Source: an uncultured Candidatus Saccharibacteria bacterium (GTDB lineage Bacteria; Patescibacteriota; Saccharimonadia; Saccharimonadales; Saccharimonadaceae). From it: a stretch of 37,251 nt of DNA. The notes under the pieces are model-generated. The model did no database searches and was not told where the DNA came from. It worked only from the letters and a program-made list of their open reading frames with translations. Numbering within the stretch: the first letter of the stretch is position 1; the number at the start of each line of letters is the position of its first letter. The position numbers and the translations under genes are program-made. Of the stretch, positions 1 to 37,251 are shown piece after piece. The stretch is from contig CAMJSX010000008.1 of NCBI GenBank assembly GCA_946408595.1, forward strand, positions 1-37,251, read 5' to 3'.

Positions 1-63
1 CTTTCGCGTGGTCGCGGCGGATCGCATTGTATGAGTATGGCATTAGTCCGGGAGGAAAAATAA
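1..63 (+). CDS. arcA: Arginine deiminase, C-terminal end (partial)
   Basis: Only the last 20 codons are in the window. Frame 1 reads LSRGRGG-SHCM-SMALVREEK and then stops at TAA 61-63. The RGRGG-x-HCM signature is the C-terminal active-site segment of arginine deiminase, and its Cys (codon 10 here) is the catalytic nucleophile that attacks the arginine guanidinium to give citrulline and ammonia. The enzyme is cytoplasmic. The next gene, 61 nt downstream with no terminator between, encodes a YfcC-type antiporter, the usual partner that swaps ornithine for arginine, so the two probably form an arc operon. The call rests on a short but very diagnostic motif. The start and the rest of the enzyme lie upstream of the window. 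Confidence 0.85.
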   Translation, partial: LSRGRGGSHCMSMALVREEK

Positions 64-124
64 AAGAAGGAGGAGCAAGCTGAAATTAGACACTTTAAAA
101 TTATTAACTTAAAAGGAAAAGGAA

Positions 125-1846
125 ATGTTTAGAAAGAAAAATCGTAGCAAGAAACGCAGTCGAGCAATGCTTTCGGCATACTCGATCATTATGATTTTGA
201 TTATTTTGCTTGGTATTTTGTCACACGCATTACCAAAAGCAAAATATACACCAATAATTCCTGAAGAAGAAACGACTGGTGTAGAAGTTGAAGATAGCGC
301 AGAGCTATTGGAAGAAGGCGACTCAGCCGAACCAGTAGTAGGCGAAAGAGCTGTTCCTAGCGAAGTTTCTTCAGAAGCCGAAAGTGAACTCACGGTAGGC
401 GCCACTGAAGAAGAAGCTACTAGTGGCGGCGCAATCATGGAATCTACCGAAACCACTGACGTAAAGGAAACGTATGATTCCAAAGAAGCCTGTGAAGAAG
501 AATACGGCGAAGACGGCTGTGTTATCGTAGACGGCTCCGGCGTAATCGGCGCAGAACTTTATCAAATATTGATTTCACCAATTCTTGGCTTTGCTGATGC
601 AATCGACGTGTCAATCTTCATCATGATGCTCGGTGGGTTGCTCGCAGTCGTAGCTCGCACCAAAGCTCTTGAAACTGGGATTAGAATTCTCGTGCAAAAA
701 CTACATGGTAAAGAATATCTCTTGATACTTCTTCTCATGTTTATTTTCTCGGTACTTGGTACAACTTACGGCTTCCTCGAAGAAAGCGTAGGCTTCTACG
801 TACTTATCGCCGCGACGATGTTCGCAGCAGGTATGGACCCACTCGTGGGTGTAGCCACCATCCTTCTCGGTGCCGGTTCTGGTGTACTTGGTTCCACCAT
901 CAACCCATTTGCTACTGGCGTAGCCTTGTCAGCAATGAAGGACGCCGGGATTGAATACAACCAAGGTACTATTATCTTGATTGCCGTTGTTTTGTGGTTG
1001 ACCACGCTTGCAATTTCTGCCTTCTTCGTAGTGAAGTATGCTAAGAAAGTGCAACGTGATAAAGGTTCTACCTTCTTGTCACTTCGTGAACAAGCAGCAG
1101 CTGAAAAAGCTTATGGTAAGTATCTCAAATCACAAGACGAAAGCGATAAATTATCTGGTAAGCAAATCGCTACTCTCATTATCTTCGGAATCACCTTCCT
1201 AGTAATGATTGTCGGGTTCATCCCATGGGGCGAATTTGGTATCACCTTCTTTGATTCATGGACTGGCTGGCTCACGGGTTCATCACTCGGTAACTGGTGG
1301 TTCTACGAAGCAGCACTTTGGTTCTTACTATGCGCAATCCTCATTTCTATTGTCAACCGCCAAGGCGAACATGGTTTTGTGGATGCCTTCGTAGATGGTG
1401 CTGACGATATGATCGGTGTTATCCTGGTCATTGCAGTAGCACGCGGTGCATCAGTCTTGATGTCTCAAACCGTACTCGATAATTATATTATCTACAATGC
1501 TTCAAACTTCTTGGCAACCTTGCCAGAAATGGCCTTCGTGCCACTAAACTACATCTTGCATGTGGTCTTGTCAATCTTGGTGCCATCATCATCTGGTCTC
1601 GCCACGCTATCGACGCCAATTACCGCGCCGGTGGCCGCCAACCTTGGTTACAGCACCGATGTAGCAGCAATGACAATCGTTGCAGCAAACGGCTTAGTCA
1701 ACTTGATTACACCAACTTGTGGTGCCATCATGGGTGGCCTTGCCCTTGCGAAAGTTGATTACGCTACTTGGTTTAAGTGGGGTATTCGCGTAGTAGCATG
1801 TATTGCGATAGTCAATATCGTAGTCCTCTGCTTGTTCTCATTGTAG
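125..1846 (+). CDS. arcD: YfcC-family arginine:ornithine antiporter (ArcD-like)
   Basis: This 573-residue polytopic membrane protein belongs to the YfcC / C4-dicarboxylate anaerobic carrier family (PF03606 type). An N-terminal membrane segment spans about residues 17-36. The transporter body begins near residue 140 with family-like segments such as GTTYGFLEESVGFY and GAGSGVLGSTINPFATG, and ends with the VPSSSGLATLSTP and LITPTCGAIMGGLA segments. A purine-rich Shine-Dalgarno (AAAGGA, 112-117) sits 7 nt before the ATG. Because it follows the arcA end directly, arginine:ornithine exchange is the likely activity, feeding the deiminase pathway for ATP. Odd feature: residues about 40-135 are an acidic low-complexity insert (Glu/Asp/Ser/Thr rich, with a Cys pair C-x8-C) between the first span and the rest, longer than I expect for the family. 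A dicarboxylate or peptide substrate cannot be excluded. Confidence 0.8.
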   Translation: MFRKKNRSKKRSRAMLSAYSIIMILIILLGILSHALPKAKYTPIIPEEETTGVEVEDSAELLEEGDSAEPVVGERAVPSEVSSEAESELTVGATEEEATSGGAIMESTETTDVKETYDSKEACEEEYGEDGCVIVDGSGVIGAELYQILISPILGFADAIDVSIFIMMLGGLLAVVARTKALETGIRILVQKLHGKEYLLILLLMFIFSVLGTTYGFLEESVGFYVLIAATMFAAGMDPLVGVATILLGAGSGVLGSTINPFATGVALSAMKDAGIEYNQGTIILIAVVLWLTTLAISAFFVVKYAKKVQRDKGSTFLSLREQAAAEKAYGKYLKSQDESDKLSGKQIATLIIFGITFLVMIVGFIPWGEFGITFFDSWTGWLTGSSLGNWWFYEAALWFLLCAILISIVNRQGEHGFVDAFVDGADDMIGVILVIAVARGASVLMSQTVLDNYIIYNASNFLATLPEMAFVPLNYILHVVLSILVPSSSGLATLSTPITAPVAANLGYSTDVAAMTIVAANGLVNLITPTCGAIMGGLALAKVDYATWFKWGIRVVACIAIVNIVVLCLFSL

Positions 1847-1852
1847 AACTAG

Positions 1853-1880
1853 AAAAAATAGCCCTTCGGGGCTATTTTTT
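1853..1880 (+). terminator. Intrinsic terminator after the arcD-like gene
   Basis: This is a perfect hairpin. AAAAAATAGCCC (1853-1864) pairs with GGGCTATTTTTT (1869-1880) around a UUCG tetraloop. The A-tract and T-tract make it usable in both directions. It ends 4 nt before the gpmI -10 box, so it cleanly separates the arc operon from gpmI. Confidence 0.93.
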
Positions 1881-1881
1881 G

Positions 1882-1890
1882 TGCTATAAT
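1882..1890 (+). promoter_or_regulatory. gpmI extended -10 promoter, leaderless start
   Basis: TGC-TATAAT (extended -10, hexamer 1885-1890) is followed by exactly 6 nt and then the gpmI ATG at 1897. With the usual -10 to start-site distance, transcription would begin on or next to the A of the ATG. No Shine-Dalgarno is present. Confidence 0.75.
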
Positions 1891-1896
1891 AAGCTT

Positions 1897-3513
1897 ATGG
1901 AAAAATTATCGTATGATGGGCCGATAGTTTTAGCTATCTTAGATGGCGTGGGGCTCGCGCCAGATGCACCCGGCAATGCAGTGAGTAAAGCTCGCACGAC
2001 ATTTTTGGGTGAAGCTACTAGAAAATATTTACACGTAGCACTTGACGCTTCGGGTGAAGCAGTCGGTTTAATCCCCGGCCAAATGGGTAATTCCGAAGTC
2101 GGACACAACACCATGGGCGCCGGTAGAGCAATCAAACAAGACATTGCTAGAGTAAATGAAGCCTTCGCTTCTGGTGAAGTCTTCGAATCAGATGCTTGGA
2201 AAGGAGCAATCAAACGAGCCCTTGATAGCGACACCTTGCATTTTGCTGGTATTTTTTCCGATGGTGGCGTTCATAGCCACATATCCCATCTTGAACAAAT
2301 GATTGAAAGAGCCTGTCGTGAAGGAGTCCGCAGAATTCGTGTTCATGCAGTTTTAGACGGACGCGATACTCCCCCACAATCTGAGCCAAAGTATATTCGA
2401 AGGTTTGAAGAATTTGTTAGAAAATTCCCAGATGTAGACATCAAAATTGCCGACGGTGGCGGCAGAATGGTTTTTGTTGCCGATCGTTACGAAAATGACT
2501 GGAACGTGGTGAAAAAAGGTTGGGATGCCATGGTAAATGGCGAAGCCGACTATTATTTCAAAACCCCAGAAGAGGCAATTACAATTTTAAGAAGAATTAA
2601 CCCTAGTGTACAAGATCAAGATTTGCCACCATTTGTCATAGTGGATGAAAACGATATTCCAGTTGGTAAAATTGAAAAAGGTGACGCATTTATCTATTTC
2701 GATTTCAGAAAAGATCGTGCTATTGAAATTGCGCAAGCCTTTACTTATTGGGACTTTCCATATTTTGATCGTGGGAATTATCAACCGACCGATGTATTCT
2801 TCGCTGGTATGACGGAGTATAATTCGGACACGCATGTACCAGAGAATCGTTTAGTTGAACCAATTAAATTCGATGATACCTTGCATCAATTCTTGGGCGA
2901 GCGAGGCATTCCACAACTAGCAGTTAGCGAAACCGTAAAATTCGGCCATGTAACTTATTATTTTGACGGTAATAGTTACGAAAAACAACCAAACGAAGAA
3001 TTTATCGAGATTGATTCTTATAAGGATCATCCGGCCGCCAGACCATGGATGAAATCAGCAGATATTGCAGACGCCGTGATAGAAAACCTAGATAATTATA
3101 AGTTTATAAGATTAAACTTCCCAAATGGTGATATTGTGGGGCACACAGCAGATATCAATGCCACCATCATAGGTATGGAAGCAGTTGATTTGAGTTTGGC
3201 CCGAATCGCCAAAAAAGTTGATGAACTCGGTGGAGCCTTAATTATCGTAGCCGACCATGGAAATGCGGAAGAATTGTTAGACGAAAATGGCAAGCCAAAA
3301 ACTGCACATAGTTTGAACAAAGTTCCGTGCATTATTTATGACAACACGAAAAACCAATCAATCTACAAGCCAGCATCAATCAGCGAACCAGGACTAGCTA
3401 ACCTTGCAGCGACTATTGCAACAATGCTAGGACAAGATGATTACCCAGCTAGCTGGGCTAAACCATTAATTACCACAGACCACGTCATTAGCGTGAACCC
3501 AACCCTCAACTGA
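1897..3513 (+). CDS. gpmI: 2,3-bisphosphoglycerate-independent phosphoglycerate mutase
   Basis: This 538-residue cytoplasmic glycolytic enzyme interconverts 3- and 2-phosphoglycerate using two Mn2+ ions. Family motifs are all present: the N-terminal metal Asp in LAILDGVG (Asp16), the phosphoryl-accepting Ser66 in MGNSEVGHN, DGRDTPP, the C-terminal metal motifs NGDIVGHTAD and ADHGNAE, and TAHSLNKVP. The frame is open for 40 codons upstream, but the ATG at 1897 is chosen because it begins the conserved region and lies 6 nt after a TATAAT box. The first frame residues would overlap the arcD end and terminator. Its last 48 bp overlap galU on the opposite strand, so the tail after the conserved PGLANLAAT segment is antisense to the GalU C terminus. 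Confidence 0.95.
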   Translation: MEKLSYDGPIVLAILDGVGLAPDAPGNAVSKARTTFLGEATRKYLHVALDASGEAVGLIPGQMGNSEVGHNTMGAGRAIKQDIARVNEAFASGEVFESDAWKGAIKRALDSDTLHFAGIFSDGGVHSHISHLEQMIERACREGVRRIRVHAVLDGRDTPPQSEPKYIRRFEEFVRKFPDVDIKIADGGGRMVFVADRYENDWNVVKKGWDAMVNGEADYYFKTPEEAITILRRINPSVQDQDLPPFVIVDENDIPVGKIEKGDAFIYFDFRKDRAIEIAQAFTYWDFPYFDRGNYQPTDVFFAGMTEYNSDTHVPENRLVEPIKFDDTLHQFLGERGIPQLAVSETVKFGHVTYYFDGNSYEKQPNEEFIEIDSYKDHPAARPWMKSADIADAVIENLDNYKFIRLNFPNGDIVGHTADINATIIGMEAVDLSLARIAKKVDELGGALIIVADHGNAEELLDENGKPKTAHSLNKVPCIIYDNTKNQSIYKPASISEPGLANLAATIATMLGQDDYPASWAKPLITTDHVISVNPTLN

Positions 3514-4296
3514 ACCACCATCTAAGTATTCGCCAGTAGTAGGAGCGACACGCACGGTCCCGCCTTTTTCAACAAAAGTTGCAAGTGGGTCGGTAGCCAT
3601 ATATTCCTGATCGAGTGGACCAAAATCATGTGATTTAACATACTCAACCATTTCCTGGAGAAGTTTTGGTGACATGATGTATTTCGACACGTGAACAAGG
3701 TTCGAAGTGACGTCTTCTAGTTTTGGCTTCTCAACAATTTTTGTAAGTTTGCCATCCTTAACATCAATCATGCCATATTTTACAACTTCTTCTTTTTTCA
3801 CCTCAACACCTAGAATTGCAGATTCTTCAGGACTCTTCACCGCTTTCAAAAGTGATTCGGCAGCCGACTCTCCGTCTGGATTCCAAATAAAATCATCACC
3901 AAAGAAAACGAAGACTGGTTCGTCAATCTTATATTCCTCGACTACCATTGCAACTGGCACAGCAGTACCATATTTAGATGATGGATCTTGTGAAACATAA
4001 TGAACTCTCACGTCATCAGGAAGAGTCTTGGCTTTTTCCAACTTATCTTCCTTACCACGATCAATAAGATATTGATTGAGTGCGAGGTTGTCTTTATAAA
4101 ACTCGCGAACCTGGCAAGGCTCAACATTTGAAATCACAAAATAAATATCCTTTACGCCAGCCTTAACTAGTTCTTGGACTGAGTAATCTACTAGAGGGCG
4201 ATTGCCAACTGGGAGCATAGATTTTTCAATAATTTTAGTGATTGGTAGTCGCCTAGTGCCCCAACCTGCGACTGGAATAATAGCTTTCGTAATCAT
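3466..4296 (-). CDS. galU: UTP-glucose-1-phosphate uridylyltransferase (GalU-like)
   Basis: This 276-residue sugar nucleotidyltransferase would form UDP-glucose from UTP and glucose-1-phosphate. The N-terminal nucleotide-binding signature is a GalU variant: PVAGWGTRRLP, followed by KSMLPVGNRPLVDY. FFGDDFIW carries the metal Asp pair, LGVEVKKEEVVKYGMID and IVEKP follow, and a GEYLDGGSVEGWV segment lies near the C terminus. The start is set at MITKAIIPV because a minus-strand TATAAT (4311-4306) lies 9 nt before that ATG, implying an almost leaderless mRNA. The 7 extra upstream codons would overlap this promoter. Length is a little short of typical GalU (about 290-300). Another hexose-1-phosphate specificity is possible. 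The 3' end overlaps gpmI by 48 bp. Confidence 0.87.
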   Translation of the reverse strand: MITKAIIPVAGWGTRRLPITKIIEKSMLPVGNRPLVDYSVQELVKAGVKDIYFVISNVEPCQVREFYKDNLALNQYLIDRGKEDKLEKAKTLPDDVRVHYVSQDPSSKYGTAVPVAMVVEEYKIDEPVFVFFGDDFIWNPDGESAAESLLKAVKSPEESAILGVEVKKEEVVKYGMIDVKDGKLTKIVEKPKLEDVTSNLVHVSKYIMSPKLLQEMVEYVKSHDFGPLDQEYMATDPLATFVEKGGTVRVAPTTGEYLDGGSVEGWVHANDVVCGN

Positions 4297-4407
4297 AATA
4301 AAGTCATTATAACACAATTGTCTTTATATAATTTGCAAAAAGATTCCGCTTATGCTTTAATTTATAAAACGTTAGTGCTACAATGTCTTTAATAAAGCGA
4401 GGTAACC

Positions 4408-6114
4408 ATGTTAAAAATTAAAGGGCAAAAAAAAGATCCGTCAGTTCCGCCAATCAGCGTATCGGCATTATTTGATTTGTCGAGCATCCGTCACAAAAAA
4501 GACGTCGTCGTCAACCAAAAAGAGTTTGATTTTACGCGCCGTGAATTAAAGCACGACCGCAAAGTCCTAGCGAAAGCTTTTTTGGCTCTAGGCGTGAAAA
4601 AAGGTGACATTATTACTGTAGCAACCGGTCGGTCAATGTATGACAATATTTTGATTTTTCTTGCAGCGAACAGAATTGGTGCAATCGTCTCGTTTTTGGA
4701 CGAAAAAACACCACGTGATACCTTACTATTTTACCTCGACGAGTTTAAATCTCCACTCGCCATCACTTATAAATATAGTGACAGGAGAATTAAAGAATTG
4801 AAGCGTGACACCAAGTATGTTAAAAACGTGATTAATCTTGATGGCGCTTTAATTGACGAGGGTAATGTGGACGAAACCCAGACTGAGGTGATTGAAATGT
4901 CAGTGCTTGATCATATGTGGGTAAGAAAGCAAACTGTGCGCAAAATTGCCGAAGGGTATCATGGTCTAGTGCCAAGGCATACTTTTGCCAGCAATCGTGA
5001 AGCTTTGATTTCATTTACTTCCGGTTCAACCTCCGGACCAAAGCCAATGGTCTTTACCAACAAAAACCTTATCGCTTCAGCCATTTATTCCAAAGTAGCC
5101 TCCGACGTCAAAATGTGGGATAAAGAATTACACAGTTGGATGAGCTATGTGAAATTTGATTGTCCATACGGTTTGGTAGTTTCGGTGCTTGCCCCAATTT
5201 GTGGTGGTGGCGAGGTGGTTCTAACGCCAGACATTAATGATAATAACCTAGATTATTATATTGGCAAGAATCCAAATACAATATTTGGCATTCCACCACT
5301 GCTTGAAGCCATGCCAACTTTGAAAAAGAGCACAGATATTTCCGAGCTCAAAATGTTTGCCTCGGGTGGTGAACGTCTAGAGAAAAATGCCTCGCTCGCA
5401 GCACTAAAATTCTTCAAATCGCGTGGTGTTGATGTGAAAATCAGCAACGGCTATGGCGTCGGTGAAGCACTAGGTCTCATTTCAACGGCCGTAGGGAATC
5501 GAGCCTATAACCCTGACTCCGTTGGACAAATCCCAGCCGGCGTGCACGTAGCAGTTCTAGATGCTGAAACTGGCGAGGAGCTTGGTTTTGGAAAAACCGG
5601 CATCCTGTATGCCACCGGCAAGCATATTTTGAATCGCTATTATAATCGTCCAGAACTAAATGATGAAAAGATTTTAAAGATACGAGGGAAGAAGTATATT
5701 AAAACTGGTGACCTAGCCTATGTCTCAGAAACTGGTTTTATCACACTGGTTGGTCGCGCCACGTTCTTTATTAATAATCTTCCAGCAAAGATTTATTATG
5801 AAGTGGTGCGTGCGGCGATTGCCAAATCTGAGTTGGTGAAAAAATGCTATGTCGTCAAAGGCCCGGATAAAAAACTCAAACTTGCTTCCTATGCCTTTAT
5901 TGTGCTAAATGATGGCGTGCCAAAAAACAATCAAACTCGTCGCGAAATTGTAAAGAAGTCGACAGAACCATTCAACCTAGGTAAAAGACGGATTACATTG
6001 AAATCTTATGAAATTCCACGAAAAGTAGTATTCCTAGATGATCTTCCATTAACGCGTGCCAACAAAACCGATTTTAGAAAACTTGAAAAAATGGCCAAGG
6101 AGATGGGGGAATAG
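4408..6114 (+). CDS. AMP-binding (ANL superfamily) acyl/aryl adenylating enzyme
   Basis: This 568-residue cytoplasmic adenylate-forming enzyme activates a carboxylic acid with ATP and then usually transfers it to a thiol. The A3 phosphate loop is SFTSGSTSGPKPM near residue 200. Later motifs are NGYGVGEALGLIS, the GTG-like GKTGILYATG, YIKTGDLAY (Asp of motif A7), and LPLTRANKTDFRKL, which places the C-terminal catalytic Lys of motif A10. The substrate cannot be told from sequence. An acyl-CoA synthetase or a ligase loading a carrier is possible, although no carrier gene is nearby. The start is supported by a GCGAGG Shine-Dalgarno and a -10 TACAAT (4379-4384), so this is one of the leadered genes. 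The role is of interest because Saccharibacteria lack fatty-acid synthesis. Confidence 0.8.
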   Translation: MLKIKGQKKDPSVPPISVSALFDLSSIRHKKDVVVNQKEFDFTRRELKHDRKVLAKAFLALGVKKGDIITVATGRSMYDNILIFLAANRIGAIVSFLDEKTPRDTLLFYLDEFKSPLAITYKYSDRRIKELKRDTKYVKNVINLDGALIDEGNVDETQTEVIEMSVLDHMWVRKQTVRKIAEGYHGLVPRHTFASNREALISFTSGSTSGPKPMVFTNKNLIASAIYSKVASDVKMWDKELHSWMSYVKFDCPYGLVVSVLAPICGGGEVVLTPDINDNNLDYYIGKNPNTIFGIPPLLEAMPTLKKSTDISELKMFASGGERLEKNASLAALKFFKSRGVDVKISNGYGVGEALGLISTAVGNRAYNPDSVGQIPAGVHVAVLDAETGEELGFGKTGILYATGKHILNRYYNRPELNDEKILKIRGKKYIKTGDLAYVSETGFITLVGRATFFINNLPAKIYYEVVRAAIAKSELVKKCYVVKGPDKKLKLASYAFIVLNDGVPKNNQTRREIVKKSTEPFNLGKRRITLKSYEIPRKVVFLDDLPLTRANKTDFRKLEKMAKEMGE

Positions 6115-6124
6115 TTCTAAACTA

Positions 6125-6153
6125 TTGACTTTCTAGTCATTGATAGTTACAAT
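6125..6153 (+). promoter_or_regulatory. Promoter of the first FISUMP gene
   Basis: TTGACT (6125-6130), a 17-nt spacer and TACAAT (6148-6153) form a near-consensus promoter. The gap to the ATG at 6163 is 9 nt with no Shine-Dalgarno, so the mRNA would start within about 2-3 nt of the start codon. Confidence 0.7.
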
Positions 6154-6162
6154 ACAATTATT

Positions 6163-7806
6163 ATGGTCATGCATAAAAAACGTATATTTGGGATGTCCTT
6201 AACATCCTTTTTGTTATTTCTAACTTTTCTTTCTGGTCTAGCCTTAAGTACTCCTCGAGCTATGGCAACTCCTGCACTTGCTCCTGCTACAGACATTGTA
6301 GACGTCATTAATATCAACGTTCCCGTCTCCTGTTCTATGTCCGCCACTGGTAATACCTCACATAATGCTACTGTCCAGAATGGTGCTACAGTCAGTGATA
6401 TCGGAACCACTAACATTAAAGTCATATGTAATGATAACTCAGGCTATGCTATCTATGCCATAGGCTATACTGATGATACCTATGGTAAAACAGTACTCAC
6501 TAGTTCAACTCTCGGTTCTACTCACGATATCATTACATCATCTACTGTTACTACTGGTACCTCATCCTGGGCTATGAAACTAACAGCTACATCAGGAACC
6601 TATGCTCCTACTATTGTTACTGACTATGCATCCTATCATGCAGTACCAGCAGAATATACTAAAGTAGCTTATCTTACTTCTTCTACTGATACTGGCACTA
6701 ATGCTACTGGTTCTAATCTCACTACTACCTATAGAACTTACATCTCCCAAACTCAGCCTGCAGGAACCTATGTAGGACAAGTGAAATATACTTTAGTCCA
6801 TCCACATACTGCCCTTGCTCCAGTAGTCTGCCATCCAGAAGGTACTACCATTGCTACTATTTCTTGTATGCAAGATGTCAGTTCATCTAACGTAACTACT
6901 ATTCTAGCCTCCATGACTGAAGGTCAACAATACACCTTAGCAGATTCTCGTGATAGTAAAGAATACAAAGTTGCAAAACTAAGAGACGGTAACCTTTGGA
7001 TGACCCAGAACCTAGACCATGACATTGTCTCTACTTCTGGCTTCTATACTAACGAAAACACTGACATTGGTTACAACACCACTACTGGCGAATATGACAC
7101 TGCTACTTGGACACCAAGCACTGCTACCTATACTTCTTCCAATCATACCTGGAACTATTCAGATTATACTCCGGAGTCCTATGATCCAGGCGACCTCTAT
7201 TGGAATGGTACAAAAAGTGACTGGAACGACTGGGAAACCTACTATAATAGCTGTAACTGGAATGGTTCCACGCCAGTCTGTGACGAATCTCTTAACCCAA
7301 TCTCTACCTACACTTCATCCACTGGCATTCCACAATACCATCTAGGAAACTATTATAACTGGACTGCCGCACTCGCCATGAATGATAGCTCATCAGATCC
7401 TACTTCGAATTCATTAATATTCATAGAACAATCCATCTGCCCATCTGGTTGGACTCTACCAAGAGCTGGTAGCGGCGACGATACCTTCTATGCTCTATTT
7501 AATGAATATGACTTTACTAATAGTAGTTACATAGACACAGACAATGATAACGCATATGATTTAGGCGAGGATGCTTTATGGACTAGCCCAATCTACTTCA
7601 CTGCTAGCGGTGGCTACGATGGTAGTGCGCTAATAGTCGGGTTTGAAGGTGGACTCTGGCCCACAGTTACCAGCGATTCACTTAGCGCAGCAAGCGTGTA
7701 CTTCTCCGTGGATGGTGAAAGCATCTCATCACTCTGGGGTACCGATCGTGGTTCCGGCGAACCTGTACGTTGTGTAGCTCGTCCGGTATCAGCTGATTAT
7801 TTGTAG
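6163..7806 (+). CDS. Secreted FISUMP-domain surface protein
   Basis: This 547-residue exported protein has a basic N terminus, a hydrophobic core at about residues 11-28 and a likely cleavage site near ARAMA-TP. Residues about 45-220 form a Thr/Ser-rich beta module. It runs from a VSCSM segment through VICNDNSGYAIYAIGY and a SSWAMKL segment, and ends in QPAGTYVGQVKYTLVHP. The same module occurs in the protein at 21625. Residues about 260-547 fit the FISUMP domain: EYKVAKLRDGNLWMTQNLD, YHLGNYYNWTAA, CPSGWTLPRAG and a terminal VRCVA. FISUMP proteins are extracellular and of unclear function, with a lectin-like fold suspected. The body uses ACT/GCT/TAT-type codons, while the last 200 bp look different in composition. 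An alternative ATG lies at 6169. Confidence 0.82.
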   Translation: MVMHKKRIFGMSLTSFLLFLTFLSGLALSTPRAMATPALAPATDIVDVININVPVSCSMSATGNTSHNATVQNGATVSDIGTTNIKVICNDNSGYAIYAIGYTDDTYGKTVLTSSTLGSTHDIITSSTVTTGTSSWAMKLTATSGTYAPTIVTDYASYHAVPAEYTKVAYLTSSTDTGTNATGSNLTTTYRTYISQTQPAGTYVGQVKYTLVHPHTALAPVVCHPEGTTIATISCMQDVSSSNVTTILASMTEGQQYTLADSRDSKEYKVAKLRDGNLWMTQNLDHDIVSTSGFYTNENTDIGYNTTTGEYDTATWTPSTATYTSSNHTWNYSDYTPESYDPGDLYWNGTKSDWNDWETYYNSCNWNGSTPVCDESLNPISTYTSSTGIPQYHLGNYYNWTAALAMNDSSSDPTSNSLIFIEQSICPSGWTLPRAGSGDDTFYALFNEYDFTNSSYIDTDNDNAYDLGEDALWTSPIYFTASGGYDGSALIVGFEGGLWPTVTSDSLSAASVYFSVDGESISSLWGTDRGSGEPVRCVARPVSADYL

Positions 7807-7874
7807 TCTGGTAGTGGCGGCTCTGGCTATATCGACGATGTTTAGTAGTCATATAGTCCTTCATTATGTTTACC

Positions 7875-7893
7875 ATCATCCCGCCTAGGCTTA
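7875..7893 (+). repeat. 3'-flanking repeat shared by both FISUMP genes (copy 1)
   Basis: The sequence atcatCccgcctaggctta lies 69 nt after the first FISUMP stop codon. The identical 19-mer with one change (T for C) occurs at 23599-23617, 34 nt after the second FISUMP gene. It contains the 8-bp palindrome GCCTAGGC. It may be a recombination or processing site, or a remnant of common ancestry. Confidence 0.7.
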
Positions 7894-7941
7894 TCCTAAA
7901 AACTCGTGTTTTAATCTCGTAATCAGATTCGGTTCCAAAAC

Positions 7942-8063
7942 AAAAAAGATTACCATTCGCATTGAATGGTAATCACTTCAATAACCAAGTAAGTTTCTAG
8001 AGCTTACTTCCTACCACCATTTTACAATGGTGGTAGGGTCCAGTCAAACTTTCCTCTAGTATA
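7942..8063 (-). ncRNA. Candidate minus-strand small RNA with three hairpins and terminator
   Basis: The 319-bp gap 7807-8125 has no plausible gene but holds three consecutive inverted repeats. They are 8036-8011 (11-bp stem, CTACCACCATT, 4-nt loop), 8009-7987 (7-bp stem AAGTAAG) and 7974-7948 (11-bp stem GATTACCATTC, 5-nt loop). Read on the minus strand, the last hairpin is followed at once by six Ts (7947-7942), a canonical intrinsic terminator. A minus-strand TATACT lies at 8063-8058, which would give a transcript of about 110 nt. No clear -35 is seen. The ACCATT/AATGGT core recurs in hairpins 1 and 3, so alternative pairing is possible. I do not recognise the RNA family. Confidence 0.45.
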
Positions 8064-8082
8064 TGTTATTATTTGTTTTCTG

Positions 8083-8091
8083 TGGTATAAT
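8083..8091 (+). promoter_or_regulatory. Extended -10 promoter of the tandem surface paralogues
   Basis: TGG-TATAAT (hexamer 8086-8091, preceded by TG for an extended TGTGN form) lies 34 nt before the ATG of the first paralogue. A GAAAGGA Shine-Dalgarno stands between them, so this is a conventional leadered promoter. Confidence 0.65.
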
Positions 8092-8125
8092 CTAACCATA
8101 AGCATTTTTTTGAAAGGAAAACAAA

Positions 8126-8860
8126 ATGGATCCAAATAACATGAATGCGACTGGCATGCCGAGCCGACCAAGCGCGCCGAGCCAGCCAGCAGCACCAACC
8201 TTTAATGAGGCACCGGCGAATCCATCTCCGCTATGCGCTCCAGCCAAAAAATCAGGTAAAGGCACACTCTACGGCATGATTATTTTTGCGGTTTTGGCGG
8301 TCCTGGGTATTGGTTTTAGCGTTTATTTAATGATGGATAGTAACACCCTAAAAACAAACTATGAGACTCAAATTTCAAATCTAAAAAAGCAAAACAGCGA
8401 CTTATTAAATAGAATAGCTGAGCTCGAAGGCTACAGTGGAGATGAAGAAGAAGTCGACCAAACTAATTATCTCACGGTTGAAGAATGGGGCCTCAAAGTT
8501 GAAATCGGTAGCGATATCAAAATATTAAGCATGAATTTGAGCAGTAACGATGATTTTGATGCAGTATATATTAAAGCAATCAGTAGTGGTCTAGTTGAAA
8601 CAATAACGAGTATGGACTCTTCTATAACTGGAAATATCCCAGGGAACTTTTTGGCCAGGAGCAAAAATTCTACCATCGACCCATTTTCTACAGGTGTAAA
8701 AATATCTCCAGTTTACAACGACGGTGAGTATAATTACTTTGTCTATCAACCAACAGGGTATGTACTGGAAGGACTTGAGCAATATGCCGAACAAATCACC
8801 GATACTTACAATGTAGTATATAGTTTTCTAAATAATCAAAATAACTATTCAAAGGCCTAA
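8126..8860 (+). CDS. Single-span membrane surface protein, paralogue 1
   Basis: This 244-residue protein has no recognised family. Residues 1-50 are a cytoplasmic Pro/Ala/Asn-rich tail ending in a basic KKSGKG anchor. One transmembrane helix spans about residues 52-72, followed by a heptad-like coiled coil (KNTNYETQI-type pattern with SNLKKQNSDLLNRIAELEG) and then an acidic linker. The remaining 140 or so residues are extracytoplasmic and unrecognised. The tail, helix and coiled coil are clearly paralogous to the next gene, while the ectodomains differ. It has an AAAGGA Shine-Dalgarno and is the first gene of a two-gene operon with a 15-nt spacer. A surface adhesin or host-contact role is only inferred. 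Confidence 0.75.
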   Translation: MDPNNMNATGMPSRPSAPSQPAAPTFNEAPANPSPLCAPAKKSGKGTLYGMIIFAVLAVLGIGFSVYLMMDSNTLKTNYETQISNLKKQNSDLLNRIAELEGYSGDEEEVDQTNYLTVEEWGLKVEIGSDIKILSMNLSSNDDFDAVYIKAISSGLVETITSMDSSITGNIPGNFLARSKNSTIDPFSTGVKISPVYNDGEYNYFVYQPTGYVLEGLEQYAEQITDTYNVVYSFLNNQNNYSKA

Positions 8861-8875
8861 AAAGAAAGGACAAAA

Positions 8876-9496
8876 ATGGATTCAAACAATGTAGCAGGGA
8901 TGCCAAATCCACAAAATCAACCAGTAAACCCGCCAGTAGAGCCAAACCCAGTGGAGCAAGCTTTAGCAGAAGAACCAGCTCCTGCACCGGTACCAATGGG
9001 TGCGCCAGTAAAGAAATCTGGCAAGGGTGCAATTTATGGTATGATTTTCTTTGCGATTCTCGCCATTGCTGGTATTGGTTTTGGTGTTTATATGATGATG
9101 GAAAACAATAACCAAAAATCAAGCTACGAAAGCCAAATTACCAATTTGAAAAAACAAAACAATGAGTTGCTAGATAAATTAGCAGGAGATGATGGTGGCT
9201 CAGAAGAAGGTACGAAGCCTGAGTTAAATGGTGATATTGCCCTAGATCTACTAAGAAAGAAGGCCCAGAATTTTGGCATAGCATATGCAAATGTATATGC
9301 AAAATATAATGGTACAGACAAAGTAGCGTATTGGGTAAAATACTACCCAACACATGTTCAAAATGTAGAAGTAATGACTGCAAACGATATTATTTTTACA
9401 TTGAACGACAATGGTGAATGGGAGTTTGAACTACCAGGGTTCACTGGTTATGGCCCAGAATTAACTGAACAATATACTGTATTAAGACAAGAATAA
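8876..9496 (+). CDS. Single-span membrane surface protein, paralogue 2
   Basis: This 206-residue paralogue of the preceding gene has a Pro-rich cytoplasmic tail of about 45 residues, a basic KKSGKG stop, a transmembrane helix at about residues 51-71, and a coiled coil (SQITNLKKQNNELLDKLAG). An acidic Gly/Ser/Glu linker follows, and then a roughly 95-residue ectodomain that does not resemble that of paralogue 1. The conserved anchor beside a divergent exterior suggests duplication followed by diversification or swap of the exposed part. An AAAGGA Shine-Dalgarno stands 5 nt before the ATG, and the gene is probably cotranscribed with the previous one. The function is unknown. Confidence 0.75.
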   Translation: MDSNNVAGMPNPQNQPVNPPVEPNPVEQALAEEPAPAPVPMGAPVKKSGKGAIYGMIFFAILAIAGIGFGVYMMMENNNQKSSYESQITNLKKQNNELLDKLAGDDGGSEEGTKPELNGDIALDLLRKKAQNFGIAYANVYAKYNGTDKVAYWVKYYPTHVQNVEVMTANDIIFTLNDNGEWEFELPGFTGYGPELTEQYTVLRQE

Positions 9497-9517
9497 AGTC
9501 TGCAAAACGATTGTAAA

Positions 9518-9555
9518 TTAGCACTCTTGACATGTGAGTGCTAATTTGTTATGCT
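9518..9555 (+). promoter_or_regulatory. CIRCE operator overlapping the clpC promoter (HrcA target)
   Basis: TTAGCACTC (9518-9526), a 9-nt spacer and GAGTGCTAA (9536-9544) match the CIRCE consensus without mismatch. The spacer itself carries the -35 TTGACA (9527-9532), which is followed by 17 nt and a -10 TATGCT (9550-9555). The clpC ATG at 9565 lies 9 nt further on. HrcA bound here would cover the -35, giving heat-shock control. The operator would lie in the promoter and not in the mRNA, since the transcript is nearly leaderless. Confidence 0.95.
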
Positions 9556-9564
9556 GTAATTACT

Positions 9565-12033
9565 ATGCAAGAAGAATTTAGTGAAATCATGAGGAATTTG
9601 TCGGAGAATGCGAGATTTGCGCTCCAAAAGGCAGATTATTATAGCAAGAGGTACAACAACGGTTACATGGGCACGGAGCACTTGCTACTTGGTGTGCTAT
9701 CGATTGATGTTTCAACTGGCGCGAAGATGCTCCGCGAAAATGGCGCCACGCTAGAAGAAGTAGAAAAAGCCTTGAATAAAGTCGCGGTTGAGGTACCAGG
9801 TTCTGATATGGCGATGATGTCGCTTTCCGAAGCCGTCATCCTCACCCTCCGTATGGCGCAAAACTACGTTCGCGAGCAAGGGCTTTCGGTAATCGGCACC
9901 GAGCATATATTATATGCGCTACTTTCTCAGCCAAATTCACGAGCGTCATTGATTCTCCAGGGTCTCAACATTGATGCTGAAAAAATCATGAACGAAGTCG
10001 AAGCCTTAGTTGAAGAACAAACTAAAGACGAAAAATTAAAAGCCGAAAAAGCCAAATACATGAAAGGCTCTTCACTTAGATTCTTAAAAAAATACGGTAA
10101 GGATCTAACCGAAGAAGCCAGAGCCGGCAAATTAGACACCGTCATCGGTCGTGAAAACGAAATCGAACGCGTAGTGACAGTTTTATCACGTCGTACCAAA
10201 TCTAACCCGGTACTAATCGGCGAAGCTGGCGTCGGCAAAACCGCCATCGTGGAAGGTCTTGCTACCCGAATTGTTAAAAACGAAGTCCCAGGCAATCTCA
10301 TCGGCAAGCACATTTACCAAGTTGATTTATCCTCCGTGGTTGCCGGCACGAAATTCCGCGGCGAATTTGAAGAACGCATCAAAGGCATCATTGACGAAGC
10401 GACTGGCGATGATTCAATTTTACTATTCATTGACGAAATTCATTTACTTTGCGGCGCTGGAAGTTCCGAAGGCTCAATGGACGCGGCCAACATTTTAAAG
10501 CCAGCCCTCGCCCGAAACTCCATCAATCTTATCGGTGCCACCACTCTCGACGAATACCGCAAAACCATTGAAAAAGACAAAGCTCTGTCCCGTCGTTTCC
10601 AAACCGTGATGGTAGAAGAACCGTCGGCGGCAGTTACTCTGCGTATTCTAAAAGGCATCAAAAAGCATTACGAAAATCACCACGGCGTAGTCATTCCGGA
10701 TTCGATTCTAGAAACAGCCATCAATATGTCGCAACGCTACATCAATGATCGTTTTATGCCAGACAAAGTAATTGATATCATCGACGAAGCTTCGGCCATT
10801 TGCAAAGTCGCGGCAGACAAAAAAGGTGGCGGCAAATATAAGAAAATGAAAATTGAAAAGTCACAGCTCGAAGACAAAATCACCGAAGCTGCCGAAAAAG
10901 AAGATTACGAAAAAGCCGCCGAGTACAAAACCGAGCTAGCCAAACTTGAGCAGGAAATCAAGAAGCTCGAAAAAGCTGGCGTCAAAGAAACCGAAAATCC
11001 GAAACTCACCGAGGAAAATCTCGCTACCGCTGTATCGCTAAAAACCGGCATCCCGGTTTCCAAAGTCCACGGTTCCGAAATGAAAATGTTAATGGAGCTC
11101 GAAGACCACATCAAAGAATCCATCATCGGCCAAGACGATGCCGTAAAAGCCGTAGCGAAAGCTATCCGCCGCGGTCGTTCTGGCATCGCCGACCCGCGTC
11201 GTCCAATCGGTTCATTCCTCTTCATGGGTCCGACCGGCGTCGGCAAAACTGAATTAGCCCGCGTCATTGCGCGCGAAGTTTTTGGCGGCGAAAACGCCTT
11301 AGTCAAAATTGACATGAGCGAGTTTGGCGAAAAGCATAACGTTTCTCGTTTAGTCGGTGCACCAGCCGGTTACGTCGGCTACGACGATGGTGGCAAATTA
11401 ACAGAAGCAGTTCGCAGAAAACCATATTCAGTTATACTCTTTGATGAAATTGAAAAAGCTCATCCAGATGTTTTCAACCTCCTCCTCCAAATTTTGGAAG
11501 ACGGCGTTTTGACCGACGGCCAAGGCAATAAAATTAAATTCAACAATACCATCGTCATCCTTACTTCAAATCTCGGCTCGGCAGACATGTATCGCGAATC
11601 AGAACTCGGCTTCACTGCCAAAACACCAAAAGACAAAAAGGCCCTACAAGAAGAATACGAAGAAAACAAATCCTACGCCATGAAGGCCTTGAAAAAAGTC
11701 ATGCGCCCGGAACTCATCAACCGCTTAGACGACATCGAAGTCTTCCATGCCCTCACCAAAAAAGACGTTGAGAAGATTTTTGACAATCTCATTAACGATT
11801 TAAGAAAACGTCTCGCCACTAAAGGCATCGGCATTAAAATTGACGACAAAGCCAAAGCTCATTTAATCAAAGAAGGTTACGATCCGAAGAATGGCGCTCG
11901 TCCACTGCGTCGTAAAATCGAAGACGAAGTCGAATCATTACTCTCCGAAGAAATCATTTCCGGCAAACTCAAAAAAGGCGATATTCCAACTTTGAAATTA
12001 GTTAACAAGCAACTTAAATTAGTAAAGGAGTAA
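9565..12033 (+). CDS. clpC: ATP-dependent Clp protease ATP-binding subunit ClpC
   Basis: This 822-residue AAA+ unfoldase feeds substrates to ClpP. Two N-terminal Clp repeats (about 1-150) include the TEHLLLGVL and TEHILYALL signatures. The first AAA module has Walker [10 protein letters not shown] near residue 218 and Walker [13 protein letters not shown]-type coiled linker (about 431-470, [12 protein letters not shown]) identifies ClpC over ClpA or ClpB. The second AAA module has Walker [10 protein letters not shown] near 554 and [12 protein letters not shown], followed by a D2-small domain. The start at 9565 is chosen because it follows the CIRCE-controlled promoter. Nine extra upstream codons would lie inside the operator. 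ClpP follows 2 nt after the stop, so the two subunits are co-expressed under HrcA. Confidence 0.97.
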
Positions 12034-12035
12034 AT

Positions 12036-12620
12036 ATGACAAAAAACTATTTAGTACCAACCGTCATTGAAGAAACCAACAAAGGCGAGAGAGCCTATGA
12101 CATCTATTCAAGGCTCTTAAATGACCGAATTGTGTTTGTGGGCGAAGATATCAATCCACACACTGCAAATCTTGTAGTAGCGCAGTTATTATACCTCGCA
12201 CACGAAGATCCTAAAAAACCAATCAAGCTTTATATCAACTCACCTGGCGGTTCAGTCTATGACGGCCTTGCGATTATTGACACGATGAATTATATTGAGC
12301 CAGATGTAGAAACCATTGGCATCGGTTTACAAGCTTCAATGGGAGCCATGTTACTTTCGTCTGGTGCGAAAGGCAAAAGATATTGTCTTCCAAATGCGCG
12401 AATTATGATTCATCAACCATCGTCCGGCACAGAAGGTAAAATTACCGATCAGGAAATTATGCTTAGAGAAGGCGTATTCTTGAAAAAACGTTTGGCAGAA
12501 ATCTTTGCGAAGAACACGGGTAAGAGCCTAGAGCAAGTAGAAAAAGATATGGACCGCGACAATTGGATGAGCGCCGAAGAAGCCAAAAAATACGGAATTA
12601 TCGACGAAATAATCAAGTAA
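12036..12620 (+). CDS. clpP: ATP-dependent Clp protease proteolytic subunit
   Basis: This 194-residue serine peptidase is of normal ClpP length. Motifs are [14 protein letters not shown], the nucleophile Ser in [11 protein letters not shown], the catalytic His in MIHQPSSG, and the Asp in [18 protein letters not shown]. The ATG is 2 nt after the clpC stop. Its Shine-Dalgarno (AAGGAG) overlaps the end of clpC, indicating translational coupling. It forms the tetradecameric chamber that works with ClpC in the cytoplasm and shares the CIRCE control of the upstream promoter. Confidence 0.97.
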
Positions 12621-12640
12621 ATCACCAGATTCACAAGTTC

Positions 12641-12669
12641 TTGACCTTTTTAAATAATACAATTATACT
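12641..12669 (+). promoter_or_regulatory. Promoter of the fibro-slime protein gene
   Basis: TTGACC (12641-12646), a 17-nt spacer and TATACT (12664-12669) are followed by 6 nt and the ATG at 12676. This is a leaderless arrangement. AAGG (12671-12674) is too close to the ATG to serve as a normal Shine-Dalgarno. Confidence 0.75.
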
Positions 12670-12675
12670 TAAGGT

Positions 12676-13815
12676 ATGAAAAAGAAGAAAACTGGATTTA
12701 TTATTAGCCTGTCAATATTATTTGTGGCATTGGCTACGATGGGGGGACTAATTGGGGGGGTAAAAGGCGCCGTTGACGATCTCGAAGTTGCGCTAAACGA
12801 AAACACTGCTAACGCGATTCTCGCAAGTGCAGAAGTCAAAAATGATACAGTAGCATCTGTGCCAATTCTTTATTACGATCAGGTGATGGATGATTGTATC
12901 AATTTATATGATATTGAAAAAATGCCTCTAGTTAAAACAAGGCAATTTGAATGGGAAAGCTGTGGTTATCACGAATCAAGTCTCGAAAGTGGCTTAGTAG
13001 AATCCGTATTGGACACCAATTTCTTGCCTAAGAGTCAAGGTGGCGAACTGCTTTCAAACAGAGGAACAAGTGGCGACAGTTTTGAAAGATGGTTTAATCA
13101 AGTAGAAGGCAAAAGCAAAAGTTATGCAGGGATTATTAACCTGACCTACGACGATAAAATTGCCAGCTTTGGTTATAGAAACGAAGAGTTCTATCCATTG
13201 GACGAAATCGATCCAGCAAGTGAAGAAAGCGTCAATAGTGATGGCCATAACCATCTATTCACTTTAAGCCTAGGTATTCCATTTAGAGTACTAGCAGATG
13301 GCAGAGAAGAGTTTTCAATTGATGCAGATGACGACACGTGGGTATTTGTTGGTGATACTCTAGTGCTTGATATGGGTGGCGTACATGACGCAATCGTAGG
13401 TAGATTTAGAATTAATGAAGCAGGTGAAATCTACTCAGCAGTGGGTAATATTGAATTAGCATATTCAGGAGTAACTTTAAACTCTGGAAGCGGCTCCATC
13501 ATTAGAATTTTCCACGCAGACAGAAATAGTAAAAGCTCCTTGTTTGGCATCAGAATGGCAAACATGGTACCGAACGTTATGAACACAACTTTAGCTCAAA
13601 ACGAAGGTGAGGTTGAAGTCGCTTATGACCCATCCAATCCGTCTTATGTCGCTCCACTTGGCGAGAGCCTAGCAGTTGGACCAGACAATCGTCAATCTCT
13701 AATGACCATTATTATTATTCAAGTTGTAACATTGGGTGCGATGGGCGCTCTAGTAGTAGTTTCTATTTCCGTGGCTTACCGATATTCGCGTCGCGACCAT
13801 AATCAGGCAGAATAA
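12676..13815 (+). CDS. Fibro-slime domain surface protein
   Basis: This 379-residue protein carries a fibro-slime domain (TIGR02148 type) at about residues 110-290. It has an ERWFNQVEGKSKSYAGI segment, a FYPLDEID segment, HNHLFTLSLGIPF, and the hallmark FSIDADDDTWVFVGDTLVLDMGGVHDA. An N-terminal hydrophobic segment (about 8-27) serves as signal or anchor, and a second membrane helix (about 340-368) precedes a short basic tail, so the domain is held outside the cell. The domain is thought to bind carbohydrate or act in adhesion. Two guanine runs (G6 at 12741-12746, G7 at 12754-12760) just after the first hydrophobic segment could make expression phase-variable. The last 53 bp overlap tsaB on the other strand. 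Confidence 0.8.
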   Translation: MKKKKTGFIISLSILFVALATMGGLIGGVKGAVDDLEVALNENTANAILASAEVKNDTVASVPILYYDQVMDDCINLYDIEKMPLVKTRQFEWESCGYHESSLESGLVESVLDTNFLPKSQGGELLSNRGTSGDSFERWFNQVEGKSKSYAGIINLTYDDKIASFGYRNEEFYPLDEIDPASEESVNSDGHNHLFTLSLGIPFRVLADGREEFSIDADDDTWVFVGDTLVLDMGGVHDAIVGRFRINEAGEIYSAVGNIELAYSGVTLNSGSGSIIRIFHADRNSKSSLFGIRMANMVPNVMNTTLAQNEGEVEVAYDPSNPSYVAPLGESLAVGPDNRQSLMTIIIIQVVTLGAMGALVVVSISVAYRYSRRDHNQAE

Positions 13816-14095
13816 TCTTCACTTTTTCACCATGATGATTATATAGCGGGATGTTTAATTCTGATGCAAGAGTGTTGACTACCGCTGCACCAATACGTAG
13901 ACCAGTAAAAGAACCAGGACCCGACATAAAAGTTATTTCAGAAATATCTTGCCAATCGTTATTATTTTCCTGCAATTTATCATGGATGTATTGCAATAGT
14001 TTTTCAGCAAGATCATGACCAGACTCCCATTGGTATTCCTTGTCATCTAGTTTCAAAACAGTAGTTGGTGTACTAGTATCTAAGTATAATTTCAT
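13763..14095 (-). CDS. tsaB: Half-length TsaB (t6A tRNA modification)
   Basis: This 110-residue protein matches the N-terminal half of TsaB: LYLDTSTPT at the start, and the key FMSGPGSFTGLRIGAAV segment followed by LASELNIPLYN. Bacterial TsaB usually has about 220 residues, and the second actin-like lobe is missing here. The last 17 or so residues are encoded antisense to the end of the fibro-slime gene and look unrelated to TsaB. TsaB is a scaffold for TsaD and TsaE in making threonylcarbamoyl-adenosine at position 37 of ANN-decoding tRNAs. The ATG overlaps the tsaE stop by 4 nt (ATGA), so the genes are translationally coupled. It could be a minimal functional form or a decaying gene. Confidence 0.8.
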   Translation of the reverse strand: MKLYLDTSTPTTVLKLDDKEYQWESGHDLAEKLLQYIHDKLQENNNDWQDISEITFMSGPGSFTGLRIGAAVVNTLASELNIPLYNHHGEKVKIILPDYGRDANIGKPRK

Positions 14096-14508
14096 AAAAT
14101 AGTCACCTCGCGAGTATTGTCATCATTGTATTCAATCAATATTTTGGTATGTTTTTCTGGCAAAACATCAGAAACTTCCTCACCCCATTCAATTATCACG
14201 ATATTTCTCTGGTTGTTTAAGTTTTCAGCCAGGTCATCAACCATCAAACCAGGATTTGAAAGACGATAAAAATCATAGTGAACAAGCGAACGTCCGTCAG
14301 GAAGAGCATAAACCTTAGAAATAGTAAAACTCGGGCTGGTCACTTCTTGTTTAACGCCAAGCCCCTCAGCAAGACCACGCACAAAAGTAGTCTTCCCGGC
14401 ACCAACATCGCCAACGAGCTCTATTACACTGGCATGATCTGCCTGGAGTAATGACTTGGCGAAGCTCTTGCCGAAGTCCAGCATTTCTTGTTCTGAAGCG
14501 ATTTTCAT
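14092..14508 (-). CDS. tsaE: TsaE, ATPase of t6A tRNA modification
   Basis: This 139-residue P-loop ATPase has Walker A ELVGDVGAGKTTF at about residue 40, TSPSFTIS, the conserved HYDFYRL segment and VIIEWGE. It drives turnover of the TsaB-TsaD complex in t6A synthesis. Start choice: the frame is open for 25 codons upstream, but these would read through the divergent murC start. The ATG at 14508 lies exactly 6 nt after a minus-strand TATAAT (14520-14515), so the mRNA is predicted leaderless. tsaB follows with an ATGA overlap. Confidence 0.92.
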   Translation of the reverse strand: MKIASEQEMLDFGKSFAKSLLQADHASVIELVGDVGAGKTTFVRGLAEGLGVKQEVTSPSFTISKVYALPDGRSLVHYDFYRLSNPGLMVDDLAENLNNQRNIVIIEWGEEVSDVLPEKHTKILIEYNDDNTREVTIL

Positions 14509-14522
14509 TGTATAATTATACC
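14509..14522. promoter_or_regulatory. Palindromic bidirectional -10 shared by tsaE and murC
   Basis: Only 14 bp separate two divergent start codons (CAT 14506-14508 and ATG 14523-14525). The centre is the self-complementary decamer TATAATTATA (14511-14520). It gives TATAAT on the plus strand (14511-14516) and TATAAT on the minus strand (14520-14515), each exactly 6 nt from its own ATG. Both mRNAs would be leaderless, and the two polymerases would compete for the same DNA. Confidence 0.8.
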
Positions 14523-15728
14523 ATGAATATCTATATTTCAGGTATATCTGGCACCGGGATGGGACCCCTAGCCTTAATGGCAAAAGCCGCTGGGTTTAAT
14601 GTCTGCGGCTCAGATAAGGTCGCAGGAGCAATTCTGCCAGAACTTCAAAAAGCCGGAATTGAAGTATTTATTGGTGAACAAGATGGGGAGTTTTTGAAAT
14701 CAAAACTAGACGGACTAGATTGGTTTTGCTATACGTCAGCACTACCTTCCGACCATCCAGAACTCGCATTAGCCAAGAATTCAGGTATCAAATGCACCAA
14801 ACGAGATGATCTTACGGCGTTTTTAGTTTCTGAGCTCGGGCTCAAAATGGTGGCGGTGGCGGGGACGCATGGTAAGACTACGACTACCTCGATGATTATT
14901 TGGGTGGCTTTGAAGTTAGGTCTTCCAGTGTCTTATATTGTGGGAACGACTTTAGGATTTGCGGCTTCTGGAACTTATCACGTGGGTGATAAATTCTTTA
15001 TTTATGAGGCGGATGAATATGATCGGAATTTTTTGAAGTATCATCCGTGGCTTTCGGTGATCACGACAGTATCGTATGATCATGCGGATATTTATCCTTC
15101 GCGCGAAGATTACGTATCGGCGTTTGAGCAATTTAAGAGCCAGTCGGAAATGGTGATTGAAGAACCTTCGGTCTCATTAGAAAAGTTCAAACTAGCTGGT
15201 GAGGCGAGGCGTTATGATGCGGCATTAGCGTATGAAGCGATTCTTAAAATGGTGCCGGAAGTTGACGATGAAAAGGTTACGGAATTACTAAATGATTTTC
15301 CGGGTGTAGGGAGAAGATTTGAAAGACTTACGGATGGAATTTACACTGATTATGCACATCATCCAGAAGAGATAGAGGCGACGATTGATGTGGCTTTAGA
15401 CGAGGCGAAGTTGCGCGGTTATAAGGGTGTGGCGGTAGTTTATCAACCACACCAAAATGTGCGCCAACATGAAGTGCGTGGCGAATATACAAATACATTT
15501 AGAAAGGCTGATAAAGTTTTGTGGTTGCCGACATATTTAGTGCGGGAAGATCCAGACCTTAAAGTTTTGACACCAGAAGAATTATTTGCAGGAATTGATG
15601 GTGCGGAAGCGGTGGAGCTTGATGACGAGTTATTTTCTAGAATTGTGGCGCTTCGAGATGATGGATATTTGGTGATTCTGATGACGGCTGGCCCGGCGGA
15701 TGGGTGGTTGAGAAAAAAGCTTGATTAA
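14523..15728 (+). CDS. murC: MurC-type Mur ligase (UDP-N-acetylmuramate:alanine ligase), shortened
   Basis: This 401-residue Mur ligase has a Rossmann start YISGISGTGMGPLA, an ATP loop GTHGKTTTTSM at about residue 117, the EADEYDRNFL acidic motif, DHADIYPSREDY, the C-terminal domain signature DYAHHPEEI, and QPHQNVR. It would add L-alanine to UDP-MurNAc. EADEYD and the N terminus also resemble Mpl, the recycling tripeptide ligase, while DYAHHPEEI and QPHxxxR favour MurC. Typical MurC has about 450-490 residues. The shortfall is in the central domain, where the usual G-x-HN-xx-N-xx-A segment is replaced by a short KLAGEARRYDAALAYEAI stretch. The start is fixed by the shared -10 palindrome. Third-position usage switches from C/A to G/T near 14850. 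Confidence 0.83.
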   Translation: MNIYISGISGTGMGPLALMAKAAGFNVCGSDKVAGAILPELQKAGIEVFIGEQDGEFLKSKLDGLDWFCYTSALPSDHPELALAKNSGIKCTKRDDLTAFLVSELGLKMVAVAGTHGKTTTTSMIIWVALKLGLPVSYIVGTTLGFAASGTYHVGDKFFIYEADEYDRNFLKYHPWLSVITTVSYDHADIYPSREDYVSAFEQFKSQSEMVIEEPSVSLEKFKLAGEARRYDAALAYEAILKMVPEVDDEKVTELLNDFPGVGRRFERLTDGIYTDYAHHPEEIEATIDVALDEAKLRGYKGVAVVYQPHQNVRQHEVRGEYTNTFRKADKVLWLPTYLVREDPDLKVLTPEELFAGIDGAEAVELDDELFSRIVALRDDGYLVILMTAGPADGWLRKKLD

Positions 15729-15777
15729 TCATTTATAGAAAATTGTTTTTTAGCAACGCTTATGCTAATATAATAGT

Positions 15778-16323
15778 ATGGTTGGTAAAAGCAGTAACAA
15801 TAAAAAAATAGTTTTAATTTTGGTGGTTCTTGCACTTCTTGTGGTGGCACTTGTGGTGGGGGTGATTGTGGCAAATGTTATGCATAGAGAAGATAATAGC
15901 GAAGAATATAGAAGATACTATGAAAAAGTCGAGATGAATAATGTAGGTATGGACGATTGTAATGCTATCCAGTCTGCTTATGAAAGTGGGGTAATTAATT
16001 TAGAAATGGCCGATGACCTATATGAAAATTTGTATGATAAAAATGAAAATGATGATTATAAAATATATTTGACTCTTTGTTATGCTTATTATATGTATGA
16101 AAAAGGTGGCGATCCAATAATTGCTGCTGACCGAGTGGAAAAAGTTTGGCCGTTAATAGAGGATAACGAAGATAAGATTAGTTATTATGGCGAGATGATT
16201 GAGTTTTATAGCGCAGTAGACGATACTGAAAAAGTTGACTATTATCAACAACTACAGGAAGAGTTGTTGCCTGTAGTTTATGGTGAAGAAATAATGGAAG
16301 ATGATGGAGGTGATGATGAATAA
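15778..16323 (+). CDS. Small single-span membrane protein
   Basis: This 181-residue protein has no recognised family. A short basic N terminus leads to one strong transmembrane helix (about residues 11-33). A roughly 140-residue acidic, Tyr-rich helical region follows, with a pattern that could be TPR-like, and the tail is Glu/Asp-rich (MEDDGGDDE). Upstream, TATAAT (15769-15774) lies only 3 nt before the ATG, and an alternative -10 TATGCT (15761-15766) lies 11 nt before it. The start-site geometry is therefore unsure. The final codons carry the GGAGG Shine-Dalgarno and start codon of the next gene (8-nt overlap), so the two are probably made together. The protein may assist the large secreted protein downstream. 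Confidence 0.7.
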   Translation: MVGKSSNNKKIVLILVVLALLVVALVVGVIVANVMHREDNSEEYRRYYEKVEMNNVGMDDCNAIQSAYESGVINLEMADDLYENLYDKNENDDYKIYLTLCYAYYMYEKGGDPIIAADRVEKVWPLIEDNEDKISYYGEMIEFYSAVDDTEKVDYYQQLQEELLPVVYGEEIMEDDGGDDE

Positions 16324-19300
16324 AAAAATTTGGATGCCTGCGTTTTGCATCACTATGCTGTTGGGTTTTTTTGTTGTTTTTCACCCAGTTTATGCCGACG
16401 GTGGGTGGATTAGCCCTGGTGGGGGTGCTGGTGGTGGTGGTGGAAATATTACACCGTGCAATCCGACGACTCAAGATTGTAGCTGTAAGTTTAGTTATAC
16501 TCAAATATGTTATAATGGTTGGTCATGGATTTTTTATGAATATGTTGGTGGCGAAGAGATGGCTGGGCAGAAAATTGAATTCCGGCCCAATGGGCAACAT
16601 CCCTGGAATTCTTCCGCGCAACATCCTTACTATGGGGTCACAGATTCTTCTATTAGTGGAGTATGTGCTGACCCGAATAAAAGTGGATCTGGTTTTTGGC
16701 ATTTAGGGAGAAATGCAATTAGTCATTATGGGACGACTTCCAATGGAAAAAAGGATGGTGCTACAGCCTTTAACAGTTATTGGGTGGAAGAGGTATTGAA
16801 TTTGTACACTTTGGCTGATCAATATAGAACTCCGAACGGCAAGCATAATAATAAGGATCCGTATAGATTTTTAATAGGATATAATAAAACTGGCCATATG
16901 GCTACATTTGACGGAAACATTCTTACTCAAAAAGGATACTGGCATTTAGAAATGGTTCCATTAGCCTCTAAATTAAAGGGGGAAGGTATTGATAATACAC
17001 CGCAAACTCTTTATGTAAAGAAAAATGGTGAATGGAAAAAAATGTACCAAGCTTCGAAGAGCGCAAGCTCAAGGGATGTATTGGATGAATTTGCCGATGC
17101 TTACTATTCTTTATATAAGGAAGATTATGACAAAACGCAAGGGTTTCCGAGCAATCTTTACGCGTTTTGTTATTGGAATGATAAATATGTATTAACCGCA
17201 AAATCTGTCGACGTGAATGGTAATTCTCTTGCAAGGGTATCTGGGCTTGAAGATAGAAAGAGCCCTGAAACAAAAGAGAATCAGGCGGCTTCGGTGACAC
17301 ATGGTTCAAACAGTCGATATATCTTTTTAGGATGGAAGGCGGTAGCGAGTACAGACATCTTTTTATCCACGGAAGATACTTATACTATTGCAGAAATTAA
17401 GCAAGATACAACTGTTTACGCAGTCTATCGCGAGAAGAGTAGTTTCGAGGGGCAGATCAAGGTAACGAGTGGCAGTGCAGAATCGTCAGTAGGCTATACT
17501 TCGGAAAATGGAAAGAGTACCACTCTTAATATTCAAGATTGCGATGCGGTGAATGGTTGCAAGGTGACATTTGGTCATAATTTGAAGAGAGATTATGGTG
17601 ATGATGATACGACTTATGTGATTTCGAGAACTGGCGTGGATCCGAAAGATGTTCTCGTTAGTGGGACGGAGAATTTCAAAAATGATAGCAATCAAGTCGT
17701 AAATCCTCGTCGTGTCTATACAGATACAGTTACTATGAGGCCGGGGCAAAAGGTTTGTGAGACACTTAGCTTTAATACTAATGATAAAAGCGAAGCTGCA
17801 AAAACAGTTAAAGTTACAGCTTGCGCCGTGGCGACTGGAACTGTAAAAACTTCTTTAGATATTAACGTGCTTAATAAAGATGTGGCTAAATATAGTTCGT
17901 ATCAAAAAGAAATCTATGCTAAGCCGGGTGATGGGATAAACTTTAAAGTAGATTATAACCCTGGTTCGCAATATGCTTTCAGCATCGTGGGAAGTCAGTT
18001 ATCAGATTGGAAAAATGCGTTTAATGTGTCTAGTGCTTTGTCGTCTGGTACAAAAATTGCCGAATTAACCAATGACCATATATATAATAATGGTGATAGC
18101 AATAAAAAAGAAGTGTTGTTGCCAGGGAATAATAATTATCATACGGTACAGATGGCCTACGTCGGTAATACTATAACTGGTACCGCTTCGACTAATACAA
18201 ATAACAATATTAAAACTACACCGAGTGAAGTTGTGTTTAATAATGAGAGTGCGAATATTAAGACCGATTCACTAACTAGTGCAGCAAAAGTAAGTGTACC
18301 ATATAACTTTAATACAGCCGTGACAATTACCAGTGACGAAAATAGTGTGGCTACTGCCGGTAGTAATAAGAATGTGAACTATGAAATCAAAATTGAGCCA
18401 AAGAAAAATTCAGAGACTACTAATGGCGGAGATGAAGAGGCATATACTACTGTCGTGAGAAATGCTAAAAGTAGATTGATTACTTATAGTGTCGGTGCAA
18501 GTGGCAGCTCGCTTAGAGGTGGGGATTACGGAGCAGATGACTTATGTGGTTATTTTGCGGGAGTATCAAATTGTAAAGTCGAAGATTCCGAGAAGAGCTA
18601 CTCGCAAATAGATGTTAATTTGGAAAGTGGAGGCACGGTTAATAATAGTTCTACGATTGTTATTGCTGATATAGATGCCGGAGCAAAGATTTGTGCGGCG
18701 GCGGCTTTCTATCCAGCACATAGTGGTGCGGATACGAATTTGGATGCTAAAGGTAGTAACACATGGCGCATCTCCGATTCCGTCTGTTTCACCATTGGTA
18801 AGAAACCAACCTTCCAAGTTTGGGGTGGTAGCTTGTATGGCGGAGAAGATGTCATAGCTTCCTCTACAGCAAAGAATAACCTCTCACTCCCATCTGGCAA
18901 TATTACACTAGAAAACAGTGTTGTAGTCTTTAGCTCCTGGGTAGAACAAATTGTAGTTGCTAAGGGCAAAGTTGATAAATTAGCTTCTGGTGCTTCTACT
19001 GGTTTGACCACTAAGAATGCAGCCGAAGGCGGTAGCCTAGAAAGTAGAGAAGACTTCTGCAAATATCGCGTTCCATTTAGTATCGCCAATCATGGTGGGG
19101 ACATCTGTCCAAACAGATCACTAACTGGTTATTCCGGCGTTGTTCTCAAGAGCAGCAAAGAAGCACTCGCTAAGATAGTCCCAGACGACGCCACACATAT
19201 AGACGCCACACATATAAATAGTGGTACCTATTATAGTGGCAATGGCGACCTCTGGGGCACTAACACCATCAATGTGTCAGAAGACATTTACATTAATGGT

Positions 19301-19708
19301 AATATCATCTATCACAATGGCCCATATACTACTCTCAGTGAAATACCAAAGATGATTATCTATACCACTAAAGACATTCATGTAGCCTGTGGTGTCACTA
19401 GGGTAGATGCCGTATTATTAGCCGGTGGCACAGTATATACTTGTGATTCCTATGGTGGAAGAGATAGTACTGAAAGAGCCAACATAGACTCAAGAGCAGG
19501 CCAACTCACTATCAATGGTGCCATCCTAACTAAAGGTCTAGAGCTAGGTAGAACCTATGGTATGGGTACTGGTATTTACTCCAAGATCCCAGCCGAAATC
19601 ATCAACTATGATTCTTCCATCATCCTTTGGGCTAAGGATAATACCGATACAGAAGACTTTGGTAAAATGCACCAAGTCTATCAACATGATGTAGCACCAA
19701 GATATTAG
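16316..19708 (+). CDS. Giant secreted surface protein
   Basis: This 1130-residue exported protein has a signal peptide (MNKKIWMPAFC..., hydrophobic to about residue 25, likely cut after VYADG or just before it) and then a Gly-rich spacer with a GGT microsatellite. The middle contains an InlB-like segment (FLGWKAVAST, TVYAVYREKS at about 340-370) and Thr/Ser/Asn-rich beta repeats. The last 310 or so residues form a different module: ITLENSVVVFSSW, then a YINGNIIYHNGPYTTLSEIPK segment and GGTVYTCDSYGG. GGAGG at 16306-16310 selects the ATG at 16316 over those at 16301 and 16313. DATHI is duplicated by a perfect 15-bp tandem repeat at 19187-19216. Codon style switches near 18770. A role in contact with host cells is inferred only. 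Confidence 0.75.
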   Translation: MNKKIWMPAFCITMLLGFFVVFHPVYADGGWISPGGGAGGGGGNITPCNPTTQDCSCKFSYTQICYNGWSWIFYEYVGGEEMAGQKIEFRPNGQHPWNSSAQHPYYGVTDSSISGVCADPNKSGSGFWHLGRNAISHYGTTSNGKKDGATAFNSYWVEEVLNLYTLADQYRTPNGKHNNKDPYRFLIGYNKTGHMATFDGNILTQKGYWHLEMVPLASKLKGEGIDNTPQTLYVKKNGEWKKMYQASKSASSRDVLDEFADAYYSLYKEDYDKTQGFPSNLYAFCYWNDKYVLTAKSVDVNGNSLARVSGLEDRKSPETKENQAASVTHGSNSRYIFLGWKAVASTDIFLSTEDTYTIAEIKQDTTVYAVYREKSSFEGQIKVTSGSAESSVGYTSENGKSTTLNIQDCDAVNGCKVTFGHNLKRDYGDDDTTYVISRTGVDPKDVLVSGTENFKNDSNQVVNPRRVYTDTVTMRPGQKVCETLSFNTNDKSEAAKTVKVTACAVATGTVKTSLDINVLNKDVAKYSSYQKEIYAKPGDGINFKVDYNPGSQYAFSIVGSQLSDWKNAFNVSSALSSGTKIAELTNDHIYNNGDSNKKEVLLPGNNNYHTVQMAYVGNTITGTASTNTNNNIKTTPSEVVFNNESANIKTDSLTSAAKVSVPYNFNTAVTITSDENSVATAGSNKNVNYEIKIEPKKNSETTNGGDEEAYTTVVRNAKSRLITYSVGASGSSLRGGDYGADDLCGYFAGVSNCKVEDSEKSYSQIDVNLESGGTVNNSSTIVIADIDAGAKICAAAAFYPAHSGADTNLDAKGSNTWRISDSVCFTIGKKPTFQVWGGSLYGGEDVIASSTAKNNLSLPSGNITLENSVVVFSSWVEQIVVAKGKVDKLASGASTGLTTKNAAEGGSLESREDFCKYRVPFSIANHGGDICPNRSLTGYSGVVLKSSKEALAKIVPDDATHIDATHINSGTYYSGNGDLWGTNTINVSEDIYINGNIIYHNGPYTTLSEIPKMIIYTTKDIHVACGVTRVDAVLLAGGTVYTCDSYGGRDSTERANIDSRAGQLTINGAILTKGLELGRTYGMGTGIYSKIPAEIINYDSSIILWAKDNTDTEDFGKMHQVYQHDVAPRY
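19187..19216 (+). repeat. 15-bp perfect tandem repeat inside the giant protein gene
   Basis: GACGCCACACATATA occurs twice in direct succession (19187-19201, 19202-19216). It is in frame, so it duplicates five residues (DATHI). Confidence 0.9.
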
Positions 19709-19726
19709 TATGATATAATTGGGGGT

Positions 19727-21076
19727 ATGAAAGCGAGGAGCCAATTTGTTTGCCAGCAGTGTGGTGCGGCATATGCTAAATGGGTAGGGCAATGTACGAA
19801 TTGCCATACTTGGAATTCTTTGGTGGAACAAATTGTCGAACTAGAATCCAATAAAAAAACCGCAATTGAAAAAGGCAGAGTAAGTGGTAAAAAATTAAGT
19901 TTTGTTAAATTAAAATCCGTAACGCCATCCGACGCCAAGGCAAGGCTTCTTACGGGCTTCAAAGATTTAGACATAGTTCTTGGTGGCGGGATTTTAATGG
20001 GCTCAGTGTCACTGCTAGCTGGCCAACCTGGGATAGGTAAATCCACGCTTCTGATGCAAATCTGTGCGGAAGTCGCCAAAAACCACAACGTATTATACGT
20101 ATCTGGTGAGGAATCGGCAGGACAAGTCAAACTCCGCGCAGAAAGATTGGGCGCGGATTCTGAAAAACTTAGTTTTGCTGCCTCAACTTCAGGAAATGAT
20201 ATCGCTAAAACCATTGAATCAGGCGAGTTTAATCTTGTAATAGTAGATTCCATTCAAACTCTCGCTATGGATGAAATCTCTTCGGCACCGGGCACCGTTT
20301 CCCAGGTGACCAATTGTGGCAATTTAATTATCCGGGCTGCCAAGCAGACTGACACAGCGGTAGTTATTGTGGGCCACGTCACCAAAGAGGGAACCCTAGC
20401 TGGCCCGAAAGTTCTAGAACATTTAGTCGACGTCGTACTAAATTTTGAAGGCGATCGATATGGCGGGTTTAAGACCGTGAGGGCCATAAAAAATCGTTTT
20501 GGTTCGACCAACGAAGTTGCAATCTTTGAAATGATTTCGTCAGGACTAAAAGAAGTCCAAAATCCATCAGCGGCCCTCCTAGCAGAAAGAACTAATACAG
20601 ACGGCTCCATCATTCTGGCCACCCTAGAGGGGAATCGCCCGATTCTAGTAGAAATTCAAGCCCTTGCCACACCGTCAAATTTCGGTTATCCAAAACGTAC
20701 CGCGTCTGGCTTCGATATCAACCGGTTAAACCTATTAATCGCCGTATTAGAGCGACGCACCAAACTAAAGCTTTCCGATAAAGACATTTTCATCAATGTG
20801 GTCGGCGGTATGAAAATCCAAGATTCCGCTGCGGATTTGGCGGTTTGTATGGCTATCGCCTCGGCAGTGGCCGGAAGGAAACTTAGTGAAGAATATGTGG
20901 TATTTGGTGAAGTCGGCCTCGGCGGTGAAATTCGTTCAGCCTTCCGAGCAGACCAGAGAATCGCCGAAGCCAAAAAACTCGGCTTCAAACACGCCATCGG
21001 CCCTGCTACAGTCCATAATAAATTTGTGGTGCCAGTCAAAGATCTCCGTGAAACTTTAATTAGGTACGTCAAATGA
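19727..21076 (+). CDS. radA: DNA repair protein RadA
   Basis: This 449-residue RecA-like branch-migration helicase processes recombination intermediates. An N-terminal C4 zinc finger (Cys9, 12, 23, 26) leads to Walker A AGQPGIGKST and the RadA-specific KNRFG motif in AIKNRFGSTNE. A C-terminal Lon-like P domain follows (GGMKIQDSAADLAV, FGEVGLGGEIR). Length is typical (450-460). TATAAT (19714-19719) lies 7 nt before the ATG. The GGGGG between them is too close to act as a normal Shine-Dalgarno, so a leaderless mRNA is likely. ruvC overlaps its end by 4 nt, grouping two recombination genes in one operon. Confidence 0.96.
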   Translation: MKARSQFVCQQCGAAYAKWVGQCTNCHTWNSLVEQIVELESNKKTAIEKGRVSGKKLSFVKLKSVTPSDAKARLLTGFKDLDIVLGGGILMGSVSLLAGQPGIGKSTLLMQICAEVAKNHNVLYVSGEESAGQVKLRAERLGADSEKLSFAASTSGNDIAKTIESGEFNLVIVDSIQTLAMDEISSAPGTVSQVTNCGNLIIRAAKQTDTAVVIVGHVTKEGTLAGPKVLEHLVDVVLNFEGDRYGGFKTVRAIKNRFGSTNEVAIFEMISSGLKEVQNPSAALLAERTNTDGSIILATLEGNRPILVEIQALATPSNFGYPKRTASGFDINRLNLLIAVLERRTKLKLSDKDIFINVVGGMKIQDSAADLAVCMAIASAVAGRKLSEEYVVFGEVGLGGEIRSAFRADQRIAEAKKLGFKHAIGPATVHNKFVVPVKDLRETLIRYVK

Positions 21077-21594
21077 AAATTTTAGGCATTGACCCTGGGC
21101 TTGGCAGATGTGGATTCGGGCTGATTGAGACGACCACGCGCACTGGCGCGAAGGCCCTAGACTACGGCGTAGTAACCACAACGGTTGACGCGCCACTCCC
21201 TAGCCGTTTAAAGGAGCTTCATGACTCCTTAACCGAAGTTTTTGACCAAACCAAACCTGATTTAGTGGCGGTAGAAAAACTGTTTTTTGCCAAAAACATT
21301 ACCACCGGTATTGCCGTGGCAGAAGCTAGAGGTATTGTTCTTCTCGTGGCCGAGCAAAAGAATGTCAAAGTTTACGAATATACTCCAAACGAAATCAAAA
21401 AGAGCCTCACTGGCTACGGCGCCGCCAATAAAACTCAAATGCAGGAAATGGTGCGGGTGCATCTAGGATTAGAAAAGAAGCCAAAACCGGACGATGCGGC
21501 GGATGCGCTGGCGGCGGCGATTACCTGTGCCTTTTTGTATCAAACGAGTGAAGAAGAGAAATACAAGTTTTCGAACTCAAGAAAAAAGAGCTAG
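21073..21594 (+). CDS. ruvC: Holliday junction resolvase RuvC
   Basis: This 173-residue endonuclease resolves Holliday junctions with RuvA and RuvB. Catalytic residues are visible: Asp7 in MKILGIDPGLGRCG, Glu in VAVEKLFFAKN, and the Asp pair in KPDDAADALAAAI. Length is typical. The ATG overlaps the radA stop (ATGA), so it is translated from the radA mRNA. ruvA lies 2.1 kb downstream, separated by an inserted FISUMP gene. ruvB is not in the window. Confidence 0.96.
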   Translation: MKILGIDPGLGRCGFGLIETTTRTGAKALDYGVVTTTVDAPLPSRLKELHDSLTEVFDQTKPDLVAVEKLFFAKNITTGIAVAEARGIVLLVAEQKNVKVYEYTPNEIKKSLTGYGAANKTQMQEMVRVHLGLEKKPKPDDAADALAAAITCAFLYQTSEEEKYKFSNSRKKS

Positions 21595-21608
21595 TTTTTT
21601 AAAGCTTA

Positions 21609-21617
21609 TGCTATAAT
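21609..21617 (+). promoter_or_regulatory. Extended -10 promoter of the second FISUMP gene
   Basis: TGC-TATAAT (hexamer 21612-21617, preceded by TA for a full TATGN extension) lies 7 nt before the ATG at 21625. No Shine-Dalgarno is present, so the mRNA is predicted leaderless. Confidence 0.75.
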
Positions 21618-21624
21618 TTATATT

Positions 21625-23565
21625 ATGAGGGTTAATATACGTTTATCTATAGTATTAAGTTTAATGGGTTTTTCTGTTTTATCTTTTCTTCTTTTATCCT
21701 CTTCTGTCTTAGCAGATAGTGCAGTTACTACTACCACCATTAGTATTGCAGAATCCTGTACCATGTCCGGTACTACTAACACTGCCCATACAGCAGATTT
21801 AGTCAACGGTACCTACTCCGGCACCAACTATCCCACTGGTATTGGCCAAACCACCCTCAAAGTCTTCTGTAATGATAATAATGGCTTTGCTATATATGCT
21901 ATAGGCTATACTAATGACGAGTATGGTAATAATAAACTCCACTGGAGCGGAGCAACTAGCACTAGCGACACTACTAATGACATTAATACTGGCATTTATT
22001 CATCCGGAGCCACTACTTCTTCTTGGTCTATGAAACTAGCAGCTATGTCAGGTACTTATGCTGCTACCATTGATGATGGAGTATCAGCTAATAATAACAG
22101 TACTGATAACTTTACTAACTGGCACATAGTACCTACCGAATATAAACGTGTAGCATATAGAACATCCGGTACTGACTTAAATACTAATAATAATGGTACT
22201 GGCTCTTCTATTACTACTACTTATGATGCCTATGTCTCCGCTACTCAACCTGCTGGTACATATACTGGACAAGTGAAATACACATTAGTTCATCCAAATA
22301 AGAGTGATCAGTCTAATAAGCCAGTAAGACCACTAAGAACTGGTGAATGCCCAAATAATTACATTTGTTATGCTCCAAACGCTGATGATGTAGAAGGAGA
22401 TATGAGTTCACTAGGTTATACCGAGGCTCTTCATGCCGCTTCACCAAAAGCGGGCAGACAATCTGCCTCCGCTAACCCTACTGTCACCCTTCGTGCCCCC
22501 AACTTCAAACGTGAAGGCTACGGCTTTGCTGGCTGGAGTACTGCTTATGACGCTACTACTGCTACTAATCCAGTTATTTATGGTCCAAATGAAACCATCT
22601 CCACTAATCCACAAGATGCCCGTGGTCTAGATGTCTCAGGCGGTGCAGTTCTATACCCAGTCTGGATTGCTAAAGAAACTAATGTTACTATGCAAACCTT
22701 TAACTCTACTAATTATTCAGCCTACACTTCAGCTCCAAATGGTACCGTAATTGCACTAGAAGACGAACGAGACCATGATGTCTACGCTGTAGCGAAATTA
22801 GCTGATGGTAACTGGTGGATGATAGAAAACTTAAGACTTGATGATTCCGCTACTCTCACCACAACAAATACTCATAACCCACTACATGATACAAACAATA
22901 TTGTTACATTAAAGACGGATTATGCTAATAATACTATAGAAAACCATCTAGCCGCTTCAAATAATACTTGGTGTGATAACTATAGCGCCGATTGCTATGA
23001 CCAAACTATGCTAAATACCAATAATACTAGATTATCAGACTCTAGCCTCACTGCAAGCTATAGTGCCAATAACGCCACTTCTAAATGGTATAGTTATGGT
23101 AACTACTACAACTGGTATTCTGCTACAGCTGGTAATGGTACTTATAGCTTTAATACCAACAATAATTCAGTTAATGGTGATCTTTGCCCAGCTGGTTGGC
23201 ATTTACCAAAAGGTGGTGATAAGAACAATACAGCAAATAGTGAATTCTGGGCTCTTGGTGTAGCTATTGTAGGTACAGAACCAGCTAACACTTCAGACCA
23301 AACCCGGCCATATTATACAGGAACCCCAGAAGGCACTAATGCTTCTAACGCCATAAGAGCCTATCCAAACAACTTTGTTTACTCCGGGTACTGGGATAGT
23401 GCCCAGGCGTGCAATCGTAGCAGCAACGGCATCTATTGGTCATCGTCCGCTAACAATAGTAGCGTCGCCCACAGCCTGCTCTTAGACAGTAGCAACGTCT
23501 ACCCCGGGGCGAATAGCTACTACAAGTACACCGGGTACTCAGTCCGCTGCGTAGCTGGTTCTTAG
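21625..23565 (+). CDS. Secreted protein: WxL-like module, InlB-type repeat and FISUMP domain
   Basis: This 646-residue exported protein starts with a basic residue-poor signal peptide with a hydrophobic core (about 6-28, cut near VLADS). Residues about 30-235 are the beta module also seen at 6163: AESCTMSGT, VFCNDNNGFAIYAIGYT, WSMKLAAMSGTYAA and QPAGTYTGQVKYTLVHP. An InlB B-repeat-like segment follows (FKREGYGFAGWSTAYD ... LYPVWI, about 290-350). Then comes the FISUMP domain: VYAVAKLADGNWWMIENL, YGNYYNWYSAT, CPAGWHLPKGG and the terminal IYWSSS ... YSVRCVAGS. The last 170 bp switch from T/A-ending codons to codons ending in C, which resembles a hypervariable lectin tail. It sits between ruvC and ruvA, suggesting insertion. 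Confidence 0.83.
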   Translation: MRVNIRLSIVLSLMGFSVLSFLLLSSSVLADSAVTTTTISIAESCTMSGTTNTAHTADLVNGTYSGTNYPTGIGQTTLKVFCNDNNGFAIYAIGYTNDEYGNNKLHWSGATSTSDTTNDINTGIYSSGATTSSWSMKLAAMSGTYAATIDDGVSANNNSTDNFTNWHIVPTEYKRVAYRTSGTDLNTNNNGTGSSITTTYDAYVSATQPAGTYTGQVKYTLVHPNKSDQSNKPVRPLRTGECPNNYICYAPNADDVEGDMSSLGYTEALHAASPKAGRQSASANPTVTLRAPNFKREGYGFAGWSTAYDATTATNPVIYGPNETISTNPQDARGLDVSGGAVLYPVWIAKETNVTMQTFNSTNYSAYTSAPNGTVIALEDERDHDVYAVAKLADGNWWMIENLRLDDSATLTTTNTHNPLHDTNNIVTLKTDYANNTIENHLAASNNTWCDNYSADCYDQTMLNTNNTRLSDSSLTASYSANNATSKWYSYGNYYNWYSATAGNGTYSFNTNNNSVNGDLCPAGWHLPKGGDKNNTANSEFWALGVAIVGTEPANTSDQTRPYYTGTPEGTNASNAIRAYPNNFVYSGYWDSAQACNRSSNGIYWSSSANNSSVAHSLLLDSSNVYPGANSYYKYTGYSVRCVAGS

Positions 23566-23598
23566 CTTTAAGATTTGTTTCTTTTCAGAGCCCCAAAA

Positions 23599-23617
23599 AT
23601 CATTCCGCCTAGGCTTA
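23599..23617 (+). repeat. 3'-flanking repeat shared by both FISUMP genes (copy 2)
   Basis: This is the second copy of the 19-mer described at 7875-7893 (atcatTccgcctaggctta), one mismatch apart, again just after a FISUMP stop codon and containing GCCTAGGC. Confidence 0.7.
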
Positions 23618-23716
23618 ACTTAATTTCTTATGCAACTGAGATGATGATAAAATGCAAACTTAATATTGATTATTTATATTGCGGGGTGTTTTAAAGAGTG
23701 TTAGAATTAAAGACAA

Positions 23717-24295
23717 ATGATAGCACACATTAGAGGTAAAATTACAGAGAAGTTTGGTAACTCCTTAATTATTGATGTAAATGGGGTTGGTTATGAGGTG
23801 ACGGTGCCAGCGCCGGATTTTGAGGCAGTACATCTTGATGAAGAACGGAAGTTTTACACTTATCATGCGATACGGGAAAATGCGGAGGATTTGTACGGGT
23901 TTTCAACTTTGGCAGCAAAGAAGATTTTTGAGCTTTTGATTTCGGTACAAGGGGTTGGCCCGAAGGCAGCGATAGCGATTTTATCACTAGCCGAAGCCGA
24001 AGAAGTAAGAAACGCCATCGCCAATGCTGATACAGCGTTTATTTCCAAAGCCTCCGGCGTAGGTAAAAAATCCGCCGAAAGGGTCATTGTTGATTTACGC
24101 GACAAAGTCGGCACTCCGTCTCACTATGGCGCCACAGAAGCAAAATTTACCAAGAAAACCGACGAGCCAGACGAGGCCTTGGATGCCTTAATTGCCCTAG
24201 GCTTCCCTTTGAAAGAAGCCACCGCCGCGCTCGAAAAAGTCGACCCTAATCTGCCAGTAGAAGAGCGGGTGAGATTGGCACTCAAAAACTCTTGA
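23717..24295 (+). CDS. ruvA: Holliday junction DNA helicase subunit RuvA
   Basis: This 192-residue protein starts MIAHIRGKI with an OB-fold domain (VNGVGYEV). The two helix-hairpin-helix motifs follow (LISVQGVGPKAAIAIL and ASGVGKKSAERVIVDL), and a short C-terminal UBA-like domain (DALIALGFPLKEATAAL) regulates RuvB. It binds four-way junctions and loads RuvB. TAGAAT (23702-23707) lies 9 nt before the ATG with a possible TTGCGG -35, again with no Shine-Dalgarno. Third-position usage changes from G/T to C/A near 23985, about the middle of the gene. Confidence 0.96.
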   Translation: MIAHIRGKITEKFGNSLIIDVNGVGYEVTVPAPDFEAVHLDEERKFYTYHAIRENAEDLYGFSTLAAKKIFELLISVQGVGPKAAIAILSLAEAEEVRNAIANADTAFISKASGVGKKSAERVIVDLRDKVGTPSHYGATEAKFTKKTDEPDEALDALIALGFPLKEATAALEKVDPNLPVEERVRLALKNS

Positions 24296-24352
24296 TATTT
24301 TAGAGTAAGTATGGTAAAATAACTGGTAATTGTCTAATATAAAAGGTAAAAT

Positions 24353-24796
24353 ATGAGTTTTTCGATTTTAAAGCAAATTGGTGACGCCCAAAAGAAGAAA
24401 GCTGTGGTGGACGTCCGCTCTGGTGACACCGTAAAGGTGACTCAGAAAATTAAGGAAGGTGGCAAGTTCCGTCTACAGGTTTTTGAAGGTGTAGTGATTC
24501 GCGTAGATCGCAAAGAATCTCACACGGCTCGCATCGTCGTGCGCAAGGTGACTTCTGGTGTTGGTGTGGAGAAATCCTACCTCATCCACTCACCACTCGT
24601 GGAGAAGATTGAAGTAACCAAGCGTTCGAAAGTTCGTCGCAACAATCTGTCATATCTCCGCGAGCGTTCTGGTAAATCCGCTCGTCTCGGTGCTAAGGAT
24701 TTTGACCGTGCCGCAGTCAACGATGTCAAAGAAGTTGAAGTAGTAGAAGAAGCCCCAGCTGAAGAACCAAAGGCAGAAGAACCAAAGGCTGAATAA
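24353..24796 (+). CDS. rplS: 50S ribosomal protein L19 with acidic tail
   Basis: This 147-residue protein has an L19 core (about residues 1-113): VRSGDTVKVTQKIKEG, RLQVFEGVVI, VRKVTSGVGVEKSYLIHSP, and a KRSKVRRNNLSYLRERSG segment. L19 lies at the 30S-50S interface. Typical L19 has about 115 residues. The extra 30 or so form a Glu/Ala/Pro tail ending in two copies of EEPKAE. An AAAAGG Shine-Dalgarno precedes the ATG, and a TGG-TAAAAT extended -10 lies at about 24312-24320, so this is a conventional leadered gene. A strong terminator follows. Confidence 0.95.
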   Translation: MSFSILKQIGDAQKKKAVVDVRSGDTVKVTQKIKEGGKFRLQVFEGVVIRVDRKESHTARIVVRKVTSGVGVEKSYLIHSPLVEKIEVTKRSKVRRNNLSYLRERSGKSARLGAKDFDRAAVNDVKEVEVVEEAPAEEPKAEEPKAE

Positions 24797-24810
24797 TTAT
24801 TCGCATTTGA

Positions 24811-24835
24811 GAGCTCGGGAAACCGAGCTCTTTTT
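24811..24835 (+). terminator. Intrinsic terminator after rplS
   Basis: GAGCTCGG (24811-24818) pairs perfectly with CCGAGCTC (24823-24830) around a GAAA tetraloop and is followed by five Ts. It stops rplS transcription 17 nt before the next start codon. Confidence 0.95.
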
Positions 24836-24851
24836 ATGTTATATATAATAT

Positions 24852-25814
24852 ATGGCGATTTTAGGAATTGATGAGGTGGGACGCGGCCCGCTCGCTGGAC
24901 CACTAGTAGTAGGAGCGGTGATTTTGCCTGACCCGTGGCCAGAGTGGGTCGGTGAACTAAAAGATTCCAAAAAACTAAGCATCAAAAAACGCGAAAAGCT
25001 CGCAGACCTAGTCTCAAAAGAAGCGACTGTCGGACTCGGTTGGGTGATGGTGGACGAGTTAGACCAGGTAGGAATCTCTGAGGCCTTGAGACTCGCCACC
25101 AGACGCGCCGTAGAAGAAGTCCAAAAAGCAAAAACTCCTTTTTCGCAAATCGTGATTGACGGGAAAGTCAATTTTTTAAGTGGCACAGCGTTAGAAAAAT
25201 ATGTCTCCACCAAGGTGAAGGCCGACAATCTCATCAAAGAAGTCTCAGCAGCATCAGTGGTAGCCAAGCGTGCGCGTGATCACTATATGTATGAAATCGG
25301 CGCAAAATTTCCTGGCTATGGATTTGAACAACATGTTGGCTATGGTACAGCCAAACACCTAGCAGAGATTCAAGAACTCGGAATTTGTCCAGAACACCGC
25401 AAAAGCTTTGAGCCGATTAAAACCATGGTCGGTTTTGATCGTGATGGCGACGGTATCAAAGATGTTGTAAAAAATACAACAGAAATTGGGGCAAAAGGCG
25501 AATCCGCAGTTTGCGAATATCTAAAAACCCTCGGTCACGAGATTGTCACTCGCAATTTCAAAACCAAAATGTGCGAGGTCGACATTGTGTCGATAAAAAA
25601 TAATAGCATCTATTTCACCGAAGTAAAATATCGTAAATCTGACCTTGTCGGCGGTGGCCTTGCGGCCATCACCAAAGACAAACTAAAGAAGATGGAATTT
25701 GCCGCTGAAGTGTTTCTAAAAGCTAGGCCAAAGTACCAGAAATTCAATCCAATTTTAGCGGCAGCGGAAGTGACCGGTGACTACGAAGTAAAAAATTGGT
25801 TTTCTATTAATTAA
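24852..25814 (+). CDS. rnhB: RNase HII fused to a YraN-type nuclease domain
   Basis: This 320-residue two-domain protein has RNase HII at residues 1-195 or so: GIDEVGRGPLAGP (catalytic Asp-Glu), ELKDSKKLS, VIDGKVN, KADNLIKEVSAASVVAK, and a C-terminal HRKSFEPI. It removes ribonucleotides from DNA and RNA primers. Residues about 210-320 match YraN/UPF0102: GAKGESAVCEYLKTLGH, TRNFKTKMCEVDIVS and FTEVKYRK, which has the E-D-ExK pattern of PD-(D/E)xK nucleases. The linker holds DRDGDGIKD, a calcium-loop-like DxDxDG. These are separate neighbouring genes in many bacteria, so the fusion is notable. TG-T-TATATA (24840-24845) lies 6 nt before the ATG, indicating a leaderless start. Confidence 0.93.
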   Translation: MAILGIDEVGRGPLAGPLVVGAVILPDPWPEWVGELKDSKKLSIKKREKLADLVSKEATVGLGWVMVDELDQVGISEALRLATRRAVEEVQKAKTPFSQIVIDGKVNFLSGTALEKYVSTKVKADNLIKEVSAASVVAKRARDHYMYEIGAKFPGYGFEQHVGYGTAKHLAEIQELGICPEHRKSFEPIKTMVGFDRDGDGIKDVVKNTTEIGAKGESAVCEYLKTLGHEIVTRNFKTKMCEVDIVSIKNNSIYFTEVKYRKSDLVGGGLAAITKDKLKKMEFAAEVFLKARPKYQKFNPILAAAEVTGDYEVKNWFSIN

Positions 25815-25847
25815 GCTTATTTTTAGTTTGTAGAGTATAATAATAGT

Positions 25848-27179
25848 ATGAATGAAGATAATTTTAATGCGCAAAATATAGAACCACAAAACACAGAACC
25901 ACAAAACGAAGCACCAATCATAACAGAGGAACCACAAACCGAACCACCAAAGAAAAAGACCGGCTTATTTGTCGGCGTCGGCTCCTCATTTTTAATCATA
26001 TTAACAATCGTTATTTCAGTATTAGTAACCACCTGGATGCAAAGAAGTGACGGTGGCGACAGTGGAGATACTACCACAGATGATGACACTACCTCGGCCA
26101 TCGTAATTGATGATGATGCTGAAGTGCTAGGTATCGATGATCTTTCAGCTGGCACAGTAAAGACCACGATTGGCGGAAAAACCGTATCTTACAAAGCTAA
26201 ATACGTAGTAGACGGCGTAACCGCAGTAATAAAATCTGGTACCTACGAATCTACGGATGATGACGAAGTGGTATTTTTGGTAATCAATGGCGGTACTCTG
26301 AGTCTTGAAAATGTTGAAATCAATAAATCCGGCAGTGAAACCTTTAACGGCCGAGGCGATAACTATAGCTTCTATGGCACCAATTCAGCAATAGTGGTAG
26401 CAGGCGAAGATTCGCAAGCTGGTCTCACCGATACAACCATCAACACTTCAGTAGATGGTGCCAATGCGGTAGTTGCAACCGATAGTGGCAGCATAGTAGT
26501 TTCCAATATTATAATTAACACCACCAAAGACTCCTCAAGAGGACTTCATGCGACTTTCGGCGGTAAAATTGTCGGAAACGAAGGCACAATCTCTACAGTT
26601 GGCCAATCCTGTGCAACCTTGGCCACTGATCGAGGCGAAGGCACGGTCAAAGTATCTAGAATGAAACTTTCCACTAAAGGAGCTGGTTCACCACTAATCT
26701 ATTCCACCGGCAATATCGAAGTCTCCAGCTCTACCGGTACAGCCTCCGGCGCTCAAATCGCCGTCGTAGAGGGTAAAAACTCCATCACTTTGAGAGATTG
26801 TGACTTCTCAGCTAATGGTAACGGCAATCGTGGCCAAGTAGACAATGCCGCAGTAATGATTTATCAATCAATGTCGGGCGATGCAGCCGAAGGTGCCGGT
26901 TCGTTTAAAGCTACAGATACCAAGATGACAGTTTTATCTACTTCAAGCGTATATGAAACAACGCCACTCTTCTTTGTGACCAACACTACAGCAAATATTG
27001 AACTTGAGAACGTCAAAGCCAGTTTCTATGAAGACGGATACTTCATTCTTGCCGCCGGAACGACAGAATGGGGCAAATCCGGCAAAAATGGCGGTATCGT
27101 TACTATCGACGCGGTAAATCTAGAAGCCACCAACACCGAAGTCGGTATAGACGAAATCTCAAAAGTCAACGGTCTTTAG
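25848..27179 (+). CDS. Membrane-anchored parallel beta-helix surface protein
   Basis: This 443-residue protein begins with a cytoplasmic tail rich in Pro, Glu and Gln with degenerate EPQN repeats (about 1-35) and a KKKTG basic stop. One transmembrane helix (about 42-65) leads to an Asp/Thr-rich linker. From about residue 115 onwards there are regular short strands of right-handed beta-helix type, such as LVINGGTLSLENVEINKSG, AVVATDSGSIVVSNIIINT and KNSITLRDCDFSANGNG. Such folds occur in adhesins and polysaccharide-active proteins, but no catalytic residues are evident. TATAAT (25836-25841) lies exactly 6 nt before the ATG. Its stop TAG overlaps the ychF stop on the other strand (TTAG). The design matches the other anchored surface proteins here. 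Confidence 0.78.
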   Translation: MNEDNFNAQNIEPQNTEPQNEAPIITEEPQTEPPKKKTGLFVGVGSSFLIILTIVISVLVTTWMQRSDGGDSGDTTTDDDTTSAIVIDDDAEVLGIDDLSAGTVKTTIGGKTVSYKAKYVVDGVTAVIKSGTYESTDDDEVVFLVINGGTLSLENVEINKSGSETFNGRGDNYSFYGTNSAIVVAGEDSQAGLTDTTINTSVDGANAVVATDSGSIVVSNIIINTTKDSSRGLHATFGGKIVGNEGTISTVGQSCATLATDRGEGTVKVSRMKLSTKGAGSPLIYSTGNIEVSSSTGTASGAQIAVVEGKNSITLRDCDFSANGNGNRGQVDNAAVMIYQSMSGDAAEGAGSFKATDTKMTVLSTSSVYETTPLFFVTNTTANIELENVKASFYEDGYFILAAGTTEWGKSGKNGGIVTIDAVNLEATNTEVGIDEISKVNGL

Positions 27180-28165
27180 ACATTAAATTTAAATTCAACC
27201 ACGTCGCCATCTTGCATGACGTAGGTTTTGCCTTCGGTGCGAAGCTTGCCAGCGGCTTTGACGGCTTGTTCAGAACCAAGAGCCTTTAAATCATCATAAT
27301 TACAAATCTGAGCTGCAATAAACCCTCTTTCAAAATCTGAATGGATGGTACCGGCAGCTTCTGGCGCGGTGGCACCTTTCTTAATGGTCCAAGCCCGGCA
27401 CTCTTTCTTACCAGCGGTAAGGAAAGATTGCAAGCCGAGCGTTTTATAGGCAGCTTTAATCAGTTCTCCAAGGGCGTCGTCTTTAACGCCATAACTCTCT
27501 AGGAACTCTTTGCGTTCATCCCGATTCATGCCAGACATTTCTTCCTCGAGCTTAGCGTTGACAAAAATCGCCTCAGCAGGAGTGACGAGAGCACGTAGTT
27601 TTGCTTGCAGATCTTGATCAGTAAGGCCTTGCTCGTCAACGTTAAACATATAAATCACCGGCTTTTCAGTGAGATAAGGGATATTTTCGTCGGCCGGGTC
27701 TTTTTTGCGCTTAGCTTCGACTTTGGCCTTAGTTTCTTCATCGGCAAGTTGAAGTTCGAGATTAATAATCTCAATATCATCCTTTGCCTGCGCCACAATA
27801 TCAGTGACGAGTTTTTGATCAGCGCGAAGAATATCATCATTTTTAAAAGCCCGTACCACATGGCAAATAGCTTGGCATTCGCGGATGTGAGCGAGGAATT
27901 TGTTACCGAGACCTTCACCTTTAGATGCACCAGCTACCAAACCAGCAATATCCACAAACTCCACTGTGGCCGGAACAACTTTATCTGTCTCATACATCTT
28001 GGCGAGCACATCCAATCTCTCGTCTGGGACCGGCACAATACCGACATTTGGTTCAATGGTAGCAAAAGGATAGTTAGCCGCTAGCGCGCCAGCGTTTGTG
28101 AGCGCATTAAATAATGTCGATTTCCCGACATTAGGCAGTCCAACAATCCCGATCTTTAAATTCAT
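27176..28165 (-). CDS. ychF: Redox-regulated ribosome-associated ATPase YchF
   Basis: This 330-residue protein of the Obg/YchF family has a P-loop in KIGIVGLPNVGKSTLFNAL, PFATIEPNVGIVPVPD, VDIAGLVAGASKGEGLGNKF (G3) and a specificity loop MFNVDEQGL in place of NKxD, consistent with ATP preference. A coiled-coil insertion (TKAKVEAKRKKDP) and a C-terminal TGS domain (GKTYVMQDGDVVEFKF) complete it. Normal length is about 363, so this copy is somewhat compact. The ATG at 28165 (MNLKIGI) is preferred over an in-frame TTG 6 nt upstream. The DNA around this start codon is part of a repeat present twice more downstream. Its stop overlaps that of the beta-helix gene. Confidence 0.95.
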   Translation of the reverse strand: MNLKIGIVGLPNVGKSTLFNALTNAGALAANYPFATIEPNVGIVPVPDERLDVLAKMYETDKVVPATVEFVDIAGLVAGASKGEGLGNKFLAHIRECQAICHVVRAFKNDDILRADQKLVTDIVAQAKDDIEIINLELQLADEETKAKVEAKRKKDPADENIPYLTEKPVIYMFNVDEQGLTDQDLQAKLRALVTPAEAIFVNAKLEEEMSGMNRDERKEFLESYGVKDDALGELIKAAYKTLGLQSFLTAGKKECRAWTIKKGATAPEAAGTIHSDFERGFIAAQICNYDDLKALGSEQAVKAAGKLRTEGKTYVMQDGDVVEFKFNV

Positions 28166-28229
28166 AACCAACCTGTGATATCTGTTAATTTGGATATTAT
28201 TATAACATATTTTGATATATAATATTAGT
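28151..28229. repeat. Divergent-promoter repeat, copy A
   Basis: This copy spans the first codons of ychF (minus strand) and ends at the ATG of the gene at 28230. It shares with copies B and C the run gatctttaaRttca, then aaccaacct, then tatctgtta; with C also tataacatattttgatat followed by a TATAAT-like box. It carries the plus-strand TATAAT (28218-28223) 6 nt before that ATG and a minus-strand TATAAT upstream of ychF. Confidence 0.75.
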
Positions 28230-28607
28230 ATGAAGATATATATTGCGCATCCGACTGATATGGATTATGAAAATGAATTATATAAGCCTTTGCGAAGTGA
28301 TGGCTTCTTTTCTCAACATGAGCTTATTTTGCCACATGAGGAATCTAATAAGATAATCAATACACGCGATGATTATAAGAATGTTGATTCTGTAATAGCT
28401 GAATGCAGTAAGCCATCTACTGGTGTCGGAATAGAATTAGGCTGGTTTTATGATGAAAGAAAACCGATTTATTGTTTTTATAAAATTGGAATGAAGCCTA
28501 GCGGATCTGCCGCTGCAGTAGCGAAAGAACTAGTTGAATATTCTGATAGCAATGATTTGGCAAATAAAATCAGAAGTGTTATTGAAAAACAAAGCACTTG
28601 TGAATAA
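28230..28607 (+). CDS. Nucleoside 2-deoxyribosyltransferase-like protein
   Basis: This 125-residue protein starts KIYIAHPTDMDYENELY, a beta-strand and turn as at the start of the nucleoside 2-deoxyribosyltransferase (NDT/DRTGG) fold. DSVIAECSKPSTGVGIELGW has the position and shape of the family's active-site region (an Asp-containing strand and a Glu in the ELGW helix), followed by KPIYCFYK. Members either exchange nucleobases on deoxyribose or hydrolyse nucleotides. The exact activity is not clear. The start is set by TATAAT-N6-ATG within repeat A, and the six upstream codons would cover the promoter. It is convergent with the CdiA-CT-like ORF. It is likely an accessory gene. Confidence 0.68.
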   Translation: MKIYIAHPTDMDYENELYKPLRSDGFFSQHELILPHEESNKIINTRDDYKNVDSVIAECSKPSTGVGIELGWFYDERKPIYCFYKIGMKPSGSAAAVAKELVEYSDSNDLANKIRSVIEKQSTCE

Positions 28608-28678
28608 AAAAGAAAGCCCCGAACCTGTGCATATCCATCACTGCCTGTCGAGCTTTCGATATCTTTATTATATTATAC

Positions 28679-29002
28679 TTATCTAAAAATTTCAACTACA
28701 TTTTTCTGCTTATCTATTAGTAGGAGTCGTTTAATCTGTTTGTTTTTCTTTATTTCGGCGGAGAGATGACTCTTGATTTTAGAAATGTGAATACTAGAAA
28801 ACCTTGCATCTATAATAATGTATTTAGATTGTTTAATTGCTCTACTGACAGTATGCTGTAAATTACGTTTACCGGAGCCAGTTGGAGTTTTTAACTCCCA
28901 TTCGATTTTATTTATTAATAAATCTGGGGTTTTATAATTATTTCTTGGGATGAACTTTATGTCAGTTTTGAAATAATCTAATAAAATGTAAGCTGCAGAC
29001 AT
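28679..29002 (-). CDS. CdiA-CT/tRNA nuclease-like ORF, start uncertain
   Basis: This 107-residue ORF contains KTPDLLINKIEWELKTPTG, then GKRNLQHTVSRAIKQSKYIIID, which resembles the core of the CdiA C-terminal tRNase domain (a PD...ExK-like K-x-PDLL...WE-x-KTPTG pattern). Such domains are toxin tips of contact-dependent inhibition proteins and also occur in phage and stand-alone proteins. The frame stays open upstream of the ATG for about 45 codons with sensible sequence (VGYEFKDRNLEFLNQPYFYI...), back into repeat B, but no ATG, GTG or TTG is found there. Either the ATG at 29002 is used or the gene has lost its start. No immunity gene is recognised. Confidence 0.5.
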   Translation of the reverse strand: MSAAYILLDYFKTDIKFIPRNNYKTPDLLINKIEWELKTPTGSGKRNLQHTVSRAIKQSKYIIIDARFSSIHISKIKSHLSAEIKKNKQIKRLLLIDKQKNVVEIFR

Positions 29003-29047
29003 TTCTTTTTTATTTGGTTTTGGAAGACGAATTTTAGCGGTAAACGG

Positions 29048-29147
29048 GATATAGAAATAAGGTTGGTTTAAAAATTCAAGATTCCGATCTTTAAATTCAT
29101 AACCAACCTGTGTATCTGTTATTATGGGTACAATTGTAACATTTTTT
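29048..29147. repeat. Divergent-promoter repeat, copy B
   Basis: From 29086 it matches copy A almost base for base over about 40 nt (one-nt gap after aaccaacctgtg). To the left it shares a further 38 nt or so with copy C (ttggttta, aattcaagattcc). Its right end lacks the gatataat promoter of A and C. On the minus strand it encodes VGYEFKDRNLEFLNQ, continuous with the nuclease-like ORF. Confidence 0.75.
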
Positions 29148-29173
29148 TAATTAAAAAACTAGGGGCGGATGGT

Positions 29174-30187
29174 TTAACTGTTGTATCCTGGCAAGGAGCG
29201 TAATTCTTCTTCTGTAATCGAAAATGATTTTACGTTTTCCATAACTCCGGTTTCGGTAGGAATTATGTAAATGTGACCGTCTGATTTATCTGCGGCAAAG
29301 CGTCTTAAATATAAATTAATACCATATATTTTTGAATCACTTGTGTAACTATTGGGGTTTTTGAGTAGCTCTGCGTTGATACCGGCGCCGATGTTGTTAA
29401 CTGTAAGCACATATTTGTCATCTTGTTCTTCAAAACTATAACTATAGATGTTACCATGCCCGCCGAACCCGACGTGCGAAAAGAAGCTGTAAACGCGTAG
29501 AAGGTAATTAATTGTGTCCGGGTCTTGAGTATTAAGGTAAAAGACATCATTGTATGAATGGGGAGTTGTCTCTTCTTGATGATGGTCTAGGTAGCTGCGT
29601 TTGAATGATAACAGTGAGTCGCAGTCATTGTTATATCCATGGTCACACGATGTTGCTCCTTTTGCTCGTTTTGGTGTAACGATTGCGTAATAATCATATT
29701 CTGTTATTTCGAAATTACTATCATCATATTCTTCTGTATTATCTGTAGCTAGGAAGTTAAAGCCACTGTATTCTTTATGGGCCATTTCTTTTAATTCTTC
29801 TATTGTACCGTATGAATAAATTAAATCTAAATCGCTAACAATTGTATGGCCATTTGTAATGACGGCGCTAGATATTTCTTCTCCAACATAATTTTCTGGT
29901 AGGGTACCAGTAGTATCAGTTTGTGCTCGTAAGAAAGCCAAAGCTTCTTCTTTGGTTAGATCTTCAAAGGCGGTTGTTGATGTCGCATTGTTGGTGTTGT
30001 CGGTATTTGACGTATCGGCATTATTGTTTGTGCTATTGTTTTTGGTTGTGTATATATAGATATCGGCAACCCCGAGAACTACGATAAGAAAAGATAACAA
30101 ACTAAGAACAATATAATAGGGCTTATTTGGATTTTTGGAGCTTGGTACTATCGGATTTTGATTTGCGAGATGGTTTGCGTTGTCCAT
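29174..30187 (-). CDS. Single-span membrane-anchored surface protein
   Basis: This 337-residue protein has no recognised family. It has a short cytoplasmic tail (about 1-24, Asn/Pro-rich), one transmembrane helix (about 25-47), an Asn/Thr-rich linker of about 30 residues (NNSTNNNADTSN) and a globular exterior of about 260 residues. The exterior has a Cys pair (SCDHGYNNDCD) and many Tyr and Asp residues. A minus-strand TATAAT (30199-30194) lies exactly 6 nt before the ATG, so the mRNA is predicted leaderless. It lies between repeats B and C in the accessory patch. The layout matches the other tail-helix-linker-ectodomain proteins of this window. The function is unknown. Confidence 0.72.
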   Translation of the reverse strand: MDNANHLANQNPIVPSSKNPNKPYYIVLSLLSFLIVVLGVADIYIYTTKNNSTNNNADTSNTDNTNNATSTTAFEDLTKEEALAFLRAQTDTTGTLPENYVGEEISSAVITNGHTIVSDLDLIYSYGTIEELKEMAHKEYSGFNFLATDNTEEYDDSNFEITEYDYYAIVTPKRAKGATSCDHGYNNDCDSLLSFKRSYLDHHQEETTPHSYNDVFYLNTQDPDTINYLLRVYSFFSHVGFGGHGNIYSYSFEEQDDKYVLTVNNIGAGINAELLKNPNSYTSDSKIYGINLYLRRFAADKSDGHIYIIPTETGVMENVKSFSITEEELRSLPGYNS

Positions 30188-30275
30188 AATTTTATTATAT
30201 CATAAGCCTAATATAATATGACGTTACATTTATATTTTTTAACATGGTTTTTAATGATAAACTTTGATGGAAAAA

Positions 30276-30390
30276 GATATAAAAAATAGATTGGTTTAAT
30301 AATTCAAGATTCCGATCTTTAAGTTCAAAACCAACCTTTCTATCTGTTATTATAGGTATAATTATAACATATTTTGATATAATTATTAGC
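30276..30390. repeat. Divergent-promoter repeat, copy C
   Basis: This copy has the left part shared with B (ttggttta, aattcaagattccgatct), the core shared with both, and the right part shared with A (ataacatattttgatat). It ends at the ATG of the gene at 30391. It supplies TATAAT (30378-30383) 7 nt before that ATG. On the minus strand it holds VGFELKDRNLELLNQ, related to the protein fragment in copy B. Confidence 0.75.
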
Positions 30391-30753
30391 ATGGATATCG
30401 TAGATGTGGTTTTAAAAGAGATTAAAGACCCATATAGTCGGCCTACTGATGTGATTGGCTTTGGCCCACTTGGAAGGAATGTCGCAAATGCACTTTTGCC
30501 AATTGTAGGACAAAAGGAAATTTGCTTCTTTGATGAAGGAGTGAAATCGGATGAAGTTTTTCACTACCTTGATTTTCCCGATATGTTAGCAAAAAGCGAG
30601 ATTATGATTTTTACTATTGAGCTGCCAGAAATACATTATAAAGACTTAGTAAAATTGAATAAGAAAGTCAAGATTTTTCTACCAAAAAAACTTTCAAAAA
30701 CCATTTCTGTCTTACAAAAAGAAGGATATAGTAATAATATAACTTTACTATAA
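30391..30753 (+). CDS. Mini Rossmann-fold protein, remnant-like
   Basis: This 120-residue protein contains VIGFGPLGRNVANALLP, a GxGxxG dinucleotide-binding loop, then ICFFDEGVK and FPDMLAKSEIMIFTIELPE. These correspond in order to strands of the NAD-binding domain of D-2-hydroxyacid dehydrogenases, but the substrate domain and catalytic Arg/Glu/His are absent. It may be a reduced regulatory protein or a degraded dehydrogenase. The start is fixed by TATAAT-N7-ATG within repeat C. It belongs to the accessory patch with repeats on its left. Confidence 0.6.
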   Translation: MDIVDVVLKEIKDPYSRPTDVIGFGPLGRNVANALLPIVGQKEICFFDEGVKSDEVFHYLDFPDMLAKSEIMIFTIELPEIHYKDLVKLNKKVKIFLPKKLSKTISVLQKEGYSNNITLL

Positions 30754-30891
30754 AACAAAAAAGAAGTTCTCGCGGTAGATACCTTCGGCGCCGTGCGAAT
30801 GCTTCGATATTTATGTCTTTCCATTTTGGTTTAAAAACAAGATTCTTATCTTTGTGATATAATTAACGAAAGCATAATAGGAAAAACAAAA
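30754..30891 (+). other. Non-coding gap with promoter of the TM2-like gene
   Basis: A segment at 30760-30815 ends in gcttcgatat, like the one after the NDT-like gene (28608-28665), and may form a weak hairpin. Further right, a TATAAT (30857-30862) precedes an AGGAAA Shine-Dalgarno before the ATG at 30892. No tRNA or recognised RNA is seen. Confidence 0.5.
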
Positions 30892-31335
30892 ATGAGTTCA
30901 CGGACCAATTCAGCAGTAAAACCAAAAAAACCAATTGTCGAGCTTAGTAATAGTTGGGCAAAAACAATTGGTATTATCGGGATTCTTGTCCCAATAGGAA
31001 TTCAGGATTTTGCCGTGCGCAGGTTTTTTTGGGGTAGTATGCATCTAATCTCTTTATTATTATGTCCTATAAGCTTTTTGGCGTATGCCTTCGATGGTTG
31101 GTGCGCGGGAGGTAGTTTTTGCACGCAACCGCCAGGCATAGTAAGTTTTTTGAGTTCTTGTGTATTGGGGTGGGCTTCGGTACTACTAGTCCTTAATTTG
31201 TTTGAATGCGTGAGGTTGATTTCTAGTAATAGAATAATGTACTCAAAAAAGAGCTTTACAATAACTATGACTATCTCTACAATTATCGCAATAATGGCGT
31301 GGTTTATGCCCAGACTCTATTTTTACTATGGTTAA
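30892..31335 (+). CDS. TM2-domain-like membrane protein
   Basis: This 147-residue protein has a Ser/Lys-rich N terminus and then about four membrane segments. GIQDFAVRRFFWGSMHLISLL corresponds to the TM2 signature (GxxxFY-GR-xxGxxxL), followed by a second span, a short Cys-containing loop (WCAGGSFC), and two more spans. TM2 proteins are small membrane proteins of unknown activity and are common in Patescibacteria. An AGGAAA Shine-Dalgarno stands 7 nt before the ATG. Confidence 0.65.
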   Translation: MSSRTNSAVKPKKPIVELSNSWAKTIGIIGILVPIGIQDFAVRRFFWGSMHLISLLLCPISFLAYAFDGWCAGGSFCTQPPGIVSFLSSCVLGWASVLLVLNLFECVRLISSNRIMYSKKSFTITMTISTIIAIMAWFMPRLYFYYG

Positions 31336-31445
31336 AAGGCCACCATGTAGGAGTTAAAAAACCGAGACGGGTCAAGCACAGCTTTTTGATATATAATAAT
31401 ACATATAGCAATCACCATAATCACAACAATGAAAATCACCACCCT

Positions 31446-32552
31446 ATGACCAACCGCACCAAATACAACATCTTCCTATTCATCTCAACCTTTGCCAGGA
31501 ACTTGGTTGAAGTTTTTATCTCGCTAATTTTGTTCAAAAACGGCTTCCCGCTGGGTTCCATCCTACTATTCTACTTACTAGGCACCATATTCTCTATACC
31601 TGTCTCGTATCTCTTCGTTAGAATCGGCGAGAGATTCAATTATTCAATTATAATGTGCGTCGGAATAGTAGCATTTGTCGCCTTGCAACTAGCCCTAAAC
31701 GCCGTCACTGAGAGTACCTTCTTCATCATCTCAACAGCACTTCTATACTCGCTATATAAGAGAGGATATTGGGTAGCAAGAAGATATTACGTGACCGAAG
31801 TAATCCCACAGAAAAACTCCACAAAACCATTCAGTATCATGATGGTTATCTCGGAAATCGCCTCAATCCTGGCAGGGTTTCTCGGCGGCTCACTCCTCGA
31901 CGGCTTAAACGCGTCAATTCTTACCATCATCTCTTCCGTCTTATTATTAATCAGTATAATCCCGCTACTAAGAATCCAAAACAAAACCAAGAAAACCAAG
32001 ATCGAGCTAATCAAAAACCTCAAAAAATACGACAAAAGAAACATTCTGGCCTTTTCATTGTATGAAATCAACAATATATTAACCTTTCTTTTCCCGATCT
32101 TCATCACCATTTACGTTAAAGACACCTACATGATGGCAGGGGCTGTCAACGCAATTAGCAGTCTAGCAATAATTCTTTTCATTCTGTTCTACGGCAGAAT
32201 CATCAAAAAAAGAAACTATTTCGTCTTAAGCTCAATCCTCTTCGTCTTAATCTGTTTCGCCAAACTATTCTTCCTAGACTATCTCATATTAATACTGTGT
32301 TTTATCGAAGGCTTTATCAAAAAAATGCAGGAGCAATCAGTTAGTAAGATTTATTTTGAAAACAGAAACAATGTAGATTCGGCGCACCACAATTTAATCT
32401 ACCAAATAATTGAGGCATTAGCGAGAGTAATCGTCACCGTGCCACTGCTATTCATGAGTGACGTGAGAATGATGATCTCGTTCGTCCTCATCGTCATCAG
32501 CGTTGAATTAGTAATTTACGCCTGCTTAAGAAAAAACCAAAAATTAAGCTAA
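31446..32552 (+). CDS. MFS-type transporter
   Basis: This 368-residue polytopic membrane protein has ten to twelve hydrophobic segments. A conserved cytoplasmic loop after the second span (LFVRIGERFNYS) resembles MFS motif A, and a central hydrophilic loop (KTKKTKIELIKNLKKYDKRN) separates the two halves. The substrate is unknown. The start at 31446 is chosen because upstream codons in this frame overlap the previous gene and are His/Asn-rich. A TATAAT near 31390 gives a leader of about 45 nt. A six-codon ORF (MKITTL, 31429-31449) ends in a TGA that overlaps this ATG, with no Shine-Dalgarno at either. C-rich, A-ending codons contrast with the preceding gene. Confidence 0.72.
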   Translation: MTNRTKYNIFLFISTFARNLVEVFISLILFKNGFPLGSILLFYLLGTIFSIPVSYLFVRIGERFNYSIIMCVGIVAFVALQLALNAVTESTFFIISTALLYSLYKRGYWVARRYYVTEVIPQKNSTKPFSIMMVISEIASILAGFLGGSLLDGLNASILTIISSVLLLISIIPLLRIQNKTKKTKIELIKNLKKYDKRNILAFSLYEINNILTFLFPIFITIYVKDTYMMAGAVNAISSLAIILFILFYGRIIKKRNYFVLSSILFVLICFAKLFFLDYLILILCFIEGFIKKMQEQSVSKIYFENRNNVDSAHHNLIYQIIEALARVIVTVPLLFMSDVRMMISFVLIVISVELVIYACLRKNQKLS

Positions 32553-32609
32553 ACACCAAAAAATCATGTATAATATAAGCATTAGCTATAAATGAGTGGA
32601 AGTTTATTC

Positions 32610-33143
32610 ATGGGTAAAAAAACGATGCCAGCCAAGGCCAACAAGCGAAAAAAAGAAAGCCGCGTTCGAAGATTCCTAGTAGCAGCAGTGACCATTCTCC
32701 TGCCTCTAGCAGTCGGAACAATGGCGTCAATCTGCACAGTAGCAGCTCAGGAGAGCTTTAATGATTTCAACAAGCCACCACTTGCGCCACCAGCTTGGGT
32801 GTTCCCAGTGGTCTGGACGGTCCTATACTTATTAATGGGCGTAGCGTCATACCTGGTTTATCGCAAAAAAGTGCACAATTGGGACGAAAGGCGACTTCGC
32901 ATCGCTGAATTAGTAATATTCTATGTTCAACTCTTCTTCAATTTCTCCTGGACCATACTCTTCTTCAATTCCGACATGAAGTACTTCGCGTTCGGCTGGC
33001 TAATCACGATGTGGTTTATGATTCTAGCCTTTATCCTCATGGCGTTCAAGAACCACAAGGTCGCAGGTTGGCTGATGGTACCATATATATTATGGTGCAC
33101 ATTCGCAGCCTATCTAAACATTTCCATCGCCATACTAAACTAA
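32610..33143 (+). CDS. tspO: TspO/MBR family tryptophan-rich membrane protein
   Basis: This protein of about 177 residues has five membrane helices. TspO signatures are present: FNKPPLAPPAWVFPVVWTVLY, LFFNFSWTILFF, and PYILWCTFAAYLN with the family's W..YA..LN pattern. TspO proteins bind tetrapyrroles and related ligands and act as sensors or transporters. A basic N-terminal tail of about 20 residues precedes the first helix. The ATG at 32610 has GGAAG 7 nt before it. An in-frame ATG at 32592 has no Shine-Dalgarno, so the start is uncertain. A TATAAT (32569-32574) supplies the promoter. Presence in an organism expected to lack haem synthesis suggests host-derived ligands. Confidence 0.88.
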   Translation: MGKKTMPAKANKRKKESRVRRFLVAAVTILLPLAVGTMASICTVAAQESFNDFNKPPLAPPAWVFPVVWTVLYLLMGVASYLVYRKKVHNWDERRLRIAELVIFYVQLFFNFSWTILFFNSDMKYFAFGWLITMWFMILAFILMAFKNHKVAGWLMVPYILWCTFAAYLNISIAILN

Positions 33144-33145
33144 AT

Positions 33146-33171
33146 AAAACCAGCCCGCGAGGCTGGTTTTT
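33146..33171 (+). terminator. Intrinsic terminator after tspO
   Basis: AAAACCAGCC (33146-33155) pairs with GGCTGGTTTT (33161-33170) around a CGCGA loop, and the T-tract follows. The next -10 box begins 3 nt further on. Confidence 0.93.
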
Positions 33172-33185
33172 GATATAATGAACTA

Positions 33186-33911
33186 ATGAAATTAAAGCAC
33201 AGGAGGTTAATTACGGTAATTGCGGCGTTTGTTGGCGTCATAATCTGGCTAGTGACAAATCCCGAGAGCTATGAAACCATCTTTGTGCGAGCCGAAAATG
33301 ACGGGGAAGATTATTCGGCCATCCCCTCGACAGAATACGATCCAAATGCCAAGCTAGCAATTGATGTGCTAGCAGAATTAGAAGTCAAAGGCCGCGCCCC
33401 AAAGACAGGCTATTCACGCGAAGCCTTTTATGATGGCTGGCCAACGGTTAACGGGTGCTCATTAAGGCAGCGCATTATTAAACGAGAATTTGGCGAAACC
33501 GCAATATTAAACGGGTGTGACGTGGTAGCAGGAGAATATGATGATCCCTATACCGGCGAACACAAAGTTTTCGCAAGTCGCGAAGAGATTGCAAACGGCG
33601 TCCAGATCGACCATGTGGTAGCCTTGTCAGATGCCTGGCAAAAAGGTGCACAATATCTTTCGGCAGAAATACGTGGACAAATTGCGACTGACCCATTAAA
33701 CTTATTAGCAGTAGACGCCACGGCCAATATCAAAAAATCCGATGGCGATGCGGCGACTTGGTTGCCGTCAAATAAGAAATTTCGTTGCCAATATGTAGCC
33801 AGACAAATATCGGTCAAGTTTAAATACAAACTTTGGTTAAGCAAAGCTGAAAAAGAAGCCATGGAGCGCGTTTTAAGCAACTGCCCAAAAGAGCCAACGG
33901 TCGGCATTTAA
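33186..33911 (+). CDS. Secreted HNH-family nuclease (DUF1524-like)
   Basis: This 241-residue protein has an N-terminal signal or anchor (about 7-25), an acidic spacer and then a nuclease domain. Key features are a WPTVNGCSLRQ segment, the catalytic QIDHVVALSDAWQKGA (His of the beta-beta-alpha metal site), DPLNLLAVDATANIKKSD, WLPSNKKFRCQYVARQ, and a closing Cys (SNCPKE). These match exported HNH nucleases of the DUF1524 type that degrade DNA. An outside nuclease would fit scavenging of nucleotides, since these bacteria lack de novo synthesis. TATAAT (33174-33179) lies exactly 6 nt before the ATG, so the mRNA is predicted leaderless. Confidence 0.87.
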   Translation: MKLKHRRLITVIAAFVGVIIWLVTNPESYETIFVRAENDGEDYSAIPSTEYDPNAKLAIDVLAELEVKGRAPKTGYSREAFYDGWPTVNGCSLRQRIIKREFGETAILNGCDVVAGEYDDPYTGEHKVFASREEIANGVQIDHVVALSDAWQKGAQYLSAEIRGQIATDPLNLLAVDATANIKKSDGDAATWLPSNKKFRCQYVARQISVKFKYKLWLSKAEKEAMERVLSNCPKEPTVGI

Positions 33912-33956
33912 TAAATTACCCCTTATTTGCCTGTGGAAAACTCATTATAAAAATGC

Positions 33957-33985
33957 TTGACAATTGCAAAACGGTTATGTAAAAT
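33957..33985 (+). promoter_or_regulatory. Strong promoter of the WxL/pilin-like gene
   Basis: TTGACA (33957-33962), a 17-nt spacer and TAAAAT (33980-33985) precede a 5' UTR of about 65 nt. It has a consensus -35 and is one of the few conventional leadered promoters in the window. Confidence 0.82.
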
Positions 33986-34029
33986 GAGAAATGTTAAAGG
34001 TCTATACATTTAACACATAAATAATAATT

Positions 34030-34050
34030 TTCCACACAGTGTGGAAGGAG
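34030..34050 (+). promoter_or_regulatory. 5' UTR hairpin touching the Shine-Dalgarno
   Basis: TTCCACAC (34030-34037), A, GTGTGGAA (34039-34046) is a perfect inverted repeat. Its right arm runs into GGAAGGAG (34043-34050), the Shine-Dalgarno of the gene at 34058, so pairing could hide half of it or protect the 5' end. Confidence 0.65.
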
Positions 34051-34057
34051 AAAAAAT

Positions 34058-34603
34058 ATGAAAAAATTAGCAATTGTAGGTGCAAGCGCAGCCTTGGCAG
34101 CATTGCCAGTACTCGGCGTTTTCGCTGCTACGACAACTATCGTAGATAACATCTCTGTTGGTGTTGCAGAATCTTGCCAAATTGGATCTGACGCTTCCGG
34201 AGCAACATCGGTATCCCGTAGCTTTTCGGCAACGAACCAACAGCCAGGTACATTAGTAACCTTCACCGATGCGTCTGAAGCTACCCAAGTAGCAGTCAAA
34301 TGTAACATTGCCGCTGGTTACACTTTAACCCCAACTTTCACTGCTCTTACCAGCGGTTCCAACTCAATTGCCTATGACGGCACAGCAGTGGCTGCTGCAG
34401 GTGATGGTGAATGGAGCGCATCTTATGTGCTTACTCACGAAGGAACGGCAGGTTCTTCTACGCTTATGACGAGTGGAACTGTCATCAATGGTACATCAAC
34501 CATGACAGATGTTTATAACTTTACTTATAACATTGGTCTAGACGAGGACCAACCAACTGGTACTTACACTGGTACTGCAACCTATCTTTTGGCTGGTAAA
34601 TAA
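34058..34603 (+). CDS. Small exported WxL/pilin-like beta protein
   Basis: This 181-residue protein has a signal peptide (basic start, hydrophobic to about residue 22, cut near VFA-ATT). The mature part is a Thr/Ser/Ala-rich beta protein with GVAESCQIG, AVKCNIAAGYTLTP, DGEWSASYVLTHEG and a closing DQPTGTYTGTATYLLAGK. The same order of motifs (ESC, then CN-x-GY, then a Trp segment, then QPxGTYxG-x-x-Y-x-L) is found in the proteins at 6163 and 21625. The ending resembles the GxYxGxxxWxL end of WxL cell-wall domains, with Tyr in place of Trp. Spore-coat-U-like or pilin folds are alternatives. A consensus promoter, a long leader, a good Shine-Dalgarno and its own terminator predict high expression. 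DUF916-like protein follows two genes later. Confidence 0.72.
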   Translation: MKKLAIVGASAALAALPVLGVFAATTTIVDNISVGVAESCQIGSDASGATSVSRSFSATNQQPGTLVTFTDASEATQVAVKCNIAAGYTLTPTFTALTSGSNSIAYDGTAVAAAGDGEWSASYVLTHEGTAGSSTLMTSGTVINGTSTMTDVYNFTYNIGLDEDQPTGTYTGTATYLLAGK

Positions 34604-34624
34604 TCGTTGATACCTAACAATTGA

Positions 34625-34651
34625 GAAAATCCCGGGTAGGCCGGGATTTTC
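34625..34651 (+). terminator. Intrinsic terminator after the WxL/pilin-like gene
   Basis: GAAAATCCCGG (34625-34635) pairs with CCGGGATTTTC (34641-34651) around a 5-nt loop. The T4 run is within the stem, so the terminator is strong in structure but has a short tail. It may be partial, letting some transcription enter the next two genes. Confidence 0.8.
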
Positions 34652-34676
34652 TTATCAAGAACTTATGAGGGATAAT

Positions 34677-35240
34677 ATGAATAATAATCAAGAAAAAAAA
34701 GACCGACCATACTCCAGGCTAATAAAAATAGGTATTGTTTTAGTTATAGTCGCGATTATGATCGTAGTATTATCTCAAATGATAGGAAAAACCATAATCA
34801 CCAAAAAAGAAGGTGGAAAAAAAGAAATGCATTCCATAGCCTGCGTAGCAGAAAACCTATCGTATCCGTTTTTTACCTATGACAATTCAGAAAAAACGGA
34901 ATTAAAAATTAATGCAACTTTTGAAGATGATGCACTGAGCTCAATTTCGCTAGTATATATTCTAACCTATAAAGATAAAGATGGGGCAATAGCGAGTGAA
35001 TTAAAAAATCATATTGATTTCGAAGTAATGATTCAGAAAGAAGGTTTAAGAAACACGACTCTACATTCTGATCATAAAGTGCTAGATAATCTGTATCAGT
35101 TGACAATTTACAATTCAAGAAATGAATTAAATGAGACAATAGCAAAATACTATTTACTTGATTCACTACAGGGTGATTATACGCAAATAGATGTAGGGGA
35201 TGCGCTTACTAAAAACGGATTTAATTGTATTAATAGATAA
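34677..35240 (+). CDS. Single-span membrane protein in the WxL-like locus
   Basis: This 187-residue protein of no recognised family has a basic, Asn/Lys-rich start, one membrane helix (about 19-41) and an extracytoplasmic part of about 145 residues with two Cys (ACVAENL near 60, NGFNCINR at the end). GAGGG (34667-34671) lies 5 nt before the ATG at 34677, which is preferred over the in-frame ATG at 34665. The next gene begins 16 nt after the stop, so the two form an operon. The place between the WxL-like and DUF916-like genes suggests a role in anchoring or assembly, but this is inference. Confidence 0.7.
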   Translation: MNNNQEKKDRPYSRLIKIGIVLVIVAIMIVVLSQMIGKTIITKKEGGKKEMHSIACVAENLSYPFFTYDNSEKTELKINATFEDDALSSISLVYILTYKDKDGAIASELKNHIDFEVMIQKEGLRNTTLHSDHKVLDNLYQLTIYNSRNELNETIAKYYLLDSLQGDYTQIDVGDALTKNGFNCINR

Positions 35241-35256
35241 TAACGAGGAGGTATAA

Positions 35257-36207
35257 ATGAAAAAATCAAAAATACAATACTTTATTAGCGGAGCGGTGGC
35301 TACCATCCTTGTGACGCTCATTAGTGTACTGAATGTCAAAATGGCCAACGCAGCTTCTTTCGTAGTATCACCTCTAAACAATTACGTAATTATAAACCCC
35401 GGCGATTCCTATGAGTCTTCATTTAAGGTATTGAACCCTTTTGGTAGCGAAAATGATATAAAATATGAAGTTAAAATGGAGCATTTTTACGAAGGCGATG
35501 ATGGAGCCGTCTTATTAGAAGAAGTAGGGGATACTGGACAGATTCTAAAATGGGTTACCTTGAAATCCGAAGATACTGGTACCCTAGCACCAAATGAATC
35601 TGCGGAAATAAGATATGTAATAAATGTACCAAAAGATGCCGCTGGCGGTGGGCAATATGTTGCATTTGCAGTAGAGGCAAAGAATTATGACGAGACTGAT
35701 GATTCTGGCGAAGGGACCAGCACTACTTTGGAACAAAGGATGGTAATTGCGTATCGAGTGTTTGTGGAAGTAACTGGTGAAGTAACCCGAAGCGGAGAGA
35801 TACTAAACGTTGACGTCCCCGGGTTCTTATTAAGTGGGAATATATTTGGCTCCTCAATTATTAAAAACACTGGGAATGTACATGGTATAGCATCTTATAA
35901 ATTACAAGTCTTTCCATTATTCAGTGATGAAGAACTATATACTAATGAAGAGAACCCCACTACAAGAACAATTATGCCAGATAGGTCTATGTATCACGAT
36001 CTCGCTTGGGAAAAGACGCCTAGCATAGGGATATTTAACGTAGTCTATACAGTAGAGTTTGAAGGCGTAACTGCACAGGTGAAGAAAATGGTAATCAAAT
36101 GCCCAATCTGGCTACTATTCATTATTATCTTCGCGATCGTGGCAGCGATTATCTACTTTGTTTCGCGCGCCAGAGCCAGAAGAGCCGAACGCCGCTCCGC
36201 AGAATAA
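35257..36207 (+). CDS. DUF916/WxL-interacting-like exported membrane protein
   Basis: This 316-residue protein has a signal peptide (about 1-32, cut near ANA-ASF) and two Ig-like beta domains. FVVSPLNNYVIINPGDSYESSFKVLNPFG, LAPNESAEIRYVINVPKDAAGGGQY and RMVIAYRVFVEV follow the layout of DUF916/WxL-interacting proteins. A second part (GSSIIKNTGNVHGIASYKLQVFP) leads to a C-terminal transmembrane helix (about 284-305) and an Arg-rich cytoplasmic tail (RARARRAERR). In Firmicutes such proteins bind WxL-domain proteins and peptidoglycan and are encoded in WxL clusters. GAGGAGG lies 5 nt before the ATG. The relationship is remote and needs profile comparison. Confidence 0.68.
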   Translation: MKKSKIQYFISGAVATILVTLISVLNVKMANAASFVVSPLNNYVIINPGDSYESSFKVLNPFGSENDIKYEVKMEHFYEGDDGAVLLEEVGDTGQILKWVTLKSEDTGTLAPNESAEIRYVINVPKDAAGGGQYVAFAVEAKNYDETDDSGEGTSTTLEQRMVIAYRVFVEVTGEVTRSGEILNVDVPGFLLSGNIFGSSIIKNTGNVHGIASYKLQVFPLFSDEELYTNEENPTTRTIMPDRSMYHDLAWEKTPSIGIFNVVYTVEFEGVTAQVKKMVIKCPIWLLFIIIFAIVAAIIYFVSRARARRAERRSAE

Positions 36208-36226
36208 CATATAATATATATGTACC

Positions 36227-36257
36227 AAAATACCGCTTCTTTAATAGGCGGTATTTT
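36227..36257. terminator. Bidirectional terminator before the rRNA promoter
   Basis: AAAATACCGC (36227-36236) pairs with GCGGTATTTT (36248-36257), a perfect 10-bp stem with A and T runs on either side of an 11-nt loop. It isolates the surface operon from the 23S promoter 36 nt downstream. Confidence 0.85.
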
Positions 36258-36293
36258 AAATTCAGCATTTTCAAAAAATCTTCAAAAAAACTC

Positions 36294-36322
36294 TTGACTT
36301 GTTTGATTTTGTTTGATATAAT
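36294..36322 (+). promoter_or_regulatory. Dedicated 23S rRNA promoter
   Basis: TTGACT (36294-36299), a 17-nt spacer and TATAAT (36317-36322) lie about 190 nt before the 23S start. A GGGG follows the -10. It has strong near-consensus elements and lies directly after a terminator. Confidence 0.88.
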
Positions 36323-36328
36323 GGGGAA

Positions 36329-36514
36329 AGTTTAAGCAAGTCGCCTTTGCGACCTCTACAAAAAGAAATGAAAAGCGAGGGAATCTTTTGAGGTCGCTTT
36401 AATGACTTCAAATATTTCTTTAAGACTCTTCGATTAACAATTTGGATTAACGATGAAAAGATTTTAATTGACGGCAGCAATCGAACTTCGATTGCTAGTT
36501 AAGTCAATGCATAA
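36329..36514 (+). other. Structured 23S leader
   Basis: This stretch of about 185 nt is transcribed but non-coding. GTCGC (36340-36344) can pair with GCGAC (36349-36353). Alternatively GCGACCTC (36349-36356) can pair with GAGGTCGC (36390-36397), backed by AAGTC/GACTT (36338-36342, 36404-36408). These two folds exclude each other. Near the end, ATTGAC (36467-36472) and GTCAAT (36503-36508) close a stem that encloses AGCAATCGA (36476-36484) paired with TCGATTGCT (36488-36496). This hairpin ends about 6 nt before the mature 23S and could be a processing site. Confidence 0.7.
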
Positions 36515-37251
36515 AAAGGTAATAAAGGGCACTGATAGTGGATGCCTTGACAATCAATACCGATGAAGGCCGTAGAAGTCTGCGATAAGCCTCGGGGATC
36601 TGACAGCGAGAAACGATCCGGGGATTGCCGAATGGGGAAACCTAATGTGGGTCATGCCACATTGTCGCTACCTGAACACATAGGGTAGAAGACGGGAACC
36701 GACCGAACTGAATCATCTTAGTAGGTTGAGGAAAAGAGAATAACCAATGATTCCGAAAGTAGTGGCGAGCGAAATTGGAACAGCCTAAACCTTAAGATAA
36801 CCTAACGGTTTAACGACCTGAGTTATTAAAGGGGTTGCGAAATTAGATAATTTTTATGCTGAGTTGCCTTATAGCGATTCAGCATAAAAACTGATAGCGT
36901 TAACTAAGCAGATAAAGAAACAACCTTTAGATCGTAGCAGAAGCTTCTGGAATGGAGCGCCAAAGAAGGTGAAAGTCCTGTACGCGAAACGGTCTTAGGC
37001 TTTATATATCTATTTTCAAGTAGGACGGGGCACGAGAAACCCTGTTTGAATCCGGCAGGACCACCTGCCAAGGCTAAATATATTGATTGATCGATAGCGA
37101 ACTAGTACAGTGATGGAAAGGTGAAAAGAACCCCGGGAGGGGAGTGAAATAGATCCTGAAACTCAGTGCCTACAAGGTGTCGGAGCGGAGCAATCCGTGA
37201 CGGCGTGCTTTTTGTAGAACGATCCAGCGAGTTAATGTTGTCGGCGAGGCT
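36515..37251 (+). rRNA. rrl: 23S ribosomal RNA, 5' part (truncated by window end)
   Basis: From about 36515 the sequence follows the conserved 23S 5' domain. Examples are tagtggatgcctt (23S GGTGGATGCC), cgatgaaggccgt, ctgcgataagcctcgggg and ccgaatggggaaacc. The later run is tagtaggttgagg, aaccccgggaggggagtgaaata and gatcctgaaac. The first base is placed about 22 nt upstream of the gGTGGATGCC match, as in E. coli, so it is uncertain by a few bases. No 16S or tRNA gene precedes it. It has its own promoter. The 3' end is outside the window. Confidence 0.95.

Follow-up and report, generated by a model that had tools for sequence, protein, structure and literature searches.

A cassette in Saccharibacteria pairing a Pam-type pilin-like protein with a WxLIP-like membrane protein, and the same pairing across Patescibacteria

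Pam-type pilins are paired with WxLIP-like membrane proteins across the phylum Patescibacteria, a new element that we describe from a three-gene cassette in a 37,251-nucleotide stretch of DNA (the window) from an uncultured Saccharibacteria bacterium. With a probability of about 0.7, a membrane-anchored, WxLIP-like partner with a chaperone fold holds or assembles Pam-type subunits on the surface of this monoderm epibiont, the whole probably being a fibre-forming display cassette. The genome of the window comprises 738 kb, and its closest named relatives are Saccharibacteria MAGs from the ruminant gut. An earlier note, made from the sequence alone, had suggested a divergent WxL-type surface display system at this place; the idea of a display system proved largely right, given that the partner is WxLIP-like and that the two families both co-occur and adjoin.

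The cassette consists of three open reading frames on the forward strand, all of which were found where the earlier note had placed them and are named here by their first coordinates. The first (34058 to 34603) encodes a small, exported, single-domain Pam-type pilin-like protein of 181 aa, the second (34665 to 35240; a 191-aa ORF) encodes a single-span, N-in membrane protein with an outside domain, and the third (35257 to 36207) encodes the WxLIP-like protein of 316 aa. All three products are exported or membrane anchored by their sequence signals. The 34665 protein has one hydrophobic span close to its N terminus and two invariant Cys residues, and its probable start is the better-spaced ATG at 34680. 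The same order of small exported, single-span, and WxLIP-like proteins, with a 34665-type gene in the middle, recurs in no fewer than seven other complete cassettes of the genus, among which is a divergently arranged pair on a single contig of genome G062. Of 150 family genomes, 100 encode relatives of 35257, often more than one, and a ten-sequence profile detected the 34058-type domain in 73 of 80 genus genomes, with 15 occurrences in the genome of the window. Since gene order, promoter and leader type, and a terminator-like hairpin all recur in relatives, the features of the cassette are not products of chance, and its genes are both genuine and conserved.

The 34058 protein carries a signal peptide (MKKLAIVGASAALAALPVLGVFA), the motifs CNxxxG[YW]xL and GxYxGxxxY, and the C-terminal end ...QPTGTYTGTATYLLAGK. 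Cys40 and Cys82 are invariant within the cassette group and are gained or lost together among 27 relatives (11 have both, 14 have neither, and 2 have one); other conserved positions are [YW]88, W119, and Tyr/Phe at 170 and 176. Alone, the protein of the window scores 19.5 bits against the NCBIfam model NF058581 (CPR_Pam_pilin_C), below the cut-off of 55, and the model is matched by 9 of the 27 relatives. When the whole family was compared with Pam pilins profile to profile, the probability was 96.8% (E = 2.2e-10), and the eight closest relatives alone still gave 86% (E = 5e-6). The same type of comparison with 16 real WxL domains, taken from plasmid-encoded proteins, yielded no significant match, with 19 C-terminal columns aligned at 0.7%, and Pfam WxL was matched by a single one of the 27 relatives (E = 0.004). 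On this comparison, 34058 is not detectably a WxL domain. The Trp-x-Leu motifs that mark a WxL domain at two places are replaced by Y88-x-L and Y176-x-L. The idea of Tyr standing in for Trp holds in part at the first motif, where position 88 is W in 7 and Y in 19 of the 27 relatives, and fails at the second, where the residue is Y in 23, F in 4, and W in none. By its sequence profile, 34058 belongs with the Pam pilus pilins of Patescibacteria, at the level of the family and below the NCBI cut-off. A direct sequence search of the PDB with 34058 returned no matches, and a consensus WxL query, used as bait only, retrieved nothing from the PDB except spurious RecA matches. The AlphaFold model of 34058 has a pLDDT of 80.7; in fold searches its top matches were chaperone-usher pilins, weakly so, with no E below 0.001 and TM-scores of about 0.3 to 0.45.

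The 35257 protein has a signal peptide, two Ig-like domains, a C-terminal membrane helix (residues 284 to 315), and an Arg-rich tail (RARARRAERRSAE). Scanned as a single sequence against Pfam and NCBIfam, 35257 matched neither a WxLIP model nor any informative family, and therefore family alignments were needed. Pfam WxLIP_PGBD was matched by 25 of 44 members of the family, with fn3_5 and NPCBM_assoc matching about as many. When the family profile was run against 177,635 PDB sequences, EfmWxLIP1 (9i25 and 9i1y) ranked first (E = 3.4e-4). Compared profile to profile, the family matched ten real plasmid-encoded DUF916-DUF3324 proteins at 98.4%; after trimming of the signal peptide and the transmembrane helix, the match to WxLIPs was 95.8% (E = 7.8e-9) over 232 columns covering both Ig-like domains, with reversed controls at 0.1 to 0.2%. 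Consistent with the sequence profile, a Foldseek search with the AlphaFold model (pLDDT, 91.8) placed the Enterococcus faecium WxLIP 9i1y at the top (E = 3.5e-11), followed by the chaperones CfaA, CsuC, and PapD; TM-scores against WxLIP were 0.4 to 0.5. Sequence profile and predicted fold thus agree on the DUF916-like character that the earlier note had proposed, and we regard 35257 as a distant homologue of the WxLIPs (DUF916-DUF3324). In the first domain of WxLIPs, an NQIDKxxxYFDLK segment is conserved (PMC10599100). This segment is absent from the 35257 family, where the Firmicutes stretch falls in an alignment gap, and for this reason the protein is called WxLIP-like and is not filed as a WxLIP. 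Its gene neighbours, moreover, are Pam-type, with no detectable WxL protein among them. Because 34058 falls short of the Pam cut-off and 35257 alone lacks a WxLIP match, both assignments rest on family profiles.

We then turn from the window to the phylum. In a sample of 240 phylum genomes, the genomes behind the Pam and WxLIP-like counts being taken as identical on the strength of their matching labels, NF058581 matches were present in 62 genomes and the WxLIP-like family in 109. The WxLIP-like family was found in 60 of the 62 genomes with a Pam pilin and in 49 of the 178 others (P = 1e-23), and in the Pam loci fetched from across the phylum, pilin and WxLIP-like genes alternate. At the level of single genes, counted in loci that had been gathered by WxLIP-type searches, 41 of 73 WxLIP-like genes had a Pam-profile match within two genes, compared with 59 of 750 other genes (P = 2e-22). 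Furthermore, the partners in Pam loci resemble WxLIPs in their own right: 21 of 28 matched WxLIP_PGBD (best E = 1.7e-8), and the partners of canonical Pam pilins aligned with WxLIPs, profile to profile, at 97.5% (E = 8.2e-12). The two families are thus neighbours and co-occur far beyond chance, so that for the DUF916 half of the proposal both the predicted structure and the co-occurrence came out in its favour. The earlier note's word undescribed is wrong in part, as NCBI already holds a model of the Pam pilin; its WxLIP-like partner is not recognised by NCBIfam, and our literature search found no open paper on the Pam pilus or on a WxL system in Patescibacteria.

These data can be read in other ways. 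The cassette could be a true, if divergent, WxL system, with 34058 binding peptidoglycan noncovalently by way of Tyr in place of Trp and 35257 acting as its WxLIP, which would produce a wall-bound coat of monomers and no fibre. The WxLIP-like partner would suit such a system, as would aromatic motifs at both expected places, the first of them with W in some relatives, and a domain common to small and large proteins, as in WxL clusters. The one relative that matches Pfam WxL does so over positions 99 to 211 (E = 0.001 to 0.004), and alignment of either profile, Pam or 34058, to WxL is confined to the C-terminal motif. Nonetheless, we consider this reading unlikely: the family profile sides with Pam pilins and not with the 16 WxL domains, W is absent from the second motif in all relatives, and the large proteins carry the domain at the N terminus, not at the C terminus.

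Less probable still is a role of 35257 mainly as a surface anchor or receptor-binding arm, with no chaperone function, beside an independent secreted matrix protein, 34058, that would be a mere gene neighbour. Although the C-terminal helix tethers 35257 to the cell, 32 of the 73 WxLIP-like genes lack a Pam-profile match within two genes, and one WxLIP-like gene of the window's genome (L087) lies among housekeeping genes with no pilin neighbour, this account sits poorly with a 15-fold enrichment of the neighbourhood (odds ratio), with the co-occurrence across genomes, and with a two-domain fold like that of dedicated pilin chaperones. Finally, there is very little room for a chance or generic resemblance, whereby many exported beta proteins would end in GxYxxxxxY and Ig folds would match one another. 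Ig-like folds do match widely, as the frequency of fn3_5 and NPCBM_assoc hits illustrates, but the two-domain profiles align over their full length, WxLIP comes first in both sequence and fold searches, synteny is conserved, and the clean reversed and shuffled controls have already largely refuted this explanation.

The preferred reading, a display cassette of Pam-type subunits and a membrane-anchored WxLIP-like partner, also draws on expression signals. Upstream of the pilin gene lies a sigma-70-type promoter, TTGACA-N17-TAAAAT (33957 to 33985, forward strand), with 11 of 12 consensus positions, and promoters of the same type precede the pilin gene in relatives. At about 65 nt, the leader is not especially long. 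It contains two stem-loops on the forward strand. Stem-loop 1 (33992 to 34015; TGTTAAA-GGTCTATACA-TTTAACA) folds and is conserved in genus leaders, across which GTTAAAGGTYAT...TTTAACA is kept (leaders of loci L091, L090, L095, L096, L107, and L219 to L243). Stem-loop 2 (34029 to 34047) abuts and overlaps the Shine-Dalgarno sequence AAGGAG; at its place, a stem of at least 5 bp was present in 38 of 61 relatives' leaders versus 10% of shuffles, and 29 distinct stem sequences were seen in all, such that sequence varies while complementarity is kept. The stems were counted per sequence, the variable loops not being alignable with MAFFT. The conserved 5' leader with its two hairpins (33992 to 34050) is a candidate new RNA element. 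An intrinsic-terminator-like hairpin (34622 to 34654, forward strand; -22.1 kcal/mol, z = -5.1) follows the pilin gene, ahead of 34665. In 54 of 60 relatives, the 70 nt downstream of the pilin gene have strong structure (z below -2), a count based on mononucleotide shuffles of sequences that are related and hence not independent. Of the signals that the earlier note had named, the strong promoter and separate terminator stood, and the long leader did not. The conserved promoter, leader hairpins, and terminator after the pilin gene thus imply an excess of pilin; strong promotion and a conserved terminator fit a surplus subunit, and many subunits may be made per partner.

How might such a cassette work? 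In our model, 34058 would be an abundant secreted single-domain subunit of Pam type, and the outside part of 35257 a chaperone-like arm of two Ig domains that catches subunits as they leave the Sec channel. 35257 would then hold or assemble 34058 at the cell surface, most likely through a strand that completes the beta sandwich of the subunit, and 34665 would act as a genus-specific membrane accessory factor. For Firmicutes, an AlphaFold-based proposal has WxL receiving a strand from a beta-hairpin in the first domain of WxLIP (PMC10599100). More speculatively, the N-terminal segment of the mature 34058 subunit, with its VDxLxLTV-type alternation before Cys40, might serve as a donor strand. 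Contact between 34058 and 35257, strand complementation, polymerisation into a pilus, and attachment to host bacteria are thus all predicted steps. No usher or other assembly machine was noticed near the cassette, and we found no experimental evidence for filaments from the genus.

Compared with known systems, the cassette is nearest to the Pam pilus loci, whose pilins share with 34058 a homologous domain by profile, the C-terminal GxYxxxxxY ending, and an adjoining WxLIP-like gene; however, many canonical Pam pilins have a length of about 350 aa, whereas 34058 is one small domain scoring below the cut-off, and the window has an extra, genus-specific middle gene. Firmicutes WxLIPs (EfmWxLIP1, 9i1y/9i25; PMC10599100) have in common with 35257 the signal peptide, two Ig-like domains, C-terminal helix, and an adjoining gene for a small exported beta protein, in addition to the profile and fold matches, but 35257 shows about 10% identity, lacks the conserved first-domain segment, and has a Pam-type partner. 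WxL proteins (PF13731), like the 34058 type, include small single-domain and large members with aromatic motifs at two places; 34058 differs in lacking a significant profile match, in having Tyr for Trp, and in the N-terminal position of the domain in large proteins. In chaperone-usher systems, the pilins (FimA/PapE/Csu) are the best, though weak, fold matches of 34058 and the chaperones (PapD/CfaA/CsuC) are strong fold matches of 35257, which differs in being membrane anchored; no sequence relation to these systems was found.

Saccharibacteria are taken to be monoderm. A broader and more tentative idea, which we hold to be possible but somewhat doubtful, is that monoderm Patescibacteria build pili with a membrane-tethered chaperone sharing an ancestor with WxLIPs, and that a single principle, the strand-complemented subunit, takes variant forms in Pam pilins, WxL domains, and chaperone-usher pilins. 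If true, epibionts would widely share a host-attachment layer made of Pam subunits, either on their own or in fusion with large adhesins. So far, the hold of obligate epibiotic Patescibacteria on host bacteria has been explained mainly by type IV pili, and the pairing hints at a common means of adhering to hosts that has been little studied. It connects a phylum-wide pilin family, known until now by no more than a name in a database, with the WxLIPs, a Gram-positive family of solved structure. Hundreds of unannotated genes thereby gain a function that can be tested, and WxL display may be linked in evolution to pilus assembly aided by chaperones.

In the genus, the pilin domain is also the N-terminal module of large adhesin-like proteins, and in the genome of the window most of the listed 34058-type domains sit in longer proteins. 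Two are encoded on the forward strand of the window, an exported protein of 547 aa at 6163 to 7806 (A3 profile E = 5.5e-20, model positions 23 to 190) and one of 646 aa at 21625 to 23565 (E = 9.3e-16, positions 28 to 190), each with the pilin-type domain at the N terminus. We read the downstream regions of several of the longer proteins, from sequence, as FISUMP-, BspA-, or repeat-like. With the subunit domain on large adhesin-like proteins, one system could display many adhesins. Giant exported proteins of about 500 to 1390 aa, with an N-terminal Pam-type domain and C-terminal FISUMP-like domains, are encoded at L130 (4700 to 12531; G000:C4), L128, L129, and L133 and are a candidate adhesin repertoire.

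At a second WxLIP-like locus (L003, 2451 to 3329; G000:C2), the WxLIP-like gene is followed by that of a 292-aa exported protein with a sortase-signal-like end (VPDTG, a membrane span, and KGSKRK), and in L092, L098, and L134 genes for similar two-span proteins come after WxLIP-like genes. The genome of the window has two sortases; given these and the VPDTG-ending protein, other partners may be anchored covalently to the wall. The WxLIP-like gene of L087 (10315 to 11169; G000:C3) has no obvious signal peptide and no pilin gene beside it, overlaps the next gene, and is flanked by an anaerobic NTP reductase/activase-like pair on one side and by iron-sulfur (IscS/IscU-like) genes on the other.

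Directly downstream of the cassette is a 23S rRNA gene (from 36513, with the window reaching to 37251), and the cassette also precedes a 23S rRNA gene in G001, G062, and G116; loci L091, L095, and L096 show this neighbourhood. In the window, this gene has no 16S gene just upstream and has its own promoter-like site at 36294 to 36322. Just upstream of the cassette, 33186 to 33911 encodes an exported protein with a GmrSD C-terminal HNH-type nuclease domain (Pfam E = 1e-14), and proteins of similar appearance precede the cassettes in L091, L096, and L107.
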